Source of the DNA: an uncultured Gammaproteobacteria bacterium
Lineage (GTDB): Bacteria > Pseudomonadota > Gammaproteobacteria > UBA6429 > Thiohalophilaceae
DNA length: 64,000 bases
NCBI GenBank assembly: GCA_913064945.1
Contig: CAJYAN010000016.1
Coordinates: 1-64,000, forward strand
Direction of reading: 5' to 3'
Part shown: piece by piece, positions 1-64,000 of the stretch
How the letters are laid out: the number at the start of each line of letters is the position of its first letter
Numbering within the stretch: position 1 is the stretch's first letter
Position numbers and translations under genes: made by a program
The notes under the pieces: generated by a model
Database searches by the model: none
What the model saw: only the letters and a program-made list of their open reading frames with translations
Told to the model about the DNA's origin: nothing

Positions 1-119
1 CCAAAGGCGCTTTTTGGCCAGGCCGCCAGGACGGTACGGGGACTTAATAGTCCGGCACTAATCGCAACAGCAATGGTGCTGCCCGCCAGCGTGCCTTTCA
101 TGAAGGTTCTACGTTGCAT
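1..119 (-). CDS. soxY: SoxY-like thiosulfate carrier, N-terminus only (cut by window edge)
   Basis: Read on the minus strand from an ATG at 117-119, the first 39 residues form a Tat signal peptide: twin arginines in MQRRTFMKG, a hydrophobic stretch, then VLAAWPKSAF. From memory, a Tat leader followed directly by an AWPK-type mature N-terminus is characteristic of SoxY, the periplasmic protein that carries sulfur intermediates on a C-terminal GGCG swinging arm with SoxZ. A GGAGG ribosome site lies 6-7 bases before the ATG. The carrier cysteine lies outside the window, so the call rests on the leader and mature start only. An unrelated Tat-exported protein cannot be excluded. Confidence 0.7.
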   Translation of the reverse strand, partial: MQRRTFMKGTLAGSTIAVAISAGLLSPRTVLAAWPKSAF

Positions 120-178
120 TTGGATTCCTCCAGGGAGTTGTGTTGAGTACAGCTTAATTGTATTTCTATTAATTTGTA

Positions 179-195
179 TGGCAATAAGCGGGCCA
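179..195 (-). promoter_or_regulatory. Sigma-54 (-24/-12) promoter of the soxY-like gene
   Basis: The minus strand reads TGGCCCGCTTATTGCCA. It has GG and GC doublets exactly ten bases apart, and it fits the RpoN consensus TGGCAC-N5-TTGC with one mismatch in the upstream block. The predicted transcription start is near 169, giving a leader of about 50 bases before the ATG at 119. The gene immediately upstream encodes a sigma-54 activator. Confidence 0.75.
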
Positions 196-257
196 AAATA
201 GAATGTACGATTTTTCAATAAGTTAATAATGGAGGCTCAAATTACAGGGTAATCTGA

Positions 258-272
258 CGTGCATATTGCACG
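258..272. promoter_or_regulatory. Palindrome, candidate enhancer (UAS) for the sigma-54 activator
   Basis: CGTGCA-TAT-TGCACG is a perfect 6+3+6 palindrome centred about 95 bases upstream of the predicted soxY transcription start. NtrC-family activators usually bind dyads 80-150 bases upstream. It is the only perfect dyad I see in this 180-base gap. Its role is inferred from position. Confidence 0.5.
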
Positions 273-300
273 ACAAAGGTTGCATTAAAGGAATCAAAAA

Positions 301-1674
301 TTACTCTTCCAGTAGCTCGTCTTTGTACTGCTGCAATTTTCGCCACAGCGTGGATTTGTTAATCGCCAGGGTCTGCGCGGTCTTTTCACGATTATCATTA
401 TAATAAGCCAGGACCTTTAAAATGTAGCGACGTTCCAGCTCATTGAGTGGCGGCCAATCCACATCGATGCCTGACGACGGCCCCTCCGCCACCCTCAGGT
501 TGTCGAGGCTCTCCAGGGTCAGCACCGGCCCGTCCGCCAGGGCAATGTGCCGTTCTACCAGATTTTGTAACTCCCGCACATTACCCGGCCAGTCATGCTC
601 AAGCAGGCCTTGCATGGAGACTGCATCAAAACCCTGTACCTCACGCCCATAACGCCTGGCGAATTTCTCGATAAAGTCATGAACGAGCGAGGGGATATCA
701 TCCTTGCGTTCACGCAACGGCGGCAATACCAGTTTCACCACATTGAGTCGATGATAGAGGTCATGGCGGAAGGTACCCTGCCGGACTTTCTCATCGAGCT
801 GTGTATTCGTGGCCACAATAAATCGCACATCAATATCGATTGGTGTTACACCACCAACCCGGGTGACTTGTTGTTCCTGTACGACGCGAAGCAGTTTGAT
901 CTGCATCGCATCGGAAATATTACCAATCTCATCCAGAAAGACCGCCCCTCCGGCAGCCGTCTCCAACAGACCCTTGCGCGTCTGTACCGCCCCTGTGAAG
1001 GCACCTCTTTCATGCCCAAAGAGTTCCGATTCCAGCAGGGTGTCCGTCAGCGCACCACAGTCAATAACGATAAAGGGTCGATCAGCAAACTGGCTGCGCT
1101 CATGAATGGCGCGAGCCACCAGTTCCTTGCCGGTGCCGGACTCACCCTCAATAATCACGTTACAGCGAATGTCGGCAATCTTGTCGATCGTCTTATAGAC
1201 ATCCTGCATGGGTTGCGATCGCCCGACCATACCATAGTGCTGCTTCTCATCTTTTAGCTGTCGCCGCAGGAGTCGGTTCTCCTGTTGCAGGGCACGATGC
1301 GCAAGGGTGTGTTCGATCTGAATACGCAGCTCATCCATGTCAAACGGTTTTTTAAGAAAATCAGTCGCACCAAGACGAAGCGCTTCAATGGCATTATCCA
1401 CATCGGCATACCCGGTAATAATAATAAACGGCACTTCTTTATCGAGCTCACGCACCGCGCTCAGTAATTCCATGCCAGTCATGCCGGGCATTCGCAGGTC
1501 GCTAATCACCAGATCGACATCGGCCTGCTGAAAATGCGCCAGGCCTTGACGGGGATCCTGAAAGACATGACAGGTATAATCGGCGTCTTCACTAAAACGC
1601 AGCATCAACTCGCCCGCTTTCGGGTCATCGTCAATAAAGAGAATGCTGGCGTTATTGTTAATCATCTTGTGCAT
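301..1674 (-). CDS. Sigma-54-dependent response regulator (NtrC family)
   Basis: 457 residues in three parts. The receiver domain is about 1-120, with acidic pocket D15-D17, phosphoacceptor Asp59 in VISDLRMP and Lys in KKPF. The AAA+ domain is about 146-375, with Walker A GESGTGKE and the sigma-54 contact loop GAFTGA. The C-terminal Fis-type helix-turn-helix includes TLWRKLQQYK. Such proteins act as ATP-driven enhancer-binding activators of RpoN polymerase. The gene overlaps the 3' end of the kinase gene by 17 bases (8 if the second Met at 1665 is used), so the pair is translationally coupled. The next gene on this strand is the soxY-like one with a sigma-54 promoter, its likely target. Confidence 0.93.
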   Translation of the reverse strand: MHKMINNNASILFIDDDPKAGELMLRFSEDADYTCHVFQDPRQGLAHFQQADVDLVISDLRMPGMTGMELLSAVRELDKEVPFIIITGYADVDNAIEALRLGATDFLKKPFDMDELRIQIEHTLAHRALQQENRLLRRQLKDEKQHYGMVGRSQPMQDVYKTIDKIADIRCNVIIEGESGTGKELVARAIHERSQFADRPFIVIDCGALTDTLLESELFGHERGAFTGAVQTRKGLLETAAGGAVFLDEIGNISDAMQIKLLRVVQEQQVTRVGGVTPIDIDVRFIVATNTQLDEKVRQGTFRHDLYHRLNVVKLVLPPLRERKDDIPSLVHDFIEKFARRYGREVQGFDAVSMQGLLEHDWPGNVRELQNLVERHIALADGPVLTLESLDNLRVAEGPSSGIDVDWPPLNELERRYILKVLAYYNDNREKTAQTLAINKSTLWRKLQQYKDELLEE

Positions 1675-3589
1675 GCCTTAAGGGTAAATGGACGGTGGCC
1701 GTGACACCACGGTCGGGATTATTCTCCAGTCGCAGATGACCCTTGTGGTGTTCAATAATACCGAGGGCGATGGAGAGACCCAGACCACTGCCTTCGCCTT
1801 CTGCCTTGGTGGTAAAAAAAGGATTGAATATCTTGTCCATGACGTCGCTCCTGATACCCTCGCCCTGATCATTTATGCTGATTACCAGCTCATCATCCTG
1901 CGCATCGGCCACAATCTCGATGTGGCTGTCACGTGGGCTGGCCTGGATCGCATTCAGGAACAGGTTGACTAACGCCTGCTGTAACTGACTGCGGTCGCCT
2001 TCGATATCGCCCTGAAAATAATTTTCCAGTTGCAGCTGAACTCCATTGGATTTTGCCGTCTGTTGTACCAGGGCAATGGTGTTCTCCAGCCAGCCGGGGA
2101 CATCAAACTGCACATACTGCGCCGGCATTTGCCGGGCAAAATTGAGTATGCCTTTTACAATTTCAGAGGCCCGCATGGCCTCTTCACGTAACGACTTGAT
2201 ATCCTGTTTCTGGCGTATCTGGTCATCATTTAGCGAACGTTCGATCAGCTTACTGTAGGAGAGGATGTTATTCAGCGGGTTATTAATCTCGTGGCCAATG
2301 CCTGCGGCCATTTCACCAATGCTCGCCAACTTGGCACTTTGCAACAGCAGGTGCTCCGCCTTGTCGCGGTCGGCGCGGGCATGATCAAGCGTGTCGGCCA
2401 TATAGTTAAAGGCCTTGCCTAGTTCGTTAACCTCATCTACCGTTTTGCCTAACTGCACACGGCGGTTGTGTTGGCCATTGGCATAATCCAGTAGGCGGCT
2501 GGAGAGCTGCGCGACGGGGCGGGCAAGACTCCGCGCCCCAATATTGGCCAGGATCAAACTGAAGACCAGCGCCAGTACCGCACAGACCCAGATCACCCAG
2601 CGGATCTGAATAAAAGGTTCGGTAATCGCCTGCTTGCTGACGCGCAAGGTCATGACCCAGCTCACCAGCTGGTTCGGGTAGGGATAGATCTCGACAAAAT
2701 ATTCCTGTAGGTCCTGCTTCATATCTTCCAGCACACCTTCCGAGTGTTGGCTCGCTGCCTTCAGCAGCGCGTCACCATAGACGTTTTGAACATAGACCGG
2801 CTCGGCCCGGGCCTGAGAGAAATGCAATTGTTCCATATCATCATACAAGATTAACCCCTGGCGATCGGCCTTCTCCGGATTGTATTCGACAATATACAAT
2901 TGGCCTTTATACAAGCGTGGAGAGTGATCGATGATCCGATCAATTTCATCCCCAAATAATGTCGCGGTAAAGGCACCAACAAACTGATCATTTACATAGA
3001 GCGGGATAACATAATCCTGAATCGGTAGAATGGCCAGCAGCTCTTCAGGGTTGAGACGGTTATGCGGCAGACTGACGACGCTGACCTCGTCCCGCGGTAA
3101 TTGCTGTAACCGCTTGACGAAGTCAGGACGGTTAATCTCCTGTTCGACATAACTCAAGCCGCTAAGACTTTCGTACACCGGTGGGCTGGCCTTGTCCTGA
3201 TTCACACGCAACAGGGTATTGCCATTGTTGTCCAGTACTCGCAGGTAATAGGCTGTAGGCAAGATGGCACTCAGACCATTAAAATAGTCTTCCAGGTGAC
3301 GACGCTGACGAGCAAAATCTGCCGGTATTTTACCCTTCGCCACTTGCGCCAGGGCCGACATAAACGTCTGCATCTGCGGTGTGTGTGTCAGGCCCAGCAC
3401 CATACGGCGGTCACCCTGCAGGTTTCGCTGTAACTCCGTTGCGACGCTGGCCAGACTACCCTGTACCTCATCACGCACTCGATTCAGATATTTATACTCG
3501 CTAAAGTAAGTCGCCCCCAGCGCCAGTACGGTTAGCGGTACCATGGCGGCAAGAAATACCCAGTTGAATATATTGGTTTTTAAACGCAT
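1658..3589 (-). CDS. Membrane sensor histidine kinase with periplasmic Cache-like domain
   Basis: 643 residues. A membrane segment near 7-28 is followed by a large periplasmic region to about 325, resembling a double-Cache (DctB-like) small-molecule sensor, then a second membrane segment near 330-352. A HAMP-like linker is at about 353-405. The HisKA domain has phosphoacceptor His433 in GIGHEINNPLNN, and the ATPase domain has the N box NLFLNAIQA, DQGEGI and GSGLGLSI. This is the expected partner of the overlapping sigma-54 regulator. The ligand cannot be read from the sequence; a sulfur compound is a guess from the adjacent soxY. Confidence 0.92.
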   Translation of the reverse strand: MRLKTNIFNWVFLAAMVPLTVLALGATYFSEYKYLNRVRDEVQGSLASVATELQRNLQGDRRMVLGLTHTPQMQTFMSALAQVAKGKIPADFARQRRHLEDYFNGLSAILPTAYYLRVLDNNGNTLLRVNQDKASPPVYESLSGLSYVEQEINRPDFVKRLQQLPRDEVSVVSLPHNRLNPEELLAILPIQDYVIPLYVNDQFVGAFTATLFGDEIDRIIDHSPRLYKGQLYIVEYNPEKADRQGLILYDDMEQLHFSQARAEPVYVQNVYGDALLKAASQHSEGVLEDMKQDLQEYFVEIYPYPNQLVSWVMTLRVSKQAITEPFIQIRWVIWVCAVLALVFSLILANIGARSLARPVAQLSSRLLDYANGQHNRRVQLGKTVDEVNELGKAFNYMADTLDHARADRDKAEHLLLQSAKLASIGEMAAGIGHEINNPLNNILSYSKLIERSLNDDQIRQKQDIKSLREEAMRASEIVKGILNFARQMPAQYVQFDVPGWLENTIALVQQTAKSNGVQLQLENYFQGDIEGDRSQLQQALVNLFLNAIQASPRDSHIEIVADAQDDELVISINDQGEGIRSDVMDKIFNPFFTTKAEGEGSGLGLSIALGIIEHHKGHLRLENNPDRGVTATVHLPLRHAQDD

Positions 3590-3616
3590 GTCTCGAGTGA
3601 ATTCGTGTCCTGACTA

Positions 3617-3645
3617 TTGGGTGACGACGGTCTGACGCGTATAAT
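3617..3645 (+). promoter_or_regulatory. Sigma-70 promoter for lptM-lysA
   Basis: -35 TTGGGT and -10 TATAAT (perfect) are separated by exactly 17 bases. The predicted start near 3652 lies about 20 bases before the lptM ATG, and GAGG serves as ribosome site. Confidence 0.7.
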
Positions 3646-3672
3646 CATCTTAAACCATTTTGAGGCCAAACG

Positions 3673-3810
3673 ATGCCACATCGACCTACCAGACATCTTA
3701 CGATTACCAGCCTGTGCCTGATACTGGCGTTTGCCTTTGCCGTCAGTGGCTGTGGCAAGAAAGGCCCTCTCTACCTGCCGCCTGCCGGCAGCGCCAGCAG
3801 TCCAAAATAA
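3673..3810 (+). CDS. lptM: LptM/YifL-type small lipoprotein
   Basis: 45-residue ORF starting at ATG 3673, with GAGG about 8 bases upstream, ending TAA at 3808-3810. It has a short signal peptide with lipobox VSGC (Cys near residue 27) followed by GKKGPLYLPP. The GCGxKGPLYxPP pattern after the lipidated Cys is the hallmark of LptM, a lipoprotein that in E. coli helps maturation of the LptD/LptE lipopolysaccharide translocon. Its place immediately before lysA is also the usual one in gammaproteobacteria. It is easily missed because it is so short. Confidence 0.9.
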   Translation: MPHRPTRHLTITSLCLILAFAFAVSGCGKKGPLYLPPAGSASSPK

Positions 3811-3826
3811 CCCGGAACACGATGCT

Positions 3827-5074
3827 ATGGACCACTTTGCCTACCGCAACGGCACCTTGTATGCCGAAAATGTCGATCTAACACAGATTGCCGAACAGTT
3901 TGGCACGCCGTGCTATGTGTATTCACGTGCGACCCTTGAGCGTCACTGGCATGCCTTTAATACCCCCCTCAAGGACCATGACCACCTCATCTGTTATGCG
4001 GTCAAGGCCAATTCCAATATCGCCATTCTGAACCTGTTTGCCCGCCTTGGCTCTGGCTTCGACATTGTCTCGGTGGGGGAGCTGGAGCGCGTCCTCGCCG
4101 CCGGTGGTGACCCCGCGAAGGTAGTGTTCTCAGGTGTTGGTAAGCGCGCCGATGAAATCCGCCGTGCCCTGGAAGTAGGGATTTACTGTTTTAACGTCGA
4201 GTCCGAGGCGGAACTGGAGCTCCTCAATCAGATCGCCGCTGAGATGGGACAACAGGCATCGGTCTCGCTGCGCGTCAATCCTGATGTCGATGCCAGGACC
4301 CATCCATATATCTCCACCGGTCTAAAAGAAAATAAATTCGGCATCGAGTTTGAGCAGGCCGCCGCGGTCTATCTAAAGGCCCACGCCATGGCGAATATTA
4401 TTGTCAAGGGTATCGATTGCCATATTGGTTCACAGCTGACGGAAGTCCGCCCCTTTCTGGATGCACTAGGCCGTGTGCTGGTCCTGATTGATGAACTGGC
4501 CGCGCAGGAAATTCACATCGAACATCTTGATATCGGTGGCGGGCTGGGGATACGTTATAACGAAGAGACTCCACCCGAACCGGAGGAGTATGTAAAGGCA
4601 TTACTGGATCAACTTGGTAAGCGCAAACTGAAATTGATCATGGAACCGGGGCGCGCCATCGCCGGTAATGCCGGTATCCTGTTAACACAGGTTTTATTCC
4701 TCAAGCATCAGTCGGCGAAAAACTTCGCCGTCATTGATGCCGCCATGAATGACCTGATCCGCCCGACCCTGTACTCCGCCTGGCAGGAAATTATTCCCTT
4801 AAAGCCACGTGAAGGTACGACACAGACCTATGATCTGGTGGGACCGATCTGCGAGACCGGTGACTTCCTCGGCAAAGACCGCAAGCTAAATATACAACAG
4901 GGCGACCTGCTCGCCGTGCGCTCGGCGGGCGCCTATGGCTTTTCCATGAGTTCCAACTACAACACCCGGTCACGCGCGGCAGAGATTATGGTGGATGGTG
5001 AACAGGTGCATGTCATTCGGCAGCGGGAAACCATTGCCGAGCAGTTCGCTAGTGAGACATTGTTGCCGGAGTAG
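3827..5074 (+). CDS. lysA: Diaminopimelate decarboxylase
   Basis: 415 residues, normal for LysA. It performs the last step of lysine synthesis, meso-diaminopimelate to lysine plus CO2, with PLP. The PLP lysine is Lys60 in CYAVKANSN. HIGSQL and EPGRAI belong to the fold-III barrel, and GPICETGDFLG carries the C-terminal active-site Cys contributed across the dimer. The reading frame stays open upstream to 3731, but that part overlaps lptM. The ATG at 3827 gives the typical start, 16 bases after the lptM stop. It shares the lptM promoter. Confidence 0.95.
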   Translation: MDHFAYRNGTLYAENVDLTQIAEQFGTPCYVYSRATLERHWHAFNTPLKDHDHLICYAVKANSNIAILNLFARLGSGFDIVSVGELERVLAAGGDPAKVVFSGVGKRADEIRRALEVGIYCFNVESEAELELLNQIAAEMGQQASVSLRVNPDVDARTHPYISTGLKENKFGIEFEQAAAVYLKAHAMANIIVKGIDCHIGSQLTEVRPFLDALGRVLVLIDELAAQEIHIEHLDIGGGLGIRYNEETPPEPEEYVKALLDQLGKRKLKLIMEPGRAIAGNAGILLTQVLFLKHQSAKNFAVIDAAMNDLIRPTLYSAWQEIIPLKPREGTTQTYDLVGPICETGDFLGKDRKLNIQQGDLLAVRSAGAYGFSMSSNYNTRSRAAEIMVDGEQVHVIRQRETIAEQFASETLLPE

Positions 5075-5088
5075 TTCTTAATATCAAC

Positions 5089-5231
5089 TCAACGCAGAGG
5101 CGCAATGACGCAGTGTATTGATTCATTAACATCTGTCACGATGATTGACGTGAAATAGTCACACTGCACCCAACGCCAAAATTCATGGTTTTATACAATT
5201 AAACCCTTGCGTCTTCGCGCCTTTGCGTTAA
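5089..5231. repeat. Inverted-repeat-bounded intergenic element (GCGCAAAGACGC family)
   Basis: The left arm near 5091-5114 (AACGCAGAGGCGCAATGACG) and the right arm near 5205-5231 (TTGCGTC..CGCCTTTGCGTTA) are roughly inverted copies of a short 8-9-base periodic motif. They flank about 90 bases with no reading frame. The same family recurs at 5352-5378 and at 20036-20160. It looks like a small non-coding (MITE-like) element. Confidence 0.6.
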
Positions 5232-5271
5232 ATTCTTTAACTATGAAACGGACCCCCGAACCTGAACTCAA
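5205..5271 (+). repeat. Degenerate duplicate of the start of the downstream methyltransferase gene
   Basis: This stretch repeats 5352-5419 at an offset of about 147-148 bases, including the leader GCCTTTGCGTTAAATTCTTT and the beginning of the coding region. ATG at 5243 opens a 22-residue frame starting MKRTPEPEL, against MNRIPEPEL from 5391. The homology stops just after that, so this copy is a truncated remnant. Confidence 0.75.
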
Positions 5272-5387
5272 CCATGTAAGAGTGGACTGGTATTGGTCAC
5301 ACCAAATTTAGCAATCATCCTTTGCCTCAGCAAAATAATATGTATTTAATCCTTTGCGTCTACCCGCCTTTGCGTTAAATTCTTTGA

Positions 5388-6053
5388 ATGATGAACCGCA
5401 TACCCGAACCTGAACTCATGAACGACCCGGTACAGACCCACGCCTATGCCCATGCGGATTTTGAAACACCGCATCAGTTATTTATCGATTGCTTTCATGA
5501 GAAATTTCCTGGCCTCGAGATCAATGATGCCGTTCTCGACCTCGGCTGTGGTCCCTGTGACATCAGCCGTCGCTTTGCCAGGGCCTACCCGCAGAGCACC
5601 CTCCACGCTGTCGATGGCGCCAGCAATATGTTGTCACATGCCCGACAACTCAACCAGGAAAACGCACTCGACCATCGCATTCAGCTTATTGAGGGCTTAT
5701 TACCTGATGTCAGCTTGCCGCAAAGCTTTTATCACACCATCATCAGCAACAGTCTACTGCATCACCTGCATCATCCCCGTGTACTTTGGGAAACTATCCA
5801 GCAATGTGCCAAACCCTTTGCTAATATTTTTATTATGGACCTGATGAGGCCCGACTCTGAATCCAGTGCAAGGACGTTATTGGAGAAATACGCCGCCACT
5901 GAACCTGAGGTGCTACAACAGGATTTTTATCATTCACTGCTGGCGGCCTTTAGGCCTGAAGAAATTAGCCAGCAGCTGGAAGCGGCGGGTATAAGCACAC
6001 TACAGATCGATATTATTAGCGATCGTCACATGATTATTTACGGGAGCCTGTAA
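5388..6053 (+). CDS. Class I SAM-dependent methyltransferase, substrate unknown
   Basis: 221 residues with SAM-binding motif I LDLGCGPCDISRRFA (near residues 47-61), an acidic loop VDGASNML and a motif-IV-like NSLLHHLHHP. This is the small Methyltransf_25/UbiE-like fold without any substrate-specific domain. Two adjacent ATGs (5388, 5391) are possible starts. The duplicate upstream copy aligns with the second. The next gene starts 2 bases after the stop, so the two are probably co-transcribed. The leader is made of repeat sequence rather than a recognisable promoter. The function cannot be named. Confidence 0.85.
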   Translation: MMNRIPEPELMNDPVQTHAYAHADFETPHQLFIDCFHEKFPGLEINDAVLDLGCGPCDISRRFARAYPQSTLHAVDGASNMLSHARQLNQENALDHRIQLIEGLLPDVSLPQSFYHTIISNSLLHHLHHPRVLWETIQQCAKPFANIFIMDLMRPDSESSARTLLEKYAATEPEVLQQDFYHSLLAAFRPEEISQQLEAAGISTLQIDIISDRHMIIYGSL

Positions 6054-6055
6054 CT

Positions 6056-6472
6056 GTGGAATTTAACAATCCCTCGATGGAAGAAATTTGTACGTTGTTA
6101 CAGAAGATTAAAACCATTGCCGTGGTTGGCCTGTCACCCAAAGAGAACCGACCCTCACACCGCGTTAGTAAATCCATGCAGGGCTTTGGCTATCGTATCA
6201 TCCCGGTACGCCCGGCCATCACTGAGGCGCTGGGCGAAACCGCCTATGCTGATCTTTTTGCCGTGCCAGACAAGATTGACCTGGTCGACGTCTTTCGCGC
6301 CCCGCAGCATGTCGAGCCGATTGTCGATGCCTGTATCGAACTCAAAATCCCCGCTCTCTGGTTACAGGATGGCGTCATTCATGAAGCGGCTGCACTTCGG
6401 GCAACCGCGGCGGGCATAACGGTTATCATGGACCGCTGCATCTATCGAGATTACCTGCAATTGATGACCTGA
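6056..6472 (+). CDS. CoA-binding domain protein (YccU/COG1832-like)
   Basis: 138 residues from a GTG start 2 bases after the methyltransferase stop. The N-terminal Rossmann signature IAVVGLSPKENRPSHRVSKS is followed by GYRIIPVRP and a C-terminal ALWLQDGV and MDRC. This matches the stand-alone CoA_binding family related to succinyl-CoA synthetase alpha but lacking the catalytic ligase part. The biological role in bacteria is not settled. The tight spacing suggests a two-gene unit with the methyltransferase. Confidence 0.85.
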   Translation: MEFNNPSMEEICTLLQKIKTIAVVGLSPKENRPSHRVSKSMQGFGYRIIPVRPAITEALGETAYADLFAVPDKIDLVDVFRAPQHVEPIVDACIELKIPALWLQDGVIHEAAALRATAAGITVIMDRCIYRDYLQLMT

Positions 6473-6535
6473 CAACACCCGCGTCCGTTTACGCTATAGT
6501 CTATAGATGGCAATTAAACGGATGCATTATCAACA

Positions 6536-7285
6536 ATGTTGAGCTTTGTCTTACGGAGCCTGTGGCTCCTCTGGTCCTGGTTAGAGTTGATGGTCTTCAC
6601 GCTATTGCTATATGGACTGTCCTGGCTACCGCGGGTATTGACCCGGCCTTATTACCATTATCTGTTTCGAATCTGGTGTGACTTTTTTGTTCGCGCCCTG
6701 GGCGTCAGGCTGCGCCTGCACGAAAAGAACACCCGGACTCTACCCAAACAGTTCATTCTTATCGCCAACCATCCGTCCGCTCTGGAGGATGTCGGCATAC
6801 CCACCCTGTTTAATGTCTATCCGCTGGCCAAGCAGGGCGTCCGTCACTGGTTTTTAGTCGGGCGGATTAATGCCGCGGCTGGAACCCTGTTCGTCAAACG
6901 CGATGACCCCGAGTCACGCCATGCCGCCATCGATAATCTCATTGCCACACTGCAACAGGGTCATAATGTGGCACTGTTTCCCGAGGGCGGCTGTAAGGGT
7001 CGGCGTATTTTTGAACGCTTTCAAACGGGTGCCTTTGATGTCTCGATTCGTACCGGCATCCCCATTGTGCCCGTCTTTATTCATTACGAGGCTCAGGAGA
7101 CCTTTGAATGGCAGGAGCCCTATACCTTAATCGACAAGATGTGGCACTTCATGACCAGCCAGAATGACCAGGCCAATTTCATTGTCTACGATGCCATCGA
7201 GCCCGCAGGGTTTACCGACAAACGCGCCTATGCCGACCATGTACATGCGCTCTATTTGCAGTGGCAGTCCCGTTATCTCGACTAA
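6536..7285 (+). CDS. PlsC-like 1-acylglycerol-3-phosphate acyltransferase family protein
   Basis: 249 residues with an N-terminal membrane stretch (about 7-32). The acyltransferase motif HPSALED (H-x4-D variant) is near 81, and FPEGG is near 146, the glycerol-phosphate binding motif. LysoPA acyltransferases make phosphatidic acid from acyl-CoA or acyl-ACP at the inner membrane. A lyso-ornithine lipid or other lyso-lipid acyltransferase is equally possible, so no symbol is given. It stands alone, 63 bases after the CoA-binding gene. Confidence 0.8.
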   Translation: MLSFVLRSLWLLWSWLELMVFTLLLYGLSWLPRVLTRPYYHYLFRIWCDFFVRALGVRLRLHEKNTRTLPKQFILIANHPSALEDVGIPTLFNVYPLAKQGVRHWFLVGRINAAAGTLFVKRDDPESRHAAIDNLIATLQQGHNVALFPEGGCKGRRIFERFQTGAFDVSIRTGIPIVPVFIHYEAQETFEWQEPYTLIDKMWHFMTSQNDQANFIVYDAIEPAGFTDKRAYADHVHALYLQWQSRYLD

Positions 7286-7322
7286 ATTACCCCGCCGCCA
7301 GCTGACCGGGGATTAAATTGTA

Positions 7323-7380
7323 GGCGCCGCACCCTCGCCTCGAAGTACATACTCTACCGCTTCATCGCGGCGAGGGCGCC
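7323..7380. repeat. Imperfect inverted repeat in the acyltransferase-dapF gap
   Basis: GGCGCC..CACCCTCGCC on the left and GGCGAGGGCGCC on the right enclose about 30 bases. Both arms are flanked by GATTAAATT. It could be a REP-like element or the transcription end of the acyltransferase gene, but there is no clear T-run. Confidence 0.45.
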
Positions 7381-7496
7381 CCGATTAAATTTTCATCGTA
7401 AACTATGTGGTATAAATGTCTGCAAGCTCGAAATCCTAACCACCGGCTATCAACAGGCAGATTCATCTTTTCAAAATAGTGGCCGGACGGTAATCT

Positions 7497-8333
7497 ATGA
7501 CCATGCAATTACATTTCACCAAAATGCACGGTCTCGGCAATGACTTTGTCATTTTTGATGCTATCGCGCAAAACATCGACCTCAGCAAGGCGCAGTTGCG
7601 CCTACTGGCAGATCGCCATCTGGGGATTGGTTGCGATCAAATCCTGCTGATAGAGCCATCATTACAGGAAGGTGTCGATTTTTGTTACCGAATTTTTAAT
7701 GCCGATGGCGGTGAAGTGGAACAGTGTGGCAATGGCGCCCGCTGCTTTGCCCGTTTTGTCCTCGACAGGGGGCTGACGACAAAATCTGAAATCGTGGTCG
7801 AGACGAGAGGCGGCATTATTGTCCTCAAGGTCGAAAAAGATGGCCAGATTACCGTCGACATGGGGATCCCCGATTTTGAACCGGCGGCACTGCCGCTGCT
7901 GGCCGAGAGGCGCTCCCTTACCTATCGACTTGATGTCAATGGCCAGGAACTGGAACTGGGTGCCGTTTCCATGGGTAACCCCCATGCGGTATTACACGTT
8001 GAACACATCGGCACTGCCGCCGTTGAGACCCTCGGTCCGAGGCTCGAATCTCACTTACACTTCCCCAATCGGGTCAATGTCGGCTTCATGGAAATTGTCG
8101 ACCCGGAGCATATCAGGCTGCGTGTTTTTGAACGCGGTGCCGGCGAGACCATGGCCTGCGGGACGGGCGCCTGCGCCGCCGTCGCGGTTGGTCGCCAATG
8201 GGGTCGACTTAGTGATAAGGTTAGGGTATCGCTGCCTGGGGGTGATCTCCTGATCCGCTGGCAAGGTGAAGGCAAACACCTGTTTATGACCGGCCCGGCG
8301 GCCACCGTCTTTGAAGGAAGTATTGATTTATGA
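7497..8333 (+). CDS. dapF: Diaminopimelate epimerase
   Basis: 278 residues, the family's usual length. It converts LL- to meso-diaminopimelate, the substrate of LysA and a peptidoglycan building block. Both catalytic cysteines are visible: Cys77 in [10 protein letters not shown] and Cys221 in ACGTGACA. The start could be Met1 or Met3. The stop overlaps the next start by 4 bases (ATGA). With DUF484 and xerC it forms the conserved dapF-DUF484-xerC operon. Confidence 0.96.
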
Positions 8334-9034
8334 CGCTGCCACAGAAGGATAACGACAAGGAAACCGAGCGACTCATTGTACGTTATCTGCGTGACCATCC
8401 AGATTTTTTTGAGTCACACCTCGACCTGCTGGCCGACATGATCCTGACCCACGAATCCGGTCAGGCCGTCTCCCTGATTGAGCGTCAGGTCACGATTCTT
8501 CGCGAGCAAAAAGACCAGCATAAGGGCAGACTCAAACAGTTGATCCAGGCGGCGGAGCAAAATGAAGGTGTAAGCCAAAAGGTCAATACCCTGGTATTGA
8601 AGCTACTAGACGCCAGGAGCCTCGGCGAAATCATCGATTTAATCCCGGAAACCCTGCTCGACAACTTTAATGTCGATGCCGTGGTACTGCGTCTGTTCAA
8701 GACCGATCACCCTGACATCAAGGCCCACCCGGAAGTCTCTGACTGGAATCAACAAATCATGGGTGCCTTCGAGAGAGTCATTGCCAGCCGCCGGCCGATT
8801 TGTGGCCACTTTAAAGCCGATCAGCTCGAAGCACTGTTCCAGAACAGCGCCGAAAAAATACACTCTGCGGCGATGATCCCGCTGGTCAGTGGTCCCGATG
8901 ACACCGCCTGTATTGGCCTGCTGGCTATCGGTAGCAGTGACCCCAATCGTTTTCGCGCCGAAATGGGCACCCTGTTTCTGACCTACCTCGGCCAGGTCAT
9001 CACCCGTATCATGAGACTACACCTGACGGCCTAG
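8330..9034 (+). CDS. DUF484 family protein
   Basis: 234 residues. An N-terminal stretch typical of the family ([19 protein letters not shown]) is followed by a short predicted coiled-coil (about 50-85) and a GAF-like C-terminal half. DUF484 proteins are nearly always between dapF and xerC, as here, and their role is unknown. It overlaps dapF by 4 bases and is followed by xerC after 2 bases. Confidence 0.92.
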
Positions 9035-9036
9035 CC

Positions 9037-9948
9037 ATGCAGGACACCGAATCCCAATGGCTCGACCGCTTTTTAGATAAACTCAAGTACGAACGCCAAT
9101 GCTCACCACATACCCTCAAAAATTACCAGCGCGACCTGCAACAATTTATTGCCTATCTCGATGAACAAAAGATTTCACAATGGCGTCAGGTCGATGATGA
9201 ATCTGTGCGCCGCTATATCGGTCAGCGCCATCGTCGAGGCAGCAGCGCCGGGTCCGTGCAACGGCTGTTGTCATCCCTGCGCAGTTTTTTAGACTTTCTG
9301 GTTATTGAAAATCAGCTCAAGGTCAACGTCGCCAGGGACGTGCGCGGACCCAAGGCCGGTCGCAAACTGCCACAAACGCTGGATGTCGATCAGGTCAATC
9401 TACTCCTCAACTTCCAAACCGATTCGGCCGATGCCCTACGCGACAAGGCCTTTATGGAGCTGTTCTATTCCTCCGGGCTGCGTCTGTCGGAACTGGAAAA
9501 GCTTAACGTTGAACATATCAATACAGATGAGGCGATTGTCCGCATCATCAAGGGAAAAGGCAGTAAGGATCGCAATATACCTGTTGGAAAAAAGGCGATA
9601 ATGGCGCTATATGAATGGCTAACCGTGCGTGAATTATGGCTTACTGACCTGACCGAAAATGCCCTGTTTATAGACGACAAAGGCATCCGCCTCAATGGCA
9701 ATCGTATACGCAATCGCATCAAACAACGCGCCCGACAACAGGGCCTTAGTGAGCGCGTCTATCCTCATTTACTAAGACACTCCTTTGCCAGCCATGTCCT
9801 GGAATCGAGTAGTGACTTGCGAGCCGTACAGGAGATGCTCGGGCATGTGGATATCTCGACGACGCAAATTTACACCCATCTTGATTTCCAGCACCTGACC
9901 AGGGTGTATGACAAGACACATCCTCGGGCGAAGAAAAAGCCAGCCTAA
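9037..9948 (+). CDS. xerC: Tyrosine recombinase XerC
   Basis: 303 residues. The N-terminal SAM-like core-binding domain is about 1-95 and the catalytic domain about 110-300, with Arg149 (SSGLRLSEL), His244 and Arg247 (HLLRH), His270 (LGHV) and nucleophile Tyr279 (IYTHLDF). With XerD it resolves chromosome dimers at dif under FtsK control. The operon position after dapF and DUF484 marks it as the housekeeping XerC, not a phage or integron integrase. Confidence 0.95.
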   Translation: MQDTESQWLDRFLDKLKYERQCSPHTLKNYQRDLQQFIAYLDEQKISQWRQVDDESVRRYIGQRHRRGSSAGSVQRLLSSLRSFLDFLVIENQLKVNVARDVRGPKAGRKLPQTLDVDQVNLLLNFQTDSADALRDKAFMELFYSSGLRLSELEKLNVEHINTDEAIVRIIKGKGSKDRNIPVGKKAIMALYEWLTVRELWLTDLTENALFIDDKGIRLNGNRIRNRIKQRARQQGLSERVYPHLLRHSFASHVLESSSDLRAVQEMLGHVDISTTQIYTHLDFQHLTRVYDKTHPRAKKKPA

Positions 9949-10347
9949 ATATCACCTGGGATGAGCCTGGCGAGCCCCAACAGCGGTAGTCAATATTGTC
10001 GTTACTGGGTCACGCGTTGTTTAATCCTGCCTACGGGCTAGATTGTTTGTTGAGCTATATATGTCTCAAAGAGAATAGAATCGATTGGCCATTAGTATCG
10101 CCCTGAAATTTACTGGATTTTTTGCTATAAGCTGCGAACTTTCCTGTATGAACTTGTCTTTATATCAGCCAAAGTACTTCGTGTAATATTAATAAGGTAT
10201 AACATGGCGGTTTACCGTCATTATTTAACACTCGGAATAAAAATATGCCGTATGTAGCTGGTCCATCAATAAACCGCCGTGGCCACCTTCAATTGCTGAG
10301 TTCAGCGTGCAAAAAATTGGCCCTGACGCGTAACCTGACCATACAGG
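9949..10347. other. 399-base gap without a gene
   Basis: No reading frame beyond 17 codons looks real. The only structure I see is a near-perfect inverted pair, GGCGGTTTA near 10206 and TAAACCGCC near 10267 (extended arms about 12 of 13 matching), about 80 bases before the exporter operon. It could be a leader hairpin or operator. No convincing promoter hexamers or terminator were found. Confidence 0.4.
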
Positions 10348-11085
10348 ATGGATATTTCATTGAATCCCGGCACTGAAGACCTTATCGCTGTTCGTTGCTG
10401 TGATGTGACCAAGACCTATGGTAGCGGGACAGCGAAAGTCTCTGCCCTGCGTGGCATCAACCTGGATGTATATCGCGGCGAATTACTGATGCTGGTTGGT
10501 CCCTCCGGCTGTGGTAAGACCACGCTGATCTCCATTATTTCGGCTATTTTGCAACAGGACGCGGGCCGCTGCGAAGTACTTGGTCGTGACCTCACTACTC
10601 TTGAACAGGAAGAGAAAGATCAGTTTCGCGGTGCCTCTATTGGTTTTGTTTTTCAGGTATTCAATTTATTCCCTGCCCTGACGGCGTTGGAGAATGTTGC
10701 CGTACCGTTATTAATTAAAGGTGTCGCCTATAAGTCCTCACTGGCTCAGGCACAAACACTTCTTGATTCTGTAGGCCTGGCCTCTCGAGCAGATGCCTTC
10801 CCCGGGCAGCTTAGCGGTGGACAACAGCAACGTGTCGCCATTGCGCGTGCCCTTGTCCACAACCCAGAACTGATTGTCTGCGATGAGCCGACGAGCAGTC
10901 TTGACCATAAAACCGGACATGAAATGATGAACCTCCTTGGTGATATTGCACATCGTTCAGACAAGACCCTGATCATCGTAACCCATGATAATCGTATTCT
11001 GGAGTTTGCAGACCGTATCGCGCACATGGAAGATGGTAGAATTACAGACATCGGCACAGGCAAAGCACGGGGGCAATTGCTATGA
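10348..11085 (+). CDS. ABC exporter ATPase (DevA/MacB/LolD type)
   Basis: 245 residues with Walker A GPSGCGKTT, Q-loop FVFQVFNLFPALT, signature LSGGQQQR, Walker B LIVCDEPTSSLD and switch His in IVTHD. This subfamily powers FtsX-fold permeases that work with a periplasmic adaptor. It overlaps the adaptor gene by 4 bases. The order ATPase-adaptor-permease is compact and the three genes form one transcription unit. The substrate is unknown. Confidence 0.93.
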   Translation: MDISLNPGTEDLIAVRCCDVTKTYGSGTAKVSALRGINLDVYRGELLMLVGPSGCGKTTLISIISAILQQDAGRCEVLGRDLTTLEQEEKDQFRGASIGFVFQVFNLFPALTALENVAVPLLIKGVAYKSSLAQAQTLLDSVGLASRADAFPGQLSGGQQQRVAIARALVHNPELIVCDEPTSSLDHKTGHEMMNLLGDIAHRSDKTLIIVTHDNRILEFADRIAHMEDGRITDIGTGKARGQLL

Positions 11086-12002
11086 AACGTACCTATATCC
11101 TGCCTTTGGTAGCTCTCGCCGGTATCGGTATGGCCATTGTCGCAATCATTAATAGTAATAATCCCAGCAACATTAAGACCCAGGGCATCTTACAGTATCA
11201 GTCTCCTTTCGATTCATATGTGGCTGGTGCTGGTATTGTTGAAGCCACTACCGGCAACATTTCCATCGGTACACCCGTGTCAGGCATCGTTATGGCGATC
11301 TATGTGAAGGTTGGTGCTCATGTAAAGGCCGGCGATCCACTATTCAAGATTGATGACCGTGACCTTCAGGCCCGGCTCCTGACGGCAAAGGCGAAGGTAA
11401 ATGAGGCCACCGCCGCTTTACAAAAACCAAAACATCGCCTTGCACACGCCGACCAGTTGATTAAACGCGATCCCCGTGCAATCAGTGTGCAGGACATTAG
11501 TGACCTTCATGATGAGTCAGCACAGTCCGAGGCCATGCTTGCACTGGCCAAAGCACAGCTTGAGCAAATTCAGTTAGAGATCAAACGTCATACGGTGCGC
11601 GCCCCTCTGGACGGTGAGATACTACAATTAAGGATGCGCTTAGGTGAATTCATTGAAGGTAGTAGTACTGCCCCGCCATTACTGATACTGGGTGGTAACA
11701 AGAGGATGAATTTGCGCGTCGATGTGGATGAAAGTGATGCCTGGCGAATTCAACCTGATACAAATGCAGTCGCCTTCGTACGTGGACACCCGGAACTGAA
11801 AATACCATTACACTATGAATATATTGAGCCAAAAATCATTCCCAAGACCTCATTGACGGGACAGAGCACAGAACGAACCGATACTCGCGTCTTGCAGGTT
11901 ATCTATAGTTTTAAACTCGGTGCTTTTCCTGTTTATATCGGCCAGCAAATGGATGTCTTTATTCAGGCCGCAGCCAGCAATTTTAGTAAAACCAAACCCT
12001 AG
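11082..12002 (+). CDS. HlyD/DevB-like periplasmic adaptor subunit
   Basis: 306 residues with one N-terminal membrane anchor (about 5-23). The first biotinyl-lipoyl half is GTPVSGIVMAIYVKVGAHV, followed by a helical hairpin (about 100-165), the second lipoyl half TVRAPLDGEILQLRMRLGE and a beta-barrel region. Membrane fusion proteins of this kind join an inner-membrane permease to an outer-membrane channel. The helical hairpin is short. The stop codon directly abuts the permease ATG. No TolC-like gene is in the window. Confidence 0.9.
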   Translation: MKRTYILPLVALAGIGMAIVAIINSNNPSNIKTQGILQYQSPFDSYVAGAGIVEATTGNISIGTPVSGIVMAIYVKVGAHVKAGDPLFKIDDRDLQARLLTAKAKVNEATAALQKPKHRLAHADQLIKRDPRAISVQDISDLHDESAQSEAMLALAKAQLEQIQLEIKRHTVRAPLDGEILQLRMRLGEFIEGSSTAPPLLILGGNKRMNLRVDVDESDAWRIQPDTNAVAFVRGHPELKIPLHYEYIEPKIIPKTSLTGQSTERTDTRVLQVIYSFKLGAFPVYIGQQMDVFIQAAASNFSKTKP

Positions 12003-13196
12003 ATGTTTTATGTCGCCTTGAAAATGTTAATGGGTGATCGGGCCAAATACCTCGGTTTACTTCTGGGAATTTCATTCACCGCCTTCCTGGTAACATTTGC
12101 GGGCTGCTATTTTGCCGGTTTCATGACACGCGGGTTTGCCTTGATCTCTGAAAATAGTTCCGCCGATGTCTGGGTAATGAATCCAGCTGTCGATTCTGCC
12201 GCCCTGACCACCAACATGCCAGACTCGGCACTGCAACGGGTTCGTAGTGTTGAAGGGGTGCAACACGCCGTACCCCTGATGTTGGGTGATGTCGATGTCC
12301 ATTTTCCAAATGGTCGTTTTCAATCGTTCCAGGTCATCGGCGTAGATAATGCTACCTTGGCAGGCGCCCCCTTCCTGGTCAATGGCGCTTCGCCTGAGGT
12401 ATTAAGGGCACCCGATGCGGTCATCGTTGATGCGGGGGGCACCAGCGGGAAACTACAAACACCGCTGCGGAAGATAGATCAGTGGCCACATGATGGTGTC
12501 CATCTCGATGTGCCGACGCGTGAGCTGATGCCGGGTGATGAGCTTTTGGCCAATGGTCGTCGTATTGTGGTCGAGGGGCGTTCGAAAACGATCCCTAGAT
12601 TTCCGCCGCGGCCACTCCTCTATACGACATACTCAAATGCTGCACGAATACTTCCGGCGGCAATGAATTTATTAACTTTTGTCATGGTTTCCAGGCAACC
12701 CGGTATCTCTGCCCACCAACTGGCGCAGCGTATCGAGCAAAGAACTGGCCTGCGTGCACGAACAACGGATGATTTTAAAAAAGATACTGTACGCTGGTAT
12801 CTTATCAACTCCGAAGATGTTGGGGATATAGTTACCATGCTGGTCCTTGCCATGACCGTGGGCTTCGGTGTGACCGGTGTCATGCTCTACATGTTTACCT
12901 ATGAAAATCTGCGACAATACGCTGTCCTCAAGGCGATGGGGACATCCAGACGTACGCTCTTGTCCATGATTTTTTTCCAGGCAAGTGTCTGTGCATTTTT
13001 GGGAGCAGGCATCGGGATTGGTCTGTGCGCACTTATCGGCGCAGGCGCCGCCACAATAGATTTCCCGTTTCGCATGATGTGGTTTACACCGCTTTTGGGC
13101 GTACTGGGAGTGCTCATCATCAGTCTCGCCGCTGCGTTGATCAGTATACGACCCGTACTCACGCTGGAGCCCGGTGTGGTGTTTTCAGGTCGATAG
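12003..13196 (+). CDS. FtsX-family ABC permease (DevC-like)
   Basis: 397 residues. One membrane helix is at about 15-38, followed by a large periplasmic MacB-type core (about 40-265) and three C-terminal helices at about 275-300, 325-350 and 362-385. The sequence YAVLKAMGTSRRTLL is the typical FtsX coupling segment. The architecture matches DevC and MacB-like mechanotransmission permeases. The start ATG follows the adaptor stop without a gap, so translation is probably coupled. Confidence 0.92.
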   Translation: MFYVALKMLMGDRAKYLGLLLGISFTAFLVTFAGCYFAGFMTRGFALISENSSADVWVMNPAVDSAALTTNMPDSALQRVRSVEGVQHAVPLMLGDVDVHFPNGRFQSFQVIGVDNATLAGAPFLVNGASPEVLRAPDAVIVDAGGTSGKLQTPLRKIDQWPHDGVHLDVPTRELMPGDELLANGRRIVVEGRSKTIPRFPPRPLLYTTYSNAARILPAAMNLLTFVMVSRQPGISAHQLAQRIEQRTGLRARTTDDFKKDTVRWYLINSEDVGDIVTMLVLAMTVGFGVTGVMLYMFTYENLRQYAVLKAMGTSRRTLLSMIFFQASVCAFLGAGIGIGLCALIGAGAATIDFPFRMMWFTPLLGVLGVLIISLAAALISIRPVLTLEPGVVFSGR

Positions 13197-13553
13197 TGGT
13201 TTGAAGAGAAACGACCTAGCTCGTCACCAATCCAGATGTCCTTGCGATAAGCACTGACACATTTTTATTTCCTGGCGCACACAGTTTACTGAGGTTGGCA
13301 TAATAATGCCGCTGCGTATTGGTCAATCAAAGATCACTGTGACGACCCACCCTCACATTTTCCAGCAACGCTTGCTACGGAATTTTCGGCGACTTATGAG
13401 AGCGATCTCTAGCATATAAGTTGCAATGCAATAGCTGTCATGCGACAGCTCTATTCTGTCTGTCAACGTTTCACTTTCCACCAATATCACAAGAATCGGG
13501 TGGCAACGGTCGATGTGCGCTGCAATAATAGCCTGCCACAAACAGGATGATTT
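13197..13553. other. 357-base gap without a gene
   Basis: No credible reading frame on either strand. The one clear element is the palindrome AGCTGTC-ATGC-GACAGCT at 13433-13450 (7+4+7, perfect), about 100 bases before the EamA gene. It is not followed by a T-run, so it is more likely an operator than a terminator. Confidence 0.4.
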
Positions 13554-14447
13554 ATGAGCCTTGCCGACGTTCTCAGACTATTAACTCTCGCCGCTATCTG
13601 GGGTGGCTCGTTCCTGTTTACACGCATCACGGCACCGGTACTGGGGCCGGTAATCCTGATCGAGAGCCGCGTTAGTCTCGCTGTAATATTTCTTTTTTTT
13701 GTCGCCAGAGCCCTGCATAAACCACTCAACGTCAGGCAACACTGGCGGCACTATCTGATTCTTGGCACCTTTAATGCCGCGCTGCCTTTTCTACTCTTCG
13801 CCTATGCGGCGCAGACACTGCCTGCCGCGGCACTGTCGATTCTGAATGCCACCTCACCCATCTGGGGCGCTCTCATTGGTGCCGTATGGCTACGCCATAA
13901 ATTAACGGTCCGGACGGTGCTGGGATTAGGCTTAGGTATTTTCGGTGTCGGCCTTGTGGTAGGTATTGACCATTTAACCGCACAGAAAGGCGCCAGTATG
14001 GCAATCGCCGCGGCACTGCTGGCCACTCTTTGCTACGGCATTACCACCAATTATGTCAAAACCGCAAAGGCGGTGGATGGTTTTTCCAATGCACATGGTG
14101 CCATGTGGGCAGCCACCATAGTCATCGCCCCCGCGGTGCCCTTTGCCTCGGTCAGCACACCACCAGACCTCGGTATTTTACTGGCCGTACTCGCCTTAGG
14201 TGTTATCTGTACCGGTATGGCTTTTTTACTCTATTTCCGCCTGATACATAATATCGGCGCGACGTCGGCACTGACTGTGACGTTTCTGGTTCCCGTCTTT
14301 GGTATTTTGTGGGGTCATCTTTTTCTACATGAGATCATTACTCTGGCGATGATCCTTGGCTCCGGCTTTGTCATAGTCGGCACATCTTTAGCTACCGGTT
14401 TTCATCCGTCTGTCTTGTTTCAACGCAAGGTGAGCCGCGATGCGTAA
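13554..14447 (+). CDS. EamA (DMT superfamily) transporter
   Basis: 297 residues, strongly hydrophobic, with about ten membrane helices in two repeated EamA halves. The first half has WGGSFLFTRI and the second YGITTNYVK. Members export amino acids, metabolites or drugs, and the substrate cannot be deduced. Its end overlaps the AraC-MGMT gene by 8 bases, suggesting joint expression with a DNA alkylation repair function. Confidence 0.9.
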   Translation: MSLADVLRLLTLAAIWGGSFLFTRITAPVLGPVILIESRVSLAVIFLFFVARALHKPLNVRQHWRHYLILGTFNAALPFLLFAYAAQTLPAAALSILNATSPIWGALIGAVWLRHKLTVRTVLGLGLGIFGVGLVVGIDHLTAQKGASMAIAAALLATLCYGITTNYVKTAKAVDGFSNAHGAMWAATIVIAPAVPFASVSTPPDLGILLAVLALGVICTGMAFLLYFRLIHNIGATSALTVTFLVPVFGILWGHLFLHEIITLAMILGSGFVIVGTSLATGFHPSVLFQRKVSRDA

Positions 14448-15318
14448 TTCCCTTGCAGATCAGGCACGTCAATATGACATGGTCGCACGCGCGATTAACT
14501 ACATACGAAACAATCCTCACCAGCAACCGTCACTTAAAGATATCGCTGCAAATATCGGCCTGAGTGAGTTTCACTTACAAAAAATTTTTTCTGAATGGGC
14601 CGGCATTTCACCAAAACGATTTCTACAGTTCGTGACGAAAGAATACGCCCGCCAGGCATTACGTCACTCGGCAGACCTGTTAGCGACGTCCCATGCCGCC
14701 GGCCTGTCCAGCCCCGGACGCCTGCACGACTTGATGGTCACCTGTGAGGCCATGACACCAGGCGAAATCAAGGCTCTCGGTGCTGGTCTGGAGATCCGCT
14801 TCGGCGCTGCACCGACGCCCTTCGGTGATGCACTCATCGCCTGGACAACACGCGGTATTTGTCATCTGGGCTTTGTTGACGATGCGACACTGGACTCTGC
14901 CGTTGTCACTCTCAAACAAAATTGGCCCGCTGCAAGCTTTATCTATGACCAACAGCGGGCGTTACAAATAAGCCGTGAAATCTTCGTCCTGACGCCCTCA
15001 ACACCACCCCTGCATTTACTGTTGCGTGGCACAAACTTTCAACTAAAAGTCTGGGAGGCCCTGATTGCAATTGCACCTGGTGAGGTGCTGTCCTACTCCA
15101 AGCTCGGCCAAAAGGCCGGTATGCCAAAGGCCTGCCGCAGTATAGGCACGGCCATTGCAAAAAATAATATTGCCCTGCTCATTCCCTGCCATCGTGTCAT
15201 TCGAGATAACGGTGAAATCAGTAGCTATCGCTGGGGAGCCGATCGAAAGACCGCGCTAATTGCGTGGGAGGCGGCACAGATCGAACAAAAACGTACGGGT
15301 CAGCAGAACAACACATAA
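14440..15318 (+). CDS. AraC-type HTH fused to O6-methylguanine-DNA methyltransferase (Ada-like)
   Basis: 292 residues. An AraC helix-turn-helix occupies about 15-105 (NIGLSEFHLQKIFSEWAG), followed by an MGMT domain from about 120 with acceptor Cys250 in LLIPCHRV and the downstream SYRWGADRK. Such proteins transfer the alkyl group from O6-alkylguanine to Cys250. Compared with E. coli Ada (354 residues) it lacks the N-terminal zinc domain whose methylated Cys38 switches Ada into an activator. It may therefore sense damage differently or act only in repair. The reading frame begins inside the EamA gene. Confidence 0.92.
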   Translation: MRNSLADQARQYDMVARAINYIRNNPHQQPSLKDIAANIGLSEFHLQKIFSEWAGISPKRFLQFVTKEYARQALRHSADLLATSHAAGLSSPGRLHDLMVTCEAMTPGEIKALGAGLEIRFGAAPTPFGDALIAWTTRGICHLGFVDDATLDSAVVTLKQNWPAASFIYDQQRALQISREIFVLTPSTPPLHLLLRGTNFQLKVWEALIAIAPGEVLSYSKLGQKAGMPKACRSIGTAIAKNNIALLIPCHRVIRDNGEISSYRWGADRKTALIAWEAAQIEQKRTGQQNNT

Positions 15319-15345
15319 ATAATCCTGTGTTGCTCTGCAACGTCT

Positions 15346-15364
15346 GGTGGGTTACAGACCCACC
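15346..15364. repeat. Small perfect hairpin
   Basis: GGTGGGT-TACAG-ACCCACC, a 7-bp perfect stem, lies about 30 bases after the AraC-MGMT stop with no T-run. It may protect the mRNA end together with the terminator that follows. Confidence 0.5.
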
Positions 15365-15380
15365 CTACTTCTTATGCCTG

Positions 15381-15414
15381 GTTACTAGTCCCTACAAACT
15401 AGTAACTATTTTTT
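15381..15414 (+). terminator. Terminator of the EamA / AraC-MGMT unit
   Basis: GTTACTAGT, an 8-base loop, ACTAGTAAC, then TATTTTTT: a perfect 9-bp stem followed by a T-run on the plus strand. It overlaps the last codon and stop of the convergent M48 protease gene (stop at 15399-15401). A similar GTTACTAGT/CGAGTAAC sequence recurs around 21590-21690, so it may derive from a repeat family. Confidence 0.7.
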
Positions 15415-17318
15415 ATATACGGCGGTATTGGACAGTCCAGCGTACTACCCACGGCACGCATGAGTTCCATCTCATGTGGCGCATATTGCTGGTCCTGAGT
15501 CATCACGGCCAGGCAGGCCTTGAGCAGGCGAGGCTTTAATAGCGGCTTCAACAACGCCAGTGTATCGATCGCGGCACCAAGATTCTCAAAATCGATCTGC
15601 TGACGTGGTAACAGAATGAGATTATTAATACCAAGTTCCTTTTGTGCCGCGGCCAGTGCCGCTTTGGCCTCGTCCTTATCCTGTACACAGGCATGTATCA
15701 GCATACTGAGCAGAACATCAATCTGGTCTTTTACCGCCTCCAGCCTGGAATACTTTGCCACGTGCTTATTGGCGCGGCCGAATTGCGGGTCAAGGTGATG
15801 AAACAGGATTTTCTGTAATGACCACTCGAACAGGTCAATGCGCTTATCCGCCTGTATCAGGCTCAACAAGTTCTCTTTAAACAACTGGTATTGTGCGGTC
15901 GACAGTTGACGTAGGGCAGGCATGGCCATATCGATCAATGGTAGGCGAAACTGGATAGCCAGCTTTTTGACCATCTCATCTAGCCTGACGACTAAAGCAA
16001 AAATTCCTGTGTCACCAAATTCACGTAGACGATAAAATTGTCTCTGCCTGCCCTCCTCTTCCTGATTGATTAGCAGACAATAAATGACCGCGCGGGCACC
16101 ATAAGGCTCATGCACAGCCGCGGCAATTTCATCGGGTATGCTATTCAATAATCCTGTCGCGTAATCGAGGTGTTCAGTACTCGTCTTGCCAATCGTATTC
16201 AGCACCTGACTGGCAATGACCGTACCCATCACGGCCTTTTTCATTGCGTCGTTTCCTGCCCTCGATTGCCCCGGCGCTGTCGTCTGCTGTGCGTCATTCA
16301 CTTCCTCGGTCACCGGGACAAAGACACCATTCCACTGCGGGTCGATGCGTTTTATACGCACTTCCAATGGTGGATGGGTAGCGAATATTGATTGCAGGAA
16401 TGAGGTCACACCGGTATTGAAATAGGCATGACTCATGGAAGGTGCATCAGCGGTCTCCAGCTCCGAGCCCCGCGCATAACCGCCGATCTTTTTCAACGCA
16501 CCGGCAATACTGTCTTTGTTGCGGGTGTACTGCACGGCCGAGGCATCGGCGAGAAATTCACGCTGACGACTCACCGATGCCTTGATCAGATTGCCAAAGA
16601 AAGTACCCGCATAGCCGATCACCAGCAAGCCCAGTCCCAGGCCAAGGATCGGACCGGCATTCTTATTCGAGCCGCCTCGTGACGAGCGCAACAGAATATA
16701 GCCGATTAAACCGAGCAACAGGATGCCGTGCAGGATACAAATAAGTCGAATGTTAAGGCGCATGTCGCCGTGCAGGATATGGCTAAACTCGTGGCCGATT
16801 ACCCCCTGCAATTCATCACGCGATAAATAGGCAATAGTGCCACGGGTCACGCCAATAACCGCATCACTGGGCGTGTAGCCGGCGGCAAAGGCATTGATGC
16901 CCTCCTCCTGTTCCAGTAGATACACCGGCGGCACCGGGGTGCCGGAGGCTATGGCCATTTCCTCAACCACGTTCAAGGCCTTGCGTTCATGCAGGTCGGT
17001 CGTATCCTGGCTGATCAGGCGACCACCGAGTGATTCCGCTACCACCTTACCGCCTCCAACCAGCATCAGGGTCTTGTAGACACTGCCCGCCAGGATCACC
17101 AGACCGACCATGGCGCCGATGGTCAGGAACTGTTGCCAGTCAAACTGCGCGGTGATCACATTGAGCGTCAAACCCTCAGGACCGGGTTTCAGAATTCCAA
17201 ACAGCACCATGACCAGCAGATTGGTAATGACGATCAGACTAATGACTGCCAGACCGAAAAACACCACCAGACGCGTCGTGTTACGCTGGGCCGTTTCCTG
17301 CGACTGAAAAAAGTCCAT
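15399..17318 (-). CDS. M48 family membrane metalloprotease with long C-terminal extension
   Basis: 639 residues. Two N-terminal membrane helices (about 15-45, 65-85) precede the zinc site His176-Glu-Phe-Ser-His180 in GVIGHEFSHILHGD, and two further helices lie at about 195-245. FLADASAVQYT supplies the third zinc ligand (Glu). After the HtpX-like part (about 1-330) comes a soluble 300-residue extension of unknown fold, about twice the length of HtpX (about 290). It lies 3 bases behind lemA, and the lemA-M48 pair is recurrent in bacteria. It is probably an envelope quality-control protease. Confidence 0.9.
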   Translation of the reverse strand: MDFFQSQETAQRNTTRLVVFFGLAVISLIVITNLLVMVLFGILKPGPEGLTLNVITAQFDWQQFLTIGAMVGLVILAGSVYKTLMLVGGGKVVAESLGGRLISQDTTDLHERKALNVVEEMAIASGTPVPPVYLLEQEEGINAFAAGYTPSDAVIGVTRGTIAYLSRDELQGVIGHEFSHILHGDMRLNIRLICILHGILLLGLIGYILLRSSRGGSNKNAGPILGLGLGLLVIGYAGTFFGNLIKASVSRQREFLADASAVQYTRNKDSIAGALKKIGGYARGSELETADAPSMSHAYFNTGVTSFLQSIFATHPPLEVRIKRIDPQWNGVFVPVTEEVNDAQQTTAPGQSRAGNDAMKKAVMGTVIASQVLNTIGKTSTEHLDYATGLLNSIPDEIAAAVHEPYGARAVIYCLLINQEEEGRQRQFYRLREFGDTGIFALVVRLDEMVKKLAIQFRLPLIDMAMPALRQLSTAQYQLFKENLLSLIQADKRIDLFEWSLQKILFHHLDPQFGRANKHVAKYSRLEAVKDQIDVLLSMLIHACVQDKDEAKAALAAAQKELGINNLILLPRQQIDFENLGAAIDTLALLKPLLKPRLLKACLAVMTQDQQYAPHEMELMRAVGSTLDCPIPPYIKNSY

Positions 17319-17321
17319 GGC

Positions 17322-17915
17322 TTAGAATGAGACTTTAGGGGCGGCCTGGATCTCTTGACTATCTTCAAATTCCAGCAGGCTGGCGTCAGGACCATGACCA
17401 AAGGTGGCCGCCAGCATCACCGGTGGAAAACTCTGTTTATAGGTGTTGTAGGCCATGACCTGATCATTGAAGGCCTGGCGGGCAAAACTGACCTTGTTTT
17501 CTGTCGAGGTCAGTTCCTCGCTAAGTTGCATCATGTTTTGATTTGCCTTCAGGTCTGGATAGGCCTCCATGACGACATTGAGTTTACCCAGCGCCCCGGA
17601 AAGCGCGCCCTCTGCACCGACCAGGGATTTCATGGCATCGGCATTGCCCGGATTGGCTGCCGCCGCTGCCAGCCCCTGCGCGGCAGTATTGCGCGCGGCA
17701 ATCACGGCCTCCAGTGTCTCGCGCTCATGCTTGAGGTAGCCCTTGGCCGTCTCAATAAGATTGGGAATCAGGTCATAGCGGCGCTTTAGCTGCACCTCGA
17801 TCTGGGCAAAGGCGTTTTTATAACGATTACGTAATGCTACCAGGCGATTGAATATCGCAACAATATAGAAAACAAGCGCAACAATAATGGCGATAAGTAT
17901 CAATGAAGTATTCAT
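17322..17915 (-). CDS. lemA: LemA family protein
   Basis: 197 residues. One N-terminal membrane helix (about 4-24) is followed by a helical bundle with the family signatures RNRYKNAFAQIEVQLKRRYD and FARQAFNDQVMAYNTYKQSF. LemA proteins are membrane-anchored helical proteins of unclear function that often accompany M48 or TPM-domain proteins, as here. AAGGA before the ATG serves as ribosome site. It is the first gene of the pair. Confidence 0.93.
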   Translation of the reverse strand: MNTSLILIAIIVALVFYIVAIFNRLVALRNRYKNAFAQIEVQLKRRYDLIPNLIETAKGYLKHERETLEAVIAARNTAAQGLAAAAANPGNADAMKSLVGAEGALSGALGKLNVVMEAYPDLKANQNMMQLSEELTSTENKVSFARQAFNDQVMAYNTYKQSFPPVMLAATFGHGPDASLLEFEDSQEIQAAPKVSF

Positions 17916-18099
17916 GGTGCTTCCTTTTTAGATGAGTAAACTCAATGATGTCCCTAAGCTCGTCTGCTTGTCAGTATACCCTGCTGTCTCTATATTAAAT
18001 ACGTGTTCTAAATACCTGCAATTTATAATACATAAAGTAAATTGAATCGGCCGGTGAGAGACCCACACGCGAAGTGGCTGAACTATCGTCATTTAGCGC

Positions 18100-18116
18100 G
18101 GCGCGGGCACCGCGCC
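18100..18116. repeat. GC-rich perfect hairpin after the DUF2797 gene
   Basis: GGCGCGG-GCA-CCGCGCC, a 7-bp perfect stem, lies 14 bases beyond the DUF2797 stop. On the minus strand it is not followed by a T-run, so it is a possible weak terminator or mRNA 3' stabiliser. Confidence 0.45.
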
Positions 18117-18129
18117 TGTCGAAAAAATG

Positions 18130-18963
18130 CTAAGCGGTAACCGTAACCCTGTAACCACCAAATTTACGGATATTGATAACGCCGTTATCGAAGATCAAAT
18201 ACTGGCCTTTTATGCCCATGAGTCTGCCTTCGACCAGGGGGGTTTTATCAAAATTGAACGAAGTCACCTTTGCTGGATATTCTGTTACCGGAAAACAGAT
18301 TTCGACCTGACTTTCTTTATCCAGATACGTCAACGCATCACCACCAAATTCCGTTTTGATTTGCTGGATTTCCTGCTGACACTCCGCCACCAGGGCATCA
18401 CGCCGCGCCACCAGGTCAATACCTTCCGCTTCACCCTTGAGCATACGTCGCCAATCGGTTTTATCGGCGACATGCTGCTTGATCGCGACCTCGAGCTTAC
18501 CTGAGATTAAACGGTTTTTGACTTTAAAGATCGGCAGCGCCTGAGTCGCACCCTGATCCATCCAGCGGGTCGGGATCTGCGAACCACGGGTGATGCCGAC
18601 CTTAATGCCGGAGGAATTCGCCAGGTAGACATAGTGATCCTGCATACAGTGTGTCTCGCCCCACTGCGGCTCCCGGCAGGTGCCTGCAAAATAGTGGCAG
18701 GTCTCGGGTTTGACAATGCACATGTCGCACTGCGCCAGTGAGCTGAAGCAGGGATAGCAATAGCCCTGACTAAAACTCTTTTTGGTCTTGCGGCCACAGG
18801 CAACGCAGTTGATCTCACCCTCATAAGTAAGCTGCAGGGGTTTACCGATAAGGTCATTCATCGGCACCCGCTCATCACCGACCGGGAGCAGGTAACGCAC
18901 CTCGCCATCTTCCAGCGAGGTCTGCATTTTGGCGATGTTACCGCTGACTTTCACCATGGTCAT
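18130..18963 (-). CDS. DUF2797 family zinc-ribbon-like protein
   Basis: 277 residues. The N-terminal third has a cysteine cluster, CVACGRKTKKS, CYPCF and CDMC, suggesting one or two zinc sites. It is followed by HYVYLANSSGIKVGITRGSQ, a segment that resembles the GIY-YIG fold, and a C-terminal beta-rich part. This fits DUF2797, whose function is unknown. The start codon ATG shares one base with the hemE stop, so the two are translationally coupled. An alternative start is Met3 at 18957. Confidence 0.85.
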   Translation of the reverse strand: MTMVKVSGNIAKMQTSLEDGEVRYLLPVGDERVPMNDLIGKPLQLTYEGEINCVACGRKTKKSFSQGYCYPCFSSLAQCDMCIVKPETCHYFAGTCREPQWGETHCMQDHYVYLANSSGIKVGITRGSQIPTRWMDQGATQALPIFKVKNRLISGKLEVAIKQHVADKTDWRRMLKGEAEGIDLVARRDALVAECQQEIQQIKTEFGGDALTYLDKESQVEICFPVTEYPAKVTSFNFDKTPLVEGRLMGIKGQYLIFDNGVINIRKFGGYRVTVTA

Positions 18964-20027
18964 TACAGATGATAGGGAATGCTAAGTTCATGCACTGCAT
19001 CGATAAAGGCCTTCGCATTGTCCGGGTCCACATACTGGTGAATGCCATGGCCCAGATTGAAGACGTGACCACTGCCCTTGCCATAGCTCTGCAGGATAAA
19101 GGCGACCTCTTCACGAATACGCTCAGGTGTCGCATATAAGACGGAAGGATCCATGTTGCCCTGCAACGCCACCTTGTCACCAATGCGGTGTCGAGCCATA
19201 CCGATATCAATTGTCCAGTCCAGGCCCAGGGCATCAACACCGGTCTCGGCCTGCGACTCCAGCCACTGACACCCACCCTTACTAAACATAATTACCGGGA
19301 TCTTCTGGCCATCCTGTTCACGCTTGAGGCCATCGATAATCTTCTGCATATAGTTAAGTGAAAAGTTTTTGTAGTCGCGTGTGGTCAGTACACCACCCCA
19401 GGTATCAAAAATCATCACGGCCTGGGCACCGGCCTCGATCTGCGCGTTCAGATACTGGATGACGGTATCGGCAACCACATCGAGCAGCTTATGCATCAAG
19501 TCCGGACGGTCGTATAGCATACCTTTGACCTTGGCGAATTCCTTGGTACTGCTACCCTCGACCATGTAGGTCGCCAGTGTCCACGGGCTGCCGGAGAATC
19601 CAATCAGGGGTACACGGCCATCCAGTGTCTTACGGATCATGCTGACAGCATCGGTGACATAACCAAGCTCTTGCTCGATATCCGGCACGGCCAGTTTGTT
19701 GACATCCGCAGCGGTAAGCACGGGATTTTTAAACTTGGGGCCCTCGCCTTCGGCAAAGTACAGGCCCAGGCCCATGGCATCGGGGATGGTCAGGATATCG
19801 GAAAATAAAATGGCCGCGTCCAGCTCAAAACGATCCAACGGCTGCATCGTGACCTCGGTGGCCAGCTCAGGTGTCTTGCAGAGGGTCAGAAAATCGCCAG
19901 CCTTTTTGCGGGTCTCACGATACTCGGGCAGGTAACGACCCGCCTGGCGCATCATCCATACCGGCGTTTTATCGACGGGTTGTTTTAACAGGGCACGTAA
20001 AAAGCGATCATTTTTTAATGTTGTCAT
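18963..20027 (-). CDS. hemE: Uroporphyrinogen decarboxylase
   Basis: 354 residues, the same length as E. coli HemE. It converts uroporphyrinogen III to coproporphyrinogen III in haem synthesis. Signature motifs are [17 protein letters not shown] near the N-terminus, [16 protein letters not shown], the catalytic Asp in [14 protein letters not shown] and the C-terminal LGHGI. The frame stays open to 20060, but the ATG at 20027 gives the family start [13 protein letters not shown], and upstream lies a repeat element. No strong ribosome site is seen. Confidence 0.96.
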
Positions 20028-20035
20028 TTTATTTT

Positions 20036-20160
20036 TTAACGCAATGACGCTAAGCCGCAAAGGAAATTAAACAATATGTTTTCTTTAAAAGAATTTAATA
20101 AAATGTTTAAAAGAAAATAATTCCTTTACCAACTCAGCGTCTCTGCGACTTTGCGTTGAA
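20036..20160. repeat. Second inverted-repeat-bounded element, between gltD and hemE
   Basis: The left arm AACGCAATGACGCTAAGCCG (20039-20058) and the right arm AGCGTCTCTGCGACTTTGCG (20136-20155) are inverted relatives of the arms at 5089-5231. They flank an A/T-rich 75-base core. The element fills nearly the whole gltD-hemE gap and reaches to within about 10 bases of the hemE ATG, so it must contain or replace the hemE leader. Confidence 0.6.
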
Positions 20161-20164
20161 TAAA

Positions 20165-21690
<1,526 letters not shown>

Positions 21691-21692
21691 TT

Positions 21693-24600
21693 TTATGCTG
21701 CTCTGCGTTGTAGATCTTCCAGCAAGGAGGCCAGTTCCGCCGCCTTGGGTTTGACCAGCCAGAACTTGCCAATGCAATCGGCAAAGTTGTCCAGGATATA
21801 CTGGCCACGTTCGCTACCGGTCTCTTTGACAAACTCGGCGATGACTTCACGCAGGTGGTGGCGATGCGCCTCCATGTTTTCCGGCATGATACGCTGAATA
21901 TCGACATCCTGATTGATGCGGTCGGAGAAATGATTCTCTGCATCATAGACGTAAGCAAAACCACCGGTCATGGCGGCACCAAAGTTAATGCCGGTATTAC
22001 CCAGCACGGTCACTAGTCCGCCGGTCATGTATTCACAACCATGGTCACCGATACCTTCGACGACCGTATGACAGCCTGAGTTTCTTACCGCAAAACGTTC
22101 ACCGGCCAGACCCGCCGCAAACATCTTGCCACCGGTCGCCCCATAGAGGCAGGTGTTGCCAATAATGGTTGTCTCGTAGGACTTAAAGGTGCTTGCCTTG
22201 TGCGGATAGATTACCAGCTTACCACCGGCCATACCCTTACCGACATAGTCATTGGCATCACCTTCAAGATACATGTGCAGGCCACCGGCGTTCCAGACAC
22301 CAAAGCTCTGTCCTGCCGTACCGGTCAATCGTAAGGTAATAGGATTCGCTTCCATACCGAGATTACCGTGGCGGACGGCAATTTCACCACTCAGACGTGC
22401 CCCAATGGAGCGATGCGTATTACGTACGTCGTAATGGAATTCAGCACCACACTGTTGCTCTATCGCACTCAGGGCGTCACCGACCATTTGTTCGGCCAGC
22501 TCTCCCTTATCAAAGGGTTCATTAAACGGCGATATACAGAATTGTGGTTTGTCTTTGGCGACGCCCGCATCGGATAACAGCGCCGACAAGTCGAGCGACT
22601 GTTGCTTGTCTGTGCTGCCGTCGAGTTCCTGTAACAGGTCAGTGCGACCAATAATATCCGTCAGCTTACGCATACCCAGACTGGCCAGTAAACGGCGGGC
22701 TTCTTCAGCCACGAACCTGAAATAGTTCATGACCCACTGGACTTCACCTTTATAGAAGTCAGCACGTAATACATTGTCCTGGGTCGCAACACCGGTGGCA
22801 CAATTGTTAAGATGACAAATACGCAGGTACTTACACCCCATGGCGATCATCGGGCCGGTACCAAACCCAAAACTCTCCGCGCCCAGGATGGCCGCCTTAA
22901 TCACATCCAGCCCGGTCTTCAGACCACCATCGGTTTGCAGACGGACCTTGCCACGTAAATTGTTGGCGCGCAGGATCTGATGCGTCTCGGTCAGGCCAAG
23001 CTCCCACGGCGAACCGGCATATTTTACAGACGTCAGCGGTGAGGCACCGGTACCACCGTCATAGCCGGAGACGGTAATCAAATCCGCATAGGCCTTGGCG
23101 ACACCTGCCGCAATCGTACCGACCCCGGCTTCTGCCACCAGCTTCACTGAGACCAGGCCATCGGGGTTGACCTGCTTGAGGTCAAAAATAAGTTGTGCCA
23201 GGTCTTCGATAGAATAAATATCGTGGTGTGGTGGCGGCGAGATCAACGACACGCCGGGTTTACAGAAACGCAACTCGGCAATCAGGCCATTGACCTTGTG
23301 GCCGGGCAATTGGCCGCCTTCTCCGGGCTTGGCACCCTGCGCGATTTTGATCTGCATCACCTCTGCCGAGCGCAGGTAGGCCGGCGTCACACCAAAGCGC
23401 CCGGAGGCCACCTGCTTGATCTTGGAACGACGCACCGTGCCATAGCGCTCAGGGTCTTCGCCACCTTCGCCGGAATTAGAGCGAGCCCCAAGGGTATTCA
23501 TGGCCTCGGCCAGGGTTTGGTGGGCCTCGGGTGACAGGGCACCCAGTGACATGGCGGCTGAATCAAAGCGCTTGACGATCTCCTCGAAGGGCTCGACCTC
23601 TTCCAGTGGAATGGGGGTACTGCCTTCCCGTAAAACTAATAAGTCTCGCAAGTTAAGCGGTTCACGCTTATTGACGAGGTCGGCATAGACCTGCCACTTG
23701 CTATAGTCACCGGACTTGACGGCCTCTTGCATGCTGCGTACCACATCCGGGTTATAGGCATGGTCTTCACCACCGTGGATGTACTTGAGCAGACCACCCT
23801 GATGGATGGGTTTGCGTGGATTCCACGCCAGTTTGCACAGCAGTTTTTGATCTGTCTGCAGGTCTTCAAAGCGCATACCGGAGACACGATTGGTGGTGCC
23901 GGTAAAACACAGGTCGACAACGTCCTGGTGCAGGCCCACCGACTCAAACAATTGTGCACCACGGTATGAGGCGATAGTGGAGATCCCCATTTTCGAGGTG
24001 ACTTTATACAGGCCCTTGTTAATACCTTTACGATAGTTGGCCTCCAGCTTGCTCACGTCGCCATTTTTGATCTCGCCACTGTTGACCAGGTCATTCAGGC
24101 ACTCATAGGCAAGATAAGGATAGATACAGGTCGCGCCATAACCGATTAACACGGCAAAGTGATGCGGGTCACGTGCCGTCGCCGTCTCAACCACCAGGTT
24201 GGCATCACAACGCAGACCTTCACGCACCAGGCGGTGATGTACGGCACCCGTGGCCAGCAGTGCATGTACCGGGTAGGTGTCATCGCTAATGTCACGGTCA
24301 GAGAGTACTAACAGCACTTTGCCCGCCTTGATGGCCGCGGCGGCTTTATTAGCAATGTCCTGAATGGCGGTCCTGAGATCAACATCCTGTGCATAGTTCA
24401 GCGGGATGATCTCCGCCGCGTAGTCGGCCTCCGCTTGCGACATGTCCATTAGCTGTTTGAACTTGCCATGCGACAGGACCGGCGAGTCAATGAGCAAACG
24501 GTCAGCATTTTCCGGTGCCTCGACAAACATGTTGCGTTCACGCCCCAGGCAGGTCTCCAACGACATGACGATTTGTTCGCGGATCGGATCAATCGGTGGA

Positions 24601-26180
24601 TTGGTGACCTGTGCGAACTGCTGCCGAAAACTATCGAAGGGCGAGCGCACATGACGTGACAGTACCGGGAACGGCGTGTCATCCCCCATCGAGCCAATAG
24701 CCTCCTGACCGTCTTCACCTAGAATACGAAGAATTTCATCACGCTCTTCGAAGGTCACCTGAAACATTTTCTGATAGATATCTAGGCGGTCCGCATCCAT
24801 AAACCCGGTGGAGGCATCTTCTTCCAGTCGGGATTGCAGGCGTCGCGCACGCTCGGCCATCCACTTTTTATACGGGTGTGCCGACTTGAGCAGGTTGTCG
24901 ACGTCTTCCGGCATGAGCAACTCGCCGGTTTCAGTATCGGCGGCCATCATCTGGCCGGGCTTCAGGCGTCCCTTCATCACCACCTCTTCGGGCTGGTATT
25001 CATAGACACCGATTTCGGAGGCCAGGGTAATGTGACGGTCTTTGGTAATGACAAAGCGTGCCGGCCGCAGGCCATTGCGGTCCAGCGAACAGGCCGCATA
25101 GCGACCATCGGTCAGTACGATCCCGGCCGGGCCATCCCAGGGCTCCATGTGCATGGAATTACACTCATAAAAGGCACGCAGGTCGGCATCCATGCTCTCG
25201 ACATTCTGCCAGGCCGGTGGAATCAACAGGCGCATGGCGCGGAAAATACTCATACCGCCGGCGAGCAGGGCCTCCAGCATATTGTCCAGGCTGTTGGAGT
25301 CGGAGCCCGTCATGGAGACCAGCGGCCGTACATCGGCCATGGGGATCTTCGATGATTCAAACTTATGGCCACGGGCAACAGACCAGTTGCGGTTGCCCTG
25401 CACGGTATTAATTTCACCGTTATGCGCCAGATAGCGAAACGGTTGGGCCAGACGCCACTGCGGCCAGGTATTGGTGGAAAAACGCTGATGAAAGACGGCC
25501 AGGGCGGAGGCCATGTTTTTGTTACCCAGGTCCTGATAAAACACCGGCAGGTATTCCGGCATCACCAGCCCTTTATAGGAAATCACCCTGGATGACAGCG
25601 AGGGGATGTAGAACATCGCATCCTCTGGCTCGATCAACTTTTCGGTGCGACGACGTGCAATATATAAATGGCGTTCAAAATCCGTGCTGTCCATGCCAGC
25701 GGGGGCATTAATAAAGATCTGCTCGATTTGCGGGACCGTTTTAAGCGCCTCTTCACCACAGGCCTCGGGATTGACAGGCACCGTACGCCAGCCCGCAACC
25801 GCCAGGCCTTCTTTGCTGATCTCGCTCTCTAGCTGCTGGCGGGCGGTGGCGGCCAGGGTATTATCGGTATTCAGAAACACCATGCCAACGGCATACAGCT
25901 CGGTCAGTGTAAAACCAAGCTCGGCGGCAGCGGCCTTAAAAAAACTATCCGGTTTTTTCAGTAACAGACCACAGCCATCCCCTGTCTTGCCGTCAGCCGC
26001 AATGGCCCCACGATGGGTCATACGGCCCAGGGCCTTGATGGCCGTATCCAGGAGCCAATGGCTCGGCTTGCCGTCCATATGGGCAATCAAACCAAAACCG
26101 CAATTGTCCCGCTCGAAGGAAGGACGATATAAACCTTGTTTTTCAATCACTTGTCTTATCACGCCTGCGTTCTTTTGCAT
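21693..26180 (-). CDS. gltB: Glutamate synthase large subunit
   Basis: 1495 residues, full length. The glutaminase domain has its nucleophile Cys27 in [12 protein letters not shown], implying removal of a 26-residue propeptide. The central and FMN-binding synthase domains include [19 protein letters not shown]-like [12 protein letters not shown] and [12 protein letters not shown]. The 3Fe-4S site is [12 protein letters not shown], and the C-terminal beta-helix domain contains [13 protein letters not shown]. It makes glutamate from 2-oxoglutarate and glutamine. It is followed by gltD and preceded by the SPOR protein gene, the gene order I recall from Pseudomonas. Confidence 0.97.
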
Positions 26181-26314
26181 TGGTCAACAACTTTGCCGCG
26201 CTATAAATAGCAGGGCAAAATGGCCCAGAAGTATACAGTGCAGCAGGGGGCGCTTCAATCTCGAAAGGTGGGTATAGCCGCTAAAGCCGGTAGGGAATGA
26301 AAGGCTTAGCGCCT

Positions 26315-28600
26315 TTATCGCGCGGCATCCTGCAGGGACTCATGAATACTGGCGAAGCTACGTACCCAGGGCACCGCACGACTCAATGAAGTGGGCAGCC
26401 GGTTAATCGCCTGCTTGGCCCTGACACGATCCGGATAGCTGCCATAGACCAGTACATACCAGTCACGTCCATTACGACGGCTTTTGAATGCCGCCACCTT
26501 ACCCGCCAGACGGTGCTGCTGAATAAATTGCTTGATGCTGTCGCGCTGATAGGTACCAAACAGTTGCAGCGTAAAATTGCTAGGGTCCTGACTCCACAGC
26601 CAGGCCGTTTGTTCAGCCAGACCCGCGGGGATCGTGTCGTTCTTTAGCAGACTTATGGCCGAACGCGGTGCGACGGGACGACTACTGGCCTGACGGACAA
26701 CCGCCCTGGTTGATTTTAGCTGTTGTTGTAAATCTTTAAAGACCCGTATCCAGGGCCGAGACTTTTGCACTGCCGCTGGCAGTCGCCTGGTCGCCGCCTG
26801 CGCCGCCTCACGACTGGCGTACTCACCCTTGATCAGGACATAATGCCGTTGGCCTTTGACGAGGGTTTTGATAATCGCGATATCATTACCGTCCAGGTGA
26901 TTTTTCTTAATATAGCGCTCAACCGCACCCAGTTGAGATACGCTCAACAGCTGCAGAGTAAAGTGAGCTGCTGGACGCTGGTTAATCCATTTTTGGCCGT
27001 CGGCGACGGAGTGCGTATCACGTGGTGGTGTCAGGACACTAAAGGTATAACTGTTCGATACCTGTTTGCCATTGACCACATTGACCTTCCAGTCGTCCGC
27101 CTCGGTGCCCGTGGTAATCACTATATTCAACCTTTCCGGGCTTTCGAAAATCACCTGTGCATTACTCAATAACTTATTACGGCGACCCCATTGTAGCCGC
27201 ACCCTGGTGTCCTTGTTAAAGCCACTACCTAGAATCGAGACCGTCTGACGTTGATGGCTGCCAATAATCGGTTGTGGCAGAATACCTTGAATCTCTAATT
27301 TCTCTGCTGGCGTCGCGGAGGCGGCCATAAGATCCGCAGCTTCCGCAGTGACGGCCACGGTCTTTGTCGTGTTAGTCGCACTTGATTGCGGTGCGGTCTC
27401 TGGCGTCTCTTGCTTAGTGCTGACGGCATAACTCGCCGGATCCTTCTGTACGGCAGGCGCGGCCTGCTTATCCATTGAATCCAGCGCCATCGTGTCGGGT
27501 TGCAGTGCAATAATCTTTTCTTTCACCGAAGTTACAGGCGGTGCGGCGATATCAGGCGCGGGGGTTTTCGCCATGCGATTATCGACAGAGCTGGTGGTGG
27601 ACTGTTTATTGGGGTTAGGTAAGTTCGCCTCCAGGATTTGCTGGTCGACCTTACCGGCAAAGACTCGATTGATGTCTTTCTGATAGAACAGCACCAGGCC
27701 GATAATAATAATCGCCGCACTCCCCAGCACGATTCGCAGCGGTGTTAAATATTTTGTCACCGGGGCATTTCGCACTTCTGCCTCAAACACCACATCATCG
27801 GTCTCCGCCACAGCAACATCTCCTTTCTCCAGCAATTCATGGGCAAGCATATTAATTTTGCCTGGCTGGCCCTGCGAACCCTTGTAAATTTTTTTGACCA
27901 TTTTCGGTGTAAAAGGACTGGTGCCGTCAAAACCACTCACGGCAAGCCGATGTTTAATATACTCGGCCGTTTCTTCCTCACTGAGACCCGGCATTTCCAT
28001 GTGATGCGTAATACGATCACGCAGTGCTGAAATGGAGGGCGCATCGAGCATGGTTTCGATTTGCGGCTCACAAAACAGAATCACTCGTACCAGTTTGCCT
28101 CCCGCCGTCTCCACATCGGCCAGTTGAAAGACCATTTCCAGGGCATCCTGGGATAACTCATGTGCGTCATCGATAACAAGCAAGGGTATCCTGTCTCGTT
28201 CATGTAGACCGGCGAGACGCTGGTAAAGCTGTTCCTGGAGCTCGGCCGATGTCTGCGGCAGGTTTTCCACGGTAAAACCACGGCCAATCTGAAACAGAAG
28301 CTGTTCGGCATCCATCATGGTGTTGGCGGGGATCTGGCAGACCTGCCATTGTTCACTCAAATTCTGCAACAAACGCTGCATCAGCGCCGTCTTGCCGCTG
28401 CCACGCTCCCCGGTCACCATCAATAACAGGTCACTGTACTGAACCATGTGCTGCAGAATATTCAATCGCTGGGCGCGTTCGGGTTCGAGAAAGAAAAATC
28501 GGTCGTCGTGCGCGTCAGCAAATGGTGCCTCGCGCAGGCCAAAGCTGGCCAGATAGGATGGCGTTAGTCGATCCAGCGAATGTTGGTCATAGCCACTCAA
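26315..28600 (-). CDS. AAA+ ATPase, membrane helix, IPT/TIG-like and two SPOR domains (DamX-like)
   Basis: 761 residues from a TTG start that overlaps the WGR gene stop by 4 bases; the next Met is at residue 51. An ExeA/DamX-type AAA domain spans about 20-270 (Walker A GERGSGKTAL, Walker B LLVIDDAHELS). A membrane helix is at about 288-306, followed by a low-complexity linker. An Ig-like IPT/TIG segment (about 455-545) shows VSILGSGFNKDTRVRLQWG and WKVNVVNGKQVS. Two tandem SPOR repeats follow (HFTLQLLSVSQ.., NFTLQLFGTYQ..). SPOR domains bind denuded septal glycan, so a division-site role is likely. It occupies the damX position next to aroB. The IPT insertion and the SPOR pair are unusual. 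Confidence 0.85.
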   Translation of the reverse strand: MSGYDQHSLDRLTPSYLASFGLREAPFADAHDDRFFFLEPERAQRLNILQHMVQYSDLLLMVTGERGSGKTALMQRLLQNLSEQWQVCQIPANTMMDAEQLLFQIGRGFTVENLPQTSAELQEQLYQRLAGLHERDRIPLLVIDDAHELSQDALEMVFQLADVETAGGKLVRVILFCEPQIETMLDAPSISALRDRITHHMEMPGLSEEETAEYIKHRLAVSGFDGTSPFTPKMVKKIYKGSQGQPGKINMLAHELLEKGDVAVAETDDVVFEAEVRNAPVTKYLTPLRIVLGSAAIIIIGLVLFYQKDINRVFAGKVDQQILEANLPNPNKQSTTSSVDNRMAKTPAPDIAAPPVTSVKEKIIALQPDTMALDSMDKQAAPAVQKDPASYAVSTKQETPETAPQSSATNTTKTVAVTAEAADLMAASATPAEKLEIQGILPQPIIGSHQRQTVSILGSGFNKDTRVRLQWGRRNKLLSNAQVIFESPERLNIVITTGTEADDWKVNVVNGKQVSNSYTFSVLTPPRDTHSVADGQKWINQRPAAHFTLQLLSVSQLGAVERYIKKNHLDGNDIAIIKTLVKGQRHYVLIKGEYASREAAQAATRRLPAAVQKSRPWIRVFKDLQQQLKSTRAVVRQASSRPVAPRSAISLLKNDTIPAGLAEQTAWLWSQDPSNFTLQLFGTYQRDSIKQFIQQHRLAGKVAAFKSRRNGRDWYVLVYGSYPDRVRAKQAINRLPTSLSRAVPWVRSFASIHESLQDAAR

Positions 28601-28851
28601 GTTTCGCTTCCCTCTCCACGCATGAACATGACTCGATAACCGCGATTGACCTGTGCATCACGTATCATGAGCATAGCACGTTCTGCTTCCTCCCGGCTCT
28701 CATAGTGATTACGCTTTACCCGTCCGGCGGCACCCTGACTGCCCCACTCGCGAATCACCGACCATCCCGCGAGCAGGTCTTCCTGTAAATGCAGTTGGTA
28801 AAAGCGCGGCGGCTTATCGTCCATTATCGGTGTTTGCATATAAATACGCAT
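28597..28851 (-). CDS. Small WGR-domain protein
   Basis: 84 residues consisting almost only of a WGR domain: YQLHLQEDLLAGWSVIREWG, then GRVKRNHYESREEAERAM. WGR modules bind nucleic acid ends in PARPs and are also found in MolR-like proteins. Stand-alone copies have no known function. It sits between the dGTPase-like gene (16 bases upstream) and the SPOR protein (4-base overlap), so it is probably expressed with both. Confidence 0.82.
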   Translation of the reverse strand: MRIYMQTPIMDDKPPRFYQLHLQEDLLAGWSVIREWGSQGAAGRVKRNHYESREEAERAMLMIRDAQVNRGYRVMFMRGEGSET

Positions 28852-28867
28852 CTCAACGACACATCCA

Positions 28868-30040
28868 CTATGTCAATTCAAGGGGATTAAAGATCCGACC
28901 ATATTCTTTAATCGCATACCGATCGGTCATACCGGCAATGTAATCTGCCACGATGCGTGCTCGGCCTGCTTCGGCATACTTGTTTTCAGCCTGCCGGGCC
29001 TTTTCTCGATAGGCCGGCGGCATCAGGCGGATATCCTGCATAAAGACATCAAACAATTCACGAATCACCTTCCCCGCCTTGTGGCTCATGCGAATAACAC
29101 GATAATGCCGATACAGGTTTTCGCGCAGGAATCGTTTCAGGTCCAGGTGTTGTTTCCACATATCTTCGCTGAAGCTCATGATGTGTTCCCCCTGCTGGCG
29201 TATATTATCAATGGTCTGCGGCGCAATCTGCTGAAGATTTTTCTGGCTCGCGGCGATCAGATCCTTAATCTGGGCGTCAATCATGCGTCGTACAATTTCA
29301 TAAATGACCCTTTTTTTCGCCAGTTCAGGATAATCTTTTACCACATCGGCATACAGTGACTTGAAGAGTTCTACTTCACGCAACTGTTCAATGGAGATCA
29401 GCCCCGCCCGTAGTCCGTCATCAACATCATGACTGTTATAGGCAATGGCATCGGCCAGGTTGACCATCTGTGCTTCGAGACCCGGCTGGGTCTTGTCGAT
29501 AAAACGCTGGCCTATATCGCCCAGCGCTTTCGCATTCTTAAGGGCACAGTGTTTTAAAATGCCTTCACGCGTTTCAAAGGTCAGATTAAGGCCATCAAAC
29601 TGGGCATACTTTTCTTCCAGCTTATCCACCACGCGTAAGGATTGCAGATTGTGTTCAAAGCCACCATAGTCCTGCATGCAGGCATTTAACATATCCTGAC
29701 CGGTATGACCAAAGGGCGTGTGTCCAAGGTCATGCGCCAGGGCGATCGCCTCGCTCAGATCTTCGTTAAGCCCCAGGGCGCGGGCAATGGTGCGGCTCAT
29801 TTGCGCCACTTCAATCGAATGGGTCAGCCGGGTACGAAACAGATCGCCTTCGTGGTTTACAAAGACCTGGGTTTTGTATTCCAGCCGTCGAAAGGCAGTC
29901 GAATGAATAATGCGATCCCGATCGCGCTGGAATTCACTGCGATGCTTGGGTGGTTCTTCTTTAAAACGTCGACCCCGCGAGTTGGCGTCGCTGGCGGCAT
30001 ATGAGGCAGGCATCATCATTCTCGCTGGCGTCTCAGACAT
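28868..30040 (-). CDS. dGTPase-like HD-domain triphosphohydrolase
   Basis: 390 residues. [22 protein letters not shown] is followed by the HD-domain metal ligands in [10 protein letters not shown] and [14 protein letters not shown], the signature of the dGTPase-like family (COG0232). Members hydrolyse dNTPs to nucleoside and triphosphate; the short form is usually annotated deoxyguanosinetriphosphate triphosphohydrolase-like. The ATG at 30040 overlaps the aroB stop by 8 bases. An upstream extension to 30091 would lie within aroB and is not needed. Confidence 0.93.
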
Positions 30041-31124
30041 CTGCCACCGCACGGTGGGCCTCGATGGTTTGTTGCAATGCCGACTCAGCATAATCGTCGC
30101 TAATGATCGCCTCGCTAATGGCCTTTAATAAGATAAAACGCAGCCGCCCGTCTTTCACTTTTTTATCAACGGCCATGTACTCCATGAACTGATGATAGTC
30201 CATTTTAGCCGGTGCCCGTGTTGGCAGGGATGCGCGGTCAATCAGATTTTCAACCCGCTGCACATCCGCGCTGGATAGCCAGCCAAGGCGCATGGACATA
30301 TCCGCCGCCATTAACATGCCCGTACCAACAGCCTCACCGTGCAGCCAGTTACCATAACCGGCGCCTGCCTCTATGGCGTGGCCAAAGGTATGACCAAGAT
30401 TTAATAGTGCACGTTGACCACTTTCCTTTTCGTCGGCCGCGACCACATCGGCCTTATTTTGACAGCTCCGCTCGATCGCCTCGGTCAGCACCGCGTCGTC
30501 GCGTGCCAGTAACTTATCCATATTGGCTTCGAGCCATTCACAAAAAGGCAGATCACGAATCAGGCCATACTTGATCACTTCCGCCATGCCTGCGCTTAGC
30601 TGTCGATCATCGAGGGTACTGAGTGTCTGCGTATCGGCAATCACACAATTGGGCTGATGAAATGCGCCAATCATATTTTTACCCAGTTCGTGATTGACCC
30701 CCGTCTTGCCACCGACCGATGAATCTACCTGCGCCAGCAGGGTCGTCGGAATTTGGATAAAATCGACACCGCGCTGATAACAGGCAGCGGCAAAGCCGGT
30801 CATGTCACCCACTACGCCGCCGCCCAGCGCAATCAGGGTACACTGGCGATCAAAGTGGTTTTCCAGCAGTGCTGTAAAAATCTGATTAAGGATACCCAGC
30901 GTTTTGTACTGCTCACCATCCGGTAAAATAACCGTTGCCAACTGGTAGCCGTGCAGGGCGGTTTCAACCTGTTTCAGGTACAGAGGGGCCACTGTCTCAT
31001 TCGTGACAATCATCACCTGGCGGCCTCTAATATAGGGCGCGTAATGTGCTGAGTTTCCCAGGAGACCCGGGCCGATAAAAATGGGATAGCTGCGCTGACC
31101 CAGTTCGACGTGCAGTGTTTTCAT
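30033..31124 (-). CDS. aroB: 3-Dehydroquinate synthase
   Basis: 363 residues. It converts DAHP to 3-dehydroquinate using NAD and zinc, the second step of the shikimate pathway. Motifs are [10 protein letters not shown], the nucleotide loop [36 protein letters not shown], and zinc ligands in [11 protein letters not shown] and WLHGEAV. It lies 49 bases after aroK and overlaps the dGTPase-like gene. Confidence 0.96.
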
Positions 31125-31173
31125 GGCGTGGCTTTGACTATGGTTGATGAGCTGCCGTTATTATAATCAATTG

Positions 31174-31704
31174 TCATTCGTTGTGGGGCTTTTGCTGAAT
31201 GCCATCCTTGACCATTTGCACCAGGTCACGCGCCGCCTGGCCGACCGAATCGGCCCCGGTGTCATAGACGATATCAGCTATCTGGCGATATAACGGGTCA
31301 CGAATCGCGAGTAACTCACTAATCCTGCCACGGGGGTCATCAGTCTGTAAAAGCGGCCGGTTCTTATCCCGATGAGTACGATCCAGTAATCTATCCACTG
31401 TGGCGTACAGGTAAATCACCAGACCGCGCGCCGATAAATGACGACGGTTATCATCATCCAGCACCGCACCGCCCCCCGTCGCCAGCACAATACCATCACG
31501 CTGCGTCAGGTCATCGATGACGACTGCCTCGCGTTTACGAAAACCTTCCTCACCTTCGATATCAAATATGGTGGGAATCGAGACACCCGTGCGCGTCTCG
31601 ATCTCATGGTCGCTATCCACAAACTCCAGATGCAAAGCGGCCGCCAGTTGGCGGCCGATGGTAGTTTTGCCTGCCCCCATGGGGCCAATGAGGAATACCT
31701 TCAT
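31174..31704 (-). CDS. aroK: Shikimate kinase
   Basis: 176 residues with P-loop GPMGAGKTTIG, shikimate-binding DSDHEIE and LATGGGAV, and lid segment RTHRDKNRPLL. It phosphorylates shikimate with ATP. It begins 6 bases after the stop of the unknown lipoprotein gene, so it is probably co-transcribed with the pilus operon upstream, as in many gammaproteobacteria where aroK follows pilQ directly. Confidence 0.96.
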   Translation of the reverse strand: MKVFLIGPMGAGKTTIGRQLAAALHLEFVDSDHEIETRTGVSIPTIFDIEGEEGFRKREAVVIDDLTQRDGIVLATGGGAVLDDDNRRHLSARGLVIYLYATVDRLLDRTHRDKNRPLLQTDDPRGRISELLAIRDPLYRQIADIVYDTGADSVGQAARDLVQMVKDGIQQKPHNE

Positions 31705-31710
31705 GTGGTA

Positions 31711-32856
31711 TTAGATTATACCAGTTAGATCTAATGTACCATCACCAATACCGACAGTAAGTACGTTAGTACCAGCAGCGCCAGTAAGTGTTATATCAAC
31801 TGACGCGCAGCCGCTCGTATTGGTCAAATATGTACTACCACTTTGAGGTGTTCCGGCCACATACGCCAGTGCTAAAGTCGCTGTACCACTCTTCTTAACA
31901 ATGCTAACCGCTGTAAATGGCACTCTACTCTTGTCACCACCATCAACGACACATATATCAACGCGCTGAGCAGTACCTGTTGAAGTCGTCCAGCTCGTTG
32001 GCGTCGCTGTAATTGTATACCCCGCAATGTTGGCAAAAGTAAATGTTGTCGACGCCGCTACATTACCGGAAGATGCGATGATATATGGAACGCCAGAACC
32101 AGTCGGTGTCCAGCGGGTATCCACCGAGGGATAACTACCGGACTGCGCATATTTTGGGTTTGAAGGGTAAGTCACATAGAATGTTCCGACACCTTCACCA
32201 TTTAGTGTCTCTACATAACCCGGAGTCGCTTTACTATTTTTATCAACTCCAGCAATACCCGCACCCAGCATTGAGGCCATGACTCGGTAGCTCGCTGCAG
32301 CATAGGTTGGGTAACTCTTAGTATATGCACTAGAAACCGTTAATGTATTTGCCGCGGTTGGTGCAGCACTAACATTTCGCAATACGTCAGCCGAATCACC
32401 GTTACTATATAAGAGGACAACATCATTGGCCTGGATACCACGTAAATTACCCCCGGATACGCCGTCTCTGGTAATCGTTGTTGTAGTCAAATCCGCAATG
32501 GCCGTACCATCGGCCTTTGTTGCACCGGGAAGCGTCAACGTCGTACCACTTGCGGTATTGGTTGCATTGAATGTACCTTGCGCAATAATACTATCGACCA
32601 CTTTCAGGTTGATTCGTGTGCCATCGGCAACGGGCGTGCCATTACTGTCACGCGCCAATAATGAAAATTTACGTTTATAAGTGCCATTTTTATTATCAGT
32701 AATAGCATTACTTTGCGGTGAGCTTATTACGATAGACTGTACATTGGAGGTACCTGTCTGTCCCGCAACAAAGCCACCACTATTACCACCGCCCCCACAT
32801 CCGCTTATGGCACTTGCAGCACATAACCCCGCAATAAATATCTTTAACTTACCCAT
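31711..32856 (-). CDS. Unknown lipoprotein with Ig-like region, inserted between pilQ and aroK
   Basis: 381 residues. The ATG at 32856 (MGKLKIF) is chosen because a GAGGAG ribosome site lies 7 bases upstream; an in-frame ATG 15 bases earlier overlaps that site. A lipoprotein signal with lipobox AISGC is followed by a GGGG linker. A beta-rich region follows, starting VQSIVISSPQSNAITDNKNG and including GTPVADGTRINL, resembling bacterial Ig (Big_1-like) folds. The rest is rich in Thr/Ser/Gly/Ala. By eye its DNA is more A/T-rich than its neighbours. I do not recognise a named family. Surface adhesin or pilus accessory are guesses. Confidence 0.8.
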   Translation of the reverse strand: MGKLKIFIAGLCAASAISGCGGGGNSGGFVAGQTGTSNVQSIVISSPQSNAITDNKNGTYKRKFSLLARDSNGTPVADGTRINLKVVDSIIAQGTFNATNTASGTTLTLPGATKADGTAIADLTTTTITRDGVSGGNLRGIQANDVVLLYSNGDSADVLRNVSAAPTAANTLTVSSAYTKSYPTYAAASYRVMASMLGAGIAGVDKNSKATPGYVETLNGEGVGTFYVTYPSNPKYAQSGSYPSVDTRWTPTGSGVPYIIASSGNVAASTTFTFANIAGYTITATPTSWTTSTGTAQRVDICVVDGGDKSRVPFTAVSIVKKSGTATLALAYVAGTPQSGSTYLTNTSGCASVDITLTGAAGTNVLTVGIGDGTLDLTGII

Positions 32857-32939
32857 GTTACTACTCCTCATGGTAACCGTTCTTACGGTTATAACTTTTA
32901 ATTAACATCTTATGTGTTGTGGTACAAACTGCCGCAAGT

Positions 32940-35081
32940 TTAAAAAACCTTATGCCCTTTAAGAATCTTGGGCGTTACAAAAATCAGGAGCTCGGACTTA
33001 TTATCGACTTCGCGTGTTTGACGGAATAGCGCGCCAATAATCGGTAAATCACCAAAGAAGGGAACCCGGTCTACATCGTGTGACTTCACCTGCTCGTAGA
33101 TACCACCAAGTACAACCGTCTGGCCATTATCGACCAGCACCTGGGTCTGTACCTTGCGCGTATCGATACTTGGAATACCACCAAAGACCTGGCCAACACT
33201 ATCTTTGTTCACCTTCAGGTCCATCACGACACGATTGTCCGGCGTGATTTGTGGCGTGACTTCCAGTTTTAAGACGGCCTTCTTGAATGAAATACTGGTC
33301 GCTCCACTGGAGCTGGCTTCTGCATAGGGAATCTCGACACCCTGTTCAATCAGGGCCTGGTGCGAATTTGACGTAATGACCCGCGGGTTCGAGACAATCT
33401 TGCCCTTGCCTTCGGTCTGTAACGCCGACAGTTCCAGGTCAACCAGGGTATTCGCGCTCAATACCGCCAGGGCAATCGAACCATATTGCGTGACAGTCGG
33501 CAGGTCGACATTGTAACGGTTCGCCTGAGTCGGCAATGACGTGATTGGATATGGATTATTGTTGGTATTGATGTTGTTATGCGCCTGCGTTATCAGTGTA
33601 TCGGTCGCAGCCGCATTACCGCTGATCGCCGAGACATCACCGTTCGCGGCCTGCTTGGTACTGGTAACACCAAACCGTACCCCCAGCTCTTTGGAAAAGT
33701 TATCATTTGCGATAACAATCCGTGACTCGATCAACACCTGCTTCACCGGCACATCAAGTTCACTTACCAGGTTTCGAATTGTATTTATTCGATCTTCTAC
33801 ATCGCTAATAAATAGCTTGTTTGTGCGGTCATCCACATTGATGCTACCACGGTCGGTCAACGTATTTTTTTGTTGTTTAATCATGGCGGCAATGGTGCTG
33901 GCCTTGGCGTAGTTCACCTGAATTGTCTCGTTGTATAACGGCGCTAATTCCTGAATCTGCTTATTGGCCTCCAGTTCGAGTTTCTCACGGGCGGCAATTT
34001 CTTCAGCCGGGGCAATCAGCATAACATTACCTTCACGCCGCTGATCCAGCCCCTTGGTCTTCAGGATCATGGCAAGAGCCTGATCCCAGGGAACATTCTT
34101 CAATCGCAACGTCAAGGTGCCGGTCACCGAATCACTGGTGACCATATTGATGCCGGTAAAATCAGCAATCAGCTGTAATACGGCACGTACTTCGATATTC
34201 TGAAAGTTGAGTGACAGGCGTTCACCGGTAAACTCAAATTTCTTTTTCTTTTTCTCGGCTTCACTATCTTTAATGATCGGCTTCACATCAATCGTAAAAT
34301 GATTATCCGTCTGGTAGGCAAGGTGATCGAAATCCCCCACGGCTGAGATCACAATCCTGACATCGGTACCATGTTTAAAGGTATCGACTGTTTTAACTGG
34401 TGTGGCGAAATCCAGCACATCAAGACGTCTCTCCAGTTTTTCTGGCAAGGCGGTATGTTGCACTGTCACGATAATCTGGTTACCCAGACGTTTCATATCC
34501 ACCGGGGTGCTGGGATCCCCCAGCGTGAGAATCACACGACCCTCGCCTTTTTCGCCACGGCGAAAATCAACTTTTTCCAATTCGCTACCCGGCTGCTGGG
34601 CATTCGCCTGAAACTGTGTCGGGATATTGGCCTTGATCTCATCCGCCCCTTCAACGCCTGAGCCATTCAGGGCGATAAGGACGGTATTCCCTTCGACCGT
34701 GGTTTTGTACGGGACGAGTTTATCGAGATTAATGACCACACGGGTACGTCCCCCGGCCTCGACAGCGGTAACACTCTGAGCAACGCCAACGTTTATATTT
34801 TGTTTCTTATTTGCGAGGTGACTGGTGGTGCCGGGGAAATCAAGCGCAATTCTCGCCGGGTTATCAATCGTAAAACTCCCCGGCTCCACGGCGGCGTCCG
34901 ACATGGTTAATTTAATTTGTACCCTGTCCCCTGGCAGCGTCGCATAGCTTATTTCGTCCAGACTGTTGGCGTAAACGAGTGTGGAAAATAGACCCATGAG
35001 GCCAATTAACGACATACGATAAATCATTTTCATATTCGAATTCTTTTTCATCACTATTAATTTTCTCATCATATTTATCAT
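32940..35081 (-). CDS. pilQ: Type IV pilus secretin PilQ
   Basis: 713 residues. A signal peptide (about 20-40) is followed by an AMIN peptidoglycan-binding region (about 45-135, possibly repeated about 165-265). An STN/N0 segment LSLNFQNIEVRAVLQLIADF and an N1 domain precede the secretin channel core, which ends with VPFFGDLPIIGALFR and LLIFVTPKIL. It forms the outer-membrane ring through which the pilus passes. GGAGAG 6 bases before the ATG supports this start, although it puts a long basic stretch before the signal. It is the last pilus gene of pilMNOPQ. Confidence 0.95.
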   Translation of the reverse strand: MINMMRKLIVMKKNSNMKMIYRMSLIGLMGLFSTLVYANSLDEISYATLPGDRVQIKLTMSDAAVEPGSFTIDNPARIALDFPGTTSHLANKKQNINVGVAQSVTAVEAGGRTRVVINLDKLVPYKTTVEGNTVLIALNGSGVEGADEIKANIPTQFQANAQQPGSELEKVDFRRGEKGEGRVILTLGDPSTPVDMKRLGNQIIVTVQHTALPEKLERRLDVLDFATPVKTVDTFKHGTDVRIVISAVGDFDHLAYQTDNHFTIDVKPIIKDSEAEKKKKKFEFTGERLSLNFQNIEVRAVLQLIADFTGINMVTSDSVTGTLTLRLKNVPWDQALAMILKTKGLDQRREGNVMLIAPAEEIAAREKLELEANKQIQELAPLYNETIQVNYAKASTIAAMIKQQKNTLTDRGSINVDDRTNKLFISDVEDRINTIRNLVSELDVPVKQVLIESRIVIANDNFSKELGVRFGVTSTKQAANGDVSAISGNAAATDTLITQAHNNINTNNNPYPITSLPTQANRYNVDLPTVTQYGSIALAVLSANTLVDLELSALQTEGKGKIVSNPRVITSNSHQALIEQGVEIPYAEASSSGATSISFKKAVLKLEVTPQITPDNRVVMDLKVNKDSVGQVFGGIPSIDTRKVQTQVLVDNGQTVVLGGIYEQVKSHDVDRVPFFGDLPIIGALFRQTREVDNKSELLIFVTPKILKGHKVF

Positions 35082-35102
35082 GATGTTCTCTCCATCACGC
35101 CA

Positions 35103-35663
35103 TCATTGACTCAGGCTTAGCGAAGCCTTGCGATCAACCCAACCACCAGCACCATCAGGGATAACTTCATTTATTTCAATTGAAGTCTCTGTAATAGAGG
35201 TAATCTTTCCGTAGTTTTTACCTATGTAGTTACCCACCTGAACCCGATAAACCGATTTATCAGGTGCGCTGATAAGTCCCCAACGAACACCACTCTTTTC
35301 CAGGTCACCGACAAAACTCAGTGTATCCAACGGAAATTGCTCCAGCGCTTCCCGCTTACGATTAACATCCGGGCGATTTGATGAATTCTCTGCGGGTATT
35401 TCATCAACATACGTGGTAAATGGATCACGATAATTATGCGCCTGATAGGCAAACACCTCATACGGTTTTACTTCCGGCAAGGCGGGTATCCTGCCTGACT
35501 TTCGGGCCTTCACTTCTTTCACATAGGCTTCAAGGTCACCATATTGATTACCGGAACAAGCCACCAACAGTAATACGGTCGAAAGCAATACCGCCTTTAG
35601 CGCAGCACCCGCCCATGGCGACATGTGATCTTGATCTTTCTTTTTGTTAGTGAAGTTCATCAT
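35103..35663 (-). CDS. pilP: Pilus assembly lipoprotein PilP
   Basis: 186 residues. A lipoprotein signal with lipobox LLVAC (Cys near 36) precedes a flexible Pro/Glu segment and a PilP core: FVGDLEKSGVRWGLISAPD, YRVQVGNYIGKNYGKI, TSIEINEVIPDGAGGWVDR. PilP links the inner-membrane PilMNO complex to the PilQ secretin. Two adjacent ATGs are possible starts. It is 9 bases after pilO and 21 before pilQ. Confidence 0.95.
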   Translation of the reverse strand: MMNFTNKKKDQDHMSPWAGAALKAVLLSTVLLLVACSGNQYGDLEAYVKEVKARKSGRIPALPEVKPYEVFAYQAHNYRDPFTTYVDEIPAENSSNRPDVNRKREALEQFPLDTLSFVGDLEKSGVRWGLISAPDKSVYRVQVGNYIGKNYGKITSITETSIEINEVIPDGAGGWVDRKASLSLSQ

Positions 35664-35672
35664 GTCCTCATG

Positions 35673-36299
35673 CTACCTTCTACCACGCTTTTTTCTGCCT
35701 TTCTTCTGGGCCTTGCTGATTTCATTTTCATCCAGGTAACGATAGGTCTTCGCCATCACTTCCATCGTCAGCTTGCCATCTTTTCCCGGGCTGATACTGA
35801 TGTTATGCAACGTGACGATTCGAGGTAGCGCCGCAACACCACTTACAAAGTCGCCAAACTGATGATAGGTTCCCGTCAATTTCATGCTAATGGGAAACTC
35901 CGCGTAGAAATCAATAAACCGTTCACCCTGTGGCTTGAACAATTGAAACTCGACTCCACTGGCGAGGCCCGTCTGCGAAATATCCACCAGAAGTTCTTCT
36001 ACCTCGGTCTTACTCGGCAGCTGACGGAGCATGGTACCGAAGGACGTCTCCATCTCTTTCATTTGCGCCTTGTATTTATCCAGCGCAGCGGCCTTGGACT
36101 GTTTGGTTTCAAAGTCCGTCTTTAGTTGTAGCTCCGTCCTTTTGGCCCGCTCAAGGTTCTCCTGCTCACCCTTGATGTCCAGGAAATAGCCCAGCAACAG
36201 CACGATAATACAGACAATAACAATAACAGCGGCCTTTACTGGGATCGGCCAGGCGCCAATATTATTAGGGTCAAGATTATTTAAGTCTTCAAATTTCAT
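35673..36299 (-). CDS. pilO: Pilus inner-membrane protein PilO
   Basis: 208 residues. One N-terminal membrane helix (about 25-43), a coiled-coil (about 48-90) and a ferredoxin-like periplasmic domain with QLFKPQGERFIDFYAEFPIS. It pairs with PilN in the alignment subcomplex. A short basic tail (KKGRKKRGRR) ends the protein. It sits 21 bases after pilN. Confidence 0.94.
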   Translation of the reverse strand: MKFEDLNNLDPNNIGAWPIPVKAAVIVIVCIIVLLLGYFLDIKGEQENLERAKRTELQLKTDFETKQSKAAALDKYKAQMKEMETSFGTMLRQLPSKTEVEELLVDISQTGLASGVEFQLFKPQGERFIDFYAEFPISMKLTGTYHQFGDFVSGVAALPRIVTLHNISISPGKDGKLTMEVMAKTYRYLDENEISKAQKKGRKKRGRR

Positions 36300-36320
36300 C
36301 TCACATACATCCCTAACGAA

Positions 36321-36886
36321 CTAGCCGCCTTTTTTCACGTTAACATTCGTCACTTGCTTGACGTTTAACTTAAAGCTTCTGGCACCATCCGCGGCTGCCT
36401 TCTTTTCTGACTCGATTATTTTCAGGGTCGGCTTCGTCAGCCAGGGCGAACTATCCAGGTTCCGCATGAACGCCGATACGCGCGCATTTGACTGGGCTAC
36501 CCCCTCAATATCCAGGTCGTGTCCTTTCTGGGTTAATTTCGTCAGATAGACACCATCCGGTAATACTCTGGCAATCTCATCGAACAGGTGCACAATCTCA
36601 GGACGGTTGCGCTGTAACTGCTGGATGATGTCTATACGGTCCTGCAGGCGTTTGCGTTCACGGGCCAGATTATTAATTTCCTTAATCTGTGCCTCAACCT
36701 TGACGATTTCCCTCTTCAGGTATTCGTTGCGTGAATTTTGTACACCAATCGCGCGCGCCACCTGTAAATGCACCGCGACTAAAATCAGCGCGACCATAAA
36801 CACGGAGAGAACCGTGACCGACAAAAATTGCTTTTGTAGTTCCTTGCGTCTCTCTTCACGCCAGGGGAGTAAATTAATCATTGCCA

Positions 36887-36887
<1 letters not shown>
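36321..36887 (-). CDS. pilN: Pilus inner-membrane protein PilN
   Basis: 188 residues with the conserved cytoplasmic start INLLPWREERRK that docks into PilM. A membrane helix is at about 24-44, followed by a coiled-coil and a periplasmic domain. The ATG shares its last base with the pilM stop, so the two are coupled. Confidence 0.95.
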
Positions 36888-38022
<1,135 letters not shown>

Positions 38023-38056
38023 CTATAGGTCAAGTAATAAATAATTACAAATGACC

Positions 38057-38086
38057 TTGGTTATCTCCGGTACAAACCTATATACT
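38057..38086 (+). promoter_or_regulatory. Sigma-70 promoter of the PBP1A gene
   Basis: TTGGTT (38057-38062), an 18-base spacer and TATACT (38081-38086) predict a start near 38093, about 57 bases before the ATG at 38150. Confidence 0.55.
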
Positions 38087-38149
38087 CCCGCCAAGGCTGA
38101 TTATCGGTATCTATGGCGAAACGCTTAACATCCAAGTTCACACTTTCGA

Positions 38150-40735
38150 ATGAAATTTCAGGCAAAAAAGTTCTTTTTTATCTCCAGCATGTCGTTTGCC
38201 GGTCTGTTTCTCGCCGGGATGATGACCCTCATCGGGATTTATGCCTATCTGGCACCATCACTCCCCGACATCGATACCCTGAAAGATATCCAGCTGCAGG
38301 TACCACTCCGGGTACTCACCAAAGAAGGTAAATTAATCGCCGAATTCGGTGAGATGCGGCGGACACCGCTGGAATATAACCAGTTCCCGCCAATGCTCAT
38401 CAAGGCCATTCTGGCGGCTGAGGATTATCGCTTTTTTGAACACCCCGGCGTCGATTATCAGGGTATCCTGCGTGCCGCCCTCAATCTCGTGCGTACTGGT
38501 GATCGCTCACAGGGCGGCAGTACGATTACCATGCAGGTCGCGCGTAACTTCTTTTTGAGTAGTGAAAAAACGTTTTTACGCAAGTTCAATGAAATATTCC
38601 TTTCCCTGAAGATCGAACACGAACTTAGCAAGCAGGACATCCTTGCCCTGTATATGAATAAAATCTATCTCGGTAAACGCGCCTATGGCTTTGCGGCAGC
38701 GGCGCAGGTGTATTATGGCAAACCGGTAAACGATCTGAGCCTGCCACAACTTGCCATGATTGCCGGCCTGCCGAAGGCCCCCTCGCGCTTCAACCCGGTG
38801 GTCAATCCAGAGCGTGCAACCCTGCGCCGAGATTATGTCCTGGGCCGTATGCACGACCTGCAATTTATCTCGACTGCTGATTACGAGGCGGCAAAAAACA
38901 CCACCGATAATGCCTCAGTACATTCCCTCGTTATTCAAACTGAAGCGCCCTACATTGCCGAAATGGTCCGCAGTGAAATGGTGAAATACTTTGGCAATGC
39001 GGCCTACACCGATGGCCTGCAGGTCTATACCACTATCGATTCAAAACTCCAGACCGCGGCGAATCAGTCTTTGCGCGATGCACTACTGGCTTATCAGCGC
39101 CGGCATGGTTATCGCGGTGTAGAAAAGAATGTCGATCCCTATTCCGGCACCAGCGCGGACGATATGACCAACTGGGATGCCATCCTGAGCGACGTGCCGA
39201 AGGTGAGCGGCCTGCAGGCGGCCATTGTATTTGAAGTGGACGACCAGGATGTCTATGCCTATACCGATGAGGGTAATGTGGCTTATATCCCCTGGGAAAA
39301 GCTTAATTGGGCCCGCCGTTATATCTCGGAAAATCAGGTCGGTCCCGAGCTACAAAAAGCCAGCGACATCCTGAAAGTCGGCGATATTATTCGTATCACC
39401 CCCGGCCGTACAGGTTGTACCTGGCTGGCACAGATTCCCGAGGTATCAGGCGCACTCGTCGCCTTACGTCCCGATGATGGCGCGGTGCTATCGCTCACTG
39501 GTGGCTTTGACTTTTACCACAGTAAATTTAATCGGGTGATCCAGGCCAAGCGCCAGCCGGGATCCAGCTTCAAACCCTTTATCTACACAGCAGCACTGGA
39601 CAAGGGCTATACCACGGCCAGTATTATTAATGATGCCCCTGTGGTCTTCGATGCCCCTGGCCTTGAAGACACCTGGAGACCGGAGAATTATAGCGGTAAA
39701 TTCTTTGGCCCCACCCGTTTACGGGTCGCCCTGATTCATTCACGCAATCTTGTCTCGATACGGTTACTGCGCGATATCGGCATCGGTTATGCGGTGCGCT
39801 ACGTTACCCGCTTTGGCTTCAAGCGTGCCGACCTGCCACGTAACCTGTCCCTTGCGCTCGGTAGTGGGGCGATCACGCCAATGGATCTCGCGACGGGCTA
39901 CGCCGTCTTTGCCAATAATGGTCACCGGGTTCAGCCCTATTTTGTCGACCATATTCTCGGCCCTAACAACGAAGTCATCCTGCAGGCCAACCCTGCCCGT
40001 GTCTGTCGCGTCTGCCCTGAGCCAGGCGAAGATCAAAAAGCCGCCCCCAGCACTGATGAAAAAACTCAGGCCGATGCCCCGGCACCTCCTGTCGAACCGG
40101 TAGACGCGACAACAGCGTCGCCCGTCGCGACACCAGCCGCACAAAGCATTTCCGGCAGGCAACAGGCGCTGATGTTACCGGGGAAATACTGGGATGGCAT
40201 GGAAAACATCGATGGCCCCCCCCAGCTGCGTCGCGCCGAACGCGTCCTGTCACCACAAACCGTTTTTCTGACCAACACCATGCTACGAGATGTGATTCGC
40301 CGTGGTACAGGACGTCGCGCCCTGCAGCTGGGACGTAAAGACCTTGAAGGTAAAACGGGCACCACAAACGACCAGCGCGATGCCTGGTTCTCGGGCTTTA
40401 ATCGCAATATCGTCACCATTAGCTGGGTTGGCTTCGACAACCCGAAACCGCTTGGCAGTCATGAAACCGGTGCCATCGCGGCCCTGCCAATGTGGACTGA
40501 GTTTATGCGTACGGCCTTACATGGCATGGCGGAAACACCACTCGAACAGCCCCCCGGACTGGTCTCCGTCCGAATTGATGCCAAGACCGGCCACCCCGCC
40601 AGTGCCGATAACAAAAATGCAATTTTTGAATATTTCCGTGCCGATCACGTGCCAAAGAGCAACAATGTTAGCGGCAATAATACGCCGACACAAAACGACA
40701 CCAACTCTGAAAACATTACCGAGCAATTATTTTAG
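38150..40735 (+). CDS. mrcA: Penicillin-binding protein 1A
   Basis: 861 residues. A membrane anchor (about 8-32) is followed by a GT51 glycosyltransferase (about 55-230, catalytic Glu in AAEDYRFFEHPG, and RNFFLSSEKTFLRKFNEI) and an OB-like insert (about 315-425). The transpeptidase has nucleophile Ser472 (SSFK), SRN and Lys735-Thr-Gly. It polymerises and crosslinks peptidoglycan. A Pro/Ala/Asp-rich insert (about 625-665) sits within the transpeptidase region. It is divergent from pilM, a typical gammaproteobacterial arrangement (also called ponA). Confidence 0.95.
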   Translation: MKFQAKKFFFISSMSFAGLFLAGMMTLIGIYAYLAPSLPDIDTLKDIQLQVPLRVLTKEGKLIAEFGEMRRTPLEYNQFPPMLIKAILAAEDYRFFEHPGVDYQGILRAALNLVRTGDRSQGGSTITMQVARNFFLSSEKTFLRKFNEIFLSLKIEHELSKQDILALYMNKIYLGKRAYGFAAAAQVYYGKPVNDLSLPQLAMIAGLPKAPSRFNPVVNPERATLRRDYVLGRMHDLQFISTADYEAAKNTTDNASVHSLVIQTEAPYIAEMVRSEMVKYFGNAAYTDGLQVYTTIDSKLQTAANQSLRDALLAYQRRHGYRGVEKNVDPYSGTSADDMTNWDAILSDVPKVSGLQAAIVFEVDDQDVYAYTDEGNVAYIPWEKLNWARRYISENQVGPELQKASDILKVGDIIRITPGRTGCTWLAQIPEVSGALVALRPDDGAVLSLTGGFDFYHSKFNRVIQAKRQPGSSFKPFIYTAALDKGYTTASIINDAPVVFDAPGLEDTWRPENYSGKFFGPTRLRVALIHSRNLVSIRLLRDIGIGYAVRYVTRFGFKRADLPRNLSLALGSGAITPMDLATGYAVFANNGHRVQPYFVDHILGPNNEVILQANPARVCRVCPEPGEDQKAAPSTDEKTQADAPAPPVEPVDATTASPVATPAAQSISGRQQALMLPGKYWDGMENIDGPPQLRRAERVLSPQTVFLTNTMLRDVIRRGTGRRALQLGRKDLEGKTGTTNDQRDAWFSGFNRNIVTISWVGFDNPKPLGSHETGAIAALPMWTEFMRTALHGMAETPLEQPPGLVSVRIDAKTGHPASADNKNAIFEYFRADHVPKSNNVSGNNTPTQNDTNSENITEQLF

Positions 40736-40760
40736 GCTCGCCACAGTAGGAAGCGCACGA

Positions 40761-41390
40761 ATGTCAGGCAAACATTCGACGAAAGATGTACACATGCGCC
40801 AACGCCTGGCACAGGAAGCCGCACGCATCATCCTTGAGAGTGGCCTGCATGACTTTCGCTATGCCAAGCGGAAGGCGGCGGAGCGCCTTGATGCCTCAGA
40901 TACGCGCAACCTTCCCAATAATGTCGAGATCGAACAGGCCCTGGTGGAATATCAACAGCTGTTCAGGGCCGAGACACACTCCCGACACCTTAAACATCTG
41001 CGTCAAACAGCCCTGGAGGCGATGCAGTTTTTTAGTGAGTTTTCACCCCGTCTGGCGGGACCAGTGGCAACCGGCAGCGCTGATACGCATAGCGCCATCA
41101 CGCTGCACCTGATCTCTGACGGTCAGGAGGCCATCGATATGAAATTAATCGATCATCATATCCCGTATGAACTGCTTGAAAAGCGAGTGCACTGGCGTAG
41201 TGGCGAGCCTGCGACGATCTGCGCCTATAAATTTTATGTCGATAATATTCGCATTGAGGCCCTGGTCTTTAATCATAAACAACGCCAGCCACCACTAAGC
41301 CCGGTCGATGGTCGCCCCTATATGCGCCTCAATACAAAGCAATTACAAAGCCTAATCGAAACCTCGCCGCTCGCTGACACAGAAAGCTGA
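40761..41390 (+). CDS. Conserved-looking hypothetical protein downstream of PBP1A
   Basis: 209 residues from an ATG at 40761 with AGGAAG about 7 bases upstream; a second possible start is Met12 at 40794. The frame is open far upstream but only as a shadow of mrcA. The N-terminal part is helical and basic (RQRLAQEAARIILESGLHDF, YAKRKAAERL). The C-terminal part (about 105-195) is mixed alpha/beta with IDHHIPYELLEKRVHWRSGE and a nearby Asp/Glu pattern that could be nucleotidyltransferase-like, but I cannot assign it. It is soluble and probably co-transcribed with mrcA. Confidence 0.75.
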   Translation: MSGKHSTKDVHMRQRLAQEAARIILESGLHDFRYAKRKAAERLDASDTRNLPNNVEIEQALVEYQQLFRAETHSRHLKHLRQTALEAMQFFSEFSPRLAGPVATGSADTHSAITLHLISDGQEAIDMKLIDHHIPYELLEKRVHWRSGEPATICAYKFYVDNIRIEALVFNHKQRQPPLSPVDGRPYMRLNTKQLQSLIETSPLADTES

Positions 41391-41400
41391 TAATGAATAT

Positions 41401-42639
41401 TTACAACGGCACATACCTGGCGACACCGCTATCGATCGCCGCCTGTGCCACCGCCGCCGCGACATATTCCTGTAAGCGCGGGTCAAACGGTTTGGGAATA
41501 ATATATTCCGGACCAAAACTCAGTGTCTCACCTGCATAGATCTGGCGCACACTATCGGGCACCTCTTCATGTGCAAGCTTCGACAAGGCATTCACGGCGG
41601 CGATGTGCATCGCATCATTAATCGACGAGGCACGCACATCCAGGGCACCACGGAAAATAAATGGAAAGCCCAGGACGTTGTTGACCTGATTTGGGTAGTC
41701 ACTGCGCCCGGTTGCCATAATGACATCATCCCGTACTGACTTAACATCATCTGGCGATATCTCCGGGTCTGGATTGGAAAGGGCAAACACAATCGGTCTT
41801 GCCGCCATCGACTGAATCATCGGCTTACTCACCAGATTAGGGCCCGATACCCCGATAAATACATCGGCACCCTTCATGGCATCTTCCAGTGTGTGCTCAT
41901 CGGCATTACGGGCGAAGGCCCGTTTATAGACGTTAAGATTTTCACGTCCGGCGTGGATAACCCCCTGGCGGTCAACCATAAAAATATTTTCCCGCTTGGC
42001 ACCCAGCTTGATTAGCAAATTCATTGAGGCAATCGCGGCGGCACCGGCACCGAGGCAGACGATCCGGGCAGTACTGATATCCTTCGCCTGCAACTCCAGG
42101 GCATTGAGCAGACCGGCAGAGATAATAATGGCGGTGCCATGCTGGTCATCATGAAACACCGGGATGTCCAGACGTGCCTTTAAGGCCTGTTCGATTTCAA
42201 AACAGTGTGGTGCCGCAATGTCTTCCAGATTAATGCCACCAAAACTGGGCGCGATACTGGCAACGGTTTCAATAAAGGACTGCGGTGAATGTGTCACGAC
42301 CTCAAGGTCAACAACATCAATGTCGGCAAATTTTTTAAACAGAACGGCCTTACCTTCCATCACCGGCTTACCCGCCAGGGCACCCACATTGCCCAGACCA
42401 AGCACCGCGGTGCCGTCGGTAATTACCGCTACCAGATTTCCCTTGTTCGTGTATTCGTAAGCCTTCAGCGGGTCCTTGGCAATTTCGCGTACCGGTTCGG
42501 CCACGCCCGGTGTGTAGGCCAGACTCAGGTCCGCCTGCGAGTCGCAGGGTTTCGTCAACGCCGTCGCTGTTTTACCCGGCCTGGGTTTGGCGTGATAACG
42601 TAGTGCCTCAATACGGGAATTTTCTTTTTTCTCTGTCAT
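41401..42639 (-). CDS. maeB: Malic enzyme (malate dehydrogenase, decarboxylating)
   Basis: 412 residues. [16 protein letters not shown], the catalytic Lys in [19 protein letters not shown], metal ligands around FHDDQHGTA, and the nucleotide loop [15 protein letters not shown]. It converts malate to pyruvate, CO2 and NAD(P)H. It is the short form: the phosphotransacetylase-like tail found in E. coli MaeB (759 residues) is missing. Convergent with the preceding gene and 16 bases downstream of the nuclease gene. Confidence 0.93.
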
Positions 42640-42655
42640 GTTCTGTCAATCAACC

Positions 42656-43435
42656 TCAGTTAAGGATCTGCATGGCAGCTGGCTGGCGTATTCGTAGCTG
42701 TAAACGGCCTCGATAAAAACTGAGCCAGCCCCTGACCTCAAGCCGCTTATTCACTAAATTATAGAGTCTTTGACGGCCAAAGTATGGGATATCCTCGTGC
42801 GCGATCCGCACTGAAAAATGGGGTGATATTTTCAGCCAGATAGATTTTCGTGTCGGTAGTACTTTTTGCACCGTGCCCCGAATAAATTGAAAGCCCCGCA
42901 AGGATCTGGGCAGATCATCGGCTTGCCAGATCTTAATCCCGTGCGACCCCCAGATCCCCTTCGCGGCCCGCCGCGCCTGATGCTCTTGCTGCCGATAACA
43001 GTCCTGCGCCCAGAGGTTGGGGGGAATGCTGATGACACTCGCCATACCACTACGCAGCATCTCGGCATTGAGATTTTTATCACCGATAAAGACATGACCT
43101 AACCAACGGCCATATTGATCCCGCCGCTGCGGGCCCCAGCGCACGTGCCAGCGACGTGTCTGTGCAGCAAAGTGGCGCAAATAATTCCTGGCTTTGATGG
43201 CAAAGGGTTCTGTTGCCCGACCGTCCCGTGCCAGCTCGGGTGAATTGATACCAATGAGTCTTATTTTGCGCCCATCCGCCAGAGTGACCGTATCACCATC
43301 ATGCACCCGGGTGATTGTGACCGTCTCATCATAGTACGTGCTACTACAGAGTGCGAAGAGTGGCGCTGAAAGTAAAAATGCAATAAAAAAGGCACTCGCC
43401 TGGAGTGCCTTTTTATGAAAACCCGGTAGGGGCAT
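42656..43435 (-). CDS. Secreted thermonuclease-like (SNase) protein
   Basis: 259 residues. A signal peptide (KK, then hydrophobic ALQASAFFIAFLLSAPLFA) precedes an SNase domain (about 38-165): VHDGDTVTLADGRKIRLIGI, SPELARDGRATEPFAIKA and the catalytic region WGPQRRDQYGRWLGHVF. The C-terminal third (about 170-259) is an extra beta-rich domain. Periplasmic or secreted Ca-dependent nuclease activity is expected from the family. Its first codons overlap the rpmE terminator, and it starts 5 bases after the rpmE stop. Confidence 0.85.
   Translation of the reverse strand: MPLPGFHKKALQASAFFIAFLLSAPLFALCSSTYYDETVTITRVHDGDTVTLADGRKIRLIGINSPELARDGRATEPFAIKARNYLRHFAAQTRRWHVRWGPQRRDQYGRWLGHVFIGDKNLNAEMLRSGMASVISIPPNLWAQDCYRQQEHQARRAAKGIWGSHGIKIWQADDLPRSLRGFQFIRGTVQKVLPTRKSIWLKISPHFSVRIAHEDIPYFGRQRLYNLVNKRLEVRGWLSFYRGRLQLRIRQPAAMQILN
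43385..43414 (-). terminator. Rho-independent terminator of rpmE, inside the nuclease signal-peptide codons
   Basis: AAAAAGGCACTC-GCCTG-GAGTGCCTTTTT is a perfect 12-bp stem (43386-43397 with 43403-43414) around a 5-base loop, with a T-run on the minus strand. It begins about 26 bases after the rpmE stop. Confidence 0.88.
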
Positions 43436-43440
43436 TCGAC

Positions 43441-43644
43441 TTACTTCATGCCATACTTCTGGCGGAACTTGTCAACCCGACCGGCGGTATCAACAACACG
43501 TTGTTTACCGGTGTAAAACGGATGACAGGCGGAACAAACTTCAATGGTCAGGTCGTGGCCAGCGGTTGAACGGGTCTGAAACGTATTGCCACAACTACAT
43601 GCGACGCTGACATCGACATAATTAGGATGGGTATCTGCTTTCAT
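43441..43644 (-). CDS. rpmE: 50S ribosomal protein L31 (zinc form)
   Basis: 67 residues from the ATG at 43644, with GAGGTGAG about 5 bases upstream. The frame is open to 43743, but that part is leader and promoter. Sequence: [12 protein letters not shown], then Cys pair ACSCGNTF and [13 protein letters not shown]. All four cysteines of the zinc-binding C+ type are present. Typical length is about 70. Confidence 0.96.
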
Positions 43645-43714
43645 GGTCTCACCTCGGTATATTACCGCGCCGCCACTGGAACCCTCATGGTCCAGCACCG
43701 CACGTGGGCTGGCG

Positions 43715-43743
43715 ATTTTACGGAAAAGCCCGCCTCGCGGCAA
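43715..43743 (-). promoter_or_regulatory. Sigma-70 promoter of rpmE
   Basis: Minus strand TTGCCG (43743-43738), 17 bases, TAAAAT (43720-43715). The predicted start near 43708 gives a leader of about 64 bases before the rpmE ATG. Confidence 0.6.
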
Positions 43744-43754
43744 GCCCCGTGACG

Positions 43755-44123
43755 CTAATGCGGTCTGCCGGGCCGAAAGGCGAGTATCCTGGCGCTAGGT
43801 AGCGGCGCCAGACCGGTCAATGAATGACTGCCAGAGGTCTGCTCATACAGATGCTGATAGGTGCTATTCAGATGCCGGAATGAATCCCACATCATATTAG
43901 AGATCGCTATACAGGCGGCCATCGGACTCCTGCTTCGCTCACGCATACGGTCGATACGCCACTGGACGCAGCGCAAATGGGACTGACGGGGCTCGGCAAA
44001 TCTGGCGATTGCCTCATCAATGATTTGGCGACGCAATTCTTCAAAACTCTCCGGGTCGGCTTTTGCCAACTCGAGCCAGTGATCAAAATCAAGCCGCTCC
44101 AGTGCCTGTGACTTGCTCATCAT
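43755..44123 (-). CDS. DUF3135 family protein
   Basis: 122 residues, soluble and helical: [53 protein letters not shown]. This matches the small gammaproteobacterial DUF3135 family of unknown function. GGAGG lies 5-8 bases before two consecutive ATGs. The gene stands alone between rho and rpmE. Confidence 0.85.
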
Positions 44124-44259
44124 AACTTCCTCCGCGTTACCCTGTTAATCCAGGGTCCAGCTTGCGGATGCGACTCCACGTTCACTGCAAACAGTTTAGT
44201 GAAAACCACGCCCTGACACTGAGATCATCGAAGCTTTTGAAGAGATTGTCAATGAAATC

Positions 44260-44284
44260 AGCCACTTGCAAACTAGAAGTGGCT
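44260..44284. repeat. Perfect hairpin in the rho-DUF3135 gap
   Basis: AGCCACTT, a 9-base loop, AAGTGGCT. It lies about 130 bases beyond the rho stop, with no T-run on either side. The rest of 44124-44412 shows no gene. Confidence 0.45.
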
Positions 44285-44412
44285 TGATAAATATGAGCTA
44301 ATGAGTTGAATTGATTAAAAATAATACAATAGAGATAATAAATCTCGACCTGCCATTTACGGCCAGATTATCAAGGTATAGCGCTGGCTCAACACTGAAA
44401 TTTGTCGATCCA

Positions 44413-45669
44413 TTAACGCTTCATTGAATCAAAGAATTCACTATTGGTCTTGGTCACGCGTAGCTTGTCGCTCAGGAATTCCATGGCCGCCAGCTCATCC
44501 ATGTCATGCACGACTTTACGAATAATCCACATTTTCTGTAATTCGTCAGGGGTCGTGAGCAGCTCTTCCCGGCGTGTACCGGAGCGATTAATGTCGATGG
44601 CAGGGTAAATACGTTTTTCGGCAATGCGTCGATTGAGGTGAATTTCCATATTACCGGTACCCTTGAACTCTTCGTAAATCACATCATCCATACGCGAGCC
44701 GGTGTCAATCAGCGCCGTAGCCAGAATCGTTAACGAACCCCCCTCTTCTATATTTCGTGCCGCACCGAAAAAGCGCTTGGGGCGATGCAGGGCATTGGCA
44801 TCGACACCACCGGTCAGGACTTTACCGGAAGAGGGAATCACCGTGTTATAGGCACGGGCCAGACGGGTAATGGAGTCGAGCAGGATCACCACGTCCTTTT
44901 TATGTTCAACCAGGCGCTTGGCCTTTTCAATAACCATCTCGGCGACCTGCACATGGCGACTGGCGGGCTCATCAAAGGTACTGGAGACCACCTCACCGCG
45001 CACGGAGCGGGCCATTTCTGTCACTTCTTCCGGGCGCTCATCAATCAGTAAGACAATCAGATAACACTCTGGGTGCTTGGAGGCAATAGACTGGGCGATG
45101 TTCTGCAGCATCATGGTCTTACCCGCCTTGGGTGGCGAGACAATCAGGCCACGCTGCCCCTTACCAATCGGCGACATCAGGTCAATCACGCGCGCCGTCA
45201 TATCTTCCGTACTGCCATTACCCAGTTCCAGCGTCATGCGCTCATTGGGGTGGAGAGGCGTCAGGTTTTCAAACAACACTTTGTTCTTGGCGTTTTCCGG
45301 TGGTTCGAAATTAATCTGATCCACCTTGAGCATGGCGAAGTAGCGCTCGCCATCCTTGGGAGGACGAATTTTACCCGAGACCGTATCACCGGTACGCAGA
45401 TTAAATCGTCGAATCTGGCTCGGTGAAACATAAATGTCATCCGGCCCGGCCAGGTAGGAACCATTGGCGGAACGCAAAAACCCAAAACCATCCTGCAGAA
45501 TCTCCAGGGCCCCATCACCATAAATATCTTCACCGCTCTTGGCGTGCGCCTTGAGAATGGCAAAAATAATGTCCTGCTTGCGTGAGCGGGACATACTTTC
45601 AATCCCCATACCTTCGGCAATCGACAGCAGTGCAGGGACCGGTTTTTCTTTGAGTTCTGTGAGATTCAT
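44413..45669 (-). CDS. rho: Transcription termination factor Rho
   Basis: 418 residues, standard length. The N-terminal helical domain is followed by the cold-shock-like primary RNA site (DGFGFLRS, about 58-125), Walker [10 protein letters not shown], Walker [16 protein letters not shown], the Q-loop region [10 protein letters not shown] and the R-loop. It is a hexameric RNA-dependent ATPase that ends transcripts. The 255-base region to trxA holds its leader; I see no clear -35/-10 pair or terminator there. Confidence 0.98.
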
Positions 45670-45924
45670 GGGACTTGGTAAACCTTATGATTGAATTAAA
45701 TTGATTGGATAATTTGAACCAGCAGGATGCGCGTAATAGCGCCAGTTGATAATTCGTTAATGTTAGTTTGGGTTTGAAATCTTAAATGGAAATGCCGTAC
45801 CGAAGGGAATTGTTATTTTATCAAAAACCCGGCTCGGGCTCAGCGTTAAAATTAACACCAAACCCGTCCGACGTCCAGCCCTCAACAGGGGAGAGCCTGA
45901 CGCAGACGTATTAACTCTAGTCGA

Positions 45925-46251
45925 TTATAGATTACTGTCAATAAAAGCGGTCAACTGGGACTTGGAGACGGCACCAACCTTGGTCGCCTCAACATTACCA
46001 CCCTTGAAGATCATCAGCGTCGGAATACCACGAATACCAAACTTGGGAGGCGTCGCCGGGTTTTCATCAATGTTCAGTTTCGCTACTTTTAGCTTGCCGG
46101 AATACTCTTCGGCAATTTCGTCGAGGATGGGGGCAATCATTTTACAGGGACCACACCAGTCTGCCCAATAATCGACCAGTACAGGACCTTCTGCCTGGCT
46201 TACTTCACTATCGAACGTATCATCTGTTACATAAACAATTTTGTCACTCAA
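45925..46251 (-). CDS. trxA: Thioredoxin
   Basis: 108 residues with active site WCGPC (Cys33, Cys36), the buried Asp27 and cis-Pro in [14 protein letters not shown]. The start codon is TTG (46249-46251) preceded by GGGAGA. It is a general disulfide reductant. It lies divergent from rhlB and upstream of rho, the conserved trxA-rho arrangement. Confidence 0.97.
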
Positions 46252-46384
46252 CGCTGTTCTCCCGGAATTTGCTTGTGAGTTTTCTGCAACCTAGCGCAGC
46301 ATTTGCTAATGATTCACATTTGAGCCCAAGACCGAGCGGATTGCAAGCCCATCCTGCCATCGAATCTGTTATGCTCTTGCCCCC

Positions 46385-47686
46385 ATGAGCGACACACATT
46401 TAAGTACAACGACTTTTGCTAGTCTGAATCTACCCCAGGAATTAATGCAAAGCATTGATGCTACAGGGTTTTCTTATTGCACCCCGATTCAGGCCGAGAC
46501 CCTGCCACTTGCGCTGCAAGGCAAGGATGTCGCCGGCCAGGCGCAGACAGGGACCGGTAAGACGGCGGCCTTCCTGATTGCAACCTACGCCTATTTAATG
46601 AGCCACCCGGCAAGTGAGCAGCGAAGACGCAATCAACCCCGTGCCCTGATCCTGGCACCGACACGCGAGCTGGCGGTCCAGATCCATAAAGACGCCGTCG
46701 CACTCGGACAACATACCTCGTTCAAGCTCGGCCTCGTTTTTGGCGGCACCGGTTACGACAGCCAGCGCCAGCAACTGGAGGAAGGTGTTGATATTCTCAT
46801 TGGCACCCCTGGTCGTATTATCGACTACTTCAAGCAACACGTCTTTGATCTCAAGGCGGCGCAGGTACTGGTCCTGGATGAGGCCGACCGCATGTTCGAT
46901 CTGGGCTTTATCAAAGACATCCGTTACCTGCTGCATCGCATGCCCGAACCTGCAAAACGCATGAGTATGCTGTTCTCCGCCACCCTCTCCTATCGCGTCC
47001 AGGAGCTGGCCTACGAACACATGAATAACCCACAGAAAATCGAGATCGCACCGGAGCAGGTCACCGCCAAACAGGTCACCGAGGTGGTTTACTACCCGGC
47101 CAATGATGAAAAGATTCCTTTTCTGCTGGGAATCCTTGGTAGTTCCGGCTTTACCCGTGCCGTTATTTTTGTCAATACCAAGCGTGTTGGCGAAAAAATT
47201 GATGCCTTTTTGCAGGGTAATGACTATGGTGCGGCCTTGTTAACCGGCGATGTGCCGCAGCAAAAACGTCTACGCCTGTTAAATGAATTTACCGACGGTA
47301 AGCTGAATATTCTGGTGGCGACCGATGTCGCCGCCCGCGGCCTGCACATCCCGGCGGTCTCGCACGTCATTAATTTTGACCTGCCACAGGATGCCGAAGA
47401 CTATGTACATCGTATCGGCCGTACCGCTCGTGCGGGTGCCAGTGGTGCTGCCATTAGCTTTGCCTGTGAGGAATTCGTGTTCTCGCTGCCGGAGATTGAA
47501 GAATACATCGGTCATCGAATCCCGACCGGATCCGTCAACCCGGAATTACTGATCAAACCCAAGCCACCCATCTGGCCGGAACGCAAAAAACACACCGGCA
47601 AGAAAAAGTCCTTCGATCGAAAGGGCGATAACAACCGAAATCGTCATCGCTCCTCCCAACGATCAAGACCCGCTAAAACCAGCTAA
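46385..47686 (+). CDS. rhlB: DEAD-box RNA helicase RhlB
   Basis: 433 residues. Q motif [11 protein letters not shown], motif [17 protein letters not shown], motif [13 protein letters not shown] in LFSATL, and motif [12 protein letters not shown]. The C-terminal tail is basic ([20 protein letters not shown]), suited to RNA binding. Position opposite trxA-rho supports RhlB, which works with RNase E in mRNA decay. The stop overlaps the stop of the convergent kinase gene. Confidence 0.92.
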
Positions 47687-50037
47687 TTCGTTACCACCGG
47701 TTCACGATAGGTCTCGCGGGTCAACTTTCTCTGCAGAAAATTCAGCGCCCGACTCTGGTGAAAATACGCCTGTGCACGCGTGAGCTGCTGTTGAGCCTGC
47801 CGGTACTGCCCCTGTTTCATTAAGCTCTGGATCTGTTGTACCAGTACCCGCTCTATTCGTTCCAGACCTTTTACAGCCGCGGGATTCGCCGGACTTTCGG
47901 CCAGCACGACCTGAAAAATATCATAGGCACTCCTGCCGTGCGGCGTGAGTAAGTTACCACTAACAAGCTGTGACCTGGCATTGGCTAAGAGACCGCGAAG
48001 ATTCTGCTGATGCCGCATAGCAAGCTGTAACTCCTCCTGCAACGCTAACAGGTGGCTGTGTTCACTCATCGCCTGCAAACCTGCATTTGTAGAATTAAGC
48101 GCCGCCTGGATATCGCCGATCTTTTGCTGCTGTCTGGCCCGCTGATAAAAGTCATCGGCAATTTGCTGCAAGCCACGTTTGGCGACCAGATTGCCGGGGG
48201 CCAGTTGTAATGCCTTATTATACTCCTCCAGGGCGTTGGCACCCTGTGGCTTGATCCGATGACCTGCCTGCCGATATTGTGCGGCCTTACGTAGATACGC
48301 CTGTAGCCTCTCGGCCGTTTCCGTTTGCAGCTGCATGTAATGGAACGGCTCCTCCTGCACAGCGGTCGGGAAACTTTCCTTGAGCATGTTCAGGAGTAAG
48401 CGAGACTGCGCCCACTCCTTCTGATCGATCGCCCGGCGAATTTCTTTGCCAAACCAGCGCTGTAAATCAGCCAGTCCCCTGGCCGCCTCCTGATTGGCTC
48501 GATCATGTACCAGGACTGATTTATAAAGGATGGCAAGCTTGAGCGCATTTTCAGAATATTTATCCATACCGGCCAGCAGGGCATCAATCTTTTCACTCTG
48601 CTCCTGCTCTGCGGTAAGTTTTATCGGGGTAGTTTTATGCCCTTCCTGTGCAAGCGGGGCATCGACTGTCTGTACCGGCGTATTCACCGCAGCGGCTGGC
48701 GAGGTGGCGTTTGCCTTCGTTTGACCAGGTTTCACAACAGGCAAGAACTCGGTTGCCCGCGCTGGCCTAGGCGTTTGCAAAGGACTTACCTGAACCGTAT
48801 CTGGTCTTTTCTTCGCTGGCGGTAAGTACTCTAAAATCTGTTTAGCTGACGGCACGTTGGCTGCCAGCCAGGGGGCAATATCATACTGCCACCAGGGTAA
48901 CCACCCATCCTGCCGCTGATATGCCGCATAGGCCAGACTCGATAACAGCAACAAAAACAATAACCAGCGTCGGCGACGCAACCGCTTGAATTCCATGCTG
49001 CCAGTAACATCGATAGGCGGTAGTTCCTGCCGCCGGTATTCAGCACGAAAACTGGGTGCGCTCTGACGTATGGGCCCGACAGAGACCGGCGGGTATGCGT
49101 CGTCAGATTTGGCCACCACCGGTGCTACCGCTATTTCAGCGAGGGTACTGGTGTCATACGTCGGTGTTGAGGCAGGTATCGGCTTGGCGGCCTGTCGCTG
49201 CAGTACTGTCGCCGGCAATGACTCCAGCGCTGCCTTCATCTCACCGGCCGTTTGATAGCGGTGGCCTGCTTCTTTAGACATACTGTTGTTGATAATTTGC
49301 TGAAAGGCCTCAAAGCCTGGTGGCAATAATGGGATCGGTTCTGATATTTGCTTTATACCGATCGCGACAAATGACGGACCATCATAGGGCACACGGCCCG
49401 CCAGCATCTGAAATAACACAACGCCCAGGCTGTAAATATCCGAACGGGGATCAACCTTCAGACCTTTCGTCTGCTCCGGACTCATGTAGTAAGGTGTGCC
49501 AATGGCCTTGCCGGTAACCGTCAGGCCCCGGGTGGCATCCAGACTGCGGGCGATCCCAAAATCCATCAGAATGGCGCGCCCCTCTTCATTGCACATGATG
49601 TTTTCAGGCTTAATATCCCGATGGACATAGCCCTTACTACCAGCGTAGTCCAGCGCATCCGCGATTTGCCGAATAACATTTATTCGCTGTGCCAGGCTCA
49701 TGGCATTACGGGCATCCGTCAGGGTCTTACCTTTGACATATTCCATAGCCATGTAGTGATTGCCCTGATGCACGCCAGCATCAAAGACCGTCACAATATT
49801 GGGGTGAGAGAGCTGACTGATAATTCTGGCCTCGGCCAGGAATCGCTGTGTAAAGCTCTCGTCCGAATGGTCCGGCACCAGCACCTTGAGGGCTACCTCA
49901 CGCCCGATACTCTCCTGCACGGCGAGGTAAACGACGGCCATGCCACCACGGCCCAGCACCCCTTTGATTTTATAACCAGGGATGCGGGTAACCGAGGCAA
50001 TGTTCGCCAGCGGTGGTTTTTCATTTTCGGCAGCCAT
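47683..50037 (-). CDS. Membrane Ser/Thr protein kinase with helical repeat C-terminus
   Basis: 784 residues. The kinase domain (about 20-280) is intact: [11 protein letters not shown], Lys in VALKVL, catalytic Asp141 in [15 protein letters not shown] in LMDFGIARS, and YYMSPEQT. A juxtamembrane linker leads to a membrane helix (about 355-372) and an external region with TPR-like helical repeats (about 490-775), including [25 protein letters not shown] repeats are absent. The substrate and signal are unknown. Confidence 0.92.
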
Positions 50038-50427
50038 CTTATCTCAGCATCTGCTAGACCCGTTAGAGTTAGGATTAGCCCGCGCGCGAGCTATGTTGTG
50101 GTGAGGGCCTTAACAACTATCGGCATTTAAGGCATTTTTTAAAGCGGTAACACTGTAGATTTTATGACTTCCCTGCGACAGTCCCCCTCGGCCCTGCCGA
50201 AAAACCCCCGGCTGCCGCATTCTGGGCTTTGAGTGCCCGGGTTCGTGCGACCTGAGCACAGAGTAAAGCCCGGATTCAGAATATGTCTAAGAGGCGCGTC
50301 TTACAGAAAGACCCTCGCCTTGCGTAGAGTAGCCCTCGTGGCGGGCATTGTTGCGATAAATTACCACCCGGTAATCGACCACACCTCTCTGGACATTATT
50401 GCGACGCCTTATCCGCAACGCATCCGC
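50038..50427. other. 390-base gap without a gene, two inverted repeats
   Basis: No convincing reading frame. ATTCTGGGCTTT (50219-50230) pairs with AAAGCCCGGATTCAGAAT (50265-50282) across a 34-base loop with a 6-base bulge. ATTACC-ACCC-GGTAAT at 50360-50375 is a perfect 6+4+6 palindrome 52 bases beyond the aroE stop. Neither has a clear T-run. Confidence 0.45.
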
Positions 50428-51276
50428 CTATGCTGCAAGTTCCTGACGCAATTGTGCAATGACACTTTTGACATCCGGCCTGATGCCACGCCAGAGATAA
50501 AAAGACTCCGCCGCCTGACCGACTAACATGCCGAGTCCATCGCTATACTTGAGTACGTCATGTGCAGCAGCCCATTTCATGAATACCGTCGCTTGCGCGC
50601 TATACATCATGTCATAACAAAAGGTCTTCGTGGTAATGCACGCTGGCGGGAGGGGGGGCAGGTCTCCGCCAAGACTGGCGGCTGTCGCGTTGATAACGAT
50701 GTCATAACGGGCATCAAGGTCTTCGTAACCACAGCCCTCGACCTGCCCATAGGCCTTAAAAATATTGGCCAGGGCGACCGCTTTGTCCACTGTACGGTTG
50801 GCAATCGTCAGTTTTGCTGGCTTATGTTCCAGTAACGGCGCAATCACGCCGCGAGCCGCACCACCGGCCCCCATGAGCAGAATGTTCTTATTTTTTAAAT
50901 TAACTTCACAGTTTTGTCTGAGGTCATCAACCAGACCAACTCCATCGGTGTTATCGCCTAGGATATGCGCCTTTTCAAACTTTATCGTGTTAACCGCACC
51001 TGCCAGCTCAGCACGTTCACTACGTTTATCCACATAGGCCCACGCCTCTTCCTTGAACGGCACGGTAATATTCAACCCTTTTCCACCGCTGGCCTGAAAA
51101 TTTCCGACGGCCTGTGCAAAACCACCCGTATCGACCTGAATCGCCGTATATTCAAGTTTCTGACCTGTTTGCCTGGCAAATAATGTATGAATACGTGGCG
51201 ATTTACTATGTGCAATTGGATTACCTATTACTGCATAGCGGTCAACACCGGTCCCGAAATCAAAAATATCCGTCAC
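50428..51276 (-). CDS. aroE: Shikimate dehydrogenase
   Basis: 282 residues from the GTG at 51276, or 286 from a TTG at 51288; no ATG is available and the GTG has a better purine-rich upstream stretch (GGAACGAG). DRYAVIGNPIAHSKSPRIH binds shikimate, catalytic Lys lies in VPFKEEAW, NTDGVGLV follows, and the NADP loop is GAGGAARGV. It reduces 3-dehydroshikimate. Divergent from ppx with about 95 bases between. Confidence 0.94.
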   Translation of the reverse strand: MTDIFDFGTGVDRYAVIGNPIAHSKSPRIHTLFARQTGQKLEYTAIQVDTGGFAQAVGNFQASGGKGLNITVPFKEEAWAYVDKRSERAELAGAVNTIKFEKAHILGDNTDGVGLVDDLRQNCEVNLKNKNILLMGAGGAARGVIAPLLEHKPAKLTIANRTVDKAVALANIFKAYGQVEGCGYEDLDARYDIVINATAASLGGDLPPLPPACITTKTFCYDMMYSAQATVFMKWAAAHDVLKYSDGLGMLVGQAAESFYLWRGIRPDVKSVIAQLRQELAA

Positions 51277-51370
51277 GTCTCGTTCCAATTTGTAGATTCA
51301 TTATTTTTTAACAATCCTGTCCTGCTATTATATGGACATCATTCCTCAACGGTATATAGATATTTTAAAT

Positions 51371-52903
51371 ATGCTCTTTAAAACAAAACACAAACCATTG
51401 CAAAACAGTAGTCTGGCTGCCGTTGATCTCGGTTCAAACAGTTTTCATATGATTGTCGCCCAACATATTGAAGGCCGCCTGCAGATAATCGATCGTCTGC
51501 GCGAGATGGTTCGCCTGCGTGCCGGTCTGGATAAGCAGGGTAATCTCAACAGTGATGCTCAACAGCGCGCGCTTGACTGTCTACAACGTTTCGCACAACG
51601 ACTGGAAAACATTCCCTCGCAAAATATACGCATCGTCGGCACCAATACCCTGCGTGCGGCAAACAATGCCGCCGATTTTGTCCGCAAGGCCCAGGAGATC
51701 CTGGGCAATCCCATACAAATCATTTCGGGCATCGAAGAAGCACGTCTAATCTATCTGGGCGTCGCCCATAGTCTTGCCGAACAAGGCCAGCGTCGGCTTG
51801 TAATTGATATTGGTGGTGGTAGTACTGAAATTATCATTGGCGAGCGCTTCACACCGCTGGTCATGGAAAGTTTACCTTTAGGTTGTGTCAGTATGACAAT
51901 CGAATATTTTGAAAATGGAAAAATTAATGAAAAGCGACTCACACGAGCCAATCTCGCCGCCCGTCTTGAATTAGAGAGCATTGTCCACCATTTTAAGCAA
52001 CACGGATGGGAGCATGCAGTAGGTGCCTCAGGCACGGCACGCTCTCTGGCAAAAATCATCCAGGCGCAGGGCTGGTCAACCGGCGTGATAACGCTCGCCA
52101 GCCTGAAAAAACTGCGAAACCATTTTCTTGAAGCCGGCGCTATCGACAGTATCCAGCTCGCCGGGCTTAGTGAAGATCGCCGTCCCGTTATCCTGGGTGG
52201 ATTTATTATCCTCGAGGCCCTTTTTGAGGCCCTGGACCTGCAGGAAGTTACGGTTGCGGATGGTGCCGTTCGTGAGGGGCTTATTTATGATCTAACGGGC
52301 AAGTTTTCACATGCCGATATACGTGAAAGTACCGTCAATCATCTTATGGACAGGTATCGGGTACAGCTAGAGCATGCCCGCAATGTAGCGGCCACCGCTG
52401 AAACCCTTTTTAATCAGCTCGCCGAAAGCTGGGCCTTGAACAATGATGACTATTTATCGTTACTAAAGTGGTCTGCATGCTTACATGAGATTGGCCTCGC
52501 CATTGCTCACAACGACTACCATAAACATGGTGCCTATCTGGCGCAAAACTCCGATCTCGCAGGTTTTTCTCTACAGGAACAGCAGTTTCTCTCGCTCCTG
52601 ATTCTAACCCACCGTCAAAAACTGCGCCTCGAAGCCTTCGATGTACTACCCGGCAATCTGATTCAGATCGCCATACGCCTGAGTATTATTTTACGTCTGG
52701 CGGTTATTCTTCACCGCAGCCATACGACCAACACCCTGCCGGAGTTATGTGTTATTGCCCAGGCCGATGAACTGCGAATTATGTTTCCTGACAACTGGCT
52801 CGCCAGTCACCCGCTGACATCTGCAGACCTTAGCAAAGAAATCAAACTGCTCAAGTCCAGCAACTATCAACTAAAAATTCTGCAAGCCGATAAAGTTGAC
52901 TAA
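51371..52903 (+). CDS. ppx: Exopolyphosphatase
   Basis: 510 residues from the ATG at 51371, close to E. coli PPX (513). LAAVDLGSNSFHMIVAQ and VIDIGGGSTEIIIGE are the phosphate-binding loops of the ASKHA fold, and the C-terminal part (about 310-500) is HD-like helical. The frame is open from 51332, but TATTAT at 51325-51330 looks like the -10 of its own promoter, favouring the later start. GppA, the related pppGpp phosphatase, is the alternative; pairing with ppk favours PPX. Confidence 0.9.
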   Translation: MLFKTKHKPLQNSSLAAVDLGSNSFHMIVAQHIEGRLQIIDRLREMVRLRAGLDKQGNLNSDAQQRALDCLQRFAQRLENIPSQNIRIVGTNTLRAANNAADFVRKAQEILGNPIQIISGIEEARLIYLGVAHSLAEQGQRRLVIDIGGGSTEIIIGERFTPLVMESLPLGCVSMTIEYFENGKINEKRLTRANLAARLELESIVHHFKQHGWEHAVGASGTARSLAKIIQAQGWSTGVITLASLKKLRNHFLEAGAIDSIQLAGLSEDRRPVILGGFIILEALFEALDLQEVTVADGAVREGLIYDLTGKFSHADIRESTVNHLMDRYRVQLEHARNVAATAETLFNQLAESWALNNDDYLSLLKWSACLHEIGLAIAHNDYHKHGAYLAQNSDLAGFSLQEQQFLSLLILTHRQKLRLEAFDVLPGNLIQIAIRLSIILRLAVILHRSHTTNTLPELCVIAQADELRIMFPDNWLASHPLTSADLSKEIKLLKSSNYQLKILQADKVD

Positions 52904-54990
52904 AGCACTGTCGGAATACTCACTTCGGCCGCAAATTTTTCCAGCAGGCTGGCCTGGGCATCGCGTAGCTTCTGACTGCCCTGCTTTATTTGCTTATACG
53001 TGCCATCGGACTGCAGCTCCCAGGCATGGCTATTATCACTAAGGTAGCTCAACAATCCATCATTGATAATAATTCGTTGCAGCGCCTTATCCTCAATCGG
53101 AAAACAGACTTCCACACGGCGAAAAAAATTTCTCTCCATCCAGTCTGCGCTGGAACAATACACCTTCGGATCAGTGTCATTCTCAAAATAAAATATCCTC
53201 GAATGCTCTAAAAATCGACCCACGATGGAACGCACGGTAATATTTTCCGATACTTCTTTAAGGCCCGGTCTTAATCGACAAATTCCCCGAACGACCAAAT
53301 TGATTTTGACACCAGCCTGCGAGGCTTCGTAGAGCGCAGAGATAACGTCCGGCTCAACCAGAGAGTTAATTTTTGCAATAATTCTGGCGGGCTTTCCATT
53401 CCTGGCATTTTCTGTCTCCTGTCCAATCATTGTGATGAGTGTTTTATGAAGCGTAAATGGTGACTGCCACAGTTTTTTCAGTTTCGTCGCTTTGCCCAGT
53501 CCGGTCAGTTGTAAAAATATTCGATGCACATCTTCACCAATATCACTATCACAGGTCAGCAAGCCGTAGTCGGTATAGACACGTGCCGTACCCGGATGAT
53601 AGTTCCCCGTCCCCAGATGGACATAACGTTGAATCTTTTTTCCTTCGCGCCGAATGATCAGGATCATCTTGGCGTGGGTTTTATAGCCGACCACACCGTA
53701 CACAACATGCGCCCCGGCCTCCTGCAGACGCGATGCCAGTTCAATATTTTCCGCCTCATCAAAACGGGCTCGAAGCTCGACAACGACGGTCACTTCCTTG
53801 CCGGCTTTTGCCGCTTCGACCAGGGCATCCACCAGTGAGGACTTGGCACCCGTACGATAGAGGGTTTGTTTAATGGCGAGGACCTGCGGGTCAACCGCCG
53901 CCTGCATGAGCATGTTGACGACCGGGGCAAATGACTCAAAGGGGTGGTGGAGTAAGATATCGCCCTGCTGCAGAATATCAAAAATGGTTTCATTGTTACG
54001 CAGGCGCTTTGGTGTGCCCGGCGTGAACGGTGGGTATTTCAGGTCAGGCCGTTCTACCAGATCATAGATTTCCATTAAGCGATTCAGGTTTACCGGACCA
54101 TTCACCTGATACAGATCTGCGGGCCCCAACCTGAATTTTTTTAGTAAAAATTTACTTGCCTCCTCGGTGCAGGTGTCCGCAACTTCCAGGCGAACAGCAT
54201 CCGTCAGACGCCGCGAGGATAGCTCGCCTTTAATAGCGCGCATCAGGTCTTCCACTTCCTCCTCGTCAACAAACAGGTCACTGTCACGGGTGACACGAAA
54301 CTGGTAACAGCCGGTGACATTCATGCCGGGAAACAAGTCACTAATATGCGTGTGGATAATCGAGCTAAGAAAAACGAAAGTGTCATCTGCGGCGATGGTA
54401 GACGGTACGCGTATCAGACGCGGCAGGCTGCGGGGAGCCTGTACAATCGCAACACGACTATCACGACCGAAGGCGTCCTTGCCCTCCAGGGAAATAATAA
54501 AGTTCAGACTTTTGTTGACCACGCGTGGAAATGGGTGCGCCGGGTCCAGGCCCAGGGGACTCAGGACCGGTGATAGGTCGTTGGCAAAAAATCGCTTAAT
54601 CCAGGCGGCCTGTTTTTCATCCCATTCTTCGCGGCGTAAAAAAAAGATTTTTTGTTTGGCCAGCTCCGGTATCAGAATATTGCCGAGTACCTGATACTGT
54701 TCCGCCACGAGGCTGTGGGTCTCCTCGCTGATTTTTTGCAGGTATTGTTCGGGCGTAATATCGCGTTCACCACCACTGGTGGACTCGAGTGCCGCCCGAT
54801 GCTTGAGGCCGGAGACCCGTATCTGAAAGAACTCATCCAGGTTGGTACTGCAAATACACAAAAATCGCAGGCGTTCCAGTAGTGGGATGGTCTCGTCACT
54901 GGCCTGCGCCAGGACCCGCCGTTGAAATTGCAGCAGGCTTAGTTCGCGCTTGAAATAGAGATCCGGTTGTTTCAGGTCGATGACATCCAT
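52900..54990 (-). CDS. ppk1: Polyphosphate kinase 1
   Basis: 696 residues. The N-terminal domain has KRELSLLQFQRRVLAQA and STNLDEFFQIRVSGLK. The catalytic His458 lies in YVHLGTGNYHPGTA, and a second conserved His in RFLEHSRIFYF. It makes polyphosphate from ATP. Convergent with ppx, sharing the tetranucleotide CTAA as both stop codons, so synthesis and breakdown enzymes face each other. Confidence 0.97.
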   Translation of the reverse strand: MDVIDLKQPDLYFKRELSLLQFQRRVLAQASDETIPLLERLRFLCICSTNLDEFFQIRVSGLKHRAALESTSGGERDITPEQYLQKISEETHSLVAEQYQVLGNILIPELAKQKIFFLRREEWDEKQAAWIKRFFANDLSPVLSPLGLDPAHPFPRVVNKSLNFIISLEGKDAFGRDSRVAIVQAPRSLPRLIRVPSTIAADDTFVFLSSIIHTHISDLFPGMNVTGCYQFRVTRDSDLFVDEEEVEDLMRAIKGELSSRRLTDAVRLEVADTCTEEASKFLLKKFRLGPADLYQVNGPVNLNRLMEIYDLVERPDLKYPPFTPGTPKRLRNNETIFDILQQGDILLHHPFESFAPVVNMLMQAAVDPQVLAIKQTLYRTGAKSSLVDALVEAAKAGKEVTVVVELRARFDEAENIELASRLQEAGAHVVYGVVGYKTHAKMILIIRREGKKIQRYVHLGTGNYHPGTARVYTDYGLLTCDSDIGEDVHRIFLQLTGLGKATKLKKLWQSPFTLHKTLITMIGQETENARNGKPARIIAKINSLVEPDVISALYEASQAGVKINLVVRGICRLRPGLKEVSENITVRSIVGRFLEHSRIFYFENDTDPKVYCSSADWMERNFFRRVEVCFPIEDKALQRIIINDGLLSYLSDNSHAWELQSDGTYKQIKQGSQKLRDAQASLLEKFAAEVSIPTVL

Positions 54991-55183
54991 GCAGGTATTA
55001 AAACATACCTATATGACAGATCAGTGATGGCTTCACAAAATAGTCATAAATGCCCATGATGTGACGAATTGATGATGGCCGCATGGCAGGCATGTTGTGG
55101 CAAGCGGTGTGCGGGCTTCCTCTATAAAATTGCCCACGCCACACCTCTCTGCCAGATTACGGATGCAGCCTATCGGGCGGGGC

Positions 55184-56212
<1,029 letters not shown>

Positions 56213-56248
56213 TTAAACAATTCATGCGCGGTTCAGGTAGGGCGTGCT

Positions 56249-56281
56249 AAAGTCATTGCAATATTGCAAAGAGATGACTTT
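56249..56281. promoter_or_regulatory. Nested palindromes upstream of the MlaC-like gene
   Basis: AAAGTCAT (56249-56256) and ATGACTTT (56274-56281) are perfect inverted arms, and between them TTGCAATATTGCAA (56256-56269) is a perfect 14-base palindrome. They lie 46-78 bases before the ATG, in the hemB-mlaC divergent gap; probably an operator. Confidence 0.5.
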
Positions 56282-56326
56282 AATAGCCCCATACTATTGT
56301 AAAGATTTGTTACGAGAGAAAACACT

Positions 56327-57019
56327 ATGTCACGTCATAAACCGCAAAAATCTCCTTTTATCTCGCTCATGAGCATTTTCATGCTACTGGCGACCGGGAG
56401 TTGCTTCGCCAACGCCACACCTCCACCCGATGATGTACTGAAGTCTGTAGCAGATAAAATGATCTCACAACTCAATACACGGCGTGTCGAGCTAAAAGGT
56501 AAGCCTGATAAAGTACAGACTCTCGTCGAAGAGGTGCTCTTGCCGAATATTGATGTCATTAATGGCTCAAAGCTGGTATTGGGCAAATACTGGCGCATTG
56601 CCAGCAAGGAACAGAAAATCGGCTTTATCCGACAGTTCCGCACCCTGCTGCTGCGCTTTTACTCTTCTGCACTGGCGGATTACCTCGATAATAACAACGA
56701 GCCACTCAATCGAAAAATGATCGAATTTCTACCAATCCATCTTGAGCCAGGCAGAGATGAAATCACCGTCCGCTCGATTATCAAACCCAGGAAAGGTGAG
56801 CCGGTACCGGTCAACTATCACATGCACCTGACGAGCCGGGGCTGGATGGTCTATGACGTCTCGATTGAGGGTGTCAGTGTCATCACCACCTACAAGACCA
56901 GCTTCGCTAATGAAATCCGCCAGGACGGAATCGATAGTCTCATTGCCTCATTAGCAGAGCGTAATGCCAAGCTGGCGGCCAGTACTGACCCCAACAACCC
57001 CTTCAAGGCAAGGAAATAA
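56327..57019 (+). CDS. MlaC-family periplasmic phospholipid-binding protein
   Basis: 230 residues with an N-terminal signal peptide (about 1-29). The mature part fits the MlaC/Ttg2D family: VEEVLLPNIDVINGSKLVLG, FIRQFRTLLLRFYSSALADY, GWMVYDVSIEGVSVITTYKTSF. MlaC shuttles phospholipids between the membranes for the Mla ABC transporter. No mlaABDEF genes are nearby, so this is an orphan copy. Confidence 0.88.
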   Translation: MSRHKPQKSPFISLMSIFMLLATGSCFANATPPPDDVLKSVADKMISQLNTRRVELKGKPDKVQTLVEEVLLPNIDVINGSKLVLGKYWRIASKEQKIGFIRQFRTLLLRFYSSALADYLDNNNEPLNRKMIEFLPIHLEPGRDEITVRSIIKPRKGEPVPVNYHMHLTSRGWMVYDVSIEGVSVITTYKTSFANEIRQDGIDSLIASLAERNAKLAASTDPNNPFKARK

Positions 57020-57190
57020 CCTTAATATAATATAATAACTAACTGATATTTATATATAAAAAATAATACTTCCATATGTAGACCCTCAAGTTTAAGGGTG
57101 TTAAAACCGATACAAAACTTATTGGTTTGGCAGGAAGGGAAACCGCCTGTATTTCCGTAATATGGATGATTTGAGCGTAGTGGGAGTAGC
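57020..57190 (+). promoter_or_regulatory. A/T-rich leader with several hairpins before the GGDEF-EAL gene
   Basis: After an A/T-rich start come ACCCT-CAAGTTTA-AGGGT, then AAACCGAT paired with ATTGGTTT, then GGCAGG..CCGCC. Three successive potential stems in 110 bases suggest a structured 5' leader. It does not match the c-di-GMP-I riboswitch consensus as I remember it. Confidence 0.35.
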
Positions 57191-59752
57191 ATGCAACGCA
57201 TTCTAGTTATTGAGCCCTCTTCCACCCTGCGGCATGCGCTACGTAGGCTGCTCGATAATCACTATCAGGTACTCGTTGAACAGGACTTTAGCAACGGTCT
57301 GAGGCAGCTGCAGGATGCCCGCTTCGACGCCGTTATCCTTGGCTGGCCAAACCAGACCCAGGCCATGACAGACGAACTTCTCACCGTGCTAAGTGAGCCC
57401 CCCCTAAATGACCTACCAGTGCTTACCCTGGCGCATGAGCCCGACCCCGCCAAACTCAACTGGATCAGTGGCCGACAACAGAGCGCCTTTTTACTCTGGG
57501 ACAATTATTTTGACGTCAGGGAGACACTGGCACAATTACTCAATACCTCCGTACCGATACTGGCAAAAGAGGAGGATGGCGACATTATCACGGTATTACT
57601 GGTTGATGACTCGCCGACGGCCCGTGTCAAATTCAGTCGCCTGCTGAAAGATTCCGGCCTTTATCAGGCCATCACCGCCTCCAGTGTCGATGAGGCGCTG
57701 AAGACGCTCGAACATACCCCGGCAGAAATCGCCATTATCGATTACTTCATGCCCGAACATAATGGCGACATCCTCTGTCGTAAGTTGCGGGAAAACCCCG
57801 CGACGGCCAATATGCTCTCCGCGATCCTCACCAGCACCTACTCCGATAAGGTCATAACTGATGCGCTGGCGGCGGGTGCCATCGAGTGTATGTTTAAAAA
57901 TGAACCGGACAATTTATTCCTGGCACGCGTCTCGGCCATGCGCCGCACGGTCTTTATGACGCGCCGAATCGAACAGAAACACCGTCACCTGGAAGGCATA
58001 CTGACCTCAGTTGGCGACGGTGTCTTTGGCGTTAATCGCGATGGTGTTATTACCTTCGCCAATCCGGCGGTTGGAAAAATCATGGGCTTCGACAGTCAGC
58101 AATCCCTGATTGGTAAATCGGCACGAGACAGCCTGCAAATTTACTGCCCTCCTGATCAGGAGCAAGGCGCGACCTGTAATCTCGACAAGACACTGCAAAT
58201 GGGGCAGGCACAAAATGCGGTCGAGTCTACCTTCGTGCGCAAAGACGGTACCCCCATCCACGTCGAGGAGACGATCTACCCCTTACACATCAATGGCCAA
58301 CACGAAGGTGCTGTCATCGCCTTTCGCGACATCTCCGTCCGCAAGCTACTGGAAGCAGAACTTAAATGGCAGGTCAGTCATGACTCACTTACCAAATTAC
58401 TCAATCGTAAATATCTTGAAGATAGCCTGGATGAAGAAGTCAATCGCCTGAGTCGCAGCACAGACCTCAGCGCCCTGCTATATATCGATCTGGATCGTTT
58501 TAAATATATCAACGATACCATCGGCCACACTGCCGGCGATCAACTACTGGTTGAATTGAGTAATCAGCTACATACGCGGCTGCGACGTTCTGACCTGTTG
58601 GCCCGAATTGGGGGAGATGAGTTTGGTATTCTGCTCCGCAACATTGACCTCAACAAAATGCATTCCCTGTGCGAAGACATACATACACTATTAGCCGACT
58701 ACACCTTTAACTTCCAGGGTCGTAGCTACAAGCTCCATGCCAGCATTGGTGCCGCCGTTATCGATAGCGAAAGCAAGAGCGCCGGTGAAGTCCTGGCAAA
58801 TGCCGATATTGCCTGCGCCATTGCCAAGAGCAAGGGCCGCAACCAGACACATATCTACTCCCTCGAACAGGACGAAAAAGCCACCATGGATATGGAGTTA
58901 GGCTGGTCGGTACGCCTGCAACAGGCCCTGGAAAATGATCACTTTGTTCTGCAGTATCAGCCCATTGTCAATCTCGCCAGTATCGAAATTGACAAACTGG
59001 ATTCCGCTACCGGGAGTTGCTGGCAGCAACTACAGCACGCCAACACAACAGACGCACCGCAACTTTATGAAGTGCTGCTACGCCTCAAGGGTAGCCAGGG
59101 AGAATTGATTTCACCCAATGCCTTTATCCCTACAGCCGAACGCTTCAACCTCATGCCGCGCATTGATGCCTGGGTCGTCAGGCATTCCCTGGAAGTACTC
59201 AACCGCCTTAACGACCATAAAATACAATTCAGCATTAACCTCTCGGGACAAAGCCTGCACACGGAAAATCTGGTTACCCTGTTACGTGACTCCATTGAAC
59301 AAAGTCAGCTGGAAACGCATCAAATTTTACTGGAGATTACCGAGAGCTGTGCCATTTATGATAATAAGAGTGCCCGGTGTTTTATTCGCGACATTATGCA
59401 GCTCGGCTGCAGTTTTGCCCTGGACGACTTTGGCAGTGGCTATAGCTCATTCGCCTACCTGAAAAACTTACCCGTGGATGTCATCAAGATCGACGGTACC
59501 TTTATCAGAGATATGCTAAACGATCCAATGGACATGGCGATTGTCACCTCGATCAATAATATCGCCCATTCACTGGGTAAGAAGACGGTCGCTGAATTTG
59601 TCGAAAACCTGGATATATTAAAACAGCTAAAAGTAATTGGTGTCGACTACGTACAGGGTTATTACATTTCCCGCCCCCAGAACGAAACCATTTTCAAACA
59701 CGCCGAACAAATAACGCAGACGGATAGCGCGCCACCTTCACCAGGTATTTAA
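57191..59752 (+). CDS. Two-receiver PAS-GGDEF-EAL cyclic-di-GMP protein
   Basis: 853 residues, cytoplasmic. Receiver 1 (about 1-118) is degenerate, with Gly51 where the phospho-Asp belongs. Receiver 2 (about 130-255) is intact with Asp184 in IIDYFMPE. PAS is about 265-395. GGDEF (about 400-560) has the full motif at 474-478 (RIGGDEF). EAL (about 580-840) has E627-V-L in place of EAL, plus NLSGQSL, EITES, DDFGSGYSS and VAEFVEN. Diguanylate cyclase activity is likely, and the phosphodiesterase residues look largely kept. No partner kinase is adjacent. Confidence 0.92.
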   Translation: MQRILVIEPSSTLRHALRRLLDNHYQVLVEQDFSNGLRQLQDARFDAVILGWPNQTQAMTDELLTVLSEPPLNDLPVLTLAHEPDPAKLNWISGRQQSAFLLWDNYFDVRETLAQLLNTSVPILAKEEDGDIITVLLVDDSPTARVKFSRLLKDSGLYQAITASSVDEALKTLEHTPAEIAIIDYFMPEHNGDILCRKLRENPATANMLSAILTSTYSDKVITDALAAGAIECMFKNEPDNLFLARVSAMRRTVFMTRRIEQKHRHLEGILTSVGDGVFGVNRDGVITFANPAVGKIMGFDSQQSLIGKSARDSLQIYCPPDQEQGATCNLDKTLQMGQAQNAVESTFVRKDGTPIHVEETIYPLHINGQHEGAVIAFRDISVRKLLEAELKWQVSHDSLTKLLNRKYLEDSLDEEVNRLSRSTDLSALLYIDLDRFKYINDTIGHTAGDQLLVELSNQLHTRLRRSDLLARIGGDEFGILLRNIDLNKMHSLCEDIHTLLADYTFNFQGRSYKLHASIGAAVIDSESKSAGEVLANADIACAIAKSKGRNQTHIYSLEQDEKATMDMELGWSVRLQQALENDHFVLQYQPIVNLASIEIDKLDSATGSCWQQLQHANTTDAPQLYEVLLRLKGSQGELISPNAFIPTAERFNLMPRIDAWVVRHSLEVLNRLNDHKIQFSINLSGQSLHTENLVTLLRDSIEQSQLETHQILLEITESCAIYDNKSARCFIRDIMQLGCSFALDDFGSGYSSFAYLKNLPVDVIKIDGTFIRDMLNDPMDMAIVTSINNIAHSLGKKTVAEFVENLDILKQLKVIGVDYVQGYYISRPQNETIFKHAEQITQTDSAPPSPGI

Positions 59753-59789
59753 TATCAATTAATACAGCGGCGACAGTTTCTTGCGCCTG

Positions 59790-59810
59790 AAGACCCAACC
59801 GGGGTCTTTT
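59790..59810 (+). terminator. Terminator of the GGDEF-EAL gene
   Basis: AAGACCC-AACCG-GGGTCTT followed by TT, about 38 bases after the stop codon. The stem is 7 bp and the T-run is short. Confidence 0.6.
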
Positions 59811-60250
59811 CAACGGACAGGTCAAAAACCATCCCCTTGCGCCAGGCCAATACCGCTGTCGCAAGACAACATTAGACTGATCAATCATTGCCTACAATCG
59901 TCTCTCAACCGGGATAATAAATGCCCTCGAAGGCCGACAGAACATGGCACAGGACGCTCCCAGATATTGCAATTCCGTTACGGCGGATAGGCCTGTATAG
60001 ATTGCTGTCCTGTTACGCGGCTTCGAGCCACAGCGCGTTTACAGTCCCATTGCCGCGCTATCGCCGGTAAACCCCATGCTCGTAGTACACGCTGTATCGA
60101 ACCCTCCTTAAATGGACAGGTGCGGCAAGCCCCTGACAAGTTACCTCGAATAACCATGCCTGCTGTCAGTGCATTGAACTACTTTCAGATTTCAACCTCG
60201 GCACCGCCATGGTGTACAATGCCTACCCTTTTCGCAGGAGGAGACTCCCC
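59811..60250. other. 440-base gap before hslV
   Basis: No credible gene. TACAAT at 60215-60220 could be a -10 for hslV but lacks a partner -35, and I do not find a sigma-32 CTTGAA/CCCCAT pair. AGGAGGAG at 60236-60243 is the hslV ribosome site. Confidence 0.4.
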
Positions 60251-60790
60251 TTGGAACAAATGCGTGGAACAACCGTGCTCTCGGTTCGTCGCGGCAATCA
60301 GGTCGTTATCGGTGCCGATGGCCAGGTGACCATGGGTAATACCGTTATGAAAGGTAACGCCCGCAAGATTCGCCGCCTCTACAATGACAAAGTGATTGCC
60401 GGTTTTGCCGGTGGTACCGCCGATGCCTTTACTCTATTTGAATATTTCGAGGCCAAACTGGAAAAACACTCCGGTCAGCTGGTCCGCGCCGCGGTGGAAA
60501 TGGCCAAAGACTGGCGTACCGACCGTACCCTGCGCCGCCTCGAGGCCCTGCTGGCCGTCGCTGACAAAGAGGCCTCACTAATCATTACCGGTAATGGTGA
60601 TGTCATTGAACCGGAAGAAGGCATTATCGCTATCGGTTCTGGTGGCCCCTTTGCCCAGTCCGCCGCCCGCGCACTGCTGGGTAATACTGAGCTTAATGCT
60701 CGGGAAATTGTCGACAAGGCCTTGAATATTGCCGCCGACATCTGCATCTACTCCAATCACAACCTCGTCATTGAGACCCTGGATATATAA
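60251..60790 (+). CDS. hslV: ATP-dependent protease subunit HslV
   Basis: 179 residues from a TTG at 60251, 7 bases after AGGAGGAG, giving [15 protein letters not shown]; the ATG at 60260 would be too far from that site. The first Thr of TTVLSV corresponds to the catalytic Thr1 of HslV, so a 6-residue propeptide must be removed rather than just Met. [20 protein letters not shown] and [14 protein letters not shown] are family motifs. It forms the proteasome-like core with HslU, 9 bases downstream. Confidence 0.95.
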
Positions 60791-60799
60791 GGCCCCCGC

Positions 60800-62149
60800 A
60801 TGACAAAAATGACTCCCCGCGAAATCGTTGCGGAACTGGACAAGCACATCATTGGTCAGGCCGCGGCAAAACGTTCTGTCGCCATTGCCCTACGCAACCG
60901 CTGGCGCCGTGGCCGGGTGGAACAGGAACTCCGTAACGAGATCACCCCGAAGAATATCTTAATGATTGGCCCCACCGGGGTCGGCAAAACCGAGATCGCC
61001 CGCCGCCTGGCCAAACTGGCCAATGCCCCATTTCTGAAAGTGGAGGCGACAAAGTTTACCGAAGTCGGTTATGTCGGTCGTGACGTGGAATCCATTGTCC
61101 GCGACCTCGCCGATATTGCGATCAAAATGACGCGTGAACATGAGATGAAAAAGGTTCAGCAACGTGCCGAGGATGCTGCCGAAGAGCGCATTCTGGATAT
61201 CCTGTTGCCAACGGCGCGCACCTTCAGTTTCGATAGCGAAGGCAACGAACGTCCCTCTGAGACTGAGGATAATGCGACGCGCCAAAAATTCCGCAAAAAA
61301 TTGCGTGAGGGCGAGCTTGACGATAAAGACATTGAGGTCGAAGTCAGCGCTCCCGCGATGGGGGTAGAGATTATGGCACCGCCCGGCATGGAAGAAATGA
61401 CCAGCCAGCTCCAGGGTCTGTTTCAGAACATGGGCAGTAACGGTAAGAAGAAAAAACGTAAAGTCAGTATTCGCCAGGCCTGGAAATTACTCACGGATGA
61501 AGAGGCCGCACGCCTCATTAACGAGGAAGAGTTAAAGGTCAAGGCCATCGAAAACCTGGAACAGAATGGCATTGTCTTTCTCGACGAAATGGACAAGATC
61601 GCCAAGCGTGGTGAAACCAGCGGTGCCGATGTCTCCCGCGAGGGTGTGCAGCGCGATCTGCTACCGCTAGTCGAAGGCTCCACGGTTTCGACCAAATATG
61701 GCATGGTCAAAACCGATCACGTGCTGTTTATCGCTTCCGGCGCCTTTCATCTGACCAAGCCCTCCGACCTGATCCCCGAACTGCAAGGCCGTTTTCCCAT
61801 TCGCGTCGAACTGGAGGCCCTTAGCAGCGAAGACTTTGTCCGTATCCTCACCGAACCGGATGCCTCCTTAACCGAACAATACAAAGCACTAATGGCGACC
61901 GAAGGCCTGGAAATTAATTTTACCGACGACGGCATTCAACGCATGGCCGATGTCGCCTGGCAGGTCAACGAACGTACCGAAAACATCGGAGCACGCCGCC
62001 TGCATACGGTCGTAGAACGTCTACTGGAAGAACTGTCTTTCGATGCCACAGACATGACCGAGGCCGAAGTCACCATCGATGCCGCCTATGTCGATAAACA
62101 CCTGGGCGACCTGGTGCAAAACGAAGATTTGAGCCGATATATTTTATAG
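60800..62149 (+). CDS. hslU: HslU ATPase
   Basis: 449 residues. [17 protein letters not shown], Walker [16 protein letters not shown], the pore motif GYVGRD, the I domain (about 110-240), Walker [14 protein letters not shown], sensor GARRLHT and the C-terminal LSRYIL that plugs into HslV. It unfolds substrates for HslV. It follows hslV in an operon. Confidence 0.97.
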
Positions 62150-62160
62150 TCTATTCCTTA

Positions 62161-62200
62161 GCCTCCCTCACCCCACTGGGGAGAGGGCTGGGGCGAGGGG
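62161..62200. repeat. CCCTCACCCC-type palindromic intergenic repeat
   Basis: CCTCACCCCACTGGGGAGAGG with a following GGGGCGAGGGG forms an imperfect hairpin right after hslU. Similar sequences are very common between genes in many bacteria. Confidence 0.55.
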
Positions 62201-62228
62201 TAACTGAATTAATGAATGAGGTAACACC

Positions 62229-62606
62229 ATGTCCGAAAAATTATTACCCACCGAGATCACCCTGCACCAGCGTTCACATAACCTGGAGATTGCCTTCAAC
62301 GATGGCGAGCACTTCAACCTGCCCGCCGAATACCTGCGCGTCTACTCGCCCTCTGCCGAAGTGCAGGGCCACGGCCCGGGACAGGAGGTGTTACAGATCG
62401 GTAAACACAACGTCAACATCGACAAGATCGAACAGGTCGGTCACTACGCCATTCAACTGTTCTTTGATGATAACCACGACACCGGCATCTTTTCCTGGGA
62501 AACATTGTATAAGCTAGGTAAGGAGTATGATGCGAACTGGAAACGATACCTAGAGCGCCTAAAAGAGGCCGGCCATGAACATCCGGCACAGAAGCATTTG
62601 CAGTAA
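62229..62606 (+). CDS. DUF971 (GBBH-like N-terminal domain) protein
   Basis: 125 residues. The DUF971 pattern is clear: PTEITLHQRSHNLEIAFNDG, LPAEYLRVYSPSAEVQGHG, and YAIQLFFDDNHDTGIFSWET. The fold is the N-terminal domain of gamma-butyrobetaine hydroxylase; stand-alone copies have a proposed Fe-S-related role that I cannot confirm here. Position after hslVU is conserved (same order recalled in Pseudomonas). Confidence 0.9.
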   Translation: MSEKLLPTEITLHQRSHNLEIAFNDGEHFNLPAEYLRVYSPSAEVQGHGPGQEVLQIGKHNVNIDKIEQVGHYAIQLFFDDNHDTGIFSWETLYKLGKEYDANWKRYLERLKEAGHEHPAQKHLQ

Positions 62607-62615
62607 TACTTTTCT

Positions 62616-62642
62616 CTGTCATTGCAGGGAGTGCAATGACAG
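62616..62642. repeat. Miniature palindrome related to the array ends
   Basis: CTGTCATTGCA-GGGAG-TGCAATGACAG, an 11-bp perfect stem, 10 bases after the DUF971 stop. Its arms contain GTCATTGC/GCAATGAC, the outermost bases of the 80-bp elements that follow, as if it were an internally deleted copy. Confidence 0.75.
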
Positions 62643-62654
62643 TACGACTCACCC

Positions 62655-63264
62655 GTCATTGCGAGGAACGAAGCAATCTCGACGCTGCCGGTAGCCAACA
62701 CCAGATTGCCGCGGCCTATCGGCCTCGCAATGACAAGAAAAATGATCGCATGATTCACCCGTCATTGCGAGGAACGAAGCAATCTCGACGCTGCCAGCAC
62801 TCAAAACCAGATCGCCGCGGCCTATCGGCCTCGCAATAACAAGAAAAATGATCGTGTGATTCACCCGTCATTGCGAGGAACGAAGCAATCTCGACGCTGC
62901 CTCTAGCCAACACCAGATTGCCGCGGCCTATCGACCTCGCAATGACAAGAAAAATGATCGCGTGATTCACCCGTCATTGCGAGGAACGAAGCAATCTCGA
63001 CGCTGCCTCTAGCCAACACCAGATTGCCGCGGCCTATCGACCTCGCAATGACAAGAAAAATGACAGTACGATTACCCCGTCATTGCGAGGAACGAAGCAA
63101 TCTCGACGCAGCCAGCACTCAAAACCAGATCGCCGCGGCCTATCGACCTCGCAATGACAAGAAAAATGATCGCGTGATTCACCCGTCATTGCGAGGAACG
63201 AAGCAATCTCGACGCTACCGGTAGCCAACACCAGATTGCCGCGGCCTATCGGCCTCGTAATGAC
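62655..63264. repeat. Tandem array, six 80-bp palindromic elements at 106-bp period
   Basis: Copies start at 62655, 62761, 62867, 62973, 63079 and 63185, each exactly 106 bases apart. Each has outer arms GTCATTGCGAGG and CCTCGCAATGAC (12-bp inverted repeat), inner arms GCAATCT and AGATTGC, a GGCCTATCGGCC mini-hairpin and a 26-base linker. Apex loops come in three versions. Some copies carry single-base changes in an arm. No conserved reading frame exists because 106 is not a multiple of three. Confidence 0.95.
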
Positions 63265-63363
63265 ATATTTTATTACACGACGAAATAAAAGTCGTCATTC
63301 TGATAAACGACAAGACTGAAGCAATCTCAATTTTTAAATTCACCTGACAAGGATGTCAACCCG

Positions 63364-63654
63364 ATGACTAAACAATATTATATCTATATTCTCACCAATC
63401 AACGCCACACCACTCTGTATACAGGTATCACCAACGACCTGATACGACGCATCTACGAACATAAACACAAGCTGGCTGATGGTTTCGCTAAAAAATACAA
63501 TCTTACTGAACTGGTTTACTTTGAAACTTTTGCAACAGCCTATGACGCAATAAGCCGTGAAAAGCAAATCAAGGCGGGGTCAAGAACCGGAAAAATAAAA
63601 CTGATTGAAGGCATGAACCCAGCATGGAAAGATCTCTATAACGATCTGCTTTGA
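63364..63654 (+). CDS. Small GIY-YIG endonuclease-fold protein
   Basis: 96 residues. YYIYILTNQRHTTLYTGITN carries the GIY (YIYIL) and YIG (LYTGIT) elements, then the conserved Arg in DLIRRIYEHK, and the metal-binding Glu in ISREKQIKAG. This is the single-domain UPF0213/YhbQ-like type without an added DNA-binding domain. AAGGA lies about 10 bases before the ATG. It interrupts the palindrome array, with a degenerate element on each side. Confidence 0.92.
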   Translation: MTKQYYIYILTNQRHTTLYTGITNDLIRRIYEHKHKLADGFAKKYNLTELVYFETFATAYDAISREKQIKAGSRTGKIKLIEGMNPAWKDLYNDLL

Positions 63655-63719
63655 AACTATACAAAAACATTCTAACGAAGAACAATCCATATCATTTAGT
63701 AGACGCAACATAACCGAAA

Positions 63720-64000
63720 CAATCCCACCGCTGCCAATAGCAGATTGCCGCGGCCTATCAGCCTCGCAATGACAATAAAAATGACAGTACGATTCACCCG
63801 TCATCGCGAGGAACGAAGCAATCTCGACGCTGCCTCTAGCCAACACCAGATTGCCGCGGCCTATCGACCTCGCAATGACAATAAAAATGACAGTACGATT
63901 ACCCCGTCATTGCGAGGAACGAAGCAATCTCGACGCAGCCGGTAGCCAACACCAGATTGCCGCGGCCTATCGGCCTCCCAATGACAAGAAAAATGATTGC
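63720..64000. repeat. Continuation of the palindrome array to the window edge
   Basis: A left-truncated element ends with AGATTGCCGCGGCC and CCTCGCAATGAC near 63773; full copies begin at 63800 and 63905 (105-base step, one A shorter in the linker). The last copy and its linker run past the right edge, so the total copy number is unknown. Confidence 0.92.

Follow-up and report, generated by a model that had tools for sequence, protein, structure and literature searches.

In Escherichia coli, the gene following aroK and aroB is damX. In the 64,000-nucleotide stretch of DNA analysed here (the window), the corresponding place is taken by a gene for a membrane-spanning ATPase, which raises the question whether its product serves cell division, the pilus machine encoded alongside, or both. 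The gene (26315..28600, minus strand) was confirmed as an open reading frame of 761 amino acids. It begins with a TTG codon directly preceded by the purine-rich GGAGAGGGAAG, a good ribosome-binding stretch, and an alignment of family members revealed that the start residue is common to the window protein and its relatives. According to the reading frame, Pfam and the predicted structure, the protein consists of an AAA+ ATPase, a membrane helix, a linker, an IPT/TIG domain and two SPOR domains. This order had been proposed by an initial annotation and was borne out by Pfam, AlphaFold2 and a structural match. The AlphaFold2 prediction of the whole protein, for which 26 aligned sequences of the family served as input, gave 10-residue blocks mostly with pLDDT values above 90 in the ATPase and in residues 435-523, 547-620 and 676-748; the pTM of the whole model was 0.41, and it supports the single domains, not their mutual arrangement. 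Chance or an annotation artefact was ruled out, since 24 complete relatives from the family, with approximately 37-41% identity, share the order.

The cytoplasmic part of the protein is an AAA+ domain (AAA_22; residues 14-262, 27815..28561, minus strand). Pfam detected AAA_22 at residues 56-185 (E 1.2e-19, 71.4 bits, cut-off 27), and the nearest folds found by VIA-align were ORC/Cdc6, MuB and TnsC chains, with a Z score of 19.6 to ORC/Cdc6. G64, G69 and K70 of the Walker A motif (GERGSGKT, residues 64-71, 28388..28411, minus strand) are invariant in the 26 sequences, while residue 71 is either T or S. In Walker B (residues 139-145, 28166..28186, minus strand), D144 is present in 25 and D145 in 24 of the 26 sequences. 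The score above the cut-off together with both Walker motifs places the domain among the AAA+ proteins, and its general type is ORC/ExeA-like. R196 (28013..28015, minus strand), an arginine in 24/26 sequences, is a candidate arginine finger, judged by its place in the motif. The closest curated model is the XrtA/PEP-CTERM-associated ATPase TIGR03015, but with 141.7 bits against a cut-off of 324.5 the window protein does not belong to this family. Four paralogues of the TIGR03015 kind are encoded elsewhere in the same genome. Paralogous AAA_22 ATPases of this genome (L038, 1138-2385, minus strand; L040, 1468-2763, plus strand) are fused to FHA domains and possess no wall-binding arm.

The second acid of Walker B deserves attention, as it is D and not E. 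ExeA-type ATPases often carry E at this position, and the strong conservation of D145 might thus indicate a structural tether that binds ATP, hardly hydrolyses it and ties the inner membrane to the septal wall. However, STAND-type NTPases use DD as well, and Walker A and the candidate finger are strongly conserved. We therefore regard a mere tether as improbable.

A single membrane helix (residues 287-305, 27686..27742, minus strand) was predicted by AlphaFold2 and coincides with a hydrophobic stretch. It is followed by a periplasmic linker (residues 316-431, 27308..27655, minus strand), disordered as judged by its pLDDT values below 50 and its poor conservation. The IPT/TIG beta-sandwich comprises residues 435-523 (27032..27298, minus strand). 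In the window protein itself, the Pfam TIG profile (PF01833) remained below its cut-off (residues 437-521, 15.7 bits, cut-off 20.9); among the aligned family members it matched in 12 of 26, with a best E of 1e-7. When residues 430-527 were predicted alone, eight strands were obtained (pLDDT 95.7, pTM 0.86), and the best match among solved structures was the IPT/TIG domain of EBF3 (3muj; Z 12.4, rmsd 2.1 over 87 residues), whereas a profile search with the TIG domain against the sequences of solved structures returned nothing below E 0.35. By its predicted structure, the segment has the IPT/TIG fold, which rules out a sequence artefact. The initial annotation had recognised this fold at residues 455-545; the presence of the domain stands, its limits had been set some 20 residues too close to the C-terminus. 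Its description as adhesion-like is unsupported, since its expected location is periplasmic, with the inner membrane on one side and the SPOR domains on the other.

Two SPOR stretches (PF05036) were detected by Pfam with a family E of 1.6e-20, SPOR 1 at residues 544-620 (26741..26971, minus strand) and SPOR 2 at residues 673-748 (26357..26584, minus strand). Each of them exceeds the curated cut-off of 21 on its own, with 42.5 and 41.7 bits, respectively. Q351, W416 and K418 of DamX have been shown to matter in DamX or were deduced from RlpA-glycan structures (PMC6895207). The equivalent of Q351 is kept in 26/26 and 25/25 relatives in the two SPOR copies, that of W416 in 25/26 and 23/25, and the basic residue at the position of K418 is R throughout in both copies. 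Thus both domains, whose reality had been put up for structural confirmation, are well supported by the AlphaFold2 model and the conserved glycan-contact positions. Together with the known biochemistry of SPOR domains, these residues suggest that both copies would bind glycan devoid of stem peptides, and it is from the SPOR domains that the label "septal", given to the protein by the initial annotation, would derive. In SPOR 1 of the window protein, V and H replace the R380 and W385 found in most relatives, and the branch of this copy in a SPOR tree is longer than that of SPOR 2, so it may bind more weakly. The same tree (62 domains, 88 columns) leaves 39 of its 59 inner branches open and does not settle the origin of the tandem. 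Elsewhere in the genome, a Sel1-repeat protein of 207 amino acids (L006, 1468-2091, minus strand) possesses a C-terminal SPOR domain 37% identical to SPOR 2.

The order of genes in the window is mrcA (divergent), pilM-N-O-P-Q, a gene for a 386-aa protein, aroK, aroB, dgt, the AAA-TIG-SPOR-SPOR gene, gltB, gltD and hemE. Three neighbours were identified by family models: the mrcA-type class A penicillin-binding protein of the PBP1A family (38150..40735, plus strand; TIGR02074, 578 bits, cut-off 508.75), the secretin PilQ (32940..35081, minus strand; TIGR02515, 529 bits, above the cut-off) and the dGTP triphosphohydrolase Dgt (28868..30091, minus strand; NF002326, 624.7 bits, cut-off 390). The names of pilP, pilO, pilN and pilM (35103..37957), aroK (31174..31704), aroB (30033..31124), gltB (21693-26180) and gltD (20165-21616), all on the minus strand, were given by reading, position and their mutual conservation. 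Most relatives on a sufficiently long contig exhibit the order pilQ-aroK-aroB-dgt-X-gltB-gltD-hemE, X denoting the gene in question; in some, dgt is absent from the locus or gltB is more distant. For the 386-aa protein between pilQ and aroK (31711-32871, minus strand), Pfam gave no match; its N-terminus (AASAISGCGGGG) is lipobox-like. In most relatives, aroK lies close behind pilQ and leaves no space for this gene.

In E. coli K-12, mrcA is divergent from hofMNOPQ-aroK-aroB-damX-dam. The window gene thus occupies the place of damX, as had been claimed from the start, within a block pilMNOPQ-aroK-aroB-dgt-X-gltBD in which gltBD and not dam follows downstream. This identical position downstream of aroK-aroB invites the view that the protein is a true orthologue of DamX, which acts in division, is localised to the septum by its SPOR domains and stimulates class A penicillin-binding proteins in (pre)septal wall synthesis, with the ATPase as a tuning device and the pilus genes as mere neighbours. 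SPOR 1 matches the SPOR domain of E. coli DamX with 39% identity (E 2e-15), both proteins are bitopic with a C-terminal SPOR domain, and a gene for an mrcA-type penicillin-binding protein lies beside the pil or hof genes in both genomes. Moreover, E. coli DamX binds and stimulates PBP1B, for which its membrane region is required; by contrast, PBP1A, the type encoded in the neighbourhood, is not stimulated (PMC7642682). Further points speak against this view. E. coli DamX has neither AAA+ nor TIG domain and only one SPOR domain, the window protein reached only 86 bits against the equivalog cut-off of 256 of the NCBI DamX family (NF008153), confined to the SPOR region, and the known phenotype of an ATPase-bearing relative, Pseudomonas aeruginosa PA5037, is a pilus phenotype. 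A plain DamX role is therefore rather unlikely.

PA5037 (PA14_66580) resembles the window protein in its ATPase annotation, its SPOR domain and its location near pilMNOPQ (PMC9712689, PMC6321873). It has been named a DamX homologue (PMC9712689) and also described as an ExeA-like ATPase (PMC6321873). The comparison is one by papers only, which describe PA5037 with SPOR and mention neither TIG nor a second SPOR domain, and its presumed orthology is taken from papers, position and domains. Deletion of PA5037 resulted in less twitching and fewer polar pili, while PilQ multimers were normal; its authors suggested that the protein stabilises the secretin or helps the other subcomplexes to form (PMC6321873). 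ExeA, an AAA ATPase with one membrane helix, binds peptidoglycan and multimerises on it, and its ATPase is needed (PMC4098917). The window protein shares with ExeA/GspA of Aeromonas type II secretion the cytoplasmic AAA ATPase, the single helix and a periplasmic wall-binding part (PMC4098917). ExeA/GspA differs by another wall-binding domain, its partner ExeB and its membership in a type II secretion system. Among the 25 families listed for the window protein, down to E ~0.07, the ExeA-type peptidoglycan-binding domain is absent; the SPOR domains stand in for it. By these tests, the protein is a SPOR protein with an AAA+ ATPase, ExeA-like in plan and DamX-like in position. It might be asked whether it is a secretin-assembly factor for PilQ, exactly as ExeA/GspA. 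The same type of ATPase, the shared overall plan and the vicinity of pilQ would fit, but the lack of the ExeA-type domain and the normal PilQ multimers of the PA5037 mutant make this very improbable. In any case, an ATPase tied to a wall-binding domain is not in itself new, given the published PA5037 phenotype and the plan of ExeA.

How common this kind of protein is was estimated from an even draw of the class Gammaproteobacteria, which yielded 83 aroB loci with enough flanking sequence, the window and one TIG-TIG genome being counted on top. With home-made profiles, 36 loci revealed AAA-SPOR, three SPOR without ATPase, two AAA-TIG-SPOR-SPOR, two AAA-SPOR-SPOR and one AAA-TIG-SPOR; the remaining 39 showed no AAA/SPOR gene, though divergent copies are possible among them. 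Hence 36 of the 44 SPOR genes have the plan AAA-helix-SPOR, and on these counts an ATPase with one SPOR domain is the usual state in Gammaproteobacteria and the window form a minority elaboration. It is E. coli DamX, without AAA and TIG, that is the unusual form. Proteins of the usual kind at the same locus in Sulfuriflexus (L066), Methylophaga (L078) and Thiodiazotropha (L118) share the ATPase, the SPOR domain and the gene neighbourhood with the window protein, but have one SPOR domain, no TIG and a length of ~500-570 amino acids.

A match to the window protein was found in 40/40 genomes searched in its taxonomic order, and every aligned full-length member of its family has the order AAA-TIG-SPOR-SPOR. 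The search for this order, which the initial annotation had suggested, also succeeded sporadically elsewhere in Gammaproteobacteria (L059, L064, L065, L166), so uniqueness to the window genome is ruled out. Outside the family, the home-made profiles disclosed a series of AAA-SPOR, AAA-SPOR-SPOR, AAA-TIG-SPOR, AAA-TIG-SPOR-SPOR and AAA-TIG-TIG-SPOR-SPOR, with two SPOR domains and no TIG in L157, L158, L160, L163 and L164. Relatives of ~960 amino acids with two TIG followed by two SPOR domains (L155, L156) belong to one other family of the class. A complete genome encodes a protein of 650 amino acids with TIG and a single SPOR (L159, 8428-10377, plus strand); its pilQ lies elsewhere on the chromosome, yet aroB-dgt-X-gltB is retained. 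L162 (8746-11024, plus strand) contains two overlapping SPOR-bearing frames and no ATPase, in a genome whose aroB locus also carries an AAA-SPOR gene of the normal kind (L191). A tree of the ATPase domain requires four changes for the presence of TIG and two for the SPOR number; as its between-group branches are weak and its outside rows were hand-picked, it does not fix the number of gains. Among the openly accessible papers searched, none joins "SPOR domain" with "TIG domain", and tandem SPOR domains within one protein are unmentioned, which is weak evidence of absence. The parts are thus known and proteins of the DamX/PA5037 kind common in gammaproteobacteria; of the novelty initially claimed, the TIG domain plus the second SPOR holds, whereas the union of ATPase and SPOR is ordinary at this locus.

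The best explanation, to which we assign a probability of roughly 0.45 and which we rank above a plain DamX-type division role, is an ATP-switched inner-membrane scaffold at the septum or young pole that would assist in installing the type IV pilus machine or keeping it in place and perhaps stimulate septal wall synthesis. This reading is suggested by the PA5037 phenotype, the ExeA plan, the gathering of pilus parts at division sites and the action of DamX on PBP1B taken together. In P. aeruginosa, wall-binding AMIN domains bring PilMNOPQ to the sites of future division (PMC5285504), the same sites at which the glycan read by SPOR domains is made. The conserved order pilQ-aroK-aroB-(dgt)-X, the conserved residues of both Walker motifs and of the finger, and the glycan-contact positions kept in both SPOR domains support the scaffold reading. 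PilQ was found upstream in 35/36 sampled loci with AAA-SPOR and scored above the cut-off in 26 of 28 carrier genomes, the exceptions being a genome 77% complete and a contig ending at the gene. However, PilQ is also upstream in 31/39 loci without any AAA/SPOR gene and in 3/3 with SPOR alone, so the linkage may merely reflect an old gene block. As a test of a pilus role it does not discriminate, since PilQ precedes nearly all aroB loci anyway. In addition, the pilus effects of PA5037 might stem indirectly from a defect at the septum.

As a bitopic scaffold that follows the ExeA plan and binds the wall through SPOR domains, the protein would act as follows. The AAA+ domain, by its fold and intact motifs, may oligomerise in the cytoplasm in an ATP-dependent manner, while the helix and the long flexible linker would bring the arm into the periplasm. 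There, the two SPOR domains would bind the stem-peptide-free glycan that arises at the division septum and presumably persists at young poles, with the tandem providing avidity, and TIG might serve as a rigid spacer or offer a partner a surface for docking. Septum and new pole would thereby be marked, and the pilus machine encoded alongside installed or stabilised during pole formation. Stimulation of a class A penicillin-binding protein, as known for E. coli DamX, is a possible second or older activity.

Large envelope machines must somehow enter the wall at new poles, and parts of the type IV pilus are known to assemble where the cell will divide (PMC5285504). Much of Gammaproteobacteria encodes, in the same gene block, a conserved ATPase with readers of septal wall; this little-studied protein is a concrete candidate for connecting division and wall synthesis with the placement of pili. 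Naturally occurring forms with one or two SPOR domains and none, one or two TIG domains offer ready variants to show what each module contributes. For the TIG-tandem-SPOR form, a more specific though doubtful proposal is that of an installer coupled to division: a ring or patch, switched by ATP and fixed to septal glycan by the two SPOR domains, would hold the pilus alignment complex through TIG. If this were true, pilus machines would be held at the forming pole and inherited with the new pole.
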